Below, piece after piece: positions 1 through 64,000 of a DNA stretch of 64,000 bases (position 1 is the first letter of the stretch; every line of letters begins with the position of its first letter). Source of the stretch: Brevibacillus brevis (lineage in GTDB: Bacteria > Bacillota > Bacilli > Brevibacillales > Brevibacillaceae); assembly GCF_031583145.1 (NCBI RefSeq), contig NZ_CP134050.1:3795501-3859500 (forward strand). The letters are read 5' to 3'. The translations under genes and the position numbers were made by a program. Below the pieces are notes generated by a model. That model searched no databases, had not been told where the DNA came from, and saw only the letters and a list, made by a program, of their open reading frames with translations.

Positions 1-444
1 GGGCATGGTCCGCACGTCGCCTGATCGCTGGATCTCGGCTATCCACTGCTCCAATCGCTTCGTAATCGCAGGTGTGGCAGGCCCCGCGTAATCGGGGATG
101 TACTTCATCCCGTTGTATTCCGGAGGGTTGTGGCTCGCGGTGATCATCACGGCTCCGCTCGCCGCGAAGTGCTTGACTCCGAAGGCAACAGCAGGAGTCG
201 GCGCCGCTTCGTTGACCAGATAGGTGCGAATCCGGTTAGCCGTGAGGACGCGTACGACCTCCTCCGCAAAGCGGCCGCCCAGAAAACGGGTGTCGTGGCC
301 GACGAGAATAGCCTGCTCCTGTCGGCCTGTCTCTATCGTATAGCTGGCGATCGCCTGAGCGACGATCCGCACATTTTCCATCGTGAAGTCCTCTGCCACG
401 ATGGCACGCCAACCGTCCGTACCGAATCGGATCGCACTCTTCAT
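1..444 (-). CDS. Phosphoglucomutase/phosphomannomutase family protein, 5' part only
   Basis: This is the N-terminal 148 residues of an alpha-D-phosphohexomutase, which interconverts hexose-6-phosphate and hexose-1-phosphate through a phosphoserine. The rest lies beyond the left edge. Residues 7-13 read FGTDGWR, the family's N-terminal signature, and TASHNP at 102-107 is the active-site loop with Ser104 as the phosphorylated serine. HDTR at about 50-53 matches the conserved VGxDxR stretch. The ATG at 444 follows a purine-rich GGAGAG ribosome site. The gene starts 17 bases after the GH15-like gene stop, so it is the last visible gene of the sugar operon. It probably supplies the sugar-1-phosphate used by the nucleotidyltransferase two genes upstream, whose own mutase domain looks dead. 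Glucose versus mannose specificity cannot be read here. Confidence 0.9.
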   Translation of the reverse strand, partial: MKSAIRFGTDGWRAIVAEDFTMENVRIVAQAIASYTIETGRQEQAILVGHDTRFLGGRFAEEVVRVLTANRIRTYLVNEAAPTPAVAFGVKHFAASGAVMITASHNPPEYNGMKYIPDYAGPATPAITKRLEQWIAEIQRSGDVRTMP

Positions 445-461
445 TTTCTCTCTCCTCTCCC

Positions 462-2423
462 TTACGTCAGCTCTTTCACCTTCTCCAAATAGCGCAGCAC
501 GGTCGCGACAAACGTCGCATGCGACCAGGTCAGGGGAGCGACTGACACCGGTGCTCCTGTGTACGGATCGAGCTGCTCGGACAGCACTCCGCTTTGCAGC
601 GCATGACGAACGACCCAGCTCAGCCTGCTCTTCGGCTCCTGCAGCTCTTCAATCGTCCGCGCCTTGGCGATCTCATAGTCGGCCACCCACAGCGTGCAGA
701 TGATCCACGGATTTCCCGGCACCCTTTCCGTGTCGTGCGACTTTTTGAAATAGGCATCGCCCTGGTAGCGTGCAAACCCACCCACTTCGGTGTCCACCCG
801 AAGACTGCGCTTTACCGCCTCCATCGTGCTTAGGACGCGAGGATCATCCACGGGCAACACGCCAAGCGCATAAACGGAAAACAAACTGCTCTCCACGGTA
901 AAATCTTTGTCGATACGGCCGTCCTTGCGCAGGTAAATGCCGCGCAAAAACCTGCCCAGCCCGGGGTCGTACAGATGGGTCAGCATGGCTTCCCGGATGC
1001 GCTCGGCTCCTTCATCGTACCGCCTGTAGCGACGGTCGTCGCCGAACAGCTGCGCAAAGCGGGCAGCAGCCTTTAGCCCGGCAAACACCGTCGCGCTGGT
1101 AAACGTAAAAATCCCTCTGCGTTCCTCCCACAGGTCGTAGCTCGGCTTCGGCAGCTGCAGAGTCGGCTCGATGTACTGGAGCAGAAACCGCGCTGCCGGA
1201 CGTACGAGCGTCGGGTACAGCGCCTGGCAATCCTCGATCTGCTTCCCGCATTTGTATTGCTCCCACAAGGCGTACAAAACCAAGGCCGTCTCATCCTCCT
1301 GGATAGGCAGCTGGATTTCTCCGTCGGACAAATACGGGTGCCAGCTCGATCCCACAGAGCCGTCCGGGTTGTACTTGTGCAGCAAATAGCCTTCTTCGTT
1401 CAGGGCGTCCGCGCAAAAGCGGAAGAAAGGGGCGACTACGCCGGTATAGCCTGCCTTTGCCATGGCGCACGCGATCAGAGCGCCGTCCCGCGGCCACATG
1501 TAGCTGTAATGGTCGCGGTTGAACTGGAGGATGTCAGAGTCGTTGGCCGCCAGGATCGCTCCGTGCTGGTCGATCTGGGTACGGACCAAGAGCAGGCTGG
1601 TTTTGTACAGCTGGACGACCTCCGGCGGCAAGTCGGCGAAATCCCGCTCTTCCTTGTTCACCCATCGCTGCCAGTAGACGGCCACCCGGTTCAATAGACG
1701 CTCCGGATCGCTTTCCAGTACGTATTGGTTCAACGTCTTGACCGCCTCGTACGATTCGCCGATGCACATCCAGTAATCCAGTGAGGCTTCGCCCTGCGGC
1801 GGCAGCATCAGGTGAAAAGAAATGGTGCTGTCGACCGAGCCTTGGGCGATCGGATTGCCGGAGAGGATTCCGTCCTCCGCATCCCGCCACGTCCCTTCGG
1901 CGTAGTTGAAACGTTTGATGCCGAGGCTGTACTGGTCGATGCCGGCCTCATGCGTCTTCCCGTTGACCATGATGTACACGTTGCGTTTATAGTGATAGAC
2001 GGTGCGCAGCACGGGATCGTACACGGCGGTGTCTCCCACCTCGGTTTCGTTGAGGCTAAAGTCATGGTTGAAAAACAGCCGCACTTCCCTGGCCTCGCTG
2101 GCCAGATTGCGCACCCGGATCTTCTTCAGATAGATCGGATCCCGCTGGTGTACGCCATCCGCGATCCGCAGCGAGAGGCCCAGATGATCGTGCCGGGCGT
2201 GCACGTCGGTGACGAGAGACTCTTTTCCGTAGCCGAGCGAGCGTCTCCATCCGTCCTCATCCAGCCAGGAAAAGCGACCCTGCACCCACACCCCCAGCTT
2301 GCTGAAATGCCCTCCCACGTGATTCAGCTGCCCCACATAAGGGAAGTAGAGATCGCGCATGTGAAGCCTGTCGTCAAAGTTGATCAGCAGTCTTCCGTTT
2401 CCGACCACGAGCGGTCTCGGCAT
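462..2423 (-). CDS. GH15-like glycoside hydrolase (glucoamylase/glucodextranase type), cytoplasmic
   Basis: This 653-residue protein has an N-terminal beta-sandwich-like part (about 1-260) and a C-terminal (alpha/alpha)6-barrel part typical of GH15. The barrel shows the WPRDG motif (MWPRDG near residue 310), a DLWEER stretch where the general acid glutamate is expected, and a GNPW segment near the C-terminus. GH15 enzymes release glucose from non-reducing ends of alpha-glucans; some members act on trehalose or dextrins. No signal peptide is visible, so it should act inside the cell. The start MPRPL was chosen because AAAGGAAG lies 8 bases upstream; an upstream in-frame ATG at 2465 would overlap the preceding gene. 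Its neighbours (GH57-GT4 fusion, nucleotidyltransferase, mutase) suggest it trims a cytoplasmic polymer, but the substrate is an inference. Confidence 0.82.
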   Translation of the reverse strand: MPRPLVVGNGRLLINFDDRLHMRDLYFPYVGQLNHVGGHFSKLGVWVQGRFSWLDEDGWRRSLGYGKESLVTDVHARHDHLGLSLRIADGVHQRDPIYLKKIRVRNLASEAREVRLFFNHDFSLNETEVGDTAVYDPVLRTVYHYKRNVYIMVNGKTHEAGIDQYSLGIKRFNYAEGTWRDAEDGILSGNPIAQGSVDSTISFHLMLPPQGEASLDYWMCIGESYEAVKTLNQYVLESDPERLLNRVAVYWQRWVNKEERDFADLPPEVVQLYKTSLLLVRTQIDQHGAILAANDSDILQFNRDHYSYMWPRDGALIACAMAKAGYTGVVAPFFRFCADALNEEGYLLHKYNPDGSVGSSWHPYLSDGEIQLPIQEDETALVLYALWEQYKCGKQIEDCQALYPTLVRPAARFLLQYIEPTLQLPKPSYDLWEERRGIFTFTSATVFAGLKAAARFAQLFGDDRRYRRYDEGAERIREAMLTHLYDPGLGRFLRGIYLRKDGRIDKDFTVESSLFSVYALGVLPVDDPRVLSTMEAVKRSLRVDTEVGGFARYQGDAYFKKSHDTERVPGNPWIICTLWVADYEIAKARTIEELQEPKSRLSWVVRHALQSGVLSEQLDPYTGAPVSVAPLTWSHATFVATVLRYLEKVKELT

Positions 2424-2436
2424 GCCTTCACTTCCT

Positions 2437-4812
2437 TTATTGATATTCCGCGATGCGCCTCGCATAGGTGGTTGCGAGTGTCGCTGCAGTCTCCGCTGTC
2501 GCGCCTTGCGTTATCACTTTTACATGGGAATCTTCCGTGTCAGGCAGGATCAGGACCCAGCCCCCCGCATCGTACACCTTGATCCCGTCCACCAGCTCCA
2601 GCAGCTTCCCTTTGTTTTCTTCCAGCATCTTTCGCATGACCTTTCCTTTGGAGGTCCATGGGCAGAATACCGTCTTTTTCTCCATGTGGCAGGATGGCAA
2701 GAGCTCTGTGAGCACGCTGAGCGGCTTTTCCTCCTTGGCCAGGTAAGAGAGGATGCGCAGGAGGCTGTATACCGCGTCAAACATGGGGTGGAAGCGTTCG
2801 CCCAAAGAGACTTCCATCATCGCCCGCGGGGACACCTTGGTACGAACGACTTCCAGCTGGAGCAGCTGGGCGAGATGCTCCAGCTCCATCGGGGCGCTGA
2901 CGGGCAGCCCGATCTTGCTGTGGATGCCGCTGCACGACAGCAGCTGCAGGGCGATGAGCTGTTCCGCTGTCAGCTTTTCCCCGCGCTCGGTAAACAGCGA
3001 GAAGTGCTCGCCGTTTTTGTCGAGCCGCACGCCAAGGTCGGCTTCGTGCTTCATGACACCTTCCTGGATCGCTCCGTATTGCACGTTCACCCCGAGCGTG
3101 TCAAAGAGCGGGGCCAAAAACGCTGGCGTGAACCGTGGCTCGCACTCGACGAGCAGCCGGAACCGCTGCCGCCGAATGCCCGCTGTATCGATCCGCTGGG
3201 AGAGCGCACGCAAATAGGCCTCCTGCACCTGATGCTCCACGTGCAATTGTCCCAAGTGGTGGAGACTTCGCACATACGTCTCTTGCCAATAGGCATTTTC
3301 AATCTTCCGCTCCACGTCGCGGGAGACCGGGAGTCCGTCCTGGTCGACGAACTGGATGACGATCTCCTTGTCTTCAAGCGGTTCTGTCATGAAAATATGG
3401 ATGCCGCCTGCGCATTGCAGGCTGGACACGCCGAATCTCATCAACGGCGAATTGCCGATGCCGAGGTCGACGGTATCGATTCCGGAGGAGCACAGGCTCG
3501 TCATGACGCTGTGCTTGAGCAGCTGGGCAAATGGATGCGCGCATGCCGAAAGGGCGATCCGGCTTCCTGCCTGAAGCAAATAAGCGTACGACGCAGCGAG
3601 GCGGGTGACGAACTCGGGCGTAATTTCCACATTTCCCATTCCCTTGATGCCATTCGTGCCGAACAAATTTTTCGTCTGTTTCGTGCCGTAGATCAGGGAA
3701 GTCGTGACGATCGCGCTCTCTCCCACATCTTTGTCCGGCCAGATCTTGACCCCGGCCTTCACCACGGACTTGGAGGCAATCCGGCAGTTGTCCCCGATCA
3801 CTGCTCCTTCGCCCAGCATGACGGAATCGGCGATCTGCACCTTGCGGCAAAGCGTCGTTCCGTTTATTTCCGTCTTCTTGCCGACGATCGTGTTTTCCCA
3901 CACAATCGCCTGAGAGAGCCTGGTCCCGGAAGCGACTACCGTATTGGTGCCCAGGATGGAATAAGGGCCGATTGCGACGCCGGACTGCAGATGGACGTTT
4001 TCCCCGATGTAGACGGGTCCTTCCAGCCGCACGGACGAGTCGATCCGCACGTGATTTTCCAGATAGATGCGCGGTGCGATTTCTTTCGCTTTGATCTCCA
4101 GGTGGACTTTGCCGTCGAGCAGGTCGAACTGCGCCTGGCGGTAGACCTCCAGCGATCCGATGTCCGACCAGTACCCGTCTGCCGCATAGCCGTACATCGG
4201 TTTTCCTTCCCGCAAAAAGAAGGGGAACACTTCCTTGCTGAAATCGACTTCCCTTTCGTCCTCGATGTACGAGAGGACTTCCGGCTCGAAGATGTACATG
4301 CCCGTATTGACGGTATCGCTGAACACTTCCGCCCAGGTCGGCTTCTCCAAAAAACGGATGATCCGCCCGCTTTCGTCGGTCATGACCACACCGAATTCAA
4401 GCGGTGTCTCCACCTTTGTCAAGATCAGCGTCGCGAGGGATTGCTTCTGTTCGTGAAAGCGGATGGCCGCCGTAAGATCGATGTCCGTCAACGTATCGCC
4501 GCTGATGACGATAAACCGTTCGTCAAGGAAGTCTGCGCAGTTTTTCACGCTGCCTGCCGTTCCGAGCGGCGTCGTCTCCTCAAAGTAGACCAACGATACG
4601 CCATAGCGGGAACCGTCGCCAAACTCGCTCTTGATCGCATCCGGCAAATACTGCAGGGTAACGGCAATCTCCGTAATGCCGTGCTTTTTTAAGAGATCAA
4701 TCGTGTACTCCATGCACGGACGGTTCAACAGAGGGACCATCGGTTTGGGGGTATGGGACGTTAACGGACGCAGACGGGTTCCTTTGCCGCCAGCCATGAT
4801 TACTGCCTTCAT
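2437..4812 (-). CDS. Sugar nucleotidyltransferase, left-handed beta-helix and degenerate phosphomannomutase domain
   Basis: This is a 791-residue three-part protein. Residues 1-235 are a nucleotidyltransferase of the mannose-1-phosphate guanylyltransferase/glucose-1-phosphate nucleotidyltransferase type, with [11 protein letters not shown] at 8-18 and KPM at 23-25. Residues about 245-375 are hexapeptide-like repeats of a left-handed beta-helix. Residues about 384-791 resemble a phosphohexomutase that begins with FGTNGIKG, but the catalytic serine loop is replaced by [11 protein letters not shown] (468-478) and the metal loop by LDKNGE (597-602). The mutase part is therefore probably inactive. 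The ATG at 4812 has an ideal AAGGAGG site; open frame upstream overlaps the GH57-GT4 gene and is not used. GDP-mannose or an NDP-glucose are both possible products; the operon context favours an alpha-glucan donor. Confidence 0.88.
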
Positions 4813-4846
4813 CAATTCTTCCTCCTTCGTGGGTGCTGACACCTCA

Positions 4847-7717
4847 TCACAACTGACAGACTGTTTCGTATCTATGATATTTTGGGGAAACGACATCCAG
4901 CATCTGGTATTGCTCGGATGTTTGCCGTGCCAGATCGGCCCAGTCGTATTTGATCCGGACGTCCTCCAGCGCTCGCTGCGCCAATTGCCGCCGGACATCG
5001 GGGGCCCCCAGCAACCATCGCAGCTGATTGGCCAACGATTCCACATCGCCGGTATACATCATCGCTCCGTTTTCTCCGTGTCGGACGATCTCGCGCAGCC
5101 CGCCAGTATCCGCGACGAGCAGCGGAGTGCCGTGAGCCATAGCTTCCAGGGCGACGATGCCGAACGGCTCATACAGACTGGGAAATACCGCTACGTCCGC
5201 CATCCGGAACAACTCGTTTCTCTGCTCATCGGAGACAAAGCCGAGAAAACGCACCTTTTTTGCAATCCCCAAACGCTCAGCCATCCCTTTTAGTTCATCT
5301 GCCTGCGGTCCCTTTCCCGCGATCAACAGCTTCGCTTCGGGAAACTCCCATCCAATTCGCGCCAATGCCTCCAGCAGCAGATGCACGCCTTTCTCGCGCA
5401 CCAGCCTTCCGACGAAAAAGAGCAACGGGCCAGTTCCTACGCCCAGCTCCCTACGCAGCTCCTCACTCGCTGTCGGAACCGAATCAGGCATTTCTACCCC
5501 GTTGAAGACCACACTGACTTTTTCCTGCGGGACTCCGAAGAGCCTCCTCACTTCCCCTTCCATATAGCGGCTGCACACGATGACGCGGTCAGAAGCAGCA
5601 ATCAGCGCGCGCTCGCACTCGTGAATCCTTTGCTGCAGCGGGGTGTGGATGCCTTGATGGCGGCCGTGCTCCAAAGCGTGGATCGTCGTGATGAGCGGAA
5701 CGGACAGCCGCTGCTTGAGCTCCATCGCAGCCCAGCCTACGAGCCAGTCATGGGCGTGAATCACGTCAGCCTCCAGTCCTTGGCTCTCCAGTCGCTCCGC
5801 TGCATCGACGATCGCCAGGTTCAGCTGAAAGACCCATTGCATGAAGTCTTCCTGCTGCCATGGCTGATAGCTGTACAGACGATGCACATGAATGCCGTCT
5901 ACGATTTCCTGTCCCGCAGATGCACCCGTCGCTGCTGTGAGGACGTGCACCTCTGTCCCCTGGCACACGAGCTGCCGTGCCAATTCGTAGACCGCCCGCC
6001 CCAACCCGCCGACGACGTGTGGAGGAAATTCCCAACTGAGCATCCATACCTTGCGTCCTGCTTGCCGGGATTGGCTTGCCGCGACCATTTGATGCGATAC
6101 GTTCACTCTATGCGAACGAAGCGGCAAATAGTACGTCTCATCCAGCGTCGGGAACAGCGGGTACGCCGCTTCCAGCTCGGCAAGCCTCCCTTCCTCGATC
6201 GATCCCGTCCGTACCATCTCCAAGAGTTCGCCAAAGCGCACGAGATGATCGTGAAACCGGCGTACGGCGTAATCCACCACCGTCTGACCGTCCAGGATGA
6301 AAGCCCAGTCGCTGCTTTGCGCCAGCATCAGCTCGCGCGCGGCCTGCCTGAGACACCTGCTTCTGAGAGCGGTCTCGGACCCGCCTGACGCACTCGCCAT
6401 CTGGCAGCTGTGCACCGCTGCAATCAGATCTCGCTCGGCCTGATGCAAATGGCGATACATCCACCCATTGCGCTCGTTCAACCAGACTTCACCGTAGCCG
6501 TTTCGTCCCCAGGTGGACATCGGCAGACGGGCACGGTCCTGTTCGGGATACAGCGTCAAATATTCCGAAGGGGTGATCAATTGCACTTGCTTCGAATCGC
6601 ACACCGTCTTGCGCAGGAAAAAATCGAGGAATTGGGGGCCTTCATACCACCAATGTCCGAACAGCTCTGCATCGTAAGTGGCGACGACCAGCGGCTTGCG
6701 GTCCAGCCACGCCGCTGCCTCCTCGACCTGCCGCTCCCGGTGGTACAGGAAATGCCCCGCGTGAACGGCGGCTTTTTCCCGTGCCCATGTCGGCTCGTAC
6801 CAGTCCTTTTGCGAGTCCTTTCCCGTGATTCGATAGTATTTCAGTCCGGTATTGACGCGTATGCCATCCGGATGTATGTATGGCGCGATGTAGGCCATTT
6901 CCCGATCAAAGCCGATATCGCGGTAATATTCCCGATAGTCGTAATCGCCCGGATACCCGTCAAAAGAGCTCCAGACTTGCCTTGCAGCCTGGTCGTCCCG
7001 GGCAAACGCAGCGACGTCGTGAGGTGTAAAAAGCGGTGCGTACAAGCCGCGCATCGGCGTGGGTGTCGCATGCCGAATCGTATGGCTGTCGACGAAGAAA
7101 TAGCGGAGGTCCGCTTCCTTCAGCAGACGGTCAAGTCCGGGCGTGTAGGCGCACTCCGGCAGCCAAATCCCTTGCGGACGCCTCCCGAGAATCCGCTTGT
7201 GCGTGTCGATGCCCACCTGCAGCTGAGCCCGAATGGCTTCCTCCGTTTCCACAAACGGAAGAAAAGCGTGAGTCGCGGCGCAAGTAATCAGTTCGACGCA
7301 TCCGCTCTGCTGCACGCGTTTCAGCCCTTCGACAAGCTGAAAGTCTAGCTTCCGGCAGTAGGCCGTGATCTCGCGGAAGCGCTCCAGGTACATTTTTGCC
7401 AGGCGATGCTCCCTTGGTTCCGAAGCCGTCCGTTTCACTTCTTTTCCGGCCAGCTCCACCGTCCTCGCCAAATGGGCCTGGAAACGCGAGATCACGAGCT
7501 CGTCTGTCAGCATGGACAGGAGGGTAGGGGAAACAGCAAGCGTCATGCGAAAATCGATGCCGTCCGCGAGCAGCTTGTCGAACACCATCAGCAGCGGGAT
7601 GTACGACTCCAGCATGGCTTCGTACACCCATCGCTCTTCCAGGCAATCGTCCCGGTCCCCGTGCCGGACGTACGGCAGATGGGCGTGCAGCACGAGGGAG
7701 AGATAACCGTTGTGCAC
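4847..7717 (-). CDS. GH57 alpha-glucan branching enzyme fused to GT4 glycosyltransferase
   Basis: This 956-residue protein joins two enzymes. Residues 1-540 form a GH57 1,4-alpha-glucan branching-enzyme-type domain: HAHLPY (11-16), WLPECAY with nucleophile Glu188, [11 protein letters not shown] with acid Asp349, and [12 protein letters not shown] (403-414). Residues 556-940 form a GT4 retaining glycosyltransferase resembling bacterial glycogen synthase: [12 protein letters not shown] (562-573), [10 protein letters not shown], and the EX7E motif EPFGIVALE (850-858). One polypeptide could thus both elongate and branch an alpha-glucan. The GTG at 7717 is preferred because GAGG sits 8 bases upstream; a GTG nine bases earlier overlaps that site. 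It starts 14 bases after the DUF4912 gene. No signal peptide is present. Confidence 0.92.
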
Positions 7718-7731
7718 CGAATACACCTCAC

Positions 7732-8379
7732 TTAATCGTTTGATTTCGAGTAGAGGGAGTACGAGGAAAAATTCTCAAACCACGCTGGCGAAGAGGGGTC
7801 GCGAGCAGGTTCGACCAGCGGCTCTCCCCAGGCGGCATTTGTATTTCGCGGCGTTTCCACCGGCTCGGAGCGCAGGATCGGACAAAAGCGTCCCTGCTCG
7901 AACAAGCCGAAGTCAACGATGTACGTGCGCCCAGGCTGCACCTCGCGCACATACCAGGAATGGGAGTCCTCCAGCACGTGGACGTCCCTTGTGGAATGGG
8001 CGTTGTGACCATCAAAGATTCGCTCGGTCACATCGTATATCCGCAGCCCCTTTTGGATCTGGCGGTAATCGCTCTGCAGGTACGAGGCGACCATGCGCAT
8101 TCGTGGCCACGTGATCTCCCAGTACACAAACAGGACAGTTGGACCTTGTGCCATGACCTTGACGACATCTCGCCCGTAAAACGCCGGAAGACGCCATTCG
8201 TGCTGCGGACGCTTGGGGGCACCCTGACGTTCTGCAGCACCGGCGTTCCGGTCCGCCTCCGCTCTGGCCCTGTCCTTTTGCAGCTGGTACTTGACTTGCC
8301 CGACTGTCAGCCCGCATTCTTTGGCAATTTGTGCAATCGATTTTGACTCTGACCGAAGTTCGCGAATTTTTTCCAGCAT
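7732..8379 (-). CDS. DUF4912 domain protein with N-terminal HTH-like segment
   Basis: This 215-residue protein is first in the visible sugar operon. Residues 1-35 look like a resolvase/homeodomain-type helix-turn-helix (IAQIAKECGLTVGQVKYQL). Residues about 65-180 match the DUF4912 pattern, with VLFVYWEI and the HSWYVREVQPG/YIVDFG strands. DUF4912 proteins are often found next to GH57 or other alpha-glucan genes, but their biochemical role is unsettled; a carbohydrate-binding-like fold has been suggested. The ATG at 8379 has AAAGGAG at the right distance. The gene is followed within 14 bases by the GH57-GT4 fusion, so the two are co-transcribed. It may bind the polymer, regulate the operon, or both; the function is not assigned. 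Confidence 0.8.
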   Translation of the reverse strand: MLEKIRELRSESKSIAQIAKECGLTVGQVKYQLQKDRARAEADRNAGAAERQGAPKRPQHEWRLPAFYGRDVVKVMAQGPTVLFVYWEITWPRMRMVASYLQSDYRQIQKGLRIYDVTERIFDGHNAHSTRDVHVLEDSHSWYVREVQPGRTYIVDFGLFEQGRFCPILRSEPVETPRNTNAAWGEPLVEPARDPSSPAWFENFSSYSLYSKSND

Positions 8380-8814
8380 CGTCGAGCGCTCCTTTCCGCC
8401 ACTTTCCTGTCTGCTGCTTGCTGGCGATTCATTTTTGTATTAACCCACTGCCATCATAGCCAATGCCTGCAACAAAGGCTGTCGAATGCTGGATGCACTT
8501 CCCTTCTTCTTTTGTCGATAAACGGTCATGTTTTCGTCACTGAAGAACAAAAGTCGAGGGCACCAAAACAAAGATCGTTTTCGCGCGTCGAACAACCGCC
8601 TATTCTCATCTTACATACGGGTTCTGGCTTCGATTCATTCCTTTATGAAATAGGCTTCCGGCTTTTTCAAAAAGCCCATGAATGCAAGCGTTATCAACAT
8701 CTCACGGCTTCCGAGCCCGTTTCCCCGATTAGAAAACCCGGCTACGCGATGTTTTTTGACGGTGCCGCTGTCGCCCTTATACTGGATCGGAATTTTATAC
8801 ATGCCGATCTGTGC
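8380..8814. other. Intergenic region upstream of the sugar operon
   Basis: No convincing gene is seen between the DUF4912 start and the terminator of the acyl-CoA synthetase gene. A plus-strand open frame (8512-8877) lacks a ribosome site, runs through the terminator hairpin and resembles nothing recognised. The promoter of the sugar operon should lie here, but no clear -35/-10 pair could be fixed by eye. Confidence 0.5.
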
Positions 8815-8857
8815 AAAAAAGCCGATACCCGCTCTTGGAATGCGGGCATCGGCTTTT
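8815..8857 (-). terminator. Rho-independent terminator of the acyl-CoA synthetase gene
   Basis: A 12-bp stem (8821-8832 with 8842-8853, one G-T pair) and 9-base loop are followed on the minus strand by six T residues. A shorter T run on the plus side could make it bidirectional. Confidence 0.85.
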
Positions 8858-8889
8858 CGTTACCAATTATGTTATGACCAGGCGTGCTG

Positions 8890-10482
8890 TCAGTTGACCA
8901 GTCTGTCTTTCTCCTGCCAAAACGGCTGCCGCAGCTCGACCTTTCGTATCTTTCCGGATGCGGTTTTGGGCAGCTCGGGTGCGAAGCTGAATCCTTTCGG
9001 GCATTTGAAGGCCGCCATTCTTTCCCGGCAGAAACGATCCAGCTCCACTTCATCCGCCTCCATGCCTGGCCGCAGCACGATAACGGCATGAGGCACTTCT
9101 CCCCACTTTTCATGGGGAACGGAAACCACGGCAGCCTCCAGCACCGCCGGATGCTCGTACAAAATCCCTTCCACCTCGATCGAGGAGATGTTTTCTCCTC
9201 CACTGATGATGATGTCCTTTTTGCGGTCTACAATGTCGATGTAGCCCTCTGCATCGATCGTCGCCATGTCTCCAGTCCGGTACCAACCGTTTACAATGGC
9301 CGCTGCTGTGGCCTCCGGCTGTTTCCAGTAGCCTTCCATGACCATGTTTCCACGGGCGATCACTTCCCCGATGCTTCGACCGTCGCAAGGCACATCCTTG
9401 TCCTCGTCGTCGACGACACGAACTTCCACATTGAGCATAGGGACGCCGGCCTTGGCCTTCAGGCGGAAGCGGGTCTCTTCGCTTTCGTTGGCCAGATGGT
9501 GCTTGATGGGCGATACCGTGATGAGCGGAGCGCATTCCGTCATGCCGTACACCTGCAGGAACTCCCAGCCGAGCTGCTGCTCCACCGTCCGCACAAAAGC
9601 GGTAGGCGGTGCCGATCCGGCGATGACCACCCGCATCGGGCCAGTCGTCTTGTCTTCGTGAAAACGCGGCTCGTTGATGAGCATGTTCAGTACTGTCGGG
9701 GCCATGCAGGCTACCGTCACGCCTTCTCTTTTGATCAAGGAATGAATCAGCGGCGGGTCGATTTTGCGCAGCATGACGTGCTTGGCACCTACCGCCGTAT
9801 AGGAGAACGGGGTTCCCCAACCGTTCACGTGAAACATCGGCAACGTGTGCAGCAAAACATCGCTGTCGCTGGCCCGGGTATGGAACATCGTGTTTTGCAT
9901 GTTGAAAAACAGCGTGCGATGCGAGTGCATGACGCCTTTCGGTTTGCCCGTCGTGCCGCTGGTGTAGAGGATTGTCGCCAAGTCTGTCTCCTCCACTTCA
10001 TCAACGCACGGCTCGGTGCTCTCCTCGCCCAAGAGCTCCGGATACGAATCCCAGTCCGCCCGCTTGCCCGAAGTCCCCCGGACAGGAATCGCCACGAACC
10101 GGGATACCGTCGTGAGCGAAGAGAGGATGGGTTCTACGAGGGGAATGAGCTCATCGTCCGCAAAAAACAGCTTGGCCTCGGCGTGCTCGATGATGTACAA
10201 ATAGTCGTGCGGCAACAGTCTCGTGTTCAGCGGTACGACCACCGCCCCCAGCTGAAAGCAGGCGTAAAAGAGCTGAAGCATGGCAGCCGTATTGGGAGAC
10301 AGGACGGCCACCCGATCCCCTTTCACCACCCCCATTCGCTTCATCGCCCGAGCCAACTGGTGGACTTCCTGCTGAAACTGGCGATACGTCCAGCGTCTGT
10401 CCCCTTCCACAATCGATTCGACATCCGGATAAAGCAAGACGGCGCGTCGCAGTGTATCATCCATGCGCAAAGCAACATGCAT
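8890..10482 (-). CDS. Long-chain fatty acid-CoA ligase / AMP-dependent acyl-CoA synthetase
   Basis: This 530-residue ANL-superfamily enzyme activates a carboxylic acid with ATP and transfers it to CoA. The P-loop YTSGTTGKPKGV is followed by the HSH stretch, YGMTE (A5 motif) and YRTGD (A7). The C-terminal lysine motif GKIRKVELR is near the end, so both N-terminal and swivelling C-terminal domains are intact. Length and motifs fit medium/long-chain acyl-CoA synthetases of Bacillales; the chain length is not readable. The ATG at 10482 (MHVALRMDD) follows GAAGGG; an earlier in-frame start at 10545 has no site. It lies about 100 bases downstream of the MFS exporter gene on the same strand and is closed by the terminator at 8815-8857. 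No functional link to the exporter is evident. Confidence 0.88.
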   Translation of the reverse strand: MHVALRMDDTLRRAVLLYPDVESIVEGDRRWTYRQFQQEVHQLARAMKRMGVVKGDRVAVLSPNTAAMLQLFYACFQLGAVVVPLNTRLLPHDYLYIIEHAEAKLFFADDELIPLVEPILSSLTTVSRFVAIPVRGTSGKRADWDSYPELLGEESTEPCVDEVEETDLATILYTSGTTGKPKGVMHSHRTLFFNMQNTMFHTRASDSDVLLHTLPMFHVNGWGTPFSYTAVGAKHVMLRKIDPPLIHSLIKREGVTVACMAPTVLNMLINEPRFHEDKTTGPMRVVIAGSAPPTAFVRTVEQQLGWEFLQVYGMTECAPLITVSPIKHHLANESEETRFRLKAKAGVPMLNVEVRVVDDEDKDVPCDGRSIGEVIARGNMVMEGYWKQPEATAAAIVNGWYRTGDMATIDAEGYIDIVDRKKDIIISGGENISSIEVEGILYEHPAVLEAAVVSVPHEKWGEVPHAVIVLRPGMEADEVELDRFCRERMAAFKCPKGFSFAPELPKTASGKIRKVELRQPFWQEKDRLVN

Positions 10483-10584
10483 CGCTATCGATCCCTTCGC
10501 CTGGTATTTTACCCATAGACTAGCAAGTTGCCGTACAGCCGTCAATTCACTTTTCAGAATATGCAGACAAAGGTTGAAAATGTC

Positions 10585-11994
10585 CTACACGGTTTGACTC
10601 GCTTGCCCCGTTTTCGAGGCATTCCCTTTCATTTTGGCGAACCGGCGGCGGTAGAAGAACAGGATCGCCGCCTGCAATACCGCGAGGACGAAGAAGATGT
10701 TGCTGAAAATGACCCCGTCCGGGTATCCGTTTGCCACATTCCATTTCACAATGGCGCCAAGGTCCAACAGACTGCTGTACACGGCCGATCCGACGGCGAA
10801 CATGATGAAGTTCGTCATCTGCAGGATTCCCATGCCAATGCCGGCATGTTCCTGCGGTAGCGTCCATGAGATCGTGTTCGACATGGCGATGAATACTCCC
10901 ATTTGCCCTACGTTTCCCACGATCAGAAAGGCGGAGACTAACAAGGGGGAGCTGCCAATGAAAGTGGACATCAAGGCGAAACTGCACAAAAGCAAGCAGG
11001 AAGCGATCGTAAACACATAGGCGCTGCCTCTTTGGTCGACCAGTTTCCCCGTCCTTTTTCCCAGGAAGGCCTGCGCCGCTGCCGCGGGAACCATCGCCAA
11101 GCCGACCCATGCCGGATCGATCCTCTGTACCTGGGTCAAAAGCAAGGGAGAAAGAAAACTGAGGGAAACCACGCTGCCGCTCATCAAGATCATGATGAAA
11201 AGCCCCAACGAATAACCCTTGTTGCGGAACAGCTCCGGTCGGATAAACGGATCGTCTGCCGTTCGAATCCAGCGCAGAAACACTCCCAGTGCCAACATGC
11301 CTGCAGCCAGCATCCATCCGCTGCGGTTGGTCAGACTGAGCACGAGCAGCACGACAGCCGCACTCAACAGCCCCCCGCCCATCCAGTCCACGTGCGCGGA
11401 AGCACTCGACTCATTTCCCAAATACTTCCGGTAAAAAGGCAGCAAGACGAGCACGAGCAAGGGAATGGCAAACAGCCAGCGCCAATGAGCGAACTGGAGG
11501 AGAAGGGCCGATACGATCGGTCCGAGCACTCCCCCCAACGCCAGACCAACCATCACGGTTCCGATTGCGGAGCCCCTGCGCTCGGGCGACATATAGCGGA
11601 TGGGGATCAATCCGGCTGTTGCGGGAATCGCGGCTGCTCCCATCGCCTGCACACATCTCCCCAGTAGCACCATCCAGTACGCTTGCGAAAACAGACCCGC
11701 AACCGACCCGGCAACAAACAGCACCAGCCCGAAGGTGACCAGCGACTTCAGCCTGACGGTGTCGGCCAGCTTTCCGTAAACGACTGTCCCGATTGCGTAA
11801 ATGACCATATAAGCGGAGGTCACCCAGCTCGTCTCTCCCAGTGTGAGATGAAACTGCTCGCGGATGGGGGGAATCGCCAAATTGAACATCATGGCGCTCA
11901 TCGAGGAGAGCGTCATGGTCAACATCAAGACAAGAATGAGCTTTTGCCCGTCTGCATCCGGGCCTTTCTTCGTCGTATCCACTGCCTTCTTCAC
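10585..11994 (-). CDS. MFS drug-efflux transporter, 14-TM DHA2/TetL-like
   Basis: This polytopic inner-membrane protein of about 469 residues has some 14 hydrophobic segments. It carries the MFS loop 2-3 motif in degenerate form (GKLADTVRLK) and a motif C-like GGVLGPIVSALL in TM5, the hallmark of drug/proton antiporters. Overall layout resembles Tet(L)/QacA-type exporters; the substrate cannot be predicted. The start is uncertain: a GTG at 11994 is very close to AAAGGG, and a GTG four codons later (11982) has better spacing. The gene lies directly behind a TetR-type regulator and has its own promoter with an operator copy at 12092-12109, so it is almost certainly repressed by that regulator and induced by its ligand. 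Confidence 0.87.
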   Translation of the reverse strand: MKKAVDTTKKGPDADGQKLILVLMLTMTLSSMSAMMFNLAIPPIREQFHLTLGETSWVTSAYMVIYAIGTVVYGKLADTVRLKSLVTFGLVLFVAGSVAGLFSQAYWMVLLGRCVQAMGAAAIPATAGLIPIRYMSPERRGSAIGTVMVGLALGGVLGPIVSALLLQFAHWRWLFAIPLLVLVLLPFYRKYLGNESSASAHVDWMGGGLLSAAVVLLVLSLTNRSGWMLAAGMLALGVFLRWIRTADDPFIRPELFRNKGYSLGLFIMILMSGSVVSLSFLSPLLLTQVQRIDPAWVGLAMVPAAAAQAFLGKRTGKLVDQRGSAYVFTIASCLLLCSFALMSTFIGSSPLLVSAFLIVGNVGQMGVFIAMSNTISWTLPQEHAGIGMGILQMTNFIMFAVGSAVYSSLLDLGAIVKWNVANGYPDGVIFSNIFFVLAVLQAAILFFYRRRFAKMKGNASKTGQASQTV

Positions 11995-12091
11995 CCTTTC
12001 GGAACATGTATGGTTCCTGCATTTCGAGGCCTTTCAGCTGAGCATGACCTCCATTCAAAACGCCAAGCTACCAGGCAAACGCAAGCTTGAC

Positions 12092-12138
12092 CGTCAGTAC
12101 TGACTGACATTATGCCGGTAAAAAAACTAGGGTGCCAA
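12092..12138 (-). promoter_or_regulatory. MFS gene promoter with TetR operator
   Basis: On the minus strand TTGGCA (12133-12138), an 18-base spacer and CATAAT (12109-12114) form a sigma-A-type promoter inside the 3' end of the tetR gene. Directly after the -10 lies an imperfect palindrome (12092-12109) with core GTCAG-N6-CTGAC, nearly the same as the operator before tetR. Confidence 0.7.
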
Positions 12139-12717
12139 CGCCCTAGCAAATATCGCTACGCTCTCTTGCAGCACTTCCTCCAGCGTCATGTCCGGAAAGT
12201 TTCCTTCCGCTTCCAGGTTGTTCATAAAGATCCCGAAATTCAGCATCAAAAACGTGAAGGCCTGCAGCTTGGGATTGGTTGGGAGCAGTTTGCCCTTTTC
12301 GGCCATATCCGTGAAATAGTGGGTCAAAATCTCCATCAACTGCTGCGGATGCTTTTGCGTCCTCTCCCGAAAACCGGGCAGGCTTCCTTCTTCCTTGATG
12401 CTGATCATGATCATTTTCCGATTCCGGTTCATGATGCCGTGGTACATCCGACTGATCAAGAGGAGGTCTGCATGCAGGTCAAAGGTCAGCTTTTCGCTGA
12501 ACAGCTTCTTCATCTCTTCCGTATAGTGAAAACGGTCGAAAGCTGCCTCGAGAAGGTTTTGCTTGCTCCCGAAATGCCGAAACAGCGTCTTCTCGCTCAA
12601 TCCGGCAGCCGTGGCGATTTCCTGCGTCGTCACCCCGTTGTAGCCTCTCTCGGAGACCAAATCGATGGCAGCTAGCAGAAGCCTGTCACTGCTGCTCGCC
12701 TTGTCCTGGCTGCTCAT
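12127..12717 (-). CDS. TetR/AcrR family transcriptional repressor
   Basis: This 196-residue regulator has the N-terminal TetR helix-turn-helix (about 12-58): AAIDLVSERGYNGVT, EIATAAGLSEKTLFRHF and SKQNLLEAAF. The remaining alpha-helical region would bind the ligand. The start ATG at 12717 is preceded by TAGGAGG. A perfect 8-bp inverted repeat sits on its own promoter and a slightly degenerate copy sits on the promoter of the adjacent MFS gene, so it probably represses both itself and the exporter. This is the classic local drug-efflux switch; the inducer is unknown. Confidence 0.9.
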   Translation of the reverse strand: MSSQDKASSSDRLLLAAIDLVSERGYNGVTTQEIATAAGLSEKTLFRHFGSKQNLLEAAFDRFHYTEEMKKLFSEKLTFDLHADLLLISRMYHGIMNRNRKMIMISIKEEGSLPGFRERTQKHPQQLMEILTHYFTDMAEKGKLLPTNPKLQAFTFLMLNFGIFMNNLEAEGNFPDMTLEEVLQESVAIFARALAP

Positions 12718-12745
12718 GCCCCTGTTGCCTCCTATCTGGTTTGAC

Positions 12746-12794
12746 TGTCAGTACTTACTGACATCATCATAGGAGAGTTTGTTCCTTTTGTCAA
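12746..12794 (-). promoter_or_regulatory. tetR promoter with TetR operator
   Basis: A consensus sigma-A promoter, TTGACA (12789-12794), 17-base spacer, TATGAT (12766-12771), is followed at 12746-12763 by the perfect palindrome TGTCAGTA-CT-TACTGACA. The palindrome covers the expected transcription start, which fits steric repression. Confidence 0.8.
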
Positions 12795-12874
12795 CCGTTT
12801 GGAAAAATGGTTGGACGTACAGAGATTAGACAGGAGCGCTCGGCCCCCTCCTTTTCGGCCAAGCTGACGCATCC

Positions 12875-12911
12875 AAAAAGACACGGCATCGGTTTTCACC
12901 GGAACCGTGTC
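12875..12911 (-). terminator. Terminator after the DUF4247 gene
   Basis: Outer stem GACACGG/CCGTGTC (12880-12886 with 12905-12911) with an inner CCGGT/ACCG stem, then five T residues on the minus strand. Confidence 0.75.
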
Positions 12912-12925
12912 TCTCCCCGAAGTCG

Positions 12926-13714
12926 CTATCTTCGCTTGGTAATTCGCCCGAACCCGCCGGCTTTCGTGCGCGGGGGCGAGTTGCTCTTCGGCGACGAAAA
13001 GATCGACGACCGTTTGCTTGAAAACGAGCCACTGGAGCTGGACGAGCTGCTGCCGGAGTTGCGGATGATTTTTCCGCTGCTGCTCTTGGATGGCTCCACC
13101 TGTTTTTTCAGAATATCGCCGCTCGAACCGACGGACCCGTCCGTATTCTTGGAGGTGCTGCCACGCTTGATGATGCTCCCTTTGCCTGCCGTCGTGATGG
13201 GGGGCGACGCTTTTTTCTCCTCGGTTGTCGGCACATGGTACGTGCCCGAAGGCTTGTAGATGTCCTTGCTCGAATAACCGCGGTAGCCGCCCTTCGTTTT
13301 CATGCCGTCGAACAGATCGTCGAGAACACTCGCTAAAATGTACCCTTGCAAAAACGAGGAATCATAATTATTGCGCACATATTCCTTGGAGTCTACTTCG
13401 ATGAGCGTATCGGTCGGTTTGGCGGAGTCTTGCTGGAGGTGATACAGCTTGTCGGGATAGACGAGAAACATGTGCTGTGTATCTTCCTTGGAAATCTCGT
13501 CGGGCTGGTTTTGATCCGCCAGTTCTTTCGCCACTTCCGGCACCGTTTTGTTGGCGGCCCGGTAAACTTTCGACGTCTCTGTGGCGCCCTTGGAAGAAAC
13601 TGATTCCAGCGGGTACGTATCCGCTACGGACGGACTGCCGCATCCGGCCAAAGCCAGCATGAGCAAGGCGGGAACCAGCATGAGCTTGATTGATTTGAAC
13701 CAATGATGTGGCAT
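12926..13714 (-). CDS. DUF4247 family lipoprotein with Ser-rich C-terminus
   Basis: This 262-residue protein starts MPHHWFKSIK, followed by a hydrophobic signal segment and the lipobox LALAGC (Cys near residue 24), so it should be lipid-anchored on the outer face of the membrane. Residues about 40-165 correspond to DUF4247, of unknown function. The final third is low-complexity, rich in Ser, Lys and Gly with a run of seven serines, and ends in basic residues; it may contact the wall. The start at 13714 has GGAGGGAG upstream. It follows the DUF4178 gene by 14 bases and precedes a terminator, so it ends the operon. Genes for DUF4247, DUF4178, DUF350 and PspA recur together in Firmicutes and are linked to envelope stress; the precise role here is inferred. 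Confidence 0.82.
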   Translation of the reverse strand: MPHHWFKSIKLMLVPALLMLALAGCGSPSVADTYPLESVSSKGATETSKVYRAANKTVPEVAKELADQNQPDEISKEDTQHMFLVYPDKLYHLQQDSAKPTDTLIEVDSKEYVRNNYDSSFLQGYILASVLDDLFDGMKTKGGYRGYSSKDIYKPSGTYHVPTTEEKKASPPITTAGKGSIIKRGSTSKNTDGSVGSSGDILKKQVEPSKSSSGKIIRNSGSSSSSSSGSFSSKRSSIFSSPKSNSPPRTKAGGFGRITKRR

Positions 13715-13728
13715 TTTCCTCTCCCTCC

Positions 13729-14235
13729 TTACGTCCCGCGTAAGACCTGCACGTCCGCCGGAAGGACGATCTCTCCTTCGTACAGCATGAAACGGCCATC
13801 CTGCCACTCGATCCGGAGCAGCTGGCGCTGATCGGACTGGAACTGCCAGATGTACTGATCTCCGGACGCGTTGAACGGCGTCTTTCCCATGACATTGACT
13901 TTTCCGTTGTACTGCTCCTCCAAATGATAGGTGATGTCATCCATTTCGATCGTGCTGGGCACTTCCTCCACCGAGTCCAGGCGCCCGTCTATGACGCTGT
14001 ACAAGTGAAAAACAGTCTTTTCCCGCTCTTCGATGTAGAGGTAACGGATGGTGCTGCCGTCCTGGAGTGTCAGCATGGTGGCTTGCCTTCCATGGTTCAC
14101 CGCTTTTCCCGTCACCTGGTACGTTACGAGCGATACTTCCACGACATCCCCTGGTCCGACTGTCAGTATGCTTTTCTCCTGAACGGGCGGTTCAGGTTTG
14201 GCAAAGATGTTTTGTATCCGTTTGAGCAAACTCAT
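13729..14235 (-). CDS. DUF4178 domain protein
   Basis: This 168-residue soluble protein is made mostly of beta-strands and matches DUF4178 by its repeated pattern (GDVVEV, TIRYLYIEE, GDQYIWQF, LLRIEWQDG). No signal peptide or membrane segment is visible, so it is probably cytoplasmic or peripheral to the membrane. The ATG at 14235 follows AAGGGAG. It lies 25 bases behind the DUF350 gene and just before the DUF4247 lipoprotein gene, so the three are co-transcribed. DUF4178 has no established activity; its steady neighbourhood with PspA and DUF350 points to membrane-stress handling. Confidence 0.8.
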   Translation of the reverse strand: MSLLKRIQNIFAKPEPPVQEKSILTVGPGDVVEVSLVTYQVTGKAVNHGRQATMLTLQDGSTIRYLYIEEREKTVFHLYSVIDGRLDSVEEVPSTIEMDDITYHLEEQYNGKVNVMGKTPFNASGDQYIWQFQSDQRQLLRIEWQDGRFMLYEGEIVLPADVQVLRGT

Positions 14236-14260
14236 CCTGGTACTCCCTTCCGGACTGATA

Positions 14261-14665
14261 TTACAAGCATGCCGCCAAGATCAAGGCGCCTACGATATGA
14301 AACGAGCCTGCGAGCAAGGCATGGGCGACTTTCCCCTGTTTGACCCCTTCCTCCAGGTCGAGCCCCGCTCCTGCGCGAAATGCGATTTCCACGATTCTTT
14401 CCAGGAAAAACAAGATAATGAATGAGACCACCGAAACCAGCAAAGCTGTCCACAAATCATTGGAATTCAGAATCGACTGGGACAAAATGTATCCTTGTGC
14501 GAACAGCTTCATCACGAAACGGGTGGTCACGGCCATATTCCCGTTCTTGATTTCCTGGATGTCCTTGTACTTGGTAAACAGCGAGTCTACCCACATCAGG
14601 ACAAACAGCAAAACTCCACCGGCACCTGTCCATACCAGCATGGCTAAAATTTCTACCCACGTCAC
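14261..14665 (-). CDS. DUF350 family membrane protein
   Basis: This 134-residue protein has about four hydrophobic helices (near 6-26, 48-68, 73-90, 115-133) and the MKLFAQGYILSQSIL region seen in DUF350 proteins such as E. coli YjfL. The family is membrane-embedded and of unknown activity; it is a frequent neighbour of PspA-like genes in both Gram-negative and Gram-positive bacteria. Start is a GTG at 14665 with AGGGG 8 bases upstream. The gap to pspA contains a terminator (14771-14806), so expression may depend on read-through or on an unseen promoter in 14666-14770. That gap also holds the inverted repeat CCGCTC-N6-GAGCGG. Confidence 0.82.
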   Translation of the reverse strand: MTWVEILAMLVWTGAGGVLLFVLMWVDSLFTKYKDIQEIKNGNMAVTTRFVMKLFAQGYILSQSILNSNDLWTALLVSVVSFIILFFLERIVEIAFRAGAGLDLEEGVKQGKVAHALLAGSFHIVGALILAACL

Positions 14666-14770
14666 AGACGAATCCCCTCACATTCATAAAGTAACTCTCG
14701 ATCGAGGCCCGCTCGCGATTGAGCGGCCGCGTTCGCATCCACTGCCGTTCTTCTCGTGCACCTTCGTGCC

Positions 14771-14806
14771 GAAAAAAAGGGGGACCGCCCAAGGCGGTTT
14801 ACCCCT
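14771..14806 (-). terminator. Terminator between pspA and the DUF350 gene
   Basis: A GC-rich two-part stem (ACCGCC with GGCGGT inside an outer GGGG/CCCC) is followed on the minus strand by seven T residues at 14778-14772. It would end most pspA transcripts and lower expression of the three DUF genes. Confidence 0.75.
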
Positions 14807-15464
14807 CGTATTTTTTCAACAATGCTGCCAGTTCGTCTTCGACCTGTTGATCCTTGTTGAGCTTGGCGATTTCCTCGTCCAGCGATTTTTCCTTCTTGTA
14901 CACTTCGCCGCTGGCTTCCGCTTCCGCCTCGAGCTGAAGCGCCTTGTCTTCCATCCGCTTCAGGCCTGCCATCGCGGAGTTGGAGTCGAAGCCGGCCATT
15001 GCCTGGTTGATCGTCTTTTGCGCTTTGGCTGCGTTCACGCGGGCCACCAGCGTCTCGCGCTTGTTTTTCAGCTCGGTCACTTGCTTTTTCATCTCTGCCA
15101 GTTTGTCTCGGAGAGCGTCGGCAGCGGCTCTGTTTTTCTCATACGCGTCCTTGTACTCGTTCATTTTTTGCTCGGCCGCTTTCTTTTCTTCGAGAGCGCG
15201 GCGAGCCAGGTCGATATTTTTCGCCTGAGCAGCTACGTGCGCCTGTTCATCGCGTTTTTTCACCAGTGCTTCCTGCTCTTCATACAGCACCTTGAATTTC
15301 TTCTCCAAAGCGATTTGAGCGGCGACCGCTTTTTCCGCTTCTTCCAGATCTTCCTGCATGTCGCGCAAATACTGGTCGGTCATCTTGATTGGATCCTCTG
15401 CCTTTTCAATCAGGGCATACAGATTGGACATGGTCAAATCGCGCAGTCGTTTAAAAATGGACAT
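14799..15464 (-). CDS. pspA: PspA/IM30 family membrane-stress protein
   Basis: This 221-residue protein is almost wholly coiled-coil and matches PspA/IM30/Vipp1 proteins: MSIFKRLRDLTMSNLYALIEKA at the N-terminus, DPIKMTDQYLRDM, then long charged heptad helices. PspA proteins are ESCRT-III-like; they bind the inner leaflet and limit proton leakage under stress. The ATG at 15464 has AAGGAGG upstream; an in-frame start 23 codons earlier lacks a site. A sigma-W-type promoter lies about 75 bases upstream, and B. subtilis pspA is also a sigma-W gene. DUF350, DUF4178 and DUF4247 genes follow. Confidence 0.92.
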   Translation of the reverse strand: MSIFKRLRDLTMSNLYALIEKAEDPIKMTDQYLRDMQEDLEEAEKAVAAQIALEKKFKVLYEEQEALVKKRDEQAHVAAQAKNIDLARRALEEKKAAEQKMNEYKDAYEKNRAAADALRDKLAEMKKQVTELKNKRETLVARVNAAKAQKTINQAMAGFDSNSAMAGLKRMEDKALQLEAEAEASGEVYKKEKSLDEEIAKLNKDQQVEDELAALLKKYEG

Positions 15465-15538
15465 GTAGTTTTCCTCCTTGGATACGTGAGCTGGATGGTC
15501 CGACTGTGCTTGCCAGCCGACCACTCTATACATGTATC

Positions 15539-15564
15539 TACGTTACTTATTCAAGTAAGTTTCA
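15539..15564 (-). promoter_or_regulatory. Sigma-W (ECF) type promoter of pspA
   Basis: On the minus strand TGAAAC (15559-15564), exactly 16 bases, and CGTA (15539-15542) match the B. subtilis sigma-W consensus, 75 bases upstream of the pspA start. Confidence 0.75.
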
Positions 15565-15614
15565 ACATCGTGCCTTCGGTTTCAAAAAATCCCTGGCACA
15601 GTGCCCACCCCTTG

Positions 15615-17765
15615 TCAGTCGCGGTGCACCTTTGCCTTTTTTTCCTGCTCCTCCCACACGAGATAGGCGTCGAATTTTTCTTTGCCCTTTTGAAACCCTT
15701 TGATCAGATTGCTTTTGCCCGTCTCCATGACCTTCTTGACCATGGCTGCCGATATTTTTTTGCCGAGGATCGTCTTGGACACCGTTACGCTGCACTGGCC
15801 CTTCTTGTAGTTGGAACAGCCGTAGAAGTCTCCCTTGTCGACCAGATCGCCTCCACAAGCCTTGCAGACCGCCACTTTGGCACCGAGCGTGAATTTCGAC
15901 TTTTGTTTGGGCATGGAGTCGACATCATAGCTTTCCAGTTTCCATTCGCGCGACTGCTCGACGGCATCCTCGACGATCTTCTGGGACAGCTTTCGCACTT
16001 GCTCCATAAACGCCTGCGCGGACGCCTCCCCTTGTCCAATCTCGCCCAGCCTTTGCTCCCAGCGAGCCGTCATCTCCGGCGACGCGAGAATCTTGTCGCC
16101 GATGACATCGATCAGGAGCATGCCTTTTTGCGTCGCGAACACCTGGTTTTTGCGCACCTCGATGTACTTGCGATCCTTGAGCATGCCGATGATTCCCGCC
16201 CGGGTCGCTTCCGTGCCGAGGCCTTCCGTCTTCATCAGCACCTTTTCCAGTTCCTGGTTGTCCAAATGCTTGCCGGCCGTCTTCATCAGCGTGATCAGCT
16301 GCCCCTCCGTGTAACGCTTGGGCGGCTGCGTCTTGCTTTCCTTCGCCTCCACTTTGCGCACTTTTCCGGTATCGCCCTCGGACAGCGGAGGAAGAATGGA
16401 CTCCTTGTCGTCCTTGTCTTCGTCAAACAGCACGTCCCGCCAGCCCGCCCGGATCTGCACCTTTCCTTTGCTGAGAAAAACAGCCCGGCCATCGACGAGC
16501 GTGGTCACTGTCGTGTAGTCGAACAAGGCGCTCTCGCCATGCGCGGCAATGAGCCGTCTGGCCACGAGGTCGTAGATTTTCCGCTCGCTCTCCTCCAGCT
16601 TTGCGATGTTGGGCACCTGCTCCGTCGGGATGATCGCGTAATGGTCCGTCACTTTCTTTTGGTTGACGTACCGGCGATCTTGCGAAATCGAAGCTTTGGG
16701 CGTCGGAAAATAGGCCTGGTAATCCGGCTGCCGGGACAGCTTGGCCAAAATCTCGGGAAACGTCTTCGCTTCTTCCGGCGTGACGAACGAGGAATCCGAT
16801 CGCGGATAGGACAAGAGCCCTTTTACGTACAGCTTTTGCGCAATTTCCAGCGTCTTTTGCGGTGAAAATTTGAACATCTTGTTGGCCGTCGCCTGCAGGG
16901 AGGACAGATTGAACAAATACGGGGGCAAAAACTCCTTCCGCTCCGTTTCTACTTGGTGCACCTGTGCAGGCTTGTCTTTGCAAAACGCAGCGATTTTCTC
17001 CGCCATTGCCGGGTCGTTCAGCCGCGACTCCCCATCCTTGTGCCAGACTCCTTCATAGCGCTTCTTATCCACCTCGAAGGTCGCCTTGACCTCCCAAAAC
17101 GGCTCGGGCTTAAATGCCGCGATCTCTTTTTCCCGCTTGACGACAAGCGCGAGTGTCGGAGTTTGTACCCTTCCCGCCGAAAAGACATCGCTGATCCCTT
17201 TCTGTTTCAGCAAAAGCGTGTAGACGCGCGAGGCGTTCATCCCGACGAGCCAGTCGGCGCAGGAGCGGCTGTACGCCTCGTAATAGAGATTTCGGGTCTC
17301 GGCCTCGTCAAGCAGAGACTCGAAGCCTGCCGTCACGGCCTTCTCCGTCAGCGACGAGATCCACAGACGCTTCATTGGCTTGTGGACCCCGCTCTGCTCC
17401 ACGATGGTCCGGATAATCAGTTCCCCTTCTCGCCCGGCGTCGCCTGCGTGGATGATTTCTTTAACGTCCGAGCGCCTGAGCAGTTGCTTGATGATCCCGA
17501 ACTGTTTCGCCTTGGAGCGCATCACCTGATGGCGAAACGTCGGCGGAATGAGCGGCAGCGTTTGCAGCGACCATTTTTTCCACGCAGGGTTGTATGCCTC
17601 CGGGGGAACAAGCTCGCAAATGTGGCCGACTGCCCAGGTAAAAAAAGCTCCATTCGGAAACAGCCGATTCGGGCGAACCTCGAGATAGCCTTGCTGTTTT
17701 TTATGTGGAAACGGACTGGCCAGCTTCATCGCCTGGTCCGGTTTTTCCGCGATGACGACTTTCAT
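15615..17765 (-). CDS. topB: DNA topoisomerase III
   Basis: This 716-residue type IA topoisomerase relaxes negative supercoils and decatenates DNA by single-strand passage. The Toprim domain includes MKVVIAEKPDQA at the N-terminus and HAGDAGREGELI near residue 105. The active-site tyrosine is in LLSYPRSDSSF near residue 313. SAGRVQTPTLALVV is another family motif. After the core, CKACGGDLVDKGDFYGCSNY resembles a topoisomerase zinc finger but with three clear cysteines, and the C-terminus is lysine-rich. Length matches B. subtilis TopB (727). The ATG at 17765 follows a GGGAGAAGG site. It is transcribed towards pspA, which has its own promoter. Confidence 0.95.
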   Translation of the reverse strand: MKVVIAEKPDQAMKLASPFPHKKQQGYLEVRPNRLFPNGAFFTWAVGHICELVPPEAYNPAWKKWSLQTLPLIPPTFRHQVMRSKAKQFGIIKQLLRRSDVKEIIHAGDAGREGELIIRTIVEQSGVHKPMKRLWISSLTEKAVTAGFESLLDEAETRNLYYEAYSRSCADWLVGMNASRVYTLLLKQKGISDVFSAGRVQTPTLALVVKREKEIAAFKPEPFWEVKATFEVDKKRYEGVWHKDGESRLNDPAMAEKIAAFCKDKPAQVHQVETERKEFLPPYLFNLSSLQATANKMFKFSPQKTLEIAQKLYVKGLLSYPRSDSSFVTPEEAKTFPEILAKLSRQPDYQAYFPTPKASISQDRRYVNQKKVTDHYAIIPTEQVPNIAKLEESERKIYDLVARRLIAAHGESALFDYTTVTTLVDGRAVFLSKGKVQIRAGWRDVLFDEDKDDKESILPPLSEGDTGKVRKVEAKESKTQPPKRYTEGQLITLMKTAGKHLDNQELEKVLMKTEGLGTEATRAGIIGMLKDRKYIEVRKNQVFATQKGMLLIDVIGDKILASPEMTARWEQRLGEIGQGEASAQAFMEQVRKLSQKIVEDAVEQSREWKLESYDVDSMPKQKSKFTLGAKVAVCKACGGDLVDKGDFYGCSNYKKGQCSVTVSKTILGKKISAAMVKKVMETGKSNLIKGFQKGKEKFDAYLVWEEQEKKAKVHRD

Positions 17766-17879
17766 AGATTTCCTTCTCCCTATCTATTGCAAGTATTGCT
17801 TCGATTGGCGGGATACGAAACGTTCGTTCCCTTCCCTATTTTACTATAACCGGCTGCGAAAGAAGAGGGAATCCTTTCC

Positions 17880-19013
17880 TCAGGACTGCCGCGATCCGAA
17901 AATCGCGCCGCGCGCGATGACAGCCAGCTCGATTTTGTCGAGGGTCTTGCAGTATGCCTCCTGCACATCACGGCTCGCGGGCTGCTCTCTGATGCGCAAG
18001 AGCGGCAGAACATCGAGGCCGCGATACCAGTCGAGCTGTGCCGGGGGCTCCTGCGCGACGCGCTTCCAAGCCTGCGAGAGCGCGGGGGAAAAAATGCGTG
18101 TCCCTCCTGGCACGAGCTGGCATCCCGCCAGTTTCTTCCGGTACGGCTGTCCGGGGACACCCTCGTGAATATCGTGGAAAATTTGCGGCCAAAAGTCTTT
18201 CCGCGATCCGGTATGAGGCTGCTTCAATGCCCAGCCGAGCACCTCCTCCAGCAGCTTCGAATCGCGAAACAGCAGAGCGTACAGCCGTTTCCCCAGTGCG
18301 ATTCGCTCCGTTGCCGAAGCGAAGTGCGAAACCGTCTCTCCCGCCAGGTGCAAACGCCGGCCGTCGCCCCGATACGGAAACAGGATCTGGTTGAGCGAAA
18401 GCAGCTCCTGCATGGCAAAAGGCAACGTATCGAGCACCGTCTTGCGGTAGCTCTCGTCCTGCATGACCTGCTCCTCCAGGTGGCGCTGCTCGTTGACGAT
18501 GAGACAAACAGCCAAGAGCTCGCGGTCCTGCTCCGACCAGAAACGGTTCCAGGCCGCTTGCATAAACACCGACACGTGAAAGTGGGGGAGCAGGTGAAAA
18601 AGGTTGGTCTGTCGCTTCACGCTTTCCTCATACAGTAGCAATTGAGGGTAGGCGTCATGAAAAATCAGCCAGTTGGCCCTCTCGAGAAAATGAAAGTAAT
18701 GTTCCTGCACTCTTTCGGACAACAGACGGGTAAGCAGCTCCCCCCGCAAATCCGTCATGCTCCAGCCCGCATTCCTGGATACGAGATGAGCGAGCAGCGC
18801 CCAATGGATTTCGGTGTGCTGCCGGAAGTAGTCCAGATATGCACGGGTTCTTTCGACGTTGTCCCCGTTGTGCTCCACCGTCTTTGCCCTAATCCTCTCC
18901 ACGAGCTCGATCTCTGTGGCTGAGAGCTCCACTGCCCTCTCTCTCGCCGCGGTCTGCTTCAATTCTCTGGCAAGGGAGCGAAGTGGCGGATCCATCAGCC
19001 AGGATACCCCCAT
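17880..19013 (-). CDS. DUF2515 family protein (YppC-like)
   Basis: This 377-residue, helix-rich soluble protein resembles the DUF2515/YppC family of Bacillales, recognised by NRDNxxRTxAYxxFY-like spacing (here HNGDNVERTRAYLDYFRQH) and the LLSRNAGWSMTDLRG stretch. The biochemical function of the family is unknown. No signal peptide or membrane helix is visible. The ATG at 19013 has an excellent GGAGGGAG site. It is divergent from sqhC with only 49 bases between start codons, so the two promoters must overlap the opposite coding regions or each other. It is followed by topB after 114 bases without an evident terminator. Confidence 0.75.
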   Translation of the reverse strand: MGVSWLMDPPLRSLARELKQTAARERAVELSATEIELVERIRAKTVEHNGDNVERTRAYLDYFRQHTEIHWALLAHLVSRNAGWSMTDLRGELLTRLLSERVQEHYFHFLERANWLIFHDAYPQLLLYEESVKRQTNLFHLLPHFHVSVFMQAAWNRFWSEQDRELLAVCLIVNEQRHLEEQVMQDESYRKTVLDTLPFAMQELLSLNQILFPYRGDGRRLHLAGETVSHFASATERIALGKRLYALLFRDSKLLEEVLGWALKQPHTGSRKDFWPQIFHDIHEGVPGQPYRKKLAGCQLVPGGTRIFSPALSQAWKRVAQEPPAQLDWYRGLDVLPLLRIREQPASRDVQEAYCKTLDKIELAVIARGAIFGSRQS

Positions 19014-19062
19014 GTGGCTCCCTCCTCTCTCGCGTAGTCAGTACCTTTTGGAGGTGTATGGA

Positions 19063-20967
19063 ATGATCGACGTACGGCCGACGATCCGTCGCATGCAGCA
19101 GTTCCTCGTGCAGAAGCAGGAAGCGGACGGGTCCTGGCGATTTTGTCTGGAAAGCGGCACCTTGACGGATACCCATATGATCATCCTACTGCGCACACTC
19201 GGGATTCATGATGAGGAATTGGTGGACGGCCTCGCGCGGCGAATCGCCAGCCGCCAACTGCCGGACGGCTCCTGGAAGCTGTACGCAGACGAGCCAATCG
19301 GCAATCTTACGGCTACAGTAGATTCCTACTACGCCTTGCTGTTTTCCGGGCGGTACGCCAAAAACAACCCGCGGATGGCAGAGGCGCGGGCGTTTATCCG
19401 GGCTCATGGCGGGCTGACCCGTGCCGGCCTGCTGACCAAGATCACCGCTTCTGTGACCGGCCAATACCAGTGGCCTCGGCATTTTCTCGTGCCCGTCGAG
19501 CTCGCCCTGCTTCCCCCTGCTTTTCCCCTCAGCTTTTACGATTTTGTCGGATACGCCCGCGTCCATCTCGCGCCGATGATGATACTGGCCGACCGCAAGT
19601 ACGTCCACCCAACTTCTGCGGTACCGGATTTGTCCGATCTGTTTGCCACTCCCCCGATTTCTCCCGGTGTGTACCCGCACCGCCTGGTGGAGCGGTTCTT
19701 CCAAGACGCCCAAGGCTTCCTCGGGTCGATCCACGACTATGTGAAGCGTCTTCCGTTTCTCCCCCGCCAGCTGCGGGAAGTGGCTTTGCGCCGCCTGGAA
19801 AACTACATGCTGAAGCGCATCGAAGCGGACGGCACTCTGTACACCTACTCGACCTCCACCTATCTGATGATCTTCGCCTTGCTGGCGCAAGGCTATCCCC
19901 CGCAGCATCCCCGTATCGTACGTGCCATTCAGGGATTGAAGGCTGCCGTCTATCAGACACCCGAGGGGGCACACCTTCAGCTTGCCACCTCGGCCGTATG
20001 GGACACGGCGCTGCTCGCGGGTTCCTTGCAAGCGTCCGGCATGGCCCCTTCCCATCCGGCCATCCAGCGTGCAAACCGTTACTTGCTGGGCAAACAACAG
20101 ACTACCAGAGGCGACTGGACGGTCCGCAATCCGGGAGGGGCACCCGGAGGCTGGGGATTTTCGGACCAAAACACGATGAACCCGGATACCGATGACACCA
20201 CTGCCGCGCTTCGGGCCATCCAGCTGCAGGCCCTGACCGACCCGCTCGCAGCAGAAGCCAGGAAACGGGGCATCGCCTGGCTATTGTCCATGCAGAACGT
20301 CGATGGCGGGTGGCCCGCCTTCGAGAAAAACACGGATTCTCCGATTATCCGCCAGCTGCCCATCGAAGGCGCGGACACCATCAGCACCGATCCTTCTTCA
20401 GCCGATCTGACAGGCCGCGCATTGGAGTTTCTCGGAAAATATGCGGGCTTGCGCCAATCCGCCCCCCCGATCCGGAAGGCAACTCGCTGGCTGCTTGACA
20501 ATCAGCGCCCTGACGGCTCCTGGTACGGAAGGTGGGGCATTGCATTCCTTTACGGCACCTGGGCTGCTCTCACCGGTCTCATGGCAACAGGCTTTCCCGC
20601 TGACAGCCCGTCCGTCCAAAAGGCTGTGAACTGGCTGCTTCGCATGCAAAATGCGGATGGCGGATGGGGAGAATCGTGCCTGAGTGACGAGCGGCAAAAG
20701 TACGTCGCTCTGGGGGCCAGCACCCCCTCCCAGACCGCATGGGCGGTCGACGCGCTCGTCTCCGTCTTTCCCGAGCCCCCGCCGGCCGTTGAACGCGGCA
20801 TCGCCTACCTGCTGTCGTCCGCTTTCACGGAAGATTGGACGACCGCCTATCCGACGGGCGGCGGTCGTCCGGGCGGCGTCTATTTCGCTTATCACAGCTA
20901 CCGCTGGATTTGGCCCCTGCTCGCCCTGGCCCACTATCAGGAAAAATACGTGAATAGCCCTCTCTAG
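19063..20967 (+). CDS. sqhC: Squalene-hopene/sporulenol cyclase family triterpene cyclase
   Basis: This 634-residue prenyltransferase-fold enzyme has the protonating DxDD motif at 375-378 (DTDD), the position expected from class II cyclases such as the Alicyclobacillus squalene-hopene cyclase. Several QW-type repeats (QxxDGSW, QNVDGGW, QRPDGSW, QNADGGW) brace the two alpha-barrels. In B. subtilis the orthologue makes sporulenes from tetraprenyl-beta-curcumene and protects spores from oxidants; the flanking gerP genes favour that role, but hopene synthesis is also possible. The ATG at 19063 was chosen because GGAGG lies 8 bases upstream; the open frame upstream overlaps the divergent YppC-like gene. 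Its TAG stop shares CTAG with the stop of the opposing GerPD-like gene. Confidence 0.9.
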   Translation: MIDVRPTIRRMQQFLVQKQEADGSWRFCLESGTLTDTHMIILLRTLGIHDEELVDGLARRIASRQLPDGSWKLYADEPIGNLTATVDSYYALLFSGRYAKNNPRMAEARAFIRAHGGLTRAGLLTKITASVTGQYQWPRHFLVPVELALLPPAFPLSFYDFVGYARVHLAPMMILADRKYVHPTSAVPDLSDLFATPPISPGVYPHRLVERFFQDAQGFLGSIHDYVKRLPFLPRQLREVALRRLENYMLKRIEADGTLYTYSTSTYLMIFALLAQGYPPQHPRIVRAIQGLKAAVYQTPEGAHLQLATSAVWDTALLAGSLQASGMAPSHPAIQRANRYLLGKQQTTRGDWTVRNPGGAPGGWGFSDQNTMNPDTDDTTAALRAIQLQALTDPLAAEARKRGIAWLLSMQNVDGGWPAFEKNTDSPIIRQLPIEGADTISTDPSSADLTGRALEFLGKYAGLRQSAPPIRKATRWLLDNQRPDGSWYGRWGIAFLYGTWAALTGLMATGFPADSPSVQKAVNWLLRMQNADGGWGESCLSDERQKYVALGASTPSQTAWAVDALVSVFPEPPPAVERGIAYLLSSAFTEDWTTAYPTGGGRPGGVYFAYHSYRWIWPLLALAHYQEKYVNSPL

Positions 20968-21152
20968 TCGATCTTGCGCCGAATCGGCACCTCCTTTCCG
21001 ATAAGCAATGAGTCGGCGGGTGTATCAAACACTGTCGAACTGCAGATTTCTTCCGTATCGCCAATCAGGACGACGGAGGATTGGGAAACACCGTCTACGC
21101 CTATTTCCCCTATCTCCAGTTTTTTGTTGTTCACGGTCATTTTCAGTTCCAT
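20964..21152 (-). CDS. Orphan GerPD-like small spore protein
   Basis: This 62-residue protein has the GerPB/GerPD-type core: IGEIGVDGVSQSSVVLIGDTE, then FDTPADSLLIG. It is clearly related to the gerPD gene 1.4 kb away but differs from it and lies on the opposite strand. It is divergent from gerPA and convergent with sqhC, and the two genes' TAG stops overlap in one CTAG. GerP proteins are needed for coat permeability to germinants. The ATG at 21152 has AAGGGGA 11 bases upstream; a second ATG four codons on lacks a site. Whether it is a GerPD paralogue or a separate coat component is undecided. Confidence 0.75.
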   Translation of the reverse strand: MELKMTVNNKKLEIGEIGVDGVSQSSVVLIGDTEEICSSTVFDTPADSLLIGKEVPIRRKID

Positions 21153-21252
21153 TGCGGTCGATCCCCTTTTCCGTTATTCGCTTCTCGCCAGCATGGGCTG
21201 ACTGGTTCATCCTATGCCCGCAGCCCCCAAGAGGTGGCGAAAAACAGGATGA

Positions 21253-21279
21253 ACACCCAGTGCCCGCCGACATACAATA
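21253..21279 (+). promoter_or_regulatory. Sigma-K-type promoter of the gerP operon
   Basis: CATACAATA (21271-21279) fits the sigma-K -10 pattern CATAnnnTA exactly, with an AACA -35 element centred on AC (21253-21254) 16 bases upstream. It is 34 bases before gerPA. B. subtilis gerP is a sigma-K operon. Confidence 0.6.
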
Positions 21280-21312
21280 CAAAAAGGGTTTCTCCGGAAG
21301 GGTGAAGATGGG

Positions 21313-21558
21313 ATGCCAGCAGTCGTCGGAGTCATCAACGTGAACAGCATGACGGGCGTCTTCAACGTGGGAGATGTCCGAAAGATCAATCCCGTGAGCT
21401 ACACGAAAACCTTCGCTGGCGGAGGATCCTTCAATTCGGGTACGACTCTGAACTTCAAGATTCCGCGCAGCGTCATCTATGTAAACGATACAAAAGACGA
21501 TGATTGGCCTGCATTTGTCGAGGATTTGCGCGAGTCTTCGACCAAGGGACGGGATTAG
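21313..21558 (+). CDS. gerPA: Spore germination protein GerPA
   Basis: This 81-residue protein begins MPAVVGVINVNS and has the GerPA/GerPF hallmark INPVSYTKTFAGGGSFNSG. GerPA-type proteins are synthesised in the mother cell late in sporulation and help small germinants cross the coat. The C-terminus (NDTKDDDWPAFVEDLRESS) is acidic and differs from the NNxxSxTNTxDPD ending of typical GerPA/PF proteins. The ATG at 21313 lies 14 bases after GGAAGGG; an out-of-frame ATG precedes it. It is first of six genes in the canonical order A-B-C-D-E-F. Confidence 0.85.
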   Translation: MPAVVGVINVNSMTGVFNVGDVRKINPVSYTKTFAGGGSFNSGTTLNFKIPRSVIYVNDTKDDDWPAFVEDLRESSTKGRD

Positions 21559-21560
21559 GC

Positions 21561-21797
21561 ATGAACTTTTTCATTCATCAAAAGATCGTCATCCATAACT
21601 TGAAAATTGATGGCCTGACCAACTCGTCGGTGTGTCAAATCGGGAGCGCAGGCATGATCAAGCCGCTCGCCCAGCTGTACAACACCGGCGGATTCACCGC
21701 ACCAGCTCCGGAAGCCCGATTGGTGCCGGAAGAACCATTGGTACCGGAAAGGTCCGACATGTTCGTTCCTCTTGTACCGTTGGTCGAGCCACGTTAG
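21561..21797 (+). CDS. gerPB: Spore germination protein GerPB
   Basis: This 78-residue protein begins MNFFIHQKIVIHNLKIDGLT and contains SSVCQIGSAGMIKPLAQLYNTGGF, the GerPB signature. The last 25 residues are Pro/Glu/Val-rich. The ATG lies 2 bases after the gerPA stop, with GGGACGGG as ribosome site. The role is in coat assembly or permeability together with the other GerP proteins; the activity of the single protein is unknown. Confidence 0.88.
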   Translation: MNFFIHQKIVIHNLKIDGLTNSSVCQIGSAGMIKPLAQLYNTGGFTAPAPEARLVPEEPLVPERSDMFVPLVPLVEPR

Positions 21798-21893
21798 GTC
21801 TCAGAAAATCTCAATCGAGAAGCCTTGTTCACGCTCCGGAACGGTAGGCGTTTTTGCTTGCCCGTTCCTATACGTTACGTAAGGATGGTCTGT

Positions 21894-22514
21894 ATGTACA
21901 TGAGTCCGGAAATGATGCAGTACTTACACCAGCTGCATGAATATTTGCACGTGCAAAACCAGCATATGGAAGCGATGAGAACACTGATTGAAAAGCTGAA
22001 GCAGGATGTGGATGAGCTGAAAGAAAAGCAGGCACCGGCGCCTGTGATCAAGCATGAGTACAAGTTTGATTTGTTGAAGGTCGAACGCTTGGAAGGAACC
22101 TTGAACATCGGGCTCAATCCAAACGGTGCCGAGGGCGGCATGGGAGAGGTTTCCGTCCCTCCAAGGACCGAAGGAGGCACACAACCGTCCTCCCGAAATG
22201 GCGATACCCCGGCCTTCAGCCGCGTGCAAAAAGAAATTCACGACTTCCTGGGGCACGAGGCGTACGACGTGCTGAAGCGGATCGAAGAAGCGGAGGACTA
22301 TCCGCTGGACGATACGTACCGGGCCTTCATCATAGATGATATCAAGAAGCAAATCGATCCGCGCATTCGCCATTATTTGAACCAGTCCCAGGCCGAAGAT
22401 TGGGAGCCCGAGCAATTGGATGCTTTGTGCCACAATACCGTGGAGAAAGTGAAGCGGGACATCGAGCGGACATGCGAAACGTTTGTCAAAAATTTACCGC
22501 GAGGAGTAGACTGA
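21894..22514 (+). CDS. gerPC: Spore germination protein GerPC
   Basis: This 206-residue protein, the only large member of the gerP operon, starts with a coiled-coil (about 5-50: YLHQLHEYLHVQNQHMEAM), then a beta-type stretch (KFDLLKVERLEGTLNIGLNP) and a helical C-terminal half ending in TCETFVKNL. Length equals that of B. subtilis GerPC (about 205). The ATG at 21894 has AAGG 9 bases upstream; in-frame starts further upstream lack a site. About 95 bases separate it from gerPB, with no clear terminator. A glycine/proline-rich linker near residues 70-100 separates the two halves. Confidence 0.88.
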   Translation: MYMSPEMMQYLHQLHEYLHVQNQHMEAMRTLIEKLKQDVDELKEKQAPAPVIKHEYKFDLLKVERLEGTLNIGLNPNGAEGGMGEVSVPPRTEGGTQPSSRNGDTPAFSRVQKEIHDFLGHEAYDVLKRIEEAEDYPLDDTYRAFIIDDIKKQIDPRIRHYLNQSQAEDWEPEQLDALCHNTVEKVKRDIERTCETFVKNLPRGVD

Positions 22515-22515
22515 C

Positions 22516-22704
22516 TTGATTTTCCATGTGATCAATGGGGAACTGCACGTAGGCAAGGTCAACATCATCAACCTCGCTTCAGCCGCCTCCCTTTTTATCG
22601 GGGACAGCAGATCGGTCGTTCTCGCCACCATCAACGAGACACCACCGGAAAAGCTGATCGTCGGCGTGGAACAGCCGCGGGAAGCACCTGAGCCCACACC
22701 ATGA
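22516..22704 (+). CDS. gerPD: Spore germination protein GerPD
   Basis: This 62-residue protein has the pattern VGKVNIINLASAASLFIGDS, then TPPEKLIVG, as in GerPD. The start is TTG at 22516, preceded by GAGGAG 9 bases upstream inside the gerPC end; a GTG at 22528 is the alternative. The C-terminus is short and Pro-rich. It is a paralogue of the minus-strand gene at 20964-21152. Confidence 0.83.
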   Translation: MIFHVINGELHVGKVNIINLASAASLFIGDSRSVVLATINETPPEKLIVGVEQPREAPEPTP

Positions 22705-22795
22705 CGGCACCCTTTTGGGAAAGGCTGATTCGCTGCAGACACTGCACCGCCCTTACGGCTTCCCGACCCCCACATGAAAAAGGAGTTCGTCACCC

Positions 22796-23170
22796 ATGCC
22801 GAGCAGAACGACCTATGTTCATACGCTGACCAATTTATCAATAGACGCTTCGTCGGTCCTGCAAATCGGGGATTCCGAAACCGTCGATGCCATCGCCTAC
22901 ATCCTTGCCGTCCAGCGCGAAAGGGCGATCTTTTTTGAAAAAGAGTTCCAGTTCAAGGACTATTCCGCCTTTTTCGAACCCCTCCCCCTGCCTGAGGACC
23001 AGGAGTGCTTGTGTATGAGTACGTTTCATGAAACTCCCGCCATCCGAGTCGACAAAGTGAACGTCTCCTTCGCTGCCGCGTCGGCGGTCATTCACATCGG
23101 ATCGGGCGATTGCATAGAAATGGAGACACGCGTCAAAAATATTCGGCACCTCTTGCGTGACAAGCGCTAG
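22796..23170 (+). CDS. gerPE: Spore germination protein GerPE
   Basis: This 124-residue protein begins MPSRTTYVHTLTNLSIDASSV and repeats the GerP core twice: SSVLQIGDSETVDA near the N-terminus and ASAVIHIGSGDCIEMETR near the C-terminus. This two-half build is typical of GerPE. The ATG at 22796 follows AAGGAG. It is separated from gerPD by 91 bases without a visible terminator. Confidence 0.87.
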   Translation: MPSRTTYVHTLTNLSIDASSVLQIGDSETVDAIAYILAVQRERAIFFEKEFQFKDYSAFFEPLPLPEDQECLCMSTFHETPAIRVDKVNVSFAAASAVIHIGSGDCIEMETRVKNIRHLLRDKR

Positions 23171-23205
23171 GCGAAGGGTGGCGAATGTGGAGGGAGGAGA
23201 TATCG

Positions 23206-23421
23206 TTGCCTTCAATCGTAGGCGCAGTCAATATCAACACCAACTCGGGAACGGTCAATTTTGGAGACACGCTCAACATATCTCCAAAAAGCGCGACCAA
23301 AACATTTTCCGGCTCGGGCGGCAGCAATACGGGGAACCTTGTCAATACCGTAAACGGTCCCAGTGCGACGAACACGCTGGATCCGAGCGTTGTGGATCAG
23401 CCACTCGTAGGCAATGTGTAA
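23206..23421 (+). CDS. gerPF: Spore germination protein GerPF
   Basis: This 71-residue protein begins (M)PSIVGAVNINTNSGTVNFGD, then ISPKSATKTFSGSGGSNTG and the NGPSATNTLDPSVVDQ ending, a full match to the GerPA/GerPF pattern. TTG at 23206 is the start because GGAGGAGA is just upstream and the length then equals known GerPF proteins. It is last in the operon and is followed directly by a hairpin terminator. Confidence 0.87.
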   Translation: MPSIVGAVNINTNSGTVNFGDTLNISPKSATKTFSGSGGSNTGNLVNTVNGPSATNTLDPSVVDQPLVGNV

Positions 23422-23456
23422 AGCAGTGTTAATGGAAGCATTAACACTGCTTTTGT
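23421..23456 (+). terminator. gerP operon terminator
   Basis: A perfect 14-bp stem (23421-23434 with 23439-23452), GAAG loop and TTTT tail immediately after gerPF. Confidence 0.85.
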
Positions 23457-23485
23457 CTGGAAGTCGGACAAGCGGCCAGCCAGGC

Positions 23486-23510
23486 AAAAAACAAGAGGAG
23501 CCTTCGCTCC
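23486..23510 (-). terminator. hsp20 terminator
   Basis: A short GC-rich stem (GGAGC with GCTCC) followed on the minus strand by TCTTGTTTTTT, 2 bases beyond the hsp20 stop. Confidence 0.65.
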
Positions 23511-23511
23511 C

Positions 23512-24105
23512 CTACAAACTCGCCCGAAATGTCGTCCTTCTTTCGTTCGGCTCGCCTTCCCGCGGCAAATACAACTCCAATAGGCCATCCTGGTACTGCG
23601 CCTTCATTCCTTTGGAGCTGACCGTGACAGGAAGCTCGATCTGCCTGGAGAATGTCCCGTGCGACCGCTCCCGGTGAATGCAGAAGCGGGATTTCGGATG
23701 CTCCCGGATCTTCCCTTTCAACTCCAGCGTCCGTTGTTCCGTCAGGGTGACCTCCAAGCTGTCACGGTCAAAACCGGGCAGTTCGCAGCAGACAATCACC
23801 ATGTGCTCTGTCTGGTAAATATCTGTGACAGGAAACGAATCCGGATCGCTCTGCAGAATGGCATGCGGCATCGTTTTCGCCTGATTTTTCGCCTTGTGCA
23901 CCGTGGGTACCGCTTCACTGGCGCCGGTTGTCGCCTGCACTGCGGAATGACCCGTCAGACTCATCAGGTTTTCCCAAAAATTCGAGTCGAGGAGTTGGTT
24001 CATCTGGCTCAATGCCTTCCACGGGTGCTCCTGATCAAAGCTCAGCTTGGACAGACTCTCGGAAGCTTTTTGCAGCTGCTTCATCGTCTCCTGCAAGTTT
24101 CTCAC
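23512..24105 (-). CDS. Hsp20/alpha-crystallin family protein
   Basis: This 197-residue small heat-shock protein has an N-terminal helical region (1-85) and an alpha-crystallin domain (about 90-190): DIYQTEHMVIVCCELPGFDRDSL, LELKGKI, then FSRQIELPVTV and YQDGLLELYLPR with the conserved (D)GLLEL strand. Such proteins hold unfolding clients; some Bacillus relatives are spore coat proteins (CotM/YocM type). GTG at 24105 is the start, with GGGGGAG 7 bases upstream. It is convergent with gerP, each having its own terminator. Whether it is a heat-shock or a spore component cannot be told from this sequence. Confidence 0.88.
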   Translation of the reverse strand: MRNLQETMKQLQKASESLSKLSFDQEHPWKALSQMNQLLDSNFWENLMSLTGHSAVQATTGASEAVPTVHKAKNQAKTMPHAILQSDPDSFPVTDIYQTEHMVIVCCELPGFDRDSLEVTLTEQRTLELKGKIREHPKSRFCIHRERSHGTFSRQIELPVTVSSKGMKAQYQDGLLELYLPREGEPNERRTTFRASL

Positions 24106-24203
24106 GCCCTGGCTCCCCCTTTCTGCTTGCCTAAGGAATCCATTGCAGTGTCATTCTCTCCTGCAGTATATGTACGTCTGCCCAGTAAAGGTGCGACAAA
24201 TCC

Positions 24204-25577
24204 TTACCCGTTGCCGAGATTCTCCACGGGAGCCGGTGGAGCCAGGATGTCGGGCGGAGGCATGTCAGACGCATCAGGAAGCGGCTCCTGACCTGCTTGA
24301 CCATTGCTCGGGTCGGTGGACTGTGGCGTAGTGTCCGGCGGATTTTCCGGAGATTCGGACGGCTGCTTGCCTGGGCTGGGAGCCGCTGTTTCTTTCGCGG
24401 GTTGCTTCGGCTTGGACTGTTCTTTCGTCCGCGTCGGCTCCTGCTGTTTTGCCGCCGGCTTCGGTCGCGTCTTCATTTCCGCCTGCGCTACCTCATAGAT
24501 CGCCGCGTCGCTCAACCCTTGCCCGGCAGCGGCATCCGTCCCGAGCTCCGTTTGGAGAGTCGTGCGCACCGCCTCCATTTTGTCACGCGGCCAGAGCGAA
24601 TAGGGGGAACTCCAGACGGCACCGTTGTCGAGCGAGACCATATTTTGCGACGAAACGGTACCGAAGTCCATCGCCAAACCTTTGATCTGTTCCTTGGACA
24701 AATCCGTTCGGATGTGCTGGCCGACAGTCTCCAGCACGGAGGTGAGTTTCGTGATTCCATCGATGGAAGCGACTTTGTCCGCCACCGCCTTGATGACCTG
24801 CTGCTGGCGTCTGTTGCGATCGAAGTCGCTCGAATTGTACGCGGATCCCCGCCTGTCCAGACGGTGACGGACAAAGCCCAGCGCCTGCTCGCCGTTCAGC
24901 ACCTGCGTCCCTTTTTTCAAGCTGCGGTACACGCCTTCCTGCGGCAGTTCGTAGACCAGGTCCTTGTCTACCTCCACTTGTACGCCGCCGAGCTTGTCGA
25001 TCACTGCCGTGAAACCTTCGAAATCGAGCTGGACGTAATGGCCGACCGATACGCCCAGCATGTGCTCGAGCGTTTTTTTCAGCAGTGTCATCCCGTTTTC
25101 CGTCACGGGCTGTCCCTTGCTCTCCGCGCGCTTCTTGATTTCTTCCCCCAAGGCGAACACTTCATTGATTTTGTGATAGCCCGGGTATCCCGGGATCTGC
25201 ACGCGCGTATCCCGCGGCAGGGAGACCATCGTCAGCTTGTGCGTCACCGGATTGGCGACTGCCACTACAAGAACGTCGGTATTCAGCATACCGATATTTT
25301 TACGAGTGTCCAGGCCCACGATCACAAACGAAAGCGACTTTTTTTCTTCATAAGGCGGTTCCGCTTTCGGCTGATCGGGGAGCTTGTACGGATCGTCGGT
25401 TACCATATTCAATGTATCGTCCACTCTGCTGAGAGCGAAGCCTACTCCGACTGCCAAGAGACAGAGCAGAAGGCAGCTCGCGAGCAAAATGTACCACGCT
25501 TTGTTTCGGCGGCTTCGCCGTTTCTTTTTGTTCGCCGGCCCAAAAGGAGCTTGCGGTTTTTCCATCATTGCGGGCAC
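24204..25577 (-). CDS. LCP (LytR-CpsA-Psr) family cell-wall polymer ligase
   Basis: This 457-residue, type II membrane protein has a basic cytoplasmic tail (KKKRRSRRNK), one transmembrane helix and an external LCP domain. Key features are VGLDTRKN, NTDVLVVA, SLPRDTRVQIPGY, INEVFALG and GFVRHR, which hold the Asp/Arg residues that bind the polyprenyl-pyrophosphate. LCP enzymes attach teichoic acids or other glycopolymers to peptidoglycan. The C-terminal 110 residues are Pro/Thr/Lys-rich and disordered, probably spanning wall layers. A GTG at 25577 (VPAMMEK) has AAGGAG 9 bases upstream; earlier in-frame starts do not. It is divergent from the flavoprotein gene. Confidence 0.88.
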   Translation of the reverse strand: MPAMMEKPQAPFGPANKKKRRSRRNKAWYILLASCLLLCLLAVGVGFALSRVDDTLNMVTDDPYKLPDQPKAEPPYEEKKSLSFVIVGLDTRKNIGMLNTDVLVVAVANPVTHKLTMVSLPRDTRVQIPGYPGYHKINEVFALGEEIKKRAESKGQPVTENGMTLLKKTLEHMLGVSVGHYVQLDFEGFTAVIDKLGGVQVEVDKDLVYELPQEGVYRSLKKGTQVLNGEQALGFVRHRLDRRGSAYNSSDFDRNRRQQQVIKAVADKVASIDGITKLTSVLETVGQHIRTDLSKEQIKGLAMDFGTVSSQNMVSLDNGAVWSSPYSLWPRDKMEAVRTTLQTELGTDAAAGQGLSDAAIYEVAQAEMKTRPKPAAKQQEPTRTKEQSKPKQPAKETAAPSPGKQPSESPENPPDTTPQSTDPSNGQAGQEPLPDASDMPPPDILAPPAPVENLGNG

Positions 25578-25791
25578 ATGGGTCAACTCCTTTTTTCGTC
25601 GGATTTCTCCATCAAGTTCAAAAGAATGGTACCATTCTGGAAAATCATGTCCCATTTTACCACATTCTCCCGGTTATTGCGACGGACAGGCAGGGGAATT
25701 CAGGCGGGCGTTCTTGCGCTGTGCTCAGGAAACAGGTAGTCTAACACTAAGGAATGTATCAGAAAGAAAACGGGAATCGGGGGGACTGTGA

Positions 25792-26706
25792 GTGGAACAC
25801 GTACAGGTGCTGATCGCGGGCGGTGGCATCGGAGGACTGTCCGCGGCTATTTGGTGCCAACGATTGGGATTATCCTGTCTTCTCGTAGAAAAAGCGGATC
25901 GTCTCGGCGGGCAATTGCTGCATATTCACAATGAACTGTGGGACTTCCCTCCCCGAGTCTATTCGCAAGGGTCCGAGCTGTTGGATGAGCTATTGCACCA
26001 CCCCGCCATCCACAGACTTGACCCCCGCTTGGAGGAAGCCGTCGTTGCCATTGATCCGCACGAGCGAATCATCACGACCACCAAAACAAGCTATCGGGCC
26101 GACTATTTGATTATCGCGACCGGAGTGAGCCCGAACCATATCCCTGCCTTGGACGGATGCCCTTGTGTCTTGCCCACCTCTTTTTCCACCACGGCGCAGG
26201 CAGCCCGTGTGACGGGACAGGAAATCGCTGTCGTCGGCGGGGGAGACAGAGCGCTGGAGAGCGCAGTCAACCTGAGCAAGTATGCCAGCCATGTGCATCT
26301 GCTTGTCCGCAAGAACCAGCTTCGCGCCCGCTCCCAATGGAAGAGCCGCGCTGAAGCCTTGCCAAACCTGAGCATTTGGTGGGAGACGGAAATCGCCGCA
26401 TACGAGGCTCGATCGGGCAAAATTGCGCTCATGCTGCAGGCTGGCCGTCCCGACTCCCCGTCCGAGATCACTGTCGATTGGATTTTGCCCCGCATCGGGG
26501 TGCATGGCAACAGCGACGCCTTTCCAATGCTCGGTACCTTCGGGGACAGCTACCTGCAGACAGACGGATTCCAGCGAGCAGGCTCCCCCTGGATCTATGC
26601 GCTAGGCGACGTTTGCAATGGCGCTCCCTACGCCAGCCTCTCCTTGGCGGTCGGCCAGGCGATGAAAGCCGTCAAGCACATCTCGCTTCAAATTCAGCAG
26701 CCATAG
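25792..26706 (+). CDS. NAD(P)/FAD-dependent oxidoreductase, thioredoxin-reductase-like without CxxC
   Basis: This 304-residue two-dinucleotide-domain flavoprotein has GGGIGGLSAA (10-19) for FAD, VVGGGDRALESA (near 145) for NAD(P)H and YALGDV near the C-terminus. The arrangement is that of thioredoxin reductases, but the redox-active CxxC in the NADPH domain is missing; only a CPC triplet is nearby. It is thus not a normal TrxB and may be a ferredoxin/bacillithiol-type or other disulfide-independent reductase. GTG at 25792 follows a G-rich site. The Nudix gene follows after 32 bases, suggesting co-transcription and an oxidative-damage theme. Confidence 0.83.
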   Translation: MEHVQVLIAGGGIGGLSAAIWCQRLGLSCLLVEKADRLGGQLLHIHNELWDFPPRVYSQGSELLDELLHHPAIHRLDPRLEEAVVAIDPHERIITTTKTSYRADYLIIATGVSPNHIPALDGCPCVLPTSFSTTAQAARVTGQEIAVVGGGDRALESAVNLSKYASHVHLLVRKNQLRARSQWKSRAEALPNLSIWWETEIAAYEARSGKIALMLQAGRPDSPSEITVDWILPRIGVHGNSDAFPMLGTFGDSYLQTDGFQRAGSPWIYALGDVCNGAPYASLSLAVGQAMKAVKHISLQIQQP

Positions 26707-26738
26707 ACGTTCTACACCCGACAAAGGAGAAACAGGTC

Positions 26739-27215
26739 ATGCATGCCTTTCAAGATGATTTCGGCTTGCCCGTCAAACTGACTTTTGACCCAGCAGAATA
26801 CGCCCGCCATGAAGCCCGCCACGTCCTCGTCTTCGCATTTTGCAAAGGCAAACTGTTGTTTACCCGGCACCGCACTCGCGGCATCGAACTTCCGGGCGGA
26901 AAGATCGAACCGGGCGAGAGCAGTCTGGCGGCGGCTGTCCGGGAAGCGTACGAGGAGACCGGAGCCATTTTGGATGGAATCGAGCGAATCGGACAGTATA
27001 CGATCGACGGCTCCATGTGCAAAGATATTTATGTAGCTCGCGCCTTGCAATACGCCGACACTCCGACCGGGAGCGACGTAGCGGGCACGGTTGTATTCGA
27101 TGATATTCCCCTTCACGTAAAAGGGAATCCGGCGTTCAGCCGTCTTCTTTACGACGACGTCTATCCGCTTGCTCTCGCAAAGGTCAGATCGCATCCATAC
27201 TCCCAGCTTGGGTGA
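26739..27215 (+). CDS. Nudix hydrolase, YtkD-like
   Basis: This 158-residue protein carries the Nudix box GGKIEPGESSLAAAVREAYE followed by ETG, fitting GX5EX7REUXEEXGU, and a flanking domain pattern close to B. subtilis YtkD, a nucleoside triphosphate hydrolase implicated in sanitising oxidised nucleotides. The ATG at 26739 follows AAAGGAG. It is probably co-transcribed with the flavoprotein gene upstream and is closed by a long hairpin terminator at 27225-27289. The substrate is an inference from similarity. Confidence 0.87.
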   Translation: MHAFQDDFGLPVKLTFDPAEYARHEARHVLVFAFCKGKLLFTRHRTRGIELPGGKIEPGESSLAAAVREAYEETGAILDGIERIGQYTIDGSMCKDIYVARALQYADTPTGSDVAGTVVFDDIPLHVKGNPAFSRLLYDDVYPLALAKVRSHPYSQLG

Positions 27216-27224
27216 AACGATGAA

Positions 27225-27289
27225 ACAGGCGCCCCCTGATCCTTCCCGTTGTATGGCGGAAGGACCTGGGAGAGCCTGTTAGCTTTTTC
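27225..27289 (+). terminator. Convergent terminator between Nudix and MFS genes
   Basis: Outer arms AACAGGC (27225-27231) and GCCTGTT (27275-27281) enclose an inner CCTTCC/GGAAGG stem, followed by TTTTT on the plus strand and TTT on the minus strand. It overlaps the MFS stop codon and could serve both genes. Confidence 0.7.
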
Positions 27290-28667
27290 CTTTCTCTTTC
27301 TTCCCCGACAACAGCTGTTTGATCAGATCGTCTGGATCAAAGCCGTATTTCTCGACTGCCGCCTCTTTTCTTTTCTCATCGGGCGTCTGCGGTTCGATTC
27401 CCAGCAGCTCGGATACTTGCCGCCACGCTTTCGTCTCTTTCGTCGCCTGGTCCTGTTGCCCCGCAGCTTGCCCCTGCTGCTGGGCTTGTTTGGGCTTCAA
27501 GAGGAAGATCGCCACCACACCGAAAACGAGGGACAAGCCGGCTATCGACCAGAACATGACGTTTCGGGATATGCCCAACAGCCAGGTGAAAATGGGGGGA
27601 CCGATTGCCACGCCGATAAAGCGGACACCGCTGTACAAGGAGGTGATCATCCCCCGTTCCGCTTTTTGCACGGCACCGACAATCATGCTGTTCAGGCAAG
27701 GCAGGATCATCCCCGTCCCCAGGCTTCCGATGACGAGAATGCCGATCAGCGCGTACGCACCCTGAACGAAGCTGGCGAGGACGTACGATGCCGAGAGCAG
27801 GAACATGCCCACGATGACAAACAAGCGCATAAGTGTCAGCTTTTTTTTGATGATCAGCCCTGTCAGGTAGGCGGCGATGCTCATCACGAGGAGCGGAATC
27901 GCCAAGAAGCCGCCTTTGATGACTCCGTCGATCTTGTACTTTTCTTCCAGCAAATCCGACAGATAGAACAGCACGCCGAACAACGTAAACAGACAGATGC
28001 TCCCGATGAAAAAGGCGGGAATCAGCCATTTTCCATGCTGCTTGAACACTTGTCCAATGGAATGCAAGTACTGCTTCACAGGAACCGGCTGTTTTTCCTG
28101 CTTTTTCTCTTTCGTCAAAAACAGGAACAACAGCAGAATGGCTCCGCAAATGATCGGAAATGCCAGGAACACCATGTACCAAGAGATCAAGGCCAAGAGA
28201 GAGCCGAAAATCGGGCTTAGCACCTTCCCCAGTCCGTTGGATGTCTCCATCAGCCCCAGCGCCTTGCTCTCCGATGCGCCATCGAACAGATCGCCAACCA
28301 GCGCCATCGCGATCGGTGCCGTACCGGCTGCCCCTATCCCTTGCAGGACCCGGCCGATCATGATGATTCCATACGGCTTGTCCCACCATAAGGCGGCCAG
28401 GCCTGCCACAAGTCCGCCGACTCCGTACAACGCGAGGGAAAGAATGATCACGATCTTCCTGCCGAATCGGTCGGACAAATACCCTGCAAACGGGATGACA
28501 ATGCCTGCGGCAATGGAAAAAGCGGTAATCAAAAGGCTGGTCTGCAGCGAGGTCAGATCCATTTTCGCTTTCATGGTCGGCAAGACGGGAATCAGCATCG
28601 AGTTCCCCAGTACCATGACGAGAGGAATCCCCGTTAGACCAATCAGGTTTTTTGCATTCTGCGCCAT
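27279..28667 (-). CDS. MFS transporter, 12-TM DHA1-type, with cytoplasmic C-terminal tail
   Basis: This 462-residue membrane protein has 12 predicted hydrophobic segments, the loop 2-3 motif GYLSDRFGRK and a GRVLQGIGAAG motif in TM4, as in multidrug DHA1 antiporters. The last 70 residues are soluble, Gln/Lys-rich (KQAQQQGQAAGQQDQ) and then predicted helical, which is longer than in typical family members. Substrate unknown. The ATG at 28667 follows AGGAGTGGCGT. It lies 15 bases after the enolase-superfamily gene and could form a unit with it, for instance import and conversion of one substrate, but this is speculation. Confidence 0.85.
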   Translation of the reverse strand: MAQNAKNLIGLTGIPLVMVLGNSMLIPVLPTMKAKMDLTSLQTSLLITAFSIAAGIVIPFAGYLSDRFGRKIVIILSLALYGVGGLVAGLAALWWDKPYGIIMIGRVLQGIGAAGTAPIAMALVGDLFDGASESKALGLMETSNGLGKVLSPIFGSLLALISWYMVFLAFPIICGAILLLFLFLTKEKKQEKQPVPVKQYLHSIGQVFKQHGKWLIPAFFIGSICLFTLFGVLFYLSDLLEEKYKIDGVIKGGFLAIPLLVMSIAAYLTGLIIKKKLTLMRLFVIVGMFLLSASYVLASFVQGAYALIGILVIGSLGTGMILPCLNSMIVGAVQKAERGMITSLYSGVRFIGVAIGPPIFTWLLGISRNVMFWSIAGLSLVFGVVAIFLLKPKQAQQQGQAAGQQDQATKETKAWRQVSELLGIEPQTPDEKRKEAAVEKYGFDPDDLIKQLLSGKKEKGKS

Positions 28668-28682
28668 ACGCCACTCCTTCTT

Positions 28683-29801
28683 TCACGCATAAGCGCTGCC
28701 ATCCCAGCGCATTGCATTAATCAGTTCCCAGTCCGGCTCCATGCCGATTCCCGGCCCGTCGGGAATGCGGACCTTCCCGTTTGCGGGCATTAGCGGGAAC
28801 ACCCGGGAAAAGGGATTTTCCATCGCGTCCCACTCTACCGGCTCGATCGGATCCGCGTCCATTTTCGACCATGCAGGCAAACAGGCCTGGGCAAACAGGG
28901 TGTATAGCCGTGCCAAGCTGCCGTCAAATGAGTGCGGAGACACCCGATAGCCGAACTGACGTGCCATTTCCAAGTGTGTCCGATATGCATCCAACCCTTC
29001 GGTATGCTGCAAATCCGGCTGGGCGACATCAAGGGCTCCTTTCTGGTACAACGGCAAGAATTGAGCGCAGCGAACCAGATTTTCTCCCCCGGCCAGCGGT
29101 ACCGAGATGGATGCCCGCAGCTTGACGTACTCATCCGTCCGGTCCATCGGCATCGGCTCTTCCAGCCACATCCAGTTGGGATAACGGGAGAAGAGGCGCT
29201 CCCAGAGACGGGAGTGGGACAAATCGTAGCTCTGATTGGCATCGACTGCCACCAGTACGTCAGCGGGCAAGGTTTTCAGCAGTTTCTCAATATGCTCCTG
29301 GTCTTCGCGAACCGAACGTCCCCCGATTTTTACCTTGACCCGTTTGTGTCCTTGCTCGACGTGTTCGGTTACTTGTCGGATGGACTGCTCCGCCCAATCC
29401 TCCTGCTCCCGGTATGATTGGAAAGAGGCGTATACAGGGATTTGCTGGTGGAACTTACCTCCCCACAGCTCGCATACGGACAGTCCCGCATGCTTGGCCG
29501 CGATTTCTGTCAGCGCCATGCTTACCCCCGCAGCCGAGCGCTGATGCCATTTGCCGATGACATCCACGATGGAAAGTCTGTCCGTTGCCTGCTTGCCCAG
29601 CAGATACGGGATGATTCGCTCTCGAAAGCCTTTGTCCAGAGTCGGCAGCCAATCGATGACTTCCCCCCACCCATCGATGCCGGACCGGGTCAGAATCCGG
29701 ATCAAATAAGAAGTGCGGTAGCGCTTGTAGCCGTTCGCATCGCCGTAAGCCTGAGGGAGACGGTAGAGCAGCGGGTAGGTTTCTACGCGTTCGATTCGCA
29801 T
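28683..29801 (-). CDS. Enolase-superfamily enzyme (mandelate racemase/muconate lactonizing type)
   Basis: This protein of about 372 residues has an N-terminal capping domain and a TIM barrel with KVKIGG (catalytic lysines), metal ligands in AVDANQSYD, WLEEPM and LAGGEN, and the SPHSFDG histidine. Members abstract a proton alpha to a carboxylate; products range from racemised or dehydrated sugar acids to dipeptides, so the reaction is not assigned. The second ATG (29801) is preferred because GGGGAG is only 2 bases from the first (29810). It is upstream of the MFS gene and downstream of the YteA-like gene on one strand. Confidence 0.85.
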   Translation of the reverse strand: MRIERVETYPLLYRLPQAYGDANGYKRYRTSYLIRILTRSGIDGWGEVIDWLPTLDKGFRERIIPYLLGKQATDRLSIVDVIGKWHQRSAAGVSMALTEIAAKHAGLSVCELWGGKFHQQIPVYASFQSYREQEDWAEQSIRQVTEHVEQGHKRVKVKIGGRSVREDQEHIEKLLKTLPADVLVAVDANQSYDLSHSRLWERLFSRYPNWMWLEEPMPMDRTDEYVKLRASISVPLAGGENLVRCAQFLPLYQKGALDVAQPDLQHTEGLDAYRTHLEMARQFGYRVSPHSFDGSLARLYTLFAQACLPAWSKMDADPIEPVEWDAMENPFSRVFPLMPANGKVRIPDGPGIGMEPDWELINAMRWDGSAYA

Positions 29802-29822
29802 GTCTCGCATGTCTCCCCTTCG

Positions 29823-30584
29823 TTACAGCAAATCATTGCGCCCTTCCCGCTCGGCCCGTTCTTCTTCATAGTCGTCGTAATTCAGGAAGTTGCCTTTTCC
29901 CTCGCCCTTGCGCATGTATTCTTCGTACGTGCCGCTGCGCATGAATTGGACGCTGTCTGGCCCGTGATAACCGTCAATTCCCGTATACCCGATTTCTTCC
30001 ACCGCCTCGACAAAACCGTCTGGTTCATCGCTTTCCATATACATTTCCTTGTAATCGGTCTTGTCGTTGTCCAAAAAAGAAAACGGTGTACTGGAGGTAC
30101 CCCACGCCTCGACGATTTGCCACGCGTCTTCTCCGTCAAACCCGTTCTGGCCTTCTTTCTCATCCAAGGACGTACGGCCAAAGGGCGGCTGCAAAAACTC
30201 CTCCTCGATCGGACGGGAATCGTTGATCATCGGGGCGGGTGCGTGCTCCCTGCAGGTCTGCGCTTGGGGCAACGCCTCCAGCCGCTCTTCAGGAATCGCC
30301 CCTCCACAGACGGTACAGGTGCCATACGTCCCTTCGTCCATGCGGGTCAACGCCTGATCGATTTCCTTCAGCGTCTCTCTGTCCAGACTGTCCAGCGCCA
30401 AATCTTTCTCCCGCTCGAACATTTCACTGCCGATGTCGGCGGGATGGTTATCATACATGGAAAACTCCTGCAGGGAGGTCGTCATCGGTTCTCTCATGCC
30501 GTAATGATCCTGCACGCGATCTTCCAGCTCTTTCTTCTGCTCGAGCAGCTTCACCCGAAAACGTGCCAGCATATCTTGGTCCAC
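29823..30584 (-). CDS. YteA-family sporulation protein with DksA/TraR-type zinc finger
   Basis: This protein of about 253 residues has an N-terminal coiled-coil (QKKELEDRVQDHYGM), the NHPADIGSEMFEREKDLAL stretch characteristic of the family, a zinc-finger region CTVCGGAIPEERLEALPQA ending TCREH (C-x2-C-x17-C-x2-H), and a C-terminal YteA domain rich in acidic residues (GYHGPDSVQFMRSGTYEEYM). B. subtilis YteA is a sigma-K-dependent gene of unknown activity. The GTG at 30584 gives better spacing to AAGGGTGG than an in-frame start at 30656, but the start is uncertain. The ileS terminator lies about 110 bases upstream. Confidence 0.82.
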   Translation of the reverse strand: MDQDMLARFRVKLLEQKKELEDRVQDHYGMREPMTTSLQEFSMYDNHPADIGSEMFEREKDLALDSLDRETLKEIDQALTRMDEGTYGTCTVCGGAIPEERLEALPQAQTCREHAPAPMINDSRPIEEEFLQPPFGRTSLDEKEGQNGFDGEDAWQIVEAWGTSSTPFSFLDNDKTDYKEMYMESDEPDGFVEAVEEIGYTGIDGYHGPDSVQFMRSGTYEEYMRKGEGKGNFLNYDDYEEERAEREGRNDLL

Positions 30585-30694
30585 GTCGGACACCACCCTT
30601 CGTTTGGTTTCCTCACCAGCTAGTATGTCTTGCTCTCGCCGAATTAACCTGACCATGAGTTGGCTGCTTCACGTGGAAAGACAGGCTGCCCAGA

Positions 30695-30730
30695 CAAAAA
30701 AGCCTGCCATCTACCAAGAGATGACAGGCT
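30695..30730 (-). terminator. ileS terminator
   Basis: A 12-bp stem (30701-30712 with 30719-30730, one mismatch), 6-base loop and six T residues on the minus strand, just after the ileS stop. Confidence 0.88.
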
Positions 30731-30744
30731 TCGCTCGTTTGTTC

Positions 30745-33528
30745 CTATTCCGTTACATGTGCGTAATGCTTTTCCACGATATCCGCGCAGCGTCCGCAGA
30801 TGGTCGGCAAGGACGGACGAGAGCCTACGTCGAGCTTGACGACGCGGCAGCGCTCGCACTTGACGCCGGCAGCGGCCGAGACCACTGCAGAAATGCCTTC
30901 CAGAGCGGCAGCCTCCGCTGGTGCCGCCGTTCCTTGCGGATGCAGCTCGACGTCCGCCACGATGAACAGGTCTGCCAAATCGTCCATGGCAGCAAGTGTC
31001 TTCGCGACTTCCTCCGTTTGCGGATAGAGGTCGAGCTTGGCGTCCACGGAGTTCCCGAACACCTTTTTGCGACGCGCTTCTTCCATCGCTTTGAGCACCT
31101 CGTCGCGAACGGCAAGGAAGGCATCCCATTTGCTTTCTTCCTCGGAAGAGAAGCCCAGATGCTGTTCGGACGCTTCCGGCATATCGGTGAGCTGGACGCT
31201 CTTCTCCGTCACCCCAGGAATGAAGCCCCACACTTCGTCAGCCGTATGCGGCAGCAGCGGCGCCACGAGCTTGACGAGATTCAGGAGGCAATCGTACATG
31301 ACAGTTTGCGCTGCACGGCGTTTGAGACTGTTCGGAGCTTCCACGTACAGGCGGTCTTTGCAAATGTCCAGATAAAACGCGGACAGGTCGATGACGCAGA
31401 AGTTGTGCACAGAATGGAATACCGTATGGAACTGGTATTCATCGTACGCCTTGCGCACGCGTTTCACCATTTTCGCCGCTTTCGCGAGCACGTAACGATC
31501 GAGCTCACCCAGCTGTTCGTACGCCACGCGGTCTGTAGCAGGATCGAAACCATCCAGGTTGCCCAGGAGGAAGCGGAATGTATTGCGGATTTTCCGATAC
31601 ACTTCCGCGATCTGGCTGAGGATCGCGTCCGAGATGCGCTGGTCGGCTTGATAGTCGACAGATGCTACCCACAGGCGCAAAATGTCTGCGCCCAGTTTAT
31701 TGATGACATCCAGCGGCACGATCGTGTTGCCGAGCGACTTGGACATCTTGCGCCCTTCCCCGTCCAGGGTAAAACCGTGGCTCAGCACGCTCTTGTAGGG
31801 AGCAGTGCCAAACACAGCGACGCTGGTCGACAGCGAAGAGTTGAACCAGCCGCGGTACTGGTCGGAGCCTTCCAGATACATATCGGCCGGCCAGCTGATG
31901 CCGCGCTCTCTCAGGACGGCTACATGGCTGGAACCGGAGTCGAACCACACGTCCATGATGTCCGTCTCTTTACGGAAGTCTGTGCAGCTGCATTTGGAGC
32001 AAGACAGCCCTTCCGGCACGAGCTCGTTTGCCTCGCGGGCAAACCAGACGGAGGAGCCTTCTTTGCGGAACAGCTCGGCGATGTGGTTGATCGTCGTGTC
32101 GTTGATGATCGGCTCGTTGCACGATTTGCAGTAGAAGATCGGGATCGGCACTCCCCATACACGTTGACGGGAGATGCACCAGTCGCCGCGGTCCGCGATC
32201 ATGTTGGCCAGACGAGTCTCGCCCCAGTGCGGGATCCATTTCACATTTTTGATCGCTTCGAGCATTTGCTCGCGGAAGCCGTCGATGGATGCAAACCATT
32301 GCTCGGTTGCACGGTAGATGACCGGCTTTTTCGTCCGCCAGTCGTGCGGATACGAGTGAGTCAGGAAGCTGAGCTTGAGCAGGGCGCCTTTTTCTTGCAG
32401 CTTCTCGGTGATGACTTTGTTCGCATCTTCGTAGAACAGGCCCTCAAAGCCGGGAGCCTCGCTGGTCATTTTCCCTTCATGGTCGACCGGACACAGCACG
32501 CCGAGATTGTATTTCTGTCCGACGTTGAAGTCGTCTTCCCCGTGGCCAGGAGCCGTATGGACACAGCCGGTACCCGCGTCCAGCGTGACGTGCTCGCCCA
32601 AAATGAGCGGCGATGGACGATCGTAGAACGGATGCTGGGTCACTACGCCTTCCAGGTCCGCGCCTTTGTGTGTGGACAGCACTTCCACACTCTCCCAGCC
32701 GATCTCCTTGCTGGCGCTTTCGATCAGTCCGCTGGCGACGAGGAATTTTCGTCCATCGGCTTTGATGACGCTGTACTCGAGCTCCGGATGCAGCGTGATC
32801 GCCAGGTTGGCCGGAATGGTCCACGGCGTGGTGGTCCAGATGACGACCCCGGTTTCATGGTCCAGTCTGCCTTTGCCGTCTACCACCTGGAAGCTCACGT
32901 AGATGGAAGGAGAGCGCTTGTCCTTGTACTCGATTTCCGCGTCGGCCAGAGCGGTTTCCGAAGACGGCGACCAGTACACGCAGCGAAGTCCTTTGTAGAT
33001 GTATCCTTTCTTCGCCATCTCCCCGAATACGCGAATCTGGTTCGCTTCGTATTCAGGCAGCAGCGTCACATACGGGTTTTCCCAGTCGCCGCGGATGCCC
33101 AGCCGCTTGAATTGGTCGCGCTGCTTGTTGATGTACGACCACGCATACTCCTCACAGCGCTTGCGGAAGTCGTTGACCTCGATGCTGCGGCGGTCCAGCC
33201 CCTGAGCGTTGACAATCGCCTGCTCGATGGGAAGCCCGTGCGTATCCCAACCCGGGATGTACGGTGCACAGAAGCCCGCCATCGACTTGTAGCGTACGAT
33301 GAAGTCCTTCAAAATTTTGTTCAGCGCGTGACCGATGTGAATGTCCCCGTTTGCATAAGGAGGGCCGTCATGCAGAACAAAAGACGGACGCCCCGCCGTA
33401 CGTTCCTGGACAAGTTTGTAAATGTCCATCTCTTCCCAAGCCGCCTGCATGTCCGGCTCGCGGCTCGGCAAGTTGCCGCGCATCGGAAAATCGGTTTTTG
33501 GCAGCGATAGCGTTTTGCTGAAATCCAT
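30745..33528 (-). CDS. ileS: Isoleucyl-tRNA synthetase
   Basis: This 927-residue class I synthetase charges tRNA-Ile. It has the HIGH motif in [16 protein letters not shown], the KMSKS motif in [12 protein letters not shown], an editing domain between them (GWDTHGLP to the [12 protein letters not shown]-type segment, here [17 protein letters not shown]) and a C-terminal zinc site CERCRVV / CGRCADIV. It is the bacterial eukaryote-unlike, mupirocin-sensitive-length type. The ATG at 33528 has AGGAG upstream. Expression is controlled by the T-box at 33529-33866. It sits directly downstream of divIVA, as in B. subtilis. Confidence 0.97.
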
Positions 33529-33866
33529 GGCTACACTCACTCCTAGAAAAATATAAAAGCCTTCGCTCATCCCGATTGGGACGAGAGAAGGCTCCCGTGG
33601 TACCACCCAGATTGAACGTCTGCCTCGGCCTGCTGGCCCAAAGCAAAAAACGTTCCACTTGACTCATTCGTAACGGGAATGACGCGCTCACTTACTCCCT
33701 CGCCGGCTTGACATCCAGGCAAGATTTCGGCTATTGAACTCCCGGGTGATATTCTGTAAGTGCGACTGGCCGGGCTCCCACCTAACCCCGACTCTCTAGA
33801 AACAGTGCTCGCTCACATACTCGTCCCGATCATCGTCTGTTTGACCTATTTCATTAGAAAAAGTTG
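33529..33866 (-). promoter_or_regulatory. T-box riboswitch leader of ileS (specifier ATC)
   Basis: The leader contains the T-box core GGGTGGTACCACG (33596-33608, minus strand), a following terminator stem (33558-33573 with 33578-33593) with a TTTATATTTTT tail, and an upstream Stem I with AGAGAG and an ATC triplet at 33748-33750 within AGAATATCACC, the isoleucine specifier. Uncharged tRNA-Ile would stabilise the antiterminator and switch ileS on. Confidence 0.88.
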
Positions 33867-33872
33867 TTTTTC

Positions 33873-33902
33873 ATTATAGTACCATCTTCAACCGAACGTC
33901 AA
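33873..33902 (-). promoter_or_regulatory. ileS promoter
   Basis: TTGACG (33897-33902), 18 bases, TATAAT (33873-33878) on the minus strand. The -35 is within a few bases of the divIVA stop at 33907. Confidence 0.7.
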
Positions 33903-33906
33903 TGTT

Positions 33907-34392
33907 TTATTCAACGGCGACAGCGGAATCTGCTTGCTCGATATCGTCCCAAGCGCCGTTTTCCAGCATTTCCAGCTGGGCTTCCAGAAGCGTACGAAAG
34001 CGCATGCGATACACCGAAGCCCGCTTTTTCAGCTCTTCGATTTCGATGGCGATCTTGCGGGACTTCGCCAACGCCTCGTTGACGATCCTGTCGGCATTTT
34101 TCTCGGCTTCCTTCAGGATGAGCTGCGCTTCCTTGCGGGCGTTGGACTTGACGTCCTCTGCCGTCTCCTGTGCCACCAGAATGGATTTGCTAAGGTTTTC
34201 TTCCAGGCTCTTATAATGATCCACGCGCTCGTTCAAAATGGCGATGCGCTCTTCCATTTCTTTCTTTTCCTTAATCAGGAGTTCAAAATCTTTAATCACC
34301 TGATCCAGAAATTCATTTACTTCGTCAATGTTGTATCCGCGAAAGCCAGTACTGAATTCTTTATTGTGTATATCCAACGGCGTTAAAGACAC
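33907..34392 (-). CDS. divIVA: Cell-division/polarity protein DivIVA
   Basis: This 161-residue coiled-coil protein recognises curved membrane at poles and septa. The N-terminal lipid-binding domain reads SLTPLDIHNKEFSTGFRGY, NIDEVNEFLDQV, with the exposed aromatic and Arg residues typical of DivIVA; long heptad coiled-coils cover about 30-140. The GTG at 34392 follows GGGGGG by 5 bases; sequence upstream of it has no DivIVA similarity. It is last of the ylm/sepF group and precedes ileS, the standard Bacillales order. In sporulation DivIVA anchors the chromosome at the pole. Confidence 0.95.
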   Translation of the reverse strand: MSLTPLDIHNKEFSTGFRGYNIDEVNEFLDQVIKDFELLIKEKKEMEERIAILNERVDHYKSLEENLSKSILVAQETAEDVKSNARKEAQLILKEAEKNADRIVNEALAKSRKIAIEIEELKKRASVYRMRFRTLLEAQLEMLENGAWDDIEQADSAVAVE

Positions 34393-34491
34393 ATGAACCC
34401 CCCACTTTTCCCGATAATCATTGTCTACGATTTCGACAGGTCGAGCTGCATTTCCTGCCGGATTTTGCAAATTTTTGAGCCCTTCCCCATC

Positions 34492-35271
34492 TTAGGTGAC
34501 CAGTCCGACGATCATGCGAAGCCTGCCGCTTCGGGTCGGCCCCGATACTTCCAGCACTTTGAACCGGCCAAACCCCGCCATCGACACCATATCGCCCGAC
34601 TGCAGCTGACAGGAGGGATCCTCGGTTACTCTCCAGTTTACTTTTACCTTTCCCCCGCGGATCGGGACCAATGCTTTCGCCCGCGACAAATGGTGCACCT
34701 CCCCGATGACGGCATCCAGCCGCGGCGAAGGCACGGTGATCGTCTTTTCCGCGAAACGGGGAGCCGGCGGGGAAAATGCCTCCCAGCCGATTCGTTCGAA
34801 CTGGACCGAGGTGCGGTGAATCTGCGTCACCTGGCTGCAGACAAAATCGGCCACTTCCTCCGCCACGATGGCGTAAGAGGCGCTTTCATCCGTCAGCATA
34901 TCGCCGAATTTGTCACGCTTGAGCCCGGCATTCAGCAGCGCTCCCATCACGTCGCGGTGCTCCAGCACGTGAAACCGTTGATCCGCCTGGATACGCAGCA
35001 AGGCCAGCCGGTAATCGTCCGGCTCCACGCCCATGTAATCCGGATGCAGAATGGCGCGAACACGCTCGGCGCCCTCGTAGCCCCCGCTTGCCGATACGGT
35101 AACATCCTGCACTTGTGAGGACAGGCTTTGGACGATCGCCAACTGCCTCGGATCCAGAAAATCAGTAAGGCGCATGGCCTGCTTCCGCTCTACCAGCGAA
35201 AGCATTTCCAGCGCCCGTTCTGCAAAGGGACGTTCTTCTTTTCCAAAATGATCGAATACGCTCATACACAT
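34492..35271 (-). CDS. ylmH: S4-domain RNA-binding protein YlmH
   Basis: This 259-residue protein has an N-terminal helical/alpha-beta part (MSVFDHFGKEERPFAERAL, FLDPRQ), a central region (GVEPDDYRLALLRI, HRDVMGALLNAGLKRDKFGDM) and a C-terminal S4 RNA-binding domain (about 185-245: SRLDxV-like PSPRLDAVIGEVHHLSRAKA). YlmH-type proteins bind ribosomes and have been linked to rescue of stalled translation. The ATG at 35271 is 6 bases after a weak AGGCG; an ATG two codons later is the alternative. It is separated by only 8 bases from ylmG. Confidence 0.92.
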   Translation of the reverse strand: MCMSVFDHFGKEERPFAERALEMLSLVERKQAMRLTDFLDPRQLAIVQSLSSQVQDVTVSASGGYEGAERVRAILHPDYMGVEPDDYRLALLRIQADQRFHVLEHRDVMGALLNAGLKRDKFGDMLTDESASYAIVAEEVADFVCSQVTQIHRTSVQFERIGWEAFSPPAPRFAEKTITVPSPRLDAVIGEVHHLSRAKALVPIRGGKVKVNWRVTEDPSCQLQSGDMVSMAGFGRFKVLEVSGPTRSGRLRMIVGLVT

Positions 35272-35279
35272 TCACACGC

Positions 35280-35543
35280 CTACATCAGTTTATACAGGAT
35301 GGAAATTAGCCCGCTATAGGCCAAACGCAGCACGATGAGTGCGACGATCGGCGAGATGTCGATAAAGCCGAGCGTCGGAATGATCCGGCGAAACGGTGCC
35401 AAATACGGCTCCACGAGTCTTTCCAGGAGCTGGCCGATCCCCGTGTCCCGCATTTGCGGCACCCACGACATCAGTATGTACGCGATGATCATGAATTGAT
35501 AAACGGTAAACGCAAAATCCAGTACCGTAAACAGGTAACCCAT
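35280..35543 (-). CDS. ylmG: YggT family membrane protein YlmG
   Basis: This 87-residue protein has two hydrophobic helices (about 5-25 and 60-80) and the YILMSWVPQMRDT / LVEPYLAPFRRIIP motif of YggT/YlmG proteins. The family sits in the membrane near the divisome and affects septum or nucleoid placement; its molecular role is unclear. ATG at 35543 has AGGGTGAGG upstream. It lies between sepF and ylmH as in other Bacillales. Confidence 0.9.
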   Translation of the reverse strand: MGYLFTVLDFAFTVYQFMIIAYILMSWVPQMRDTGIGQLLERLVEPYLAPFRRIIPTLGFIDISPIVALIVLRLAYSGLISILYKLM

Positions 35544-35571
35544 TCCCTCACCCTTTTTGTCCGTTGTGTCC

Positions 35572-35991
35572 TTACTCTTCCATTACGCTGGAAATCGTAC
35601 CCTGAATGTCCACGTGATCAGGCGTGCAAACAAAAATGGTGTCCCCCACTTTTTGGATATCTCCGTTTAGGGCGTATACGGTCCCGCTCAAAAAGTCGAT
35701 AATCCGTTTGGCCTGATCTTTTTCCACGCGATGCAAATTCACCACGACAGGTCTCCGATGGCGAAGGTTGTCCGCTATGTCTTGGGCATCGCTGTAATGA
35801 CGGGGTTCGCAGAGGATCAAACGAATCCCCTCCTTTTCCCGTGCTTGAAACGGCACCACATTGCTTGCTCTCGTGGCAGGCTGCCGTCTGGCGGAGGAGT
35901 CCTGTTCCTCGTGTTCCTCTTCCACTGTCTCTTCGATGTATTCTTCGTTTTCCAACCCCAAGAACCCCATCAGCTTGTTCATTACACCCAT
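35572..35991 (-). CDS. sepF: Cell-division protein SepF
   Basis: This 139-residue protein anchors and bundles FtsZ filaments. The N-terminal membrane-targeting helix (MGVMNKLMGFLGL) is followed by an acidic linker (EEYIEETVEEEHEEQ) and the SepF domain (about 55-135) with ILCEPRHYSDAQDIADNL, RRPVVVNLHRV and DIQKVGDTIFVCTP. The ATG at 35991 follows GAGGAGA. The order ylmD-ylmE-sepF-ylmG-ylmH-divIVA is intact. Confidence 0.95.
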   Translation of the reverse strand: MGVMNKLMGFLGLENEEYIEETVEEEHEEQDSSARRQPATRASNVVPFQAREKEGIRLILCEPRHYSDAQDIADNLRHRRPVVVNLHRVEKDQAKRIIDFLSGTVYALNGDIQKVGDTIFVCTPDHVDIQGTISSVMEE

Positions 35992-36039
35992 CCTTTTCTC
36001 CTCCTCTCTTGCGTCGCCTCGATTGACCGGTTTTCCGGG

Positions 36040-36735
36040 TCATGGCTTGACCAGTACGGATCCCAGTCGGATATATGTAGCTCCTTCTTCAATCGCCACT
36101 TCAAAGTCGCTCGACATGCCCATGGATAGCTCCTCCACGTGCGCATGGGGAAACGCCCACTCATTGATGCGCTCTTTCCATTCATGAAGGCCGCGGAAAA
36201 CAGGACGAGCTTCCTCCACATTTTCGACAACAGGCGCCATTGTCATTAATCCTACGATCTTTATATGTTTCATATTACTGGTTTCGCGTAAAAAAGCCAA
36301 TACATCATTGGGACTAAGCCCAAATTTTGTCTCTTCTCCGGAAATATTCAGCTGCAAGAAACAAGAAACGACCTGATTCAACGCTTCTCCCCTCTTGTTC
36401 AGCTCTTCGGCAAGCGACAGACGATCCAGGGAATGGATGTACGGAAAACGTCCTACGACTTCTTTTGCTTTGTTCGTCTGCAAATGGCCGATGAAGTGCC
36501 ACGTGCCGCGGTCCCCGTGCTGCGCATGCTTGGGCAAGGCGTCCTGGACACGGTTTTCCCCGATATGTTCAATGCCGGCGTCGAGAAGCACGCCGATCGC
36601 GTCAGCATCCACGTATTTGGTCACCGCGATGATCTTTACCTCTTCGCGCTTGCGACCCGCCCTTTGGCACGCCGCCTGGATTCTCGCTTCGATCTCCTGC
36701 ATTCTCTCTTGCAAACGTTCTTTATCCATACTCAT
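36040..36735 (-). CDS. ylmE: YggS/YlmE family PLP-binding protein
   Basis: This 231-residue protein is a fold III TIM-barrel pyridoxal-phosphate protein. The PLP lysine is in IIAVTKYVDAD (near residue 38), and HFIGHLQTNKAK and SMGMSSDFEVAIEEGATYIRLG are family landmarks; the last binds the phosphate. YggS proteins control PLP and amino-acid homeostasis and have no catalysis of their own that is firmly known. Its ATG overlaps the ylmD stop in ATGA (36732-36735), showing translational coupling. Confidence 0.93.
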   Translation of the reverse strand: MSMDKERLQERMQEIEARIQAACQRAGRKREEVKIIAVTKYVDADAIGVLLDAGIEHIGENRVQDALPKHAQHGDRGTWHFIGHLQTNKAKEVVGRFPYIHSLDRLSLAEELNKRGEALNQVVSCFLQLNISGEETKFGLSPNDVLAFLRETSNMKHIKIVGLMTMAPVVENVEEARPVFRGLHEWKERINEWAFPHAHVEELSMGMSSDFEVAIEEGATYIRLGSVLVKP

Positions 36736-37580
36736 GAGACGCTACCTTCTCCCTTCTTGTTTTTCCATGCGATAAAGGAAGCCATCCGTCCGGTTGTACC
36801 TGCTGCAGCCGCTTCTTTCCGGTGAGAAAAAAACAAATCGGTCCGACAGCTCGTACACCAGCCAGTAGCCAGAATGTTCGTTTCGGAAATGCCTGCCTCC
36901 AGCAATATCCGCGTATTGAGCGTCCGCAGATCGAGCATATATCGCCCGTTTTTCGAGGGCTGTACGGCATCTTCCCAGCGCTTTGCGCTGACACGCACGT
37001 GAGCCACGATTCGCTCGTCTACCTCATAGCAGCAGCCGCCGATGGAAGGCCCGATCGCCACCAGGAGCTCCTCTTTCTTCGCCTGAAACTGCTTCTCAAG
37101 CGCGTGCACCATTTCCTCGGCAATACGGCCTACGGTGCCTTTCCAGCCGGCATGCGCCAGCCCGATTGCTCCCGAGGCCGGATCCAGGAAAAAGAGAGGA
37201 ACACAATCCGCGTAAAAAGAAGCCAGCAAAACGCCCTCTTGGTCTGTGTACAGACCGTCTGTCGCTTGAATGACGTTTTCAAGACTCTCCCTGCCTGCTC
37301 CACCTGCCATCACCTGGCATACCTGTGTCCCGTGCACCTGATCCGCGCACGTCCACGACTCGAAGGGCAGCTCCAGCTGCTGCGCCAGCAATTGCCGATT
37401 GGCCACGACGTGTGCCGGGTCGTCGCCCACATGCAAGCCCATATTCAAAGATCCGTACGGTTGTTCACTTACCCCACCCGTGCGAATCGTAAACCCCGCT
37501 ACCAGGCCGGGAAAGCGCTCTTCCCATTCCCACAAGTGTAACAGTGGCTTCTCCTTTGCCATTACAAACGGTTCTCCCAT
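36732..37580 (-). CDS. ylmD: YfiH/YlmD family (laccase-domain) purine nucleoside phosphorylase-like protein
   Basis: This 282-residue protein belongs to the laccase-domain (LACC1/YfiH) family. Metal-binding residues are seen in ADQVHGTQV, FYADCVPLFF and GLAHAGWKGTVG. Members show purine nucleoside phosphorylase and adenosine deaminase activity in vitro; earlier polyphenol-oxidase names are doubtful. A lone CxxC (CTSCRTDLFFSHR) near the end is conserved in the family. The ATG at 37580 follows GGAAGGTG. Confidence 0.92.
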   Translation of the reverse strand: MGEPFVMAKEKPLLHLWEWEERFPGLVAGFTIRTGGVSEQPYGSLNMGLHVGDDPAHVVANRQLLAQQLELPFESWTCADQVHGTQVCQVMAGGAGRESLENVIQATDGLYTDQEGVLLASFYADCVPLFFLDPASGAIGLAHAGWKGTVGRIAEEMVHALEKQFQAKKEELLVAIGPSIGGCCYEVDERIVAHVRVSAKRWEDAVQPSKNGRYMLDLRTLNTRILLEAGISETNILATGWCTSCRTDLFFSHRKEAAAAGTTGRMASFIAWKNKKGEGSVS

Positions 37581-37624
37581 GTTGTCACCTTCCTCATATG
37601 GCTTATCATACCATAGCCGAAAAG

Positions 37625-37648
37625 AAAAAAAAGGCGACCGATCGCCTT
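37625..37648 (-). terminator. ylmC terminator
   Basis: A 7-bp stem AAGGCGA/TCGCCTT followed on the minus strand by eight T residues, 8 bases after ylmC. Confidence 0.85.
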
Positions 37649-37655
37649 TCCTTCC

Positions 37656-37940
37656 TCAGTCCCGGTAATCCTCCGTCCCAGATGTCCGCGCATCGACCTT
37701 CAGCGCTTCTTCCACGCGCACGAGCACCACGTCTTTCCCGATTTTCACAATATTTCGCCACGGAATCACAAAATCGTTTCCGGATGAGAAAAAGCCCAGG
37801 AACTTTCCCGGTCCCGGTACGACGATCGCTTCCACACGGCCGTGGCGCAAGTCGATTTCCAGATCGGATATTTGGCCAAGCCGCTTCCCGTCCAAAATGT
37901 TCACTACTTCTTTGGTCTGGAAGTCAGAGATTTTCACCAT
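37656..37940 (-). CDS. ylmC: YlmC/YmxH family PRC-barrel sporulation protein
   Basis: This 94-residue protein is one PRC-barrel domain: MVKISDFQTKEVVNILDGKRLGQISD, then GRVEAIVVPG, FFSSGNDFVIPWRNIVKIG and DVVLV. PRC-barrel proteins bind RNA or partner proteins; members of this type are expressed in sporulation. The ATG at 37940 follows GAGGGAGAA. It is the gene after sigG, as in B. subtilis, and is cut off from ylmD by its terminator. Confidence 0.9.
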   Translation of the reverse strand: MVKISDFQTKEVVNILDGKRLGQISDLEIDLRHGRVEAIVVPGPGKFLGFFSSGNDFVIPWRNIVKIGKDVVLVRVEEALKVDARTSGTEDYRD

Positions 37941-38066
37941 TCTCCCTCACCCACTTTTTCTCCGTTACTTGTAGTATATGAGTCAGGTGCGGAATATGTC
38001 CTCCTGAGCGCTTAGAAAACTTGGCGCTGATACGCTTTTTGCACCCAACGGGCGCGGCAAACGAAC

Positions 38067-38098
38067 AAAAAACCCGGTCGGCACCTCTGCCGCCGGGT
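38067..38098 (-). terminator. sigG terminator
   Basis: A GC-rich stem (ACCCGGTCGGCA with TGCCGCCGGGT, one bulge) followed on the minus strand by six T residues. Confidence 0.82.
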
Positions 38099-38117
38099 CT
38101 GCTATGTAAGATTGGCA

Positions 38118-38897
38118 TTACGATTGCACGTGCTTCTGCATATGGGCGATTGCCGCTTTTTCCAACCGGGACACCTGTGCTTGCGATATTCCGATTTCCT
38201 CTGCGACCTCCATTTGGGTTTTTCCCTCGTAAAAGCGCATGGATAAAATCATTTTTTCCCTGTCTCCCAGACGCTGCATGCCTTCTCGCAGTGCGATTTC
38301 CTCCACCCACGTCACGTCCTTGTTCTTTTCGTCGCTGATCTGGTCCATGACGTAGATCGGATCGCCTCCGTCCTGGTAGATCGGTTCAAACAGGGAGACA
38401 GGATCCTGAATCGCATCGAGAGCAAACACGACATCTTCCTTGGCCACATTCAGCTCTTTGGAGATCTCCGTAATGGTGGGTTCGCGCGAATGCTTGTTGG
38501 TCAGGTTGTCGCGCACCTGCAGAGCCTTGTAGGCGATATCCCGCAAAGATCTGGAGACGCGGATGGGGTTGTTGTCCCGCAGATAGCGGCGGATCTCGCC
38601 GATGATCATCGGGACGGCGTAGGTGGAAAACTTCACGTTTTGCCCGAGATCGAAGTTGTCAATCGCTTTCATCAGCCCGATGCAGCCCACCTGGAACAGA
38701 TCGTCCACATACTCACCGCGATTGTTGAAGCGTTGGATAACGCTGAGCACCAGCCGCAGGTTGCCGTTGACCAGCTTTTCTCTGGCGGCCAGCTCGCCGC
38801 TCTGGAGGCGCTCAAATAACTCTCTCATCTCTTTGTTGGTCAGCACAGGAAGCTTGGAGGTATCTACCCCGCATATCTCTACCTTATTTCGCGTCAC
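38118..38897 (-). CDS. sigG: RNA polymerase sigma-G factor (late forespore)
   Basis: This 259-residue sigma-70-family factor has region 2 (GNLRLVLSVIQRFNNRGEY, DDLFQVGCIGLMKAID, VKFSTYAVPMIIGEIRRYLRD), region 3 and region 4 with the HTH TQMEVAEEIGISQAQVSRLE. The N-terminus MTRNKVEICGVDTSKLPVLT is the SigG signature that anti-sigma factors read. The GTG at 38897 has GAGGAGG upstream. It lies behind sigE with about 145 bases between and an own candidate sigma-F/G promoter, as in B. subtilis. It drives small acid-soluble protein and germination genes in the forespore. Confidence 0.97.
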   Translation of the reverse strand: MTRNKVEICGVDTSKLPVLTNKEMRELFERLQSGELAAREKLVNGNLRLVLSVIQRFNNRGEYVDDLFQVGCIGLMKAIDNFDLGQNVKFSTYAVPMIIGEIRRYLRDNNPIRVSRSLRDIAYKALQVRDNLTNKHSREPTITEISKELNVAKEDVVFALDAIQDPVSLFEPIYQDGGDPIYVMDQISDEKNKDVTWVEEIALREGMQRLGDREKMILSMRFYEGKTQMEVAEEIGISQAQVSRLEKAAIAHMQKHVQS

Positions 38898-39012
38898 GTC
38901 TTTCCCTCCTCGAAGCAAGAAAAAAGTCCCTAACCCGGTTGTCTTGAAGGCCGCGTACTGACGCGTATCCGTTTGGCAAGTGGCAAAAGCCACCATCCGT
39001 TTCGGTTAGGAA

Positions 39013-39041
39013 CAGTATCTCCTGAGGCTGGGAAAATATGC
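39013..39041 (-). promoter_or_regulatory. Candidate sigma-F/sigma-G promoter of sigG
   Basis: GCATA (39037-39041), 14 bases, GGAGATACTG (39013-39022) on the minus strand fit the forespore patterns GYATA and GGnnAnAnTR. The -35 abuts the sigE stop codon. Confidence 0.5.
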
Positions 39042-39042
39042 G

Positions 39043-39765
39043 TTAGACCATCTTGTTGAACTCTTTTCGCAACCGTTTTATAATTCGCTTTTCCAGACGG
39101 GAAATGTACGATTGGGAGATGCCCAAAAGATCCGCGACATCCTTTTGCGTCTTCTCTTCTTCCCCCGCCAGCCCGAAGCGCAGCTCCATGATGATGCGTT
39201 CGCGTTCGGACAATTTGTCCAGAGCTTTTTTCAACAGCTTGCGGTCGACCTGGTCCTCGATATTTTTATAGATCGTGTCATTTTCCGTACCCAGCACATC
39301 CGAGAGGAGCAGCTCATTTCCATCCCAATCGATGTTCAGCGGTTCGTCAAAAGACACCTCCGAGCGAATTTTGTTGTTGCGCCGCAGGTACATCAGGATC
39401 TCATTTTCAATGCAGCGGGACGCGTACGTCGCCAGCTTGATGTTCTTGTCGGGATCAAACGTGTTGACTGCCTTGATGAGTCCGATCGTCCCGATGCTGA
39501 CCAGATCCTCGATATTGATTCCCGTATTCTCGAATTTGCGCGCGATGTAGACGACGAGCCGCAGATTCCGCTCGATCAGCATCCCGCGCACCGCCGGATC
39601 ACCAGAGGGGAGCCGTCCCAGCAAGATCTCCTCTTCTTCTCTGGTCAGTGGTGGAGGCAAGGCTTCACTCCCGCCGATATAATAGACTTCTTCAGCGCGT
39701 GCACCGATCCACAGCAGGAAACGATACCAGGTCAACTGGAGTTGTAGGCGAAGTTTTACGTACAT
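39043..39765 (-). CDS. sigE: RNA polymerase sigma-E factor precursor (mother cell)
   Basis: This 240-residue pro-sigma-E has an amphipathic pro-sequence ([19 protein letters not shown]) removed by SpoIIGA near [13 protein letters not shown], then region 2 ([49 protein letters not shown]) and region 4 with [20 protein letters not shown]. It directs early mother-cell transcription after asymmetric division. It starts 2 bases after spoIIGA, so both are made from one mRNA. Confidence 0.97.
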
Positions 39766-39767
39766 GA

Positions 39768-40730
39768 TTAGCCCTCCTGTTCGAGAATAAAGGTCGATTC
39801 TTGAGAATAAGTCTCCATCATGGCAGGATGCACGATGGCCTGATACTGCCCGTCAGCGGCCAAAGCAATGGGGTTGAGTCCGATCAGCACCTTGTGGGTC
39901 TCATACCGGGCATTCCCTTGCAAGACGGTGACATGGTCCGGTTTGACCGCCAGCAAAAAGTCCATCCCTCTCGACACGCTGCGGTAGGGGATCAGCCTGA
40001 CACGCGTCTGCCACTCCGATGGCAGGTCACCCCACGATCCGTCCAGTTTCTCCCACGCGCCGCCTCCATTATCGGCTGGCCCAAGCAAGGCTGATGGAAG
40101 CAAATGGGAAAGCATGCGACTCTCCATGATCATGACCGGTATGCGCGTGATCGGCTCGTGCAGTTGGTTGCCCGTATCCACGAGGCCGCGGCAGATGACC
40201 TTCTCCCCAGCAAGTGTCACGACGATGTCGACGAGGAAGGCATCCAGCTTTCGCGGCTCCTGGATTGCACGGTAGCTCCTTCTCCCCAGGAACCACATCA
40301 TGGCAAATCCAGTGAGGACAATGGCGAGCGTCGGTTTGAAGCCGACCCCGAAACCGTCATTGTGCGTCACCACAAGGCCGCCCAGAATTTCGTTTTGCGG
40401 GGCGAGAAAGTACTGGAGGCCGAACACGCCTCCGCCGAACACAAACGCGACGAAGTAAAAAATAATCAAATTCTGGGTAAAAGCCAGCAGCCTTTTGTTC
40501 CCAAAAGCGATCCACAGCATGAGAATGGAAAAGATCAGCTTGACCCACCACTGATACATCGCGGAAAGCGCCGGAAAAAAGAAAAAGGCGATATACGTGG
40601 AGCCGAACAACGAGGCGATCAGGAGTCTCCACCACACCAGGCGCTCTTTGCGAAAATAAGCGGTAAACCAGAGCAACAAGGTATCAATCGCAATGTTCAG
40701 GAGTAGAATGATATCAAGATACACAACCAC
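39768..40730 (-). CDS. spoIIGA: Sporulation sigma-E processing aspartic peptidase SpoIIGA
   Basis: This 320-residue membrane protease has five or so N-terminal transmembrane helices (about 1-150) and a C-terminal aspartic-protease-like domain with [12 protein letters not shown], holding the active aspartate; two copies dimerise to form the site. It cleaves pro-sigma-E after SpoIIR signalling from the forespore. GTG at 40730 follows GGGAGGTGAAG. B. subtilis has bpr between ftsZ and spoIIGA; here they are adjacent. Confidence 0.95.
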
Positions 40731-41027
40731 CAGTCTTCACCTCCCGACTGCCCCCTTCTCTGGTCGCCAAGCGAGCTGTCCAGACGCCGCTGCAGGAATC
40801 ACCTAGCTTTAAATGGACTGAAACGGTTACTTGCACGTGCTAGTAAATGCAGTATATATCAATGTGTATGTAAAATCTGTCAGTTCTTGACGGTATATTT
40901 TTGGATTTTTTGTAGAAGTTTTTTTCGTTTTCATTTCAAATAAGTTCATTTAAAGTAAAATTTTCATATGGTAGATCCGGTTTCCTCCCAAGCCTCCGCT
41001 CTTGATCTTTGCCATAAGTGGTTGGAT
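40731..41027. other. Intergenic region between ftsZ terminator and spoIIGA
   Basis: This AT-rich region has no gene. It holds the candidate spoIIG promoter (40851-40883) and AT-rich upstream sequence where Spo0A boxes would be expected. Confidence 0.6.
40851..40883 (-). promoter_or_regulatory. Candidate Spo0A-type spoIIG promoter with long spacer
   Basis: CTGACA (40878-40883), 21 bases, TATACT (40851-40856) on the minus strand. The B. subtilis spoIIG promoter also has a too-long spacer (22 bases) and needs Spo0A-P. TGACAGA overlapping the -35 resembles a weak 0A box. Confidence 0.42.
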
Positions 41028-41068
41028 AAAAAAAAGACCTTGTTCCCGTACGGGAGACAAGGTCTTTT
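41028..41068 (-). terminator. ftsZ terminator
   Basis: An 11-bp stem around AGACCTTGT/ACAAGGTCT, with a self-complementary CCCGTACGGG loop, followed on the minus strand by eight T residues. Confidence 0.9.
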
Positions 41069-41093
41069 CGCTCTGCTTCTTGCTTACAAACCG

Positions 41094-42239
41094 CTACTTC
41101 TTGTTGCGTCGGCGGTTGCGCAAGAACGCTGGAATATCCAAATTGTCGAGATTGCTCATCGAGAAGAAAGATTTGTCCTCTTCTTCCTCCTTGGAGCGGA
41201 GATTGTTCGTGTTCGATACCGGCGTTGGTCTGCTTCCTGCCGGGTTGACCTGCTGCTGCTGACGGCGAGGAATCTCCTGACGCTGTGTATGTTCGAAGCC
41301 CGTCGCAATAACGGTCACGAGCAGTTCGTTTTTCAAATCCTCGTTGATCACGGCACCGAAGATCATGTTTACGTCCGGATCCGCTGCCGAGGATACGATG
41401 TCGGCGGCTTCGTTTACTTCATACAGGCTCAGGTTTGTTCCGCCTGTAATATTCAGCAGGACGCCGCGAGCACCGTCGATGGATGTTTCCAGCAGCGGGC
41501 TGGAAATGGCCCGACGTGCTGCTTCCGCCGCCCGGTTTTCCCCGCTGCTGATCCCGATCCCCATCAAAGCCGAGCCTCTCTCGGTCATGATCGTCTTCAC
41601 GTCTGCGAAGTCAAGGTTGATCAGACCCGGGGTGGCAATCAGGTCGGAAATGCCCTGTACCCCTTGACGCAAAATATTGTCTGCCTCGCGGAATGCTTCC
41701 AGCATCGGCGTGTTTTTATCGACGATTTCCAACAGACGGTCATTCGGAATCACGATCAGGGTATCTACCTTTTCTTTCAATGCGGCAATCCCTGCTTCCC
41801 CGTGCATAGACCGTTTGCGTCCCTCAAACGAAAAAGGCCGGGTGACGACCCCTACCGTAAGGGCGCCCAGTTCCTTGGCTACTTCCGCGACAACAGGCGC
41901 GGCACCCGTACCCGTTCCGCCGCCCATCCCGGCAGTGACGAATACCATGTCCGCTCCACGCAGGGCGTTTTCAATCATATCACGGCTCTCTTCCGCAGCC
42001 TTTTTTCCGATCTCGGGATTGGCACCTGCTCCGAGGCCGCGCGTCAGTTTCTCCCCGATTTGCAGCTTGATGTCCGCTTTGGACAGTTGAAGCGCTTGTG
42101 CATCCGTGTTCAAGGTGATAAATTCTACGCCTCTCACACCGCCCTCGATCATACGGTTCACGGCGTTGCTTCCGCCGCCTCCGCAGCCAATTACCTTAAT
42201 TCGCGCAAAGGATTCCATATCCATATCAAATTCCAGCAT
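41094..42239 (-). CDS. ftsZ: Cell-division protein FtsZ
   Basis: This 381-residue tubulin homologue polymerises with GTP to form the Z ring. It has [17 protein letters not shown], the tubulin signature [17 protein letters not shown], the T7 loop [11 protein letters not shown], a variable linker rich in Gln/Arg/Pro, and the C-terminal peptide [15 protein letters not shown] that binds FtsA, SepF and EzrA. The ATG at 42239 has GGGGAGGA upstream. A weak TTGAAC-N16-TATGTT (42261-42288) promoter may exist in the 194-base gap after ftsA. Confidence 0.98.
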
Positions 42240-42433
42240 AGTGCTAGTCCTCCCCAATTCAACATAAGAAAGCTCCGTGTCTGTTCAAGCCGCTAGCGAA
42301 ACAGAGGAACATTTCGCTTTTTCCCACCTTTCGGGGAAAACGAAACATTCCAATATTCGCCATCGTCTGTACAGCAGCAAGCCGCAAGAAAAACGTAAGA
42401 TTCGTTACAGGCTCACACCAATCATTCGGCTCG

Positions 42434-43684
42434 TTAAATAAATTCGCTGAACCAGTTTTTCACTTTTTCCATCAAACCCGCGCCGTCTTTCGGCTTTGAC
42501 ACGGTTTGCTTCTGGGTGCCTTTGAATGAGGGGGTCACGCGGGTACTGCGGCGCTCCATCAACTGCAAGGCATATTGAATCAAACCTACCCCAGTGGTGT
42601 AGGCAGGATCACGTACCCCAATATAATCCGGAATCGCGATTCGGACAGGCGCATCCAGCTCTTCCTTGGCAAGCTCGAGCATGCCTGGCATCGCCACCGT
42701 GCCTCCTGTGAGTACATAACCTCCGGCAATCTCATCGCGGTAGCCCAATTTGTAGACAGCGTCTTCTACCAGTTGGAAAATTTCCGCTGCACGAGGCTCG
42801 ATGATATTGGCCAGATCGACTTGCGTAAACTGCTTTTCCACTTCACTGCCAATCCGGTTCACCTTGAACTTCACGTCCTCGGACGCTTCGTCGATCAAGG
42901 CGCAGCCATTTTTCGTCTTTACCCTGTCCGCTACATCCGTGTGGGTGCGCAGCCCCAGCGCAATATCGCTGGTGATGTGGTCGCCACCGATGCCGATTAC
43001 GGTGGTCGCTGCCAGTTTCCCTTGTTCGAATACACCGATCGTGGTAGAACCCGCACCGATGTCGACTAGAACAACACCCATGTTTTTGTCATCCTTGGAA
43101 AGAGCGACGGTACTAGCCGCAAGCGGTTGCAAGAAAATTCCAGCAACCCGCAAATTGGTCCTTTGGGCGCAACGAACAATGTTATGTACAACCGTTTTCA
43201 ACCCGGTCACAATGGTTCCTTCCATTTCCAACCGGACGCCGATCATTCCTCTTGGGTCTTTTATACTGCCTTGCCCATCTACGATGTACTCCTTTGGAAC
43301 GACCTCGATGATCTCGCGGTCCGGCGGGATGGCAACAACCTTTGCTGCCTGAATAACGCGTTGGATGTCTTCTTCTCGTATCTCACGGTCTTCGCTGGAT
43401 ACAGCGACAACCCCTTGTGTTTCATGCAGCTCGATATGATTCCCAGTGATACCGACATACACTTCTTCGATCGAAACGCCAACCATGCGCTCTGCATGAT
43501 CAACCGCTTCCCGGATGGCATGCACGGTTTGGTCGATGTCGACAATCACGCCCTTCTTGATCCCTTCCGAGTGCGATTGGCCGACGCCGATGATGTTGAT
43601 GGAACCGTTGTTGATTTCGCCGATCATGACGCGTACTTTCGATGTTCCAATATCTAGGCTGACGATGAGTTCGTTGCTTACCAA
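42434..43684 (-). CDS. ftsA: Cell-division protein FtsA
   Basis: This 416-residue actin-like protein tethers FtsZ to the membrane. It has phosphate-1 (SLDIGTSKVRVMI), the 1C subdomain (about 85-165), phosphate-2 (VLVDIGAGSTTIGVFEQG), adenosine motif (AGGYVLTGGTVAMPGM) and a C-terminal amphipathic helix (LMEKVKNWFSEFI) for membrane attachment. The start is TTG at 43684 with GGGGAGGTG upstream. A sigma-H-like promoter lies about 60 bases upstream. It is followed by ftsZ after 194 bases. Confidence 0.96.
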   Translation of the reverse strand: MVSNELIVSLDIGTSKVRVMIGEINNGSINIIGVGQSHSEGIKKGVIVDIDQTVHAIREAVDHAERMVGVSIEEVYVGITGNHIELHETQGVVAVSSEDREIREEDIQRVIQAAKVVAIPPDREIIEVVPKEYIVDGQGSIKDPRGMIGVRLEMEGTIVTGLKTVVHNIVRCAQRTNLRVAGIFLQPLAASTVALSKDDKNMGVVLVDIGAGSTTIGVFEQGKLAATTVIGIGGDHITSDIALGLRTHTDVADRVKTKNGCALIDEASEDVKFKVNRIGSEVEKQFTQVDLANIIEPRAAEIFQLVEDAVYKLGYRDEIAGGYVLTGGTVAMPGMLELAKEELDAPVRIAIPDYIGVRDPAYTTGVGLIQYALQLMERRSTRVTPSFKGTQKQTVSKPKDGAGLMEKVKNWFSEFI

Positions 43685-43745
43685 ACCTGTGACACCTCCC
43701 CTGCTACGACTTTGCTTTTGCTAAAGTGAGAACACCTGCATAAAT

Positions 43746-43773
43746 TATTCCACACAGGATAACCATTCCCTTT
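43746..43773 (-). promoter_or_regulatory. Candidate sigma-H promoter of ftsAZ
   Basis: AAAGGGAAT (43765-43773), 11 bases, GTGGAATA (43746-43753) match the sigma-H consensus RnAGGAwWW-N11/12-RnnGAAWW with one mismatch. B. subtilis ftsAZ also has a sigma-H promoter (P2) that is raised at sporulation. Confidence 0.5.
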
Positions 43774-43822
43774 TTTTCATCTAGAATTTTTGTAAAAATA
43801 TGACCATCTTCCCATTTTTGTT

Positions 43823-44170
43823 CTAGTCCTGCTGATTTATCCACCTGGATAGAACGATTCTCCTAATTACCGCCAGATTATTGAACAAACGCACACCAAA
43901 AGCAACGATTGCTGCCAGGTAGAGATCGATCCCCAAAAATCCGCCGATAAAAGCGAGACCAGCCGCAAAGAGCGTATTGAAAAAGAATCCGGACATGAAA
44001 ATCCGAACATTGAAGGTGCGCTCCAAAAACGATCGAATCCCGCCAAAGATGGTGTCCAATCCGGCCAGCAAGGCAATGGAGAGATAGCTGCTATATTCCT
44101 GAGGCACACGCCAATCCAGCAAAAAGCCGACAGCGAGACCGACGATCAGTCCGAAAAGCGGGAGCCACAT
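43823..44170 (-). CDS. sbp: Small basic protein Sbp (DUF1290)
   Basis: This 115-residue membrane protein has three to four hydrophobic segments (MWLPLFGLIVGLAVGFLL; YLSIALLAGLDTIFGGIRSF; GFFFNTLFAAGLAFIGGFLGI) and the DUF1290 layout. Its function is unknown; it is constantly next to ftsA in Bacillales. It starts 2 bases after ylxX, so it is translationally coupled to it. Confidence 0.9.
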   Translation of the reverse strand: MWLPLFGLIVGLAVGFLLDWRVPQEYSSYLSIALLAGLDTIFGGIRSFLERTFNVRIFMSGFFFNTLFAAGLAFIGGFLGIDLYLAAIVAFGVRLFNNLAVIRRIVLSRWINQQD

Positions 44171-44172
44171 GG

Positions 44173-44919
44173 TTACGAATCTCCTTTTTCTTTCACAGGT
44201 TTCATGTATTGGATGACGCGTTTTTCGTTATTGGCAGAAATCAACAGCTTGTCCTTTTTTTCCGCCAGCACCTTTTTGTTCGCCAGCTGGAAGTTCTCTT
44301 CCACTCCTTCCAGCTTCAGTGCTGACAGCAGAACATCCGGGTCTCCCAACGCTTTTAGCTCATAAGGAGGCTGGATCGGCCGGGTGTCGATCTGAATCAC
44401 GTCCCCGACATTGCGGATCGCCGTCGTCGAAATGAGACGATGATCGTTGATCGATACCGCTTGCGCTCCATTTGCAAACAAAATATTGACCAGCCACCGC
44501 AAATCTTCGTCATCGATCGTATAGTCGCCAACCACCGGCGCAGTCATGTTTTCATCCAGAACCGGCTCGTCTTGCAAGTGTGCATCTACCACTTCCAATA
44601 CGATGCCAGCTCCCTCCACCGGGACCATGCCCGCCATCTTGCGGTTGCGCGCCAATTCCTCTTTCATGACGGAGATGCTTTCATCCTCACTCAGCGAGGT
44701 TTCGTACTGGTAGTAGAGCTGATTGTACTTCGAAATATCAGCCAGCAGGTTTTTGTGCTTCTCCAGTTCTTTTTGCAGCGTCGTCCGCAGCTCTGCTATG
44801 CTCCGGGACTCCTTGTGCACGGGATGAAGATTGCTCCGCAGCTGCACGGTCAACATCACACCTATGATAGCACTAATGATGGCAAGAATAAATGTGATTT
44901 TACGGCTTTTTTGTAACAT
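44173..44919 (-). CDS. ylxX: DUF881 family protein YlxX
   Basis: This 248-residue protein has an N-terminal signal-anchor (KITFILAIISAIIGVMLTVQL), a coiled-coil (about 30-75) and a DUF881 domain with GAGIVLEVVDAH, LRWLVNILFANGAQAVSINDHRL and PYELKALGDPDVLLSALKLEGG-like end. DUF881 proteins are thought to act outside the membrane near the divisome; activity unknown. The ATG at 44919 has AAGG 15 bases upstream; an ATG four codons earlier sits too close to that site. Confidence 0.88.
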   Translation of the reverse strand: MLQKSRKITFILAIISAIIGVMLTVQLRSNLHPVHKESRSIAELRTTLQKELEKHKNLLADISKYNQLYYQYETSLSEDESISVMKEELARNRKMAGMVPVEGAGIVLEVVDAHLQDEPVLDENMTAPVVGDYTIDDEDLRWLVNILFANGAQAVSINDHRLISTTAIRNVGDVIQIDTRPIQPPYELKALGDPDVLLSALKLEGVEENFQLANKKVLAEKKDKLLISANNEKRVIQYMKPVKEKGDS

Positions 44920-44938
44920 GGGTAAACGCATCCTTCAA

Positions 44939-45649
44939 CTAGGAGTGTTTGGTTTTGGCGTCACCGACAAAAGCGGGTAACTGTACGTGGTCCTTCTTGG
45001 CTACATCGATCTGAACGAAGTCCTGCAGGGAGTGCAGTACGCCGCCTGGAAGATTCAGGGCGCTCTCCATCGTGTTGGGATCGCCGATGGCGGTTACGAC
45101 AAATGGCGCCGCGGACTTGATGCCATTGACAATGATCGTCGGCCCCACACAGCGGATGGAAGAATTGCTGACCAACCGCTGGCCGTTGATGCTGATCGCT
45201 TCTGCACCCGCAGCCCGCAGCTCATTGACGACCAGCCTCACGTCCTGCTCGTGGACGATGTAGTTGGCGATATCCGCATTGTTCGCCGCATTTTGGTTGT
45301 CTTGCATCGTGATGACGATGCCAGGTCCTTCTACGGCGACCACACCCGCCAGCATCCGCGCCGCTTCCAGCTGGCTGAGCGTATCTGCCGCTTCCGACTT
45401 GCGCTCGGCCATCGCTTCCTCCACCTTTCCGACTTGACGCTGAAGGTCGAGGAGTTGATTTTCCAGATGCTGATTCTGCTCTTTCTCGGATAAGATCCGA
45501 TCGTTCAGCTGTGTCTCTTGCTGAAACTGCTGATCGTTGAACCGCTCCTTGCGCGTCAGCTTGGTGGTCTCGATCGACGTTGCCACCAGAAATCCGGTAC
45601 AAAACGTCACGACAGCTAAATAGAAATGAAACTTGCGACGTCGACTCAT
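44939..45649 (-). CDS. ylxW: DUF881 family protein YlxW
   Basis: This 236-residue protein is a tandem paralogue of ylxX: signal-anchor (FYLAVVTFCTGFLVATSI), coiled-coil (about 40-95) and DUF881 (VEGPGIVITMQDN, DVRLVVNELRAAGAEAISINGQRL, PFVVTAIGDPNTMESALNLPGG). The start MSRRRKF at 45649 is preferred over an upstream frame that overlaps divIB. It is made in the divIB-ylxW-ylxX-sbp unit. Confidence 0.88.
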   Translation of the reverse strand: MSRRRKFHFYLAVVTFCTGFLVATSIETTKLTRKERFNDQQFQQETQLNDRILSEKEQNQHLENQLLDLQRQVGKVEEAMAERKSEAADTLSQLEAARMLAGVVAVEGPGIVITMQDNQNAANNADIANYIVHEQDVRLVVNELRAAGAEAISINGQRLVSNSSIRCVGPTIIVNGIKSAAPFVVTAIGDPNTMESALNLPGGVLHSLQDFVQIDVAKKDHVQLPAFVGDAKTKHS

Positions 45650-45672
45650 GGTCTGCACTTTCCCCTTTTTCT

Positions 45673-46467
45673 TTACTGCGGCTTTTGGGACTGCTCTTCT
45701 GAACTTTGCAGCGGCACGGCCTGCCCCCCTGCTCCGTACGGGATGAACCAAGGCTGCTCAAACAGGGAAAGCACGCCCTTCGAGCCCTTAGGCAATTCTT
45801 TGACAATCGCCGGATACCAGTTCAGCATCTTGTCCAGCTTGTAGACGACACTGCGGACTTCATTGCCGTCCCGCATGAACAGCGTGACCCTTTGCTTGTC
45901 GTAAATCGTCGGGGTCAGCGTGATGTCCGATATTTCCCCGAGAACGGAAGGAGATAGCTTGGACAGTGCCTTGGCGAGGTTTGGCAGCAGCTCAGGCGAC
46001 GCCCAGGAGCTGATCAGCGGCCTGTCCACCACGCGATCGGCAAAGTTCACTTTTTTGAGCACCATCCCGTTTTCCAAGAGCGGATAGCGCGTGCCGTCCT
46101 GCCCGCTCCAAAAGGCTACCCTCTTCTGCTCTGTCACATGCAGCTGGATGACTCCGGGAAACGAGCGGCTCACCGTCACTTCCTTGATTCCTTCCAATGG
46201 CTCCAGATTTTTTTGCACGCTGCTTTCCCATACGTTCAAGAATTGCATACCTTTGGTAAGGCCCGATTGGCTGACAATTTGCTCCGCCGGATAGATATCG
46301 TTGCCAAACACTTGAATTTCCTGCACCTTGCTGTAAGGAGAACGAATGAACACGATGATAAGTACAATCAAAAAGAACAGCACGAGCAGAAAGAGCAATT
46401 TGCGGTTTCCCCGCCTCCGGGGGCGCTGCTGTTTGACTTGCGGAATGCGTTCCTCGTATACCGCCAT
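45673..46467 (-). CDS. divIB: Cell-division protein DivIB/FtsQ
   Basis: This 264-residue type II membrane protein has a basic cytoplasmic tail (PRRRGNRK), one TM helix (LLFLLVLFFLIVLIIVFI), a POTRA domain beginning YSKVQEIQVFGNDIYPAEQIV and a beta domain with EQKRVAFWSGQDG. It joins FtsL and DivIC in the divisome and is heat-sensitive-essential in B. subtilis. The ATG at 46467 follows GGAAGGATAGGG. The C-terminal 20 residues are Gln/Ser-rich. Confidence 0.93.
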   Translation of the reverse strand: MAVYEERIPQVKQQRPRRRGNRKLLFLLVLFFLIVLIIVFIRSPYSKVQEIQVFGNDIYPAEQIVSQSGLTKGMQFLNVWESSVQKNLEPLEGIKEVTVSRSFPGVIQLHVTEQKRVAFWSGQDGTRYPLLENGMVLKKVNFADRVVDRPLISSWASPELLPNLAKALSKLSPSVLGEISDITLTPTIYDKQRVTLFMRDGNEVRSVVYKLDKMLNWYPAIVKELPKGSKGVLSLFEQPWFIPYGAGGQAVPLQSSEEQSQKPQ

Positions 46468-46577
46468 GACCCTATCCTTCCTCATCCTTGCTAGGCGTTG
46501 CGCCTGCGGGTAATCTTCACTGACATCTAGAAAATTCTGGATTCATTTGGAATATATGTAATAACACAAAACAGGGA

Positions 46578-46601
46578 AAGCGGCATAGCACTATGCCGCT
46601 T
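46578..46601 (-). terminator. Hairpin after murA (weak terminator)
   Basis: A perfect 10-bp stem AAGCGGCATA/TATGCCGCTT with 4-base loop lies 12 bases after murA. The minus-strand tail TTTCCCTGTTTTG is a poor U-tract, so read-through to divIB is likely. Confidence 0.55.
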
Positions 46602-46612
46602 GACTTCCCCGA

Positions 46613-47869
46613 TCATACCGACAGCCGCGTGATATTGGCGCCGAGCTGCCGCAACTGTTGCTCGAGCCGTTCATAGCCTCTGTCGATATGATGGATCTGG
46701 TTAACTGTCGTAGTCCCTTCCGCAGCGAGTCCAGCGAGTACCAGTGCCGCTCCTGCCCGGAGATCTGAAGCTTCCACGTTCGTTCCTGTCAGCTTGCTGA
46801 CGCCGCGAATGATCGCCGAGCCCAGATCTACGTATATGGAGGCGCCCATTCGCGCCAATTCATTCACATGTTTGAATCTTCCCTCGAATATGGTTTCCTT
46901 GATAACGCTCGTTCCCCTGGCCTGTGACAAAAATACCATCAGCTGCGCCTGTAAATCGGTAGGAAATCCCGGAAACGGCGAGGTGATGATCCGGTCGTAG
47001 GCGCGTGGACGCGAGGTGCTTTTGATCTCCATTATATCATGGCGGGTCTTGATTTCAACACCGCAGCTACGGGCTACTTCGATCAAAGCTGTGAGATGTT
47101 CCGGCAATGTGTTGGTCAGTTCGACATGGCCTTGCGCCACACCGACTGCCAGCACATAGGTGCCTGTGACAATCCTGTCCGGTATGATCCGGTAGCTGAC
47201 GGAACGCAATTTGGGTACGCCGGTGATTTCGATCGTATCGGTACCGGCTCCGCGGATGCGCGCGCCCATTGCATTCAAAAAGTTTTGCAAATCCACGATT
47301 TCCGGTTCTCTCGCAGCATTGCAAATGCGGGTCGTTCCTTTCGCCAAGACGGCCGCCATCATAATGTTTTCCGTCGCACCCACACTGGGGAAGGAAAGAA
47401 AGATATTGGTCCCGCGCAGTTGCTTGGCACGAAATGTAATGTAGCCTTCCGATTCTTCGATTTTGGCTCCCAGTGCCGTCAACCCGGACAGATGCAAGTC
47501 AATCCTGCGCTCTCCGATATCGCAGCCGCCCGGCCTGGATATAGTGACTTCGCCCAGTCTCGCCAGGAGCGGGCCAGCTAGAAAAATAGAAGATCGCATC
47601 TGGCTCATCAAATTGTCTGGTACCAGCGGGACGGAGACAGACGCTGTGTCCAGAGCGACACATCCGTCCTCGTGCTTCGTTCTCGCCCCCAAAGAGTCCA
47701 AGATTTCCAGCATCACCTTGATATCTTTCAAATGGGGGACATCGTAGATATAGAATTGCCCTTCCGCCAGCACAGCGGCAGCAAGTATGGGAAGAGCAGC
47801 GTTCTTGGCTCCTTGGATCCGAAGCGAACCGGACAGAGGTCTTCCGCCTTCGATCGCAAAAGTCTCCAA
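46613..47869 (-). CDS. murA: UDP-N-acetylglucosamine 1-carboxyvinyltransferase MurA
   Basis: This 418-residue enzyme transfers enolpyruvate from PEP to UDP-GlcNAc, the first committed step of peptidoglycan synthesis and target of fosfomycin. It has GSLRIQGAKNAALPILAAA with the Lys-Asn pair, RPGGCDIGERRIDLH with the active Cys, and RAGAALVLAGLAAEG near the end. Start is TTG at 47869 with GGAGGTGA upstream. In B. subtilis murAA is elsewhere; placement between murB and divIB is a difference from that model. Confidence 0.95.
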   Translation of the reverse strand: METFAIEGGRPLSGSLRIQGAKNAALPILAAAVLAEGQFYIYDVPHLKDIKVMLEILDSLGARTKHEDGCVALDTASVSVPLVPDNLMSQMRSSIFLAGPLLARLGEVTISRPGGCDIGERRIDLHLSGLTALGAKIEESEGYITFRAKQLRGTNIFLSFPSVGATENIMMAAVLAKGTTRICNAAREPEIVDLQNFLNAMGARIRGAGTDTIEITGVPKLRSVSYRIIPDRIVTGTYVLAVGVAQGHVELTNTLPEHLTALIEVARSCGVEIKTRHDIMEIKSTSRPRAYDRIITSPFPGFPTDLQAQLMVFLSQARGTSVIKETIFEGRFKHVNELARMGASIYVDLGSAIIRGVSKLTGTNVEASDLRAGAALVLAGLAAEGTTTVNQIHHIDRGYERLEQQLRQLGANITRLSV

Positions 47870-47884
47870 ACTTTCACCTCCGTG

Positions 47885-48790
47885 TTACCCCTCGCCCACC
47901 ACCAGGACTTCCGGATGCAAGTCAATCCCGAATTTGCTCATGATTGTGCTCCGAATGTAATTGATCAAGGTGAGGACGTCGGTAGCCGTGGCCCCTCCGC
48001 AATTGACAATGAAGTTTGAGTGTTTTTCCGAAACTTGAGCTCCACCGATTTGGTAGCCTTTCAGACCGGCTGCCTCGATCAGGCGACCTGCGTGATCCCC
48101 TGGCGGATTGCGAAACACGCTTCCGGCACACGGCATCTGCAGAGGCTGCGTCAGGCGCCGCCGCTCTTTGTTGGCAGCGAGCGTCGCCGCTATCTCTTTG
48201 CGATCGCCTTTGCGCAGTTGAAACCGCGCCTCGAGCGCGATTCCCCGTCTCTTCTGCAAAAGAGACGTCCGATAAGTAAAGCTCATTTCTTCGTTCGTCA
48301 ACACTTTCGTTTCACCGTTTTCAAAGAGGATCTCGGCATCAATAAGAATACGTGAAAGATCAGATCCGTGAGCACCCGCATTCATATAGACGGCTCCGCC
48401 TACCGTACCAGGAATTCCGCCTGCGAACTCCATCCCTGTCAGTCCCATCTTGCCCGTCTCCATCGCCAGGCGGATCATGGAATATCCGGCACCCACACAC
48501 ACCTCTTCGCCCCTGAACTCGCAGTGACTCAAACCCTCAGCCACCTTTAGCACGGCTCCTCGTATCCCTCCGTCCCTCACCAGAAGGTTGGAACCGCGCC
48601 CGATTACACTCCAAGGAATTTCATGACGATGGATAATTTGCAAGGCTGCCTTTAAGGACTCTTTATCCTTCGGCTGGATGAACAGGTCAGCAGGACCCCC
48701 GATCCGCCAAGTCGTATGATTGGCGAGAGGTTCGTTGGTCCACACTTTTTCGATTCCGGCCTGCCTCAACTCATCTGCGATTTGTTTCAT
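47885..48790 (-). CDS. murB: UDP-N-acetylenolpyruvoylglucosamine reductase MurB
   Basis: This 301-residue FAD enzyme reduces the enolpyruvyl group to the lactyl ether of MurNAc with NADPH. It has NHTTWRIGGPADLF, VIGRGSNLLVRDGGIRG (FAD), GIPGTVGGAVYMNAGAHG, and PCAGSVFRNPPGDHAGRLIEAAGLKG with the catalytic Ser. It is of the type II class, lacking the Tyr-loop insertion. The ATG at 48790 follows AGGAGG; an earlier frame to 48838 has no site. Confidence 0.95.
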   Translation of the reverse strand: MKQIADELRQAGIEKVWTNEPLANHTTWRIGGPADLFIQPKDKESLKAALQIIHRHEIPWSVIGRGSNLLVRDGGIRGAVLKVAEGLSHCEFRGEEVCVGAGYSMIRLAMETGKMGLTGMEFAGGIPGTVGGAVYMNAGAHGSDLSRILIDAEILFENGETKVLTNEEMSFTYRTSLLQKRRGIALEARFQLRKGDRKEIAATLAANKERRRLTQPLQMPCAGSVFRNPPGDHAGRLIEAAGLKGYQIGGAQVSEKHSNFIVNCGGATATDVLTLINYIRSTIMSKFGIDLHPEVLVVGEG

Positions 48791-48893
48791 CTGTGAACCT
48801 CCTGATACACATGCTAGGTCGGACCTAGGTCTCATCACGTGTTTGCTCCATACTATGCTCCCGCCCAGATCGGCGTGACAATCGCCCAGTCGT

Positions 48894-49997
48894 TCATTTT
48901 CCCCTGGCCAGCTCCGTCAGCTGGGCAACGATCTCGGTCGCTGCCTTGGGCATGCCGAGAGCCAACGAGCTTTTGCGCATCTGCTCCCAACGGTTCTGGT
49001 CGCGAAGCAGGGCTGTCAACGATTCCAGCAGGCTTTGTCCGGTCAGGTCCCGTTCGACGATGACCTCTGCGGCACCGGCCTTCTCCAGACCGCGGGCATT
49101 CTTTTCCTGGTGGTTGTTCGTCACATACGGTGACGGAATCAGAATGGACGGCACCCCAAGCGCCGTCACCTCCGCCAGCGTCGAAGCTCCCGCACGGCTG
49201 ACGAGCACATGCGTCGCAGCGAGAACATCCGGCATATTGTGGACGAATGAAAGAACGGAAAGGTTGCCGGGAAGATCACCCATCTGACGCAGCGAAGCCG
49301 AGATTTTCTCGTAATGGACATCTCCTGTCACATAGACGAAATGGGTACCCGCAAAATCGGACACGTGCGGCACCATGGAAAGCACAGCCTCGTTGATCGC
49401 ACGAGCCCCACGGCTTCCCCCGAAAATGAGCACGATTTTTTTCCCTGCATCTACACCCAGAAAACGGCGTCCCGCCTCCGCATCTCCATGCATCACTTCC
49501 GTTGCTCGCGGGTTTCCTGTCAACACGGTTTTGGCTGGCGGGAAAAAGGAAAGCGACTCGGAAAACGAAACGGCGATCTTGCTCGCCGAACGCGACAAAA
49601 ACTTGTTCGTAAGGCCTGGGACGACATTTTGCTCATGGACGAGCGTCGGGATCCCCAGCTTTGCTGCCGCATACATGACAGGTCCGCACACGTACCCGCC
49701 TGTCCCGACCACTACATCCGGCTTGAACTCACGGAGCATGCGCTTCGATTCCGCTACCGCGCGGATAAACTTCCAAACGGTCTTTACATTGTCCAGACTG
49801 AGCTTTCGTTTCAAGCCACTGATTTCGACGGATTGAAAGGGAAAGCCTGCCCGCGGAACGAGCTGCGCCTCCAAACCGTGCTTACTGCCGATATACAAAA
49901 AGGCAGCCTGCGGATGTTGGCGGGAAACTTCCCTCGCCACCGCAAGCGCCGGATAAATATGTCCACCTGTGCCACCGCCTGTCAAGACGACGCGCAT
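48894..49997 (-). CDS. murG: UDP-GlcNAc:lipid I transferase MurG
   Basis: This 367-residue GT28 enzyme makes lipid II from lipid I on the inner leaflet. Motifs are LTGGGTGGHIYPALAVARE, VGTGGYVCGPVMYAA, HEQNVVPG, GGSRGARAINEAV and the donor-binding SRAGASTLAEVTALGVPSI. The ATG at 49997 is 12 bases after the ftsW-type gene, indicating co-transcription. Confidence 0.96.
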   Translation of the reverse strand: MRVVLTGGGTGGHIYPALAVAREVSRQHPQAAFLYIGSKHGLEAQLVPRAGFPFQSVEISGLKRKLSLDNVKTVWKFIRAVAESKRMLREFKPDVVVGTGGYVCGPVMYAAAKLGIPTLVHEQNVVPGLTNKFLSRSASKIAVSFSESLSFFPPAKTVLTGNPRATEVMHGDAEAGRRFLGVDAGKKIVLIFGGSRGARAINEAVLSMVPHVSDFAGTHFVYVTGDVHYEKISASLRQMGDLPGNLSVLSFVHNMPDVLAATHVLVSRAGASTLAEVTALGVPSILIPSPYVTNNHQEKNARGLEKAGAAEVIVERDLTGQSLLESLTALLRDQNRWEQMRKSSLALGMPKAATEIVAQLTELARGK

Positions 49998-50009
49998 ACA
50001 ATCACATCC

Positions 50010-51104
50010 TTATCTGGAAAAACGGGAAATATTGAGCAGGACTCCCACCCCTGTCAGCATCAGCGTAAGGGACGAGCCCCCGTAGCTGAGAAACGGGAGT
50101 GTAATGCCGGTCACGGGAAACATCCCTGTCACTACGCCAATGTTGATAACAACCTGTATGGCGATCATGCCGATGATACCCAGTGCCAATAAGCTTCCAA
50201 ACAAATCCGGAGCCGTGATTGCCGTTCTCATCCCCCGCCACAGCAGGAGAAGAAACAGGAGCAGAATCAAGGTGCCTCCGATGAACCCCAGCTCCTCTGC
50301 CACGATGGAAAAAATGAAGTCGTTGTACGGCTCGGGCAGGTACAGATGCTTTTGCCTGCTCTGACCGAGTCCGAGTCCGAGCAGTCCGCCCGGCCCGATC
50401 GCGTACAGGGACTGGATGATCTGGTACCCGGTGTTAAGGGGATCCGACCACGGATCGAGGAAGGACGTAATCCTCTTGATCCGGTAAGGCGCGGACAAAA
50501 TCAAACCGACAAAACCGGCTGCGCCGATCAGGCCGAGAGTCGCAAAGTGGCTGATACGCGCTCCTGAAGCAAAAATCATCACGATCGCTGTTCCCATCAG
50601 CACTGTACCCGTCCCCAGATCGGGCTGCAGCATGATTAGCGCAAAGCAGGCAAGCGGAATGCCCAATGCCGGGACGAGACCTTTTCGAAACAGGACAATT
50701 TGCTTTTGGTTGTCGGACAGCCAGCGGGCCAAAAACGCGACGACGCCCAGCTTGGCGAATTCGCCCGGCTGGATCCCGAACGCGCCAAAGCCGAGCCAGC
50801 TTTTCGAACCGTTGACTTCAATCCCCACGATCAACACCAGGACCAGCAGACCAAGGCTCGCCAAAAAGCCGGCTTTGGCCCATTGCTTCCATACCCAATA
50901 ATCGATATTCATCGTAACGTACATCGCCGTGATGCCGAGCAGGGCAAAAATCAGCTGCCGTTTGGCGAAGAAATACGGGTCGTTGAACGGGGGCTTCTGG
51001 GCGACGATCGCACTGGCGCTATACACCATCACGATGCCAATTCCCAATAAAAAAAGTGTTGCAAAAATAATTACGAAGTCGGGAGCAGAGCGAACCTTGC
51101 TCAT
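50010..51104 (-). CDS. spoVE: SEDS-family lipid II polymerase FtsW/SpoVE
   Basis: This 364-residue, 10-TM SEDS protein polymerises peptidoglycan glycan strands together with a partner class B PBP. It shows GSKSWLGFGAFGIQPGEFAKLG, with the catalytic region in the loop, and GITLPFLSYGGSSLTLMLTGVGVLLN. Position between murD and murG is that of spoVE in Bacillales. SpoVE is needed for spore cortex, with SpoVD as partner, but a general ftsW role cannot be ruled out from this window since no second ftsW is visible. The ATG at 51104 follows AAAGGATG. Confidence 0.9.
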   Translation of the reverse strand: MSKVRSAPDFVIIFATLFLLGIGIVMVYSASAIVAQKPPFNDPYFFAKRQLIFALLGITAMYVTMNIDYWVWKQWAKAGFLASLGLLVLVLIVGIEVNGSKSWLGFGAFGIQPGEFAKLGVVAFLARWLSDNQKQIVLFRKGLVPALGIPLACFALIMLQPDLGTGTVLMGTAIVMIFASGARISHFATLGLIGAAGFVGLILSAPYRIKRITSFLDPWSDPLNTGYQIIQSLYAIGPGGLLGLGLGQSRQKHLYLPEPYNDFIFSIVAEELGFIGGTLILLLFLLLLWRGMRTAITAPDLFGSLLALGIIGMIAIQVVINIGVVTGMFPVTGITLPFLSYGGSSLTLMLTGVGVLLNISRFSR

Positions 51105-51183
51105 AGTGCCAGGTCATCCTTTCTCACGCGTCCCGAATCTTGCTGTCAACCAAAGCTGTGCGGGGACGATATGCTAGGCTTGT

Positions 51184-52533
51184 TTACAGTCTATGCACGC
51201 CGTCCTTAAACATGCTCCCCCTCACTTCGAACGAAGGAAACATGTCCCAGCTCGCACACGCCGGGCTGAGCAATACAACGTCACCCGAGTCGGCCAACCG
51301 GGAAGCAGCAAGAACGGCTTTTTCCACAGTATCGACATGGATGCGCTCGTTAATCCCTGCTTCTTTGGCCCGTTCGAGCAAAATCGGAGCTGTCTGTCCG
51401 AGAGCGACCACCGCCTTTACCCTGCCCTGGATGACAGGAACCAGCTCGCGGAAGTCAATGCCCCGATCCAGCCCTCCGCAGATCCAGACCACCTTTTCCT
51501 TGCACGCCTGAAGCGCTCTGGAAGCTGCCTCCGGATTGGTCGCCTTCGAATCGTTAAAGTACTTTACCCCGTTTTTGACAGCGACAAACTCCATCCGATG
51601 CTCCACTCCCGGGAAGGTGGCGAGCACCTGTGCGATGGATCGCTTGTCCGCTCCCGCCAGCCTGGTAACGATGACGGCGGCCAGGGCGTTGTCCAGATGA
51701 GGCACGGTGATGTCCTTCACTTGGACGATCTCTTCCCGCTGTCCATCTCCGTCCACGAACACGATCGTCCCCTGGTCCACGTACGCTCCGCGCGGTACGG
51801 CCCGGGTCTTGCTGAAGTAATAGGCACGCGCGGAGAGCTCTCCGCATTTTTCCAGCACTTCCGGCTGATCGTACGGAAGAACCGCAGCGTCCTGATCCGT
51901 TTGGTTCGCAAACATCTTGCACTTCGCCGAGAGGTATTCGTCCATCGTGTGATGGTAGTCCAGATGGGCCGGATACAAATTCAACAGCACCCCGATGCGC
52001 GGGCGAAACTCCCTCGTGCCCATCAATTGAAAGCTGCTCAGCTCCGCTACCAGCCATTCGTCTTCCTTGGCCACTTCGGCCAAACCGCACAGAACGGTGC
52101 CGATATTTCCCCCGACCATGGCCGGGATCCCCGCTTCCTGGAGGATGAGTCCTACCAAGGTAGTAGTGGTCGTCTTCCCGTTTGAGCCGGTGATCCCGAT
52201 GAGAGGGGCTTTCGCGATCTGATAGGCCAGTTCGACTTCGGTCACGACCGGAATGCCGAGCTCCATCGCTTTTGCAACAGGCGGAGCTTCGTAAGGAATT
52301 CCCGGGTTTTTGACGACGAGTGAAATCCCCGGATGGATGAGGTCTTCCGGATGGGATCCGCAGATGACCGGCATGCCGAGCTCCTCCAGCTCTTCGCAGC
52401 CGACGGCCTCCTCCCGCGGTTTTTTATCATTGACGACGACATTCGCACCAAAGCGGTGGAGCAGTTTTGCCACTGCCACACCGCTTTTCGCCATACCGAT
52501 TACAACAACCTTTTGATTATGATAGCGGTTCAT
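51184..52533 (-). CDS. murD: UDP-N-acetylmuramoylalanine-D-glutamate ligase MurD
   Basis: This 449-residue ATP-dependent ligase adds D-Glu. It has an N-terminal Rossmann domain ([18 protein letters not shown]), central ATPase ([37 protein letters not shown]) and C-terminal domain ([39 protein letters not shown]). The ATG at 52533 overlaps the mraY stop by 4 bases, giving translational coupling. Confidence 0.96.
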
Positions 52534-53501
52534 CGGATTGTCACCACCTCGAGGTATACGCCAAGTCCGGCAAAGATCATGCCGACCAGCCAAAACGTCA
52601 CGACGACGCGCCACTCCGACCAGCCCGTCAGCTCAAAATGGTGATGGAGAGGACTCATCCGGAAGATGCGTTTTCCTCTCGTTTTAAACGACACGACCTG
52701 CATGATGACCGAGAGTGTCTCGACGACGAATACGCCGCCGATAATGGCGAGCAACAGCTCCGTTTTGGTCATGATGGCAATCCCCGCCAACGCTCCGCCC
52801 AAGCCGAGAGAACCGGTGTCGCCCATGAAGACGCGCGCCGGATGGGCGTTGAAGACGAGAAATCCGAGTACAGCCCCTACGACAGCCGCACTGAAAATCG
52901 CGGTATCGTAATCCTGTCCGAACCAGGCGATGATGGCGTACGCGCCGAACGCAATCGCGCCGGTACCCGCGAGAAGTCCGTCCAATCCGTCCGTAATGTT
53001 GACGGCATTGGTGGTTCCCACGAGCAGGAACAAGAGGAACGGGAAATAGAAATAGCCAAGCTCCAGCTTCCACGGAGTTCCAGGCAGATGCAGGGACGTA
53101 TCGTGGCCCATGAGCAAGAGCAGAATGTAAGCCAAAATCCCCAGCACAATTTGTCCCGCGAACTTTTGCCTCGCGGTCAGTCCCAAATTGCGTTTCTTTC
53201 TGATTTTAATAAAGTCATCCAGAAAACCGATGAGTCCGTATCCAAGCGTCACCAGCAGCAGGAAGTAGACTTCCATGTTGGCATTGGCAAACTTTAACAC
53301 GGTAAAAATGAGTGCCAAAAGAATGATGGTTCCGCCCATCGTTGGGGTACCAGCCTTCTTTTGATGGGATTGCGGACCTTCTTCCCGGATCGCCTGCCCG
53401 AATTTGAGGCGGCGAAGGACCGGGATAAACAGAGGACCGATGAGTACGGCGATGAGAAACGCGGCGACGATCGTGACGATGAGTACGTTGTCAGCGAACA
53501 T
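52530..53501 (-). CDS. mraY: Phospho-N-acetylmuramoyl-pentapeptide transferase MraY
   Basis: This 323-residue integral membrane enzyme with 10 TM helices makes lipid I from UDP-MurNAc-pentapeptide and undecaprenyl phosphate. Catalytic residues are in [29 protein letters not shown] and [23 protein letters not shown] is the first cytoplasmic loop. The ATG at 53501 follows AAAGGAGG. Confidence 0.97.
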
Positions 53502-53547
53502 GCCCGAACCTCCTTTCTTGCGATGCATCTAGGAATCGCATCTGTCT

Positions 53548-55026
53548 CTATTCTTGGTTGTACGTGGCGATCGCTTCCCGCGCAACTTCACGGTCGTCAA
53601 ACGGCAGTACTTGATCTTTGATGATTTGGTATGTCTCGTGGCCTTTTCCGGCAATCAGGATGACGTCGCCGGGTTGCGCCTTCGAAACGGCGAAATGGAT
53701 GGCTTCTCGCCGGTCGACTACGGCCGTGTAGCGCTCCTGCTCGACTTCATCGAGCCCAGCAAGCATATCGTCAATGATCGCTTGCGGATCCTCGGAGCGC
53801 GGATTATCTGACGTTAAGACGGAGTGGTCCGCGTACTTCGTTGCGATCCTGGCCATAATCGGGCGCTTGGTTCGGTCGCGGTCCCCGCCGCAGCCCACGA
53901 TGCAAAAAATGCGCTGCTTGGCGAATTCCTTGACGGTTGCGAGGGCGTTCTCCAGACTGTCTGGCGTATGGGAATAGTCCACCAAGACAGCAAACGGCTG
54001 CCCCGCATCTACCGCTTCGAAACGTCCATTGACTCCGGGCACCGACTCCAGACTGTTTTTGATTGCCTCGAGCGGGACGTTTTCCGCGAGTGCCACTGCG
54101 GTCGCCGCCAACGCGTTGTACACGTTGAACTTGCCCATCAGCTTCAGATTCATCCGCACGCTTCCGGCGAAAGTCTGCGCGGTAAAGGAAGTGCCCTTGC
54201 TTGTAATTTCGATGTCCGTCGCACGCACATCCGCCTCTTGATCGATCCCGTACGTGATGACGCGGGCGGGCGTCACCGTGGCGTACAGCTTCGACGCATC
54301 GTCGTCGGCATTCAACACAGCCGTCTTCAGCCGATCGGGATCATAGCTATTGCCCAATTGGGAAAACAGCAGGGATTTGGCGTAGCGGTAGTTTTCCATC
54401 GTCTTGTGGTAATCCAGGTGATCCTGCGTCAAATTGGTGAAGACTGCCGTATGTACATCGCAGCCCCGTACGCGCCCCATTTCCAACGCGTGAGAGGAGA
54501 CTTCGATGATAGCGTATTCCGTGTTCACGTCGCGCATACGGCGGAAGCTTTTTTGCAAATCCAGCGCATCCGGGGTCGTATTTTTGACGTCTTCCGTGAC
54601 ATCCCCGATCCGCATGTGGATCGTGCCGATCAGCCCGGTCACCCGCTGCCTATCGCGCAAAATCTTGTCGATCAGGTGCGTGGTCGTGGTTTTTCCGTTC
54701 GTCCCAGTCACACCGATCAGCTTCAGTTCACGCGTGGGAGAGCCGTAAAAACGGTCAGCCAGCATGGCCATTGCCCGCCGTGTATCCGGCACTTTGACAA
54801 CAGTCGCTGGCACGTCCAAATCTCTTTCGGATAGTACGGCGACGGCTCCTTGTTGAACCGCTTGGGCCGCAAACGAATGTCCATCCACGGTATATCCAGT
54901 CAGACAGACAAACAAACAGCCGGGTTGAACCTGGCGCGAGTCTGCTGTCAAACCTGTAATCTCCATGCTGTCATCCCCTGTGATCGTTACCGGCAACAGA
55001 GGCATGAGCAGATCCCGTAGAAACAT
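53548..55026 (-). CDS. murE: UDP-MurNAc-tripeptide synthetase MurE (meso-DAP adding)
   Basis: This 492-residue ligase adds the third stem residue. It has VTGTNGKTTTTHLID (ATP), EVSSHALEMGRV, and the TSDNPRSEDP motif; DNPR marks meso-diaminopimelate specificity. GCGGDRDRTKRPIM and GKGHETYQII are also conserved. The ATG at 55026 has GGGGTG 8 bases upstream. It is separated from spoVD by a 120-base gap with a long hairpin (55082-55128). Confidence 0.95.
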   Translation of the reverse strand: MFLRDLLMPLLPVTITGDDSMEITGLTADSRQVQPGCLFVCLTGYTVDGHSFAAQAVQQGAVAVLSERDLDVPATVVKVPDTRRAMAMLADRFYGSPTRELKLIGVTGTNGKTTTTHLIDKILRDRQRVTGLIGTIHMRIGDVTEDVKNTTPDALDLQKSFRRMRDVNTEYAIIEVSSHALEMGRVRGCDVHTAVFTNLTQDHLDYHKTMENYRYAKSLLFSQLGNSYDPDRLKTAVLNADDDASKLYATVTPARVITYGIDQEADVRATDIEITSKGTSFTAQTFAGSVRMNLKLMGKFNVYNALAATAVALAENVPLEAIKNSLESVPGVNGRFEAVDAGQPFAVLVDYSHTPDSLENALATVKEFAKQRIFCIVGCGGDRDRTKRPIMARIATKYADHSVLTSDNPRSEDPQAIIDDMLAGLDEVEQERYTAVVDRREAIHFAVSKAQPGDVILIAGKGHETYQIIKDQVLPFDDREVAREAIATYNQE

Positions 55027-55081
55027 GAAACAGGCACCCCATTCTCCAACTAGTATAGACAAAAATTTGGCGATTTGTTCA

Positions 55082-55128
55082 AAGGCGGAGGTAGAGATGC
55101 TCGTAGAAAAGCCTACCCCCTCCGCCTT
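55082..55128 (-). terminator. Long hairpin between spoVD and murE, weak terminator
   Basis: Arms AAGGCGGAGGTAG (55082-55094) and CTACCCCCTCCGCCTT (55113-55128) pair almost fully. The minus-strand tail is only TTTG, so it may attenuate rather than stop spoVD transcripts before murE. Confidence 0.55.
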
Positions 55129-55146
55129 CGAAATCTCATTTTATAG

Positions 55147-57075
55147 CTAATTGCTCAATTTGTCACCAAGGTAGATACGAATTTTTCCGCCTTCGTCGAT
55201 TTTCACGCCAGGTGCCGGAGACTGCTGGATGACGTACTTTCCTTTGCCCGAGACGACCAGCGGCAGAGTCTCGTACGTGGTGGCGACGTCCTGCATCGTT
55301 TGGCCCACCATGTTGGGAACTTCAATCGGGCTTTTCTCCCCGAGCGCCTTGTTGATTTCTTTGGATATGCCGTCTTTCCGCTTGGGCACGCCCAGATGCT
55401 GCAGGGATGACTCGATGATGCTCTTGACGCTCGGTGCGGCGATGAGCCCCCCAAACGCCAGCGCCTTCGGGTTGTCGACGGCAAAGTAGACCAGAATCTG
55501 CGGGTCGTCGGCAGGAGCGAATCCGATAAAAGAAACGATGTACTCTCCATCGACGTAACGTCCGTTCTTGACCTTCTGGGCGGTCCCGGTCTTTCCTCCC
55601 ACCCTGTATCCTTCGATGTACGCCTTGTTTCCCGTGCCTTGAGCGACGACGCTCTCGAGCGCGTAGCGGACCTTCGCTGATGTCTCCGGCGTGATGACCT
55701 GCCTGACCTCTGTCGGCAATGTCCTGCCTATTACGTCGTGCGTCACGCTGTCGCGCCATTCCTTCGCGACGAACGGCTTCATCAGCTTGCCCCCGTTGAT
55801 CGCGGCAGATACCGCCGCCATCTGCTGGATCGGCGTGACGGAGACGCCCTGTCCGAAAGAAGTGGTTCCCAGCTCGACCGGCCCGACGCGGTTCAGATTG
55901 AACAGCAGCCCGTTCTCCTCCCCGATCAAATCGATGCCAGTCTTCTGGCCAAAGCCGAACTTCTTGATGTAGTCAAAGAGACGTTCCTTCTGAAGCCGCT
56001 GCCCCATCGTCACGAAGCCGGGGTTGCAGGAGTTCTCCACGACCTCAAGCATCGTTTCCTGGCCGTGTCCTTGCCGCTTCCAGCAGCGCAGCCGCTTCCC
56101 TGCGACGGTAATATACCCGGGGTCGTAAAACCCTTCATTCAGATTGACGACCCCTTCATTCAGCGCCGCCGCCAATGTGACGATCTTGAATGTCGAACCG
56201 GGCTCGTACGTCTTCCAGATCGGCAAATTGCGGTTGTACACTTCAGAGGGATAATTTCTGTACTGATCAGGCTGGAAGGTGGGGCGGCTGCCCATCCCCA
56301 GTATTTCCCCTGTCTTCGGATTCATCGCGATGGCAAGAACGTCGTCGGGCTGATAGGCCACTACTGCCTGGTCCAGCTCCCGCTCGATGAAGGACTGGAT
56401 GCTGCTGTCCAGGGTCAAGTACATGTCCATCCCGTTCACCGGCGCCACGTATTCTTCCGAGCCGCCCGGCATCACACGGCCTTTTGCGTCAGACGGGAAG
56501 GAAATATGGCCTTCCGTTCCTTTCAAAAACGGGTCGTAAATTCGCTCAAGTCCGGTCAATCCCTGATTGTCGATTCCAGTGAAGCCGAGGATGTGCGCCG
56601 CCATCGAGCCGTTCGGATAAAACCGCTTGGTATCCCCTGCCAGATAGATGCCCGGCAGATTCAGCTCCTGAATCTTTTGCGCCTTCTCCACCGAGAGCTT
56701 TTTGCCGCCGGGGATCTGGTCGTTGCTCATGCCTTTTTTCGTGATCGCTTTGTATACTTCATCCTCCGGCTGCTCCAGAATGACGGCCAGCTGCCTCGCT
56801 GTCTCCTTGGCATCCTTCAACTGTGCGGGCACGGATACGAGCGTGGGCACGCTGATGTTGGTCACGAGCTCATTTCCGTCCCGGTCGAGGATCCTCCCGC
56901 GATTCGGCTTGAATTTGATTTCCCGATCAAGCAGATCGTCCGCCATCTGCGCCAGTTTCGGACCTTCTATCAACTGCACGTACCCCAGGCGGGTAATGAG
57001 GGCAGTATACATCACAATCCCGATGATCATTGCCACAAAAATGCGTCGGCGTACGGTAGCATTGGATACCCGCAA
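55147..57075 (-). CDS. spoVD: Sporulation-specific penicillin-binding protein SpoVD
   Basis: This 642-residue class B PBP cross-links spore cortex peptidoglycan. After an N-terminal TM anchor it has a pedestal domain (RGRILDRDGNELV), transpeptidase motifs STFK (EPGSTFKIVTL), SCN (VENSCNPGF) and KTG (GGKTGTAQKV), and one C-terminal PASTA domain (about 578-640: PNMVGQTMQDVATTYETL). One PASTA and the position after pbpB are typical of SpoVD. The start is TTG at 57075, 7 bases after a G-run ribosome site that is locked in a hairpin stem (57081-57128), which suggests translational control. Confidence 0.93.
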   Translation of the reverse strand: MRVSNATVRRRIFVAMIIGIVMYTALITRLGYVQLIEGPKLAQMADDLLDREIKFKPNRGRILDRDGNELVTNISVPTLVSVPAQLKDAKETARQLAVILEQPEDEVYKAITKKGMSNDQIPGGKKLSVEKAQKIQELNLPGIYLAGDTKRFYPNGSMAAHILGFTGIDNQGLTGLERIYDPFLKGTEGHISFPSDAKGRVMPGGSEEYVAPVNGMDMYLTLDSSIQSFIERELDQAVVAYQPDDVLAIAMNPKTGEILGMGSRPTFQPDQYRNYPSEVYNRNLPIWKTYEPGSTFKIVTLAAALNEGVVNLNEGFYDPGYITVAGKRLRCWKRQGHGQETMLEVVENSCNPGFVTMGQRLQKERLFDYIKKFGFGQKTGIDLIGEENGLLFNLNRVGPVELGTTSFGQGVSVTPIQQMAAVSAAINGGKLMKPFVAKEWRDSVTHDVIGRTLPTEVRQVITPETSAKVRYALESVVAQGTGNKAYIEGYRVGGKTGTAQKVKNGRYVDGEYIVSFIGFAPADDPQILVYFAVDNPKALAFGGLIAAPSVKSIIESSLQHLGVPKRKDGISKEINKALGEKSPIEVPNMVGQTMQDVATTYETLPLVVSGKGKYVIQQSPAPGVKIDEGGKIRIYLGDKLSN

Positions 57076-57080
57076 AGCGA

Positions 57081-57128
57081 GTCCCCCCTCGAATAGGTTG
57101 TCTGATTTACCCTATTCGTCGGGGGGAC
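57081..57128 (-). promoter_or_regulatory. Hairpin sequestering the spoVD ribosome-binding site
   Basis: Arms 57081-57097 and 57111-57128 pair over 16 bp (GTCCCCCC with GGGGGGAC, CGAATAGG with CCTATTCG, small internal loop) around a 13-base loop. In the minus-strand RNA the 3' arm carries the GGGGGG Shine-Dalgarno of spoVD, 7 bases before its TTG. No U-tract follows, so it is not a standard terminator. Confidence 0.6.
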
Positions 57129-57168
57129 GACTTAGAACTATGGTGGTTTTTCCTGCGGCCACATGAGC

Positions 57169-59664
57169 TTATTGCACCGTGTTTTCCTGGCCGCTCTGGT
57201 CCGTTTCGTTTTTGGACTGCCCGGCATGGCCCTGAGCACCAGTTGTGCCGTTAGTGCCGGTGGCGCCTGTCGTACCGGCGGCGCCCCCTGTTCCTGCCGA
57301 ATTCGTCGTTCCTGCCTGTGTTCCTGTGGCGCTGCCAGCGGACGTCGTTCCTGTGGTCGTTGTACCAGGCGGAATGCCAGCCTGTCCATCTGGCGGCGGA
57401 GCGCCCGTCTGGCCGGTCGGCGGCGGCGGTGGTTCGGATTCGGATCGCAAGGTGACCAGCAATTGCTCGGACCCTGTCAGCACCGTGCCCGGGGCAATAT
57501 TTTGCGAGACGACGAAACCAGAGCCTGTCGCCCGCACCGGAATGCCTGCCAACGAGCCGAATTCCAGGACATCACGCATGGACTTTCCGGTGAAGTCCGG
57601 CATTTTCGAGCCTTTGACGCGGTCCGTCACCAGGACGACCTGGGTGCCCGTGACTACTTTTTCATAAGGTTTCGGATATTGATCGACGATTTTGGTGCCC
57701 GTGCCAATGACGGAAACCGTCAGATTGTCTTGCTTGGCCCGAAGCTGCGCAGCCGTGTTGGACATCCCTACGAACTTCGGCAGCGTCACTTCCTGCAGGG
57801 GAACCGATGCCGCTGCCTGTGCCGAAGCTGTCGTTTTTCCCGCTTTGGAACCAGTCGACTGGGTCAGCTTGGCGTCAGGCTGCTGCTGCAAGTATTGCAG
57901 ACTGCGTTCCATGACGGATTTGAAGATTGGCGAGATGATCAGCTTGCTCCATGTTCCGTACCACTCGTCGGTCGACGGATCATCCACCACGATATACACG
58001 AGCAGACGGGGATTGTCTTTCGGCGCAAATCCGATGAAGGAGGCGATGTAGTGCCCTTCCATGATTTTTCCGGTATTCGGATCATACTTTTGCGCAGTAC
58101 CGGTTTTCCCCGCCACATGGTACCCTTCGATTTGGTAGGATCGCCCAGTACCGGCCTCCCCTTCCACCACCGACTCCAGAATGTCCCGCGTCTTCTTGGC
58201 AGTGGACTCACTCACCACGCGTCTCACCACTTCGCGCCCTGTCCGTTCGATGACGGCGTTCGTATGCGGATCTCGCAACTCTTTTACGATGTGCGGCTTC
58301 AGCAGCTCCCCGCCGTTTGCGATTGCGCCCACGGCCGCGATCTGTTGAACGGCGGTCACCGTCACCCCTTGTCCGAACGTCGTAACTGCCCAGTCGCGAG
58401 GGGACCGCGGATTTTCGAGGTTGATCAGGTTTCCTTTTTTCTCGTACGGCAGCTCGATCCCGGTAGTCGCGCCCATCCCGAATTTGTCGAAATACTGTTT
58501 GAGCCTTTCGAGCTTGAGCTTTTCATACCCGAGAATGACAAAGAGAACGTTACTGGAGCGCTGCACGCCCTCCAGGTAGCTGATGCGTCCCCATCCAAGC
58601 CCGTTGTTGTGGTCGCGGATCGGAATCTGGCCCTTGATCGTATACGTACCGGAATTGTACGTATCGTTCGGATTGAACAAGCCTTCCTCGATGGCCGCAG
58701 CCAGTGTGATAATTTTGAACGTAGACCCCGGTTCAAACATCGTAGTCACCGCGTGGTTCGTATAGTTCGTGATGCCGGTGTAGTACGTGTTTGGATTGAA
58801 TTGCGGGCGGTTGCCCATCGCCAGAATCTCGCCTGTTTGCGGATCGGACACCACGACTGTCAGCGCTTTTGGCTTGAAGTCACGCTCCGCCTTGTCCAAG
58901 GCCTGTTCGACATAGTCCTGGATCTGCCTGTCGATTGTCAGGTAGACGTTGTCCCCGTCCTTGGCTGGCTTGTACTTGCGTTCGCCGTCGGGAAGCTGGT
59001 AGCCCGCCCCGTCCATCATGATCTCCATTTCGCCCTTTTCTCCCCGCAGCTCCTTGTCCAGCTGCAGCTCGATTCCCATCTTGGGCTCTCCATCGATATC
59101 AAGGTACCCCAGGACGTGGGCGGCGAAGCTGTTGTTCGGATAGAAACGGCGGGTCGTCTCCGTCAAGTAAATCCCTGGCAATTGATTCGTGTCGACTTGC
59201 TGGCCGCTGGGCAGCTTGGGAAACTGGGCCGCATGGATCTGTTCCTTTTGCTCCTCCGTAATCTGCATGCCCGGTCGCCCGAGCAGAACGACCTTGGACT
59301 TCGGATTGGTCAGCGGTCCCAGCAATTGCTCCACCGGCGCATTCAGAATTTTGGACAGCGTCTGTGCCGTATAGTACGGATCTTTGACGAAATCCTGATC
59401 TTTATCGTTCAAGGGCTTCAACCGGGCGTTGACCGTATACGCCTTGCCCTCGTAGGCGAGTATTTCCCCATTGCGGTCCAGGATCGCTCCTCGTTTGGGC
59501 TTGAGCGTCTTCTCCCAATCCCATTGCCCGCTTGCGTACTCCATGATTTTCGCCGCTTCCACCGTCTGAATCCACCATACCCGGAAGCTCAAACCGGAGA
59601 AGATCAGAATCGTACACAGGGCGAGTACCAAGATCCGCCAGTTCACGCGTCGTTTTGCTTCCAC
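57169..59664 (-). CDS. pbpB: Division transpeptidase PBP2B with long Gly/Thr-rich tail
   Basis: This 831-residue class B PBP is the septal transpeptidase. It has a TM anchor, pedestal (KRGAILDRNGEILAYEG), STFK (EPGSTFKIITL), SSN (QRSSNVLFV) and KTG (AGKTGTAQKY) motifs, and two PASTA domains (about 630-740). After that come some 85 residues rich in Pro, then Gly, Thr and Ala (TGTTSAGSATGTQAGTT), ending GQENTVQ, which makes it over 100 residues longer than B. subtilis PBP2B. GTG at 59664 has GGAG 9 bases upstream. A terminator separates it from ftsL. Confidence 0.94.
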   Translation of the reverse strand: MEAKRRVNWRILVLALCTILIFSGLSFRVWWIQTVEAAKIMEYASGQWDWEKTLKPKRGAILDRNGEILAYEGKAYTVNARLKPLNDKDQDFVKDPYYTAQTLSKILNAPVEQLLGPLTNPKSKVVLLGRPGMQITEEQKEQIHAAQFPKLPSGQQVDTNQLPGIYLTETTRRFYPNNSFAAHVLGYLDIDGEPKMGIELQLDKELRGEKGEMEIMMDGAGYQLPDGERKYKPAKDGDNVYLTIDRQIQDYVEQALDKAERDFKPKALTVVVSDPQTGEILAMGNRPQFNPNTYYTGITNYTNHAVTTMFEPGSTFKIITLAAAIEEGLFNPNDTYNSGTYTIKGQIPIRDHNNGLGWGRISYLEGVQRSSNVLFVILGYEKLKLERLKQYFDKFGMGATTGIELPYEKKGNLINLENPRSPRDWAVTTFGQGVTVTAVQQIAAVGAIANGGELLKPHIVKELRDPHTNAVIERTGREVVRRVVSESTAKKTRDILESVVEGEAGTGRSYQIEGYHVAGKTGTAQKYDPNTGKIMEGHYIASFIGFAPKDNPRLLVYIVVDDPSTDEWYGTWSKLIISPIFKSVMERSLQYLQQQPDAKLTQSTGSKAGKTTASAQAAASVPLQEVTLPKFVGMSNTAAQLRAKQDNLTVSVIGTGTKIVDQYPKPYEKVVTGTQVVLVTDRVKGSKMPDFTGKSMRDVLEFGSLAGIPVRATGSGFVVSQNIAPGTVLTGSEQLLVTLRSESEPPPPPTGQTGAPPPDGQAGIPPGTTTTGTTSAGSATGTQAGTTNSAGTGGAAGTTGATGTNGTTGAQGHAGQSKNETDQSGQENTVQ

Positions 59665-59791
59665 GTCGTCTCACTCCATTACCCCTATAATCGTCGCCCT
59701 CTCCAAGCGACTTGGCTGCCATCTCTTCTGATGCCGAAAAGGGAACGGTCCGCCATGCGCGGTTTCCGAAAGAAAAACTGATTCCGCTAAG

Positions 59792-59826
59792 AAAAAATGT
59801 TACCCGCGATGAACGCCAGTAACATT
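59792..59826 (-). terminator. Terminator between ftsL and pbpB
   Basis: An 8-bp stem AATGTTAC/GTAACATT with further pairing inside, followed on the minus strand by six T residues, 5 bases after the ftsL stop. Confidence 0.78.
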
Positions 59827-59830
59827 CTGA

Positions 59831-60241
59831 TTAAGGTTGTTTTGATTGTGCCTGCGCAGAGGTTCCTGGCTGCGCATTGGAATGTCCCAGCACGTGCACC
59901 GCGTCCGGGTTGAATACCATGCCCTGACGCTCCGCTTCGCTTTGGATTCGATCGCGGCTGCTCATCTGTTCGATCTGAAGTTTGACAGCCGAATTTTTTT
60001 CCGCCATGAGCCGATTTTCTTTCTTGGTGCTCTGAATGTCGTAGTTGTACTGAGATATTTGCGAGTAGCGCATACCGACCAGACCCAATCCAATGACCGT
60101 GATCGAGATGAAAAGCAGGTACAGCAGCTTTTCCCCCGTCGGAATCGTAGGCTTGATCCGGATGGTCCGTTTGGTTTTCGTTACGGTCCGTGACTGTTGT
60201 TCAACTTCGACAGCCAGGTTGCCGCGATAGTAGTAGCTCAT
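59831..60241 (-). CDS. ftsL: Cell-division protein FtsL
   Basis: This 136-residue bitopic protein has a basic N-terminal tail (KTKRTIRIKP), one TM helix (LLYLLFISITVIGLGLVGM) and an external leucine-zipper-like coiled-coil (NYDIQSTKKENRLMAEKNSAVKL). It forms a complex with DivIB and DivIC. ATG at 60241 follows AAGGAGAGAG. It starts 39 bases after rsmH, the usual Bacillales order. Confidence 0.92.
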   Translation of the reverse strand: MSYYYRGNLAVEVEQQSRTVTKTKRTIRIKPTIPTGEKLLYLLFISITVIGLGLVGMRYSQISQYNYDIQSTKKENRLMAEKNSAVKLQIEQMSSRDRIQSEAERQGMVFNPDAVHVLGHSNAQPGTSAQAQSKQP

Positions 60242-60280
60242 CGCTTTCTCTCTCTCCTTTTCCCAATGCTCTTCGCGTAC

Positions 60281-61216
60281 CTAGAGCTTTTCGGCCACAC
60301 GCAGCTTGGCGGATCGTGCACGCGGATTGGCTTCCAGCTCTTCTTCGGAAGGCAGGACCGGCTTGCGGGTGATTACTTTTACGGTTGCGGTGTTTCCGCA
60401 CGCACAGATGGGAAACGACGGCGGGCATGTACACCCTTTGGACTTGTCTTGAAACACTTGCTTGCAGATGCGGTCCTCCAGCGAATGGAAGGTGATGACA
60501 CTGACTCTGCCCCCCGGACGGAGGACGTCGATGGCATCGATGACTGCTTCTTTAAACGCATTCAACTCGTCATTGACTGCGATTCGGATGGCCTGGAAGG
60601 TGCGCTTCGCCGGATGTGGACCCGTACGCCGTGCGGCAGCCGGAATTCCTTCCTTGATCAGCTCGACCAGCTCACCTGTCGTCTTGACGGGCTGTTTTGC
60701 CCGGTACTGAACGATTTGCCGGGCAATTCGCCGGGAAAATTTCTCTTCCCCGTATTCCCAGATGATTTTGGCGATCTCCTCTTCGCCCCACTCGTTGACG
60801 ATGTCATAGGCGGTCAAAGGCGCTTGCTGGTCCATCCGCATGTCCAGCGGCGCATCGGCGTTGTAGCTGAAGCCGCGCTCCCCCTCATCCAGTTGAGGAG
60901 ATGACACCCCCAAGTCGAACAGTACGCCGTCGACTCCGTCCAGCCCGAGGTCGCTTACTATATCTTTGATATGGCGAAAATTGCTTTTCACCAGCGTGAC
61001 TCTATCCATGACAGAGGACAAGCGCTCGCGGGCATTGTCCAGCGCCCAGTCGTCCTGATCGATGGCAATCAGACGACCGCCTTCTGTCAGTCTGGATGCG
61101 ATCAGGCTGCTGTGTCCGGCTCCGCCCAACGTACAATCCACGTAAATTCCGCCCGGCCGGATGTTCAGCCCGTCGACGGCTTCGTCTCTCAGTACGGTTA
61201 CATGATGAAACGACAA
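60281..61216 (-). CDS. rsmH: 16S rRNA (cytosine1402-N4)-methyltransferase RsmH
   Basis: This 311-residue SAM-dependent methyltransferase (MraW) modifies C1402 of 16S rRNA in the P site. It has [26 protein letters not shown] (SAM), [29 protein letters not shown] and [15 protein letters not shown] at 61216 is preferred because GGAG is 8 bases upstream; a GTG three codons earlier is possible. It follows mraZ by 26 bases. Confidence 0.95.
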
Positions 61217-61242
61217 GATCGTCACTCCCGTTCTTCTTGCTG

Positions 61243-61674
61243 CTACAATTGAAAATCGACCAGCTTCTCGGCGATGTCGCCGAAAGAGCTTTCAGACTGG
61301 GCAAAGTAATCCTCCCAGCGCTCCTTGCTCCATACCTCTACGCGATTGGATACCCCGATGACGACGCATTCCTTTTGCAGGCCTGCATGCTCGCGCAGGT
61401 TGGGCGGTATGTTTACCCTTCCCTGCTTGTCCCACTCGCATTCGGTCGCACCGGAAAAGAAGAATCGCGTAAACGCACGCGCATCCGCTTTTGTAAAGGG
61501 AAGTGTTTTCAGTCGTTCCTCGAGCTGCTTCCATTCTTCCATCGGGTAGGCAAACAAACATTGGTCCAATCCGCGGGTGATGACGAAGGCTGTACCGAGC
61601 CCTTCGCGGAACTTGGCTGGGATCGTCAGGCGGCCTTTTTCGTCGATGCTATGCTGGAATTCCCCCATGAACAC
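61243..61674 (-). CDS. mraZ: Transcriptional regulator MraZ
   Basis: This 143-residue protein is a dimer of AbrB-like folds in tandem: [24 protein letters not shown] (first DXXXR motif) and [22 protein letters not shown] (second). MraZ binds short G-rich direct repeats before its own operon. The GTG at 61674 has GGGGG 8 bases upstream; decamer repeats lie just upstream at 61705-61732, implying autoregulation of mraZ-rsmH-ftsL. Confidence 0.95.
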
Positions 61675-61704
61675 GCCCTGGTCCCCCACTTTCCTGTCGA
61701 TCAG

Positions 61705-61732
61705 CTCCACTTTCCCCCACTTTTCCCCACTT
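61705..61732 (-). promoter_or_regulatory. MraZ-box direct repeats
   Basis: Three in-phase decamers on the minus strand, AGTGGGGAAA, AGTGGGGGAA and AGTGGAGCTG, match the GTGGG-type repeats bound by MraZ. A fourth GTGGGGG lies about 20 bases downstream, next to the ribosome site. Confidence 0.75.
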
Positions 61733-61747
61733 TGCTGCCTACTTGCT

Positions 61748-61776
61748 ATTATAAAAAAAAATCCTGCATTTGTAAG
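61748..61776 (-). promoter_or_regulatory. mraZ promoter inside the ahcY terminator
   Basis: CTTACA (61771-61776), 17 bases, TATAAT (61748-61753) on the minus strand. The -35 lies in the loop of the ahcY terminator hairpin and the spacer is its 3' arm plus T-tract. Confidence 0.55.
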
Positions 61777-61786
61777 CAGGATTTTT
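61754..61786 (-). terminator. ahcY terminator
   Basis: Stem AAAAATCCTGC/GCAGGATTTTT around 61757-61785 with an 8-base loop, followed on the minus strand by a T-tract; the complementary side also has a T run. Confidence 0.85.
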
Positions 61787-61825
61787 TCGTTACTTTTTTT
61801 GCCGGGAAAGGACGTAATTCGAGGG

Positions 61826-63085
61826 CTATTCGACCCAGCTGTCCAGGTATGCTTTTTGTTCGTCGGTCAATTTGTCGATGCCGATTCCGAGTGCTTCGAG
61901 TTTGTACTGAGCCACCATCGAATCCAGCTCGTACGGCACGTTCAGCACTTTTTTCCCGATCGCTTTGTACTGCTCGTTCACGTAAGCCAGAGAAACGGCT
62001 TGCAGGGCGAACGTCATGTCCATGATTTCCGCCGGGTGTCCGTCTCCGGCAGCCAGGTTCACCAGTCTGCCTTCTGCGAGGAGGTACACTTTTCGACCGT
62101 CCGCCATGACAAATTCTTCGATGTCTTTGCGAACGATGCGACGGGAAGTCGACAGGGCAGCGAGCTCCACTTTGTTCACTTCGACATCAAAGTGGCCGGC
62201 ATTGGACAGGATCGCGCCGTCTTTCATCACTTCGAAGTGCTCTTTGCGGATGACGTCGCGGTTTCCGGTAACGGTGACGAAGTAGTCGCCGTGTTTCGCC
62301 GCTTCGCTCATCGGCATGACTTCAAAGCCATCCATGTACGCTTCCACCGCTTTGATCGCGTCGATCTCCGTCACGATGACTTTCGCACCAAGACCTTTGG
62401 CACGCATCGCAACGCCCTTGCCGCACCAGCCGTAGCCGACGACCACGACGGTCTTCCCTGCCACTACCAGGTTCGTCGTACGGTTGATGCCATCCCATAC
62501 GGATTGGCCGGTACCGTAGCGATTGTCGAACAAGTATTTGCAGAACGCGTCGTTTACCGCGACCATCGGGAATTCCAGCTTGCCTTCCTTCTCGAGCGCT
62601 TTGAGGCGCAGGATCCCTGTCGTGGTTTCCTCAGCGCCGCCGCGCACTTGGGACAAAAGGTCGCGACGCTCGCTGTGCAGGATCGTCACCAGATCTCCGC
62701 CGTCGTCGATGATCAGGTCAGGGCGAGTTTCCAAGGTCTTGATCAGATGCTCCTTGTACTCGGCTGGATCCGGATTGTATTTGGCAAAGACGCGAATGCC
62801 GTCTTCCACGAGAGCTGCGCAGACATCATCCTGCGTAGACAGCGGATTGGAGCCTGTGATGGTCACTTCTGCGCCGCCGGCTTGCACGACTTTCGCCAGA
62901 TAAGCTGTCTTCGCTTCCAGGTGAAGGGAGATCGCTACTTTCAGGCCCGCAAACGGCTTTTCTTTTTCAAAGCGCTCGCGGATGCGGTTCAGTACGGGCA
63001 TGTGCTCTTTTACCCAGTCAATTTTCAGATGGCCGTTGTGTGCCAACGCCATGTCTTTTACGATGCTTTCAGAAACCATGTTCAT
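61826..63085 (-). CDS. ahcY: Adenosylhomocysteinase (S-adenosylhomocysteine hydrolase)
   Basis: This 419-residue NAD-dependent enzyme splits S-adenosylhomocysteine to adenosine and homocysteine and so recycles the product of methyltransferases. It has [29 protein letters not shown], the NAD motif [23 protein letters not shown] and the C-terminal [15 protein letters not shown]. It lacks the 40-residue insertion of proteobacterial and eukaryotic forms. The ATG at 63085 has GGAGG upstream. B. subtilis uses the Pfs/LuxS route instead, so this is a difference from that model. Confidence 0.96.
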
Positions 63086-63135
63086 GAATGGTTGGACCTC
63101 CTTCATCTCATAAAAACACCTTACCCACTATCATA

Positions 63136-64000
63136 TCATACGCAGGTACAGCCATCATCAGTTTTTCCTATCTCATCCATATTGTCTGACCTTTCTGGTA
63201 AATTTTTGCCCGTAGCGGCGACGCTTTCGTTTTCGAGCAGCTCCAGGAAATAACGCAAGGCTTGCGACATCCACTTCTTTTTATGGTAGATCAGCTGGCG
63301 GTATACCCGGACATCGGGATGGGAAAACGGCAAAATGGCGAGCGTCCCGTTTTTCACTTCCTCGGCCACGGCGATATACGGAACCAGAGCAATCCCCAGA
63401 TCGTAGGCGACGCACTGCTTGATGGCCTCCAGACTGCCAAACTCCAGCGACATGTCGATCGTCGCTTCCGCTTCGCGCAGAACGGCCTCCATGATCGAAC
63501 GGTAGCTGCACCCGCTTCCGTGAAGATCCAGCTCGACCCTGAAAAATCCTTGGCTTCCACCTGCTCTTTTCGGGTCAGCGGATGCCCTGGCGCCGCGACC
63601 ACCACCAGTTTTTCCTCGCCGAGATTGACACTGACGAGCTCCGGATTGTCCTGCACCCAATCGAGCACGAAAGCGAAGTCGTATTTGCCCTCCTTGACGC
63701 CAAGTCGAAGGTCCTGACAGATACCCGGCTGCAGAAGAACGCGCATCCGCGGCTGCTCGAGGCGAAATTTCTGCAGAAACGGCGGCAAGTAGAACGCCGC
63801 CAGCGACTCCACGGTCCCGATGCTGAGCGTTCCGGCAAGCTCCGCCTGCTCCGACAGACTCCCTTTGGCTTCGTCGAGAATGGCCAGCACCTGCTCGCTG
63901 TATCCGAGAAGAGCCTCCCCGGCGTGTGTGAGCCTGATTTTCCGGCCCCATCGCTCGAACAAGGTGACGCCAAACTCCATTTCGAGGTTCTGGATTTGCG
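63136..64000 (-). pseudogene. LysR family transcriptional regulator, frameshifted, 5' end beyond window
   Basis: The gene enters from the right edge. It begins in the winged-helix end (QIQNLEMEFGVTLFERWGRKI) and continues in LysR effector-domain sequence (GTLSIGTVESLAAFYLP, LVVVAAPGHPL) up to SSWIFTEAG. Thereafter LysR similarity continues only in another frame: CSYRSIMEAVLREAE, SLEFGSLEAIKQCVAYDLGIALVP, to the stop at 63136. The switch falls at a CCC run (63511-63513); one more C would restore GAA GCG GGG TGC and a normal protein. Either the gene is broken or the base is a sequencing error. It lies 50 bases upstream of ahcY on the same strand. Confidence 0.8.

Follow-up and report, generated by a model that had tools for sequence, protein, structure and literature searches.

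The five genes that open the window, by which we mean the whole 64,000-nucleotide stretch of Brevibacillus brevis DNA analyzed here, probably form a nonclassical glycogen system that is controlled by Spo0A and switched on at the onset of sporulation. What is new is regulatory, as the operon appears to carry a promoter of the spoIIG type, which the original prediction did not mention. In the proposed pathway, a phosphohexomutase would supply glucose-1-phosphate, which a nucleotidyltransferase would convert to NDP-glucose, with UDP-glucose as the first guess and GDP- or ADP-glucose as alternatives. The GT4 half of a fusion protein would polymerize NDP-glucose into alpha-1,4-glucan, the GH57 half of the same protein would branch it, and a GH15 enzyme would later hydrolyze the glucan store to glucose. 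The DUF4912 protein, with its helix-turn-helix (HTH) and Fn3-like parts, may partner the branching enzyme in an accessory or regulatory role, and transcription would proceed from a spoIIG-type sigma-A promoter responsive to Spo0A~P. We infer the enzymatic steps, the donor nucleotide, and the polymer structure from domains, conserved residues, and gene neighbors.

As originally predicted, the five genes stand in a row, and all are confirmed as reading frames running in one direction, with their domains recognized by Pfam (Table 1). The gaps of 13 to 34 bases given earlier hold for three of the spacers, but the first can be shorter. No signal peptide is apparent by eye at any N terminus, as had been claimed. 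Other Bacilli and clostridial lineages have the same gene order; as many genera share it, the operon is not a chance arrangement, and we regard it as confirmed.

Table 1. Features of the operon and of the compared promoters (window coordinates)
Feature	Position	Strand	Details
DUF4912 gene	7732-8379	-	215 aa
GH57-GT4 fusion gene	4847-7726	-	GTG start, 959 aa; 5-base spacer after DUF4912
NTP-transferase/pseudo-mutase gene	2437-4812	-	791 aa; spacer 34 bases
GH15 gene	462-2423	-	spacer 13 bases
Phosphohexomutase gene, N-terminal part	1-444	-	spacer 17 bases; runs past window edge
Candidate spoIIG-type promoter of operon	8453..8515	-	ACAAAA - N24 - TCGACA - N21 - TATGAT
Perfect Spo0A core box TTCGACA (reverse complement of TGTCGAA) at -35 position	8480..8486	-	sequence match
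Near-perfect Spo0A box ATCGACAAAA	8510..8519	-	sequence match, 9/10 to TTTTGTCGAA
Spo0A-like box TGACGAA	8533..8539	-	also upstream in L154-L157 and L153
spoIIGA promoter, same genome	40851..40913	-	built-in positive control, geometry same as operon promoter

The fusion of a branching enzyme to a GT4 glycosyltransferase is borne out by the Pfam domains PF03065 (5e-40), BE_C (2e-30), and Glycos_transf_1 (3e-48). Its GH57 half aligns over 516 residues with the solved structure 2b5d (E = 5e-142), presumably of T. maritima origin. Invariant in 18 fusions are E191 and D352, which we take to be the GH57 catalytic Glu and Asp; R774, K779, E853, and E861, which we take to be catalytic in GT4; and W33, W252, W406, and W415. 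With these assumed residue roles, the active sites on which the original prediction depended keep their catalytic residues throughout. The GH57 domain, BE_C, and putative catalytic Glu/Asp pair would be those of a GH57 branching enzyme. The NCBIfam equivalog cut-offs for such enzymes, set by two models named for the Thermococcales and Thermus lineages, are not reached (321.8 of 1000 and 291.6 of 920 bits), and a measured activity for an enzyme of this fusion type was not found in the literature surveyed.

The GH15 hydrolase is likewise upheld as a glucoamylase-type enzyme (PF00723, 4e-34; TIGR01577, 1e-92, below that model's cut-off), with its putative acid and base presumably in YDLWEE and LSEQ. 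The nucleotidyltransferase protein combines NTP_transferase (9e-58), a left-handed beta helix, and PGM_PMM_I (2e-18), and its best NCBIfam match is a mannose-1-phosphate guanylyltransferase model, below cut-off. The mutase domain, described earlier as decayed, indeed lacks its catalytic loop. This is the case in all 16 loci in which the region is displayed, from 17 obtained out of a set of 25, and the domain appears to be ancestrally dead. The stand-alone phosphohexomutase has the expected domain (PGM_PMM_I, 7e-40) and a TASHNP loop, but its reading frame is not intact beyond the window, where it continues at L003:9018-10444; a frame change at L003:9545 indicates that the gene is broken or mis-sequenced in this assembly.

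These enzymes could conceivably remodel imported maltodextrins with no store being synthesized, the GT4 half using another acceptor, as existing glucans are substrates of both GH57 and GH15 and the fusion exceeds no model's own cut-off among its 25 best NCBIfam models. We consider this very improbable, given that the gene row includes a nucleotidyltransferase and a mutase and that visual inspection of the operon and its conserved neighbors turned up no sugar transporter.

A complete standard glg operon was looked for in the same genome with PF00343, PF00128, PF08323, and TIGR02091, and none was found. The GT35 phosphorylase model PF00343 and the GH13 model PF00128, which detect 12 and 13 of 14 control genomes, respectively, have no matches; by PF00128, the GH13 maltosyltransferase of the GlgE pathway is absent as well. 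The GT5 glycogen synthase model PF08323 matches only the GH57-GT4 fusion itself. No gene exceeds the GlgC cut-off of TIGR02091, and none of the eight NTP_transferase genes reads as GlgC; the seven outside the operon read as GalU, RmlA-long, ManC (two), GlmU-like (two), and RfbF, all assigned by eye and the RmlA-long protein also covered by an NCBIfam scan.

Among 200 genomes of the class, a classical GlgP occurs with a canonical fusion in 1 of 39 genomes versus 74 of the 161 others (p = 5e-8); 11 genomes with weak PF00343 matches only, 7 of them canonical (7/39), are not scored as having GlgP. By family, the figures are 1/10 versus 21/34 (p = 0.009). Canonical and diverged fusions were separated by hand, with those of G432, G407, G499, and G532 taken as canonical although partial or split. 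GlgC is found together with a canonical fusion in 5/39 genomes. Strict mutual exclusion of the fusion and glg genes is rejected as an absolute rule, as diverged fusions (identity ≤43%) stand alongside GlgP in 24/26 genomes.

Gene neighbors in relatives are also suggestive. An alpha-glucan phosphorylase (TIGR02094, ~1e-237) is the next gene upstream of the operon in L193 and L195, a phosphorylase homologue (PF00343) lies ~1.7 kb upstream in L194, and a GH15 gene whose product is 67% identical to that of the window follows glgC-glgD-glgA in L204. These associations point to an alpha-1,4-glucan, and the product is therefore likely glycogen-like. Together with the absence of the classical genes and the invariant active-site residues, they support the predicted alpha-glucan route other than GlgA-GlgB-GlgC-GlgP, the chemistry of which we deduce from the protein families.

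A competing reading is that the product is a specialized cytoplasmic oligoglucan, as proposed for mycobacterial Rv3031/Rv3032, and not a storage polymer, with GH15 trimming it. There too a GH57 enzyme is paired with a glucosyltransferase, Rv3032 being a GT4 enzyme; the two proposed activities are alike but are encoded by separate genes there and in one fused chain here, where they would act jointly. Rv3031 is described as a putative GH57 branching enzyme (PMC6629080), and one account has M. tuberculosis Rv3032 serving methylglucose lipopolysaccharides and being of little importance for glycogen, which is made by GlgE (PMC4981310). However, inspection by eye of the operon and its conserved flanks revealed no methyl- or acyltransferase, relatives associate both the phosphorylase and the glgC-glgD-glgA-GH15 operon with parts of this one, and canonical fusions seldom occur together with classical GlgP, all of which makes the oligoglucan unlikely.

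The glycogen reading gains its timing from the promoter. The composite pattern ACAAAAN{22,30}GACAN{20,23}TATRMT, set after both promoters had been seen and requiring no more than GACA on the -35 side, finds only the operon and spoIIGA promoters in the 64-kb window and nothing in 100 shuffles. It is present in 12/12 Brevibacillaceae operon-type DUF4912 loci and 12/14 spoIIG promoters. Among 252 loci that total 2.70 Mb and in part overlap, two (L114 and L196) give off-target matches. Spacing of the spoIIG type to the -10 also occurs in 3/4 loci of family f162 and was seen in no other family; in B. subtilis, the spoIIG spacer is 22 bases. Box and -10 spacing are thus alike in operon and spoIIG promoters within the family and equal within this genome (N24 and N21), whereas the operon has a perfect core box over its -35 and the boxes of spoIIG here are weaker. 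The CGACAAAAGAAGAA of the near-perfect box is invariant across the eight genomes compared.

The strict Spo0A box, with the core motif as in PMC3485338, is found in 30/61 Bacilli loci (30/60 without one duplicate), versus 17/413 for the remaining genes of those loci and an average of 4.0/61 after shuffling; the shuffles are the fairer control, since the 413 genes include coding upstream stretches. Outside Brevibacillaceae, 19/49 loci have it, and without that family, box words rank lower than A-rich words. TGTCGAA occurs 15 times in the window against 10.4 expected, so conservation alone carries the argument. Genome-wide validation with TTCGACA-N20-23-TATRMT failed: there are six sites (reversed-pattern control, 0), and by eye the other five are not at recognizable sporulation genes. 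Strict boxes are missing in clostridial-type loci (0/26; 0/24 without two duplicates), in families f144 (0/8), f153 (0/6), and f5 (0/2), in genus g337 (0/4), and in Paenibacillus tyrfis, indicating that the operon did not originally have this Spo0A control. The L204 glgC operon has no box.

We infer Spo0A binding and activation from this geometry. Spo0A boxes serve repression too, and in one model, binding of Spo0A to the boxes of its own gene is mainly repressive (PMC12090719), so that the operon might serve growth or early stationary phase and be turned off when sporulation starts. We find this quite unlikely given the spacing shared with the spoIIG promoter of this genome, as spoIIG is reported to be Spo0A-P dependent (PMC6751060).

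The DUF4912 domain named in the original prediction is readily detected (PF16258, 6e-29). Its AF2 model (mean pLDDT, 86.4) has N-terminal HTH-type helices (residues 2-51), with a weak match to Sigma70_r4_2 (E = 0.0014, below Pfam's cut-off), and an Fn3-like beta-sandwich (72-170). Fn3 and many carbohydrate-binding modules (CBMs) are both beta-sandwiches; a CBM-like fold was expected for a glucan binder, but the best fold matches are Fn3 (top Z, 10.2) and no CBM is among the 50 listed, and a glucan-binding role is not favored. An invariant tryptophan may be the Fn3 core residue and was therefore left out as a binding site. The one paper on DUF4912 in the literature surveyed is unrelated.

The genome-context search proposed earlier extends the DUF4912-GH57 pairing, like the gene order, beyond this genome, further than the original prediction saw: DUF4912 lies directly upstream of GH57 in 68/74 testable loci. 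The 74 come from 80 loci, the best of at least 587, less 6 whose upstream sequence is too short; the DUF4912 profile was itself built in part from 16 of the 80, and L126 and L150, with <900 bases upstream, are counted only since their DUF4912 genes were found. Six loci miss the pairing (L077, L079, L100, L129, L142, and L152); DUF4912 is directly downstream of GH57 in L100 and overlaps the extended GH57 frame in L142. The DUF4912 gene of L194 was missed by the position filter and detected by Pfam in that genome (G521). A tentative and rather doubtful extension is that, across bacteria, GH57 branching enzymes have DUF4912 as their regulatory partner and that the HTH form of DUF4912 in Bacilli is a Spo0A-induced, glucan-responsive transcription factor coupling glycogen to the sporulation decision. 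Such a factor would explain why DUF4912 and the spoIIG-type promoter are kept where the locus has lost enzymes; both GH57-GT4 and GH15 are lost from the locus in L158 and L161-L163, a shared loss that also counts in favor of the glycogen reading.

The proposed logic is that of the classical GlgC-GlgA-GlgB-GlgP pathway, namely, to activate glucose-1-phosphate, polymerize, branch, and degrade, and the B. subtilis glg operon has sporulation listed as its function (PMC10395257). The predicted activities differ, with a GT4 polymerase, GH57 branching in the same chain, and GH15 hydrolysis, and none of the four classical proteins is found in this genome. In Sulfolobus acidocaldarius, which also has GH15 and GH57, GH15 is described as catabolic and a GH57 mutant as having far less glycogen, but a glycogen synthase polymerizes there, and the available part of that report mentions neither a fusion nor DUF4912 (PMC11046441).

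If this reading is correct, spore formers that lack a glycogen pathway by gene count would have one built from unrelated enzymes, with glycogen polymerase and branching enzyme combined in a single protein, and DUF4912 would gain a testable partner. Glycogen synthesis would be wired straight into the sporulation switch, which predicts Bacilli that make sporulation glycogen without glgBCADP.

Domain searches of the five products bore out the assignments of the original prediction: in order, a DUF4912 protein, a GH57-GT4 fusion, a nucleotidyltransferase with a pseudo-mutase domain, a GH15 hydrolase, and a stand-alone phosphohexomutase. The genes are codirectional, with spacers of 5, 34, 13, and 17 bases, and lie at one edge of a window spanning positions 3,795,501 to 3,859,500 of the 6.23-Mb genome; on the downstream side are a kinase-like gene, lspA, rluD, and pyr genes (names assigned by eye). 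The closest named relative of the fusion is that of Brevibacillus invocatus, a member of the same genus, with 69% identity. The mutase gene runs past the window edge and carries a frame change, which is either a sequencing error or a real loss. Its frame is intact in six of eight relatives' loci (L153, L155, L156, L160, L161, and L203), and L157 and L158 gave no mutase match in this comparison.

Coordinates of the features discussed (L003 and L004, loci of the window's own genome, G000; L204, locus from another genus of the same family)
Feature	Position	Strand	Remark
Five-gene operon	window 1-8379	-	
Frame change in stand-alone mutase	L003:9545 (stretch L003:9503-9545)		outside the window
Second, short DUF4912 gene	L004:~9184-9492 (G000:C1:3914183-3914491)		
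glgC-glgD-glgA operon	L204:7867-13659		last gene GH15

The proposal of a route other than the classical glycogen pathway is also supported. In a search covering glycogen phosphorylase, GH13, GT5, and GlgC, neither the phosphorylase family nor GH13 had a match in this genome, the sole match to the GT5 model was the fusion itself, and none of the eight nucleotidyltransferases read as GlgC or reached the glgC cutoff. An alignment of 18 fusions shows invariant Glu191 and Asp352 in GH57, which we take to be catalytic, together with invariant tryptophans 33, 252, 406, and 415 and GT4 residues R774, K779, E853, and E861, presumably also with roles in activity. Structure 2b5d aligns with the GH57 half across its length. 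For the nucleotidyltransferase, the nearest solved structure is 8x7s (E = 1e-72), deposited as a UTP-glucose-1-phosphate uridylyltransferase, followed by an unspecified nucleotidyl transferase and then mannose-1-phosphate guanylyltransferases; the top NCBIfam model is likewise mannose-1-phosphate guanylyltransferase, with a score under the cutoff. In its mutase domain the TASHNP loop is missing from all 16 orthologues with the loop region displayed (25 loci queried, 17 printed), and the loss is therefore old.

Two gene associations point to an alpha-1,4-glucan as the product. First, an alpha-glucan phosphorylase gene (TIGR02094) lies directly upstream of DUF4912 in loci L193 and L195, and L194 has a homologue ~1.7 kb upstream, separated from DUF4912 by a small frame on the other strand. 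Second, the GH15 that ends the glgC-glgD-glgA operon of L204 has 67% identity to the GH15 studied here; that operon has no Spo0A box in the 450 bases upstream, and its genome has no GlgP match. A glucan is thus the likely product.

The order DUF4912, GH57-GT4, nucleotidyltransferase, GH15 is kept in Brevibacillus, Fictibacillus, Thermincola, and further genomes, and Paenibacillus tyrfis has all four genes with a wider gap ahead of GH15. Fusions without the second half of GT4 occur in family f153 (L196, by Pfam; L197, by BLAST). The truncated or decayed fusions of L196, L197, and L198 to L200 adjoin genes resembling, by eye, a phosphate transporter and PhoU, and their genomes have GlgC and GlgP matches; in L153 and L170 the GT4 part is split or frame-broken. 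Among 200 Bacilli genomes, 39 carry a canonical fusion; classical GlgP is found in 1 of these versus 74 of the 161 others (P = 5e-8), and GlgC in 5 versus 74 (P = 1e-4). As genomes share ancestry, the family-level GlgP contrast (1/10 versus 21/34, P = 0.009) is the fairer figure. Counting against avoidance between GlgP and the fusion, 24 of 26 genomes with diverged fusions (43% identity or less) have GlgP, and 7 of the 39 canonical-fusion genomes show a weak phosphorylase-family match.

The original prediction missed the probable regulatory switch of the operon. In eight aligned upstream regions, CGACAAAAGAAGAA is invariant, and TTCGACA and the -10 elements are conserved. Outside A-tracts, the top 7-mers of 61 Bacilli upstream regions (including one duplicate, L074 = L218) are GACAAAA, TCGACAA, TGTCGAA, and CGACAAA, which overlap into a Spo0A box; TGTCGAA is given as the Spo0A core motif in PMC3485338. 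The strict core is present in 30 of the 61 regions but upstream of just 17 of the 413 remaining genes at these loci; shuffles gave a mean of 4.0/61. Outside Brevibacillaceae it occurs in 19 of 49 loci, with at least one boxed locus in each of families f3, f8, f151, f154, f160, f162, f163, f164, f168, f169, and f177 and in Fictibacillus, and none in f144, f153, f5, genus g337, or P. tyrfis; clostridial-type loci have none (0/26, two duplicates among them).

The spoIIGA gene, located in the same window, served as a positive control; spoIIG is Spo0A-P dependent, according to PMC6751060. Its promoters read NNCNACAAAA-N23/24-NNGACA-N21/22-TATACT in 12 of 14 family genomes, the exceptions being L247 and L248, and those of operon-type DUF4912 genes read NNCGACAAAA-N24-TCGACA-N21/22-TAT(GAT/ACT) in 12 of 12, a set that leaves out three of the 15 family genomes, G415, G446, and G557, whose only DUF4912 is a short one. 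The composite pattern has exactly two matches in the window, at the operon and at spoIIGA, and in f162 it matches three of four loci (L205, L206, and L221; not L166). Judging from these promoter sequences, the operon is probably under Spo0A control. We found no description of such an operon in openly licensed literature on GH57/GT4 glucan synthesis, Spo0A and glycogen, or GH57 and sporulation, including the accessible parts of PMC11046441, PMC6629080, and PMC10395257; in the first, GT4 genes in archaeal glycogen metabolism carry question marks. DUF4912 is mentioned in that literature by a single paper, on an unrelated subject.

DUF4912 lies directly upstream of GH57 in 68 of 74 testable loci among the best 80 of the named collection, including Omnitrophota, Nitrospirota, Verrucomicrobia, and clostridia; L100 has it immediately downstream instead. 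Of the 65 Bacilli genomes with any fusion, 59 have DUF4912, versus 21 of the 135 without one. Versions of ~120 to 145 residues are common across the class, and proteins from other phyla (L086, L105, L090, and similar) have an extra C-terminal domain. The AF2 model (pLDDT 86.4, pTM 0.59) has three helices at the N terminus and a beta-sandwich; the top fold matches are to Fn3 domains, with Z up to 10.2, and most of them cover 82 to 99 residues at 2.4 to 3.8 Å. Among 41 members, weak helix-turn-helix (HTH) matches (E up to 0.1) reach at most 13 per model, Glucodextran_B matches 3, and Rho_N matches 2; the HTH part is not universal among DUF4912 proteins. Within the family, L158 retains DUF4912, the nucleotidyltransferase, and the mutase, with GH57-GT4 and GH15 missing from the locus, and L161 to L163 retain DUF4912 and the mutase alone. 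All four keep the spoIIG-type promoter. As DUF4912 and its promoter outlast the glucan enzymes at these loci, the protein may have an independent function.
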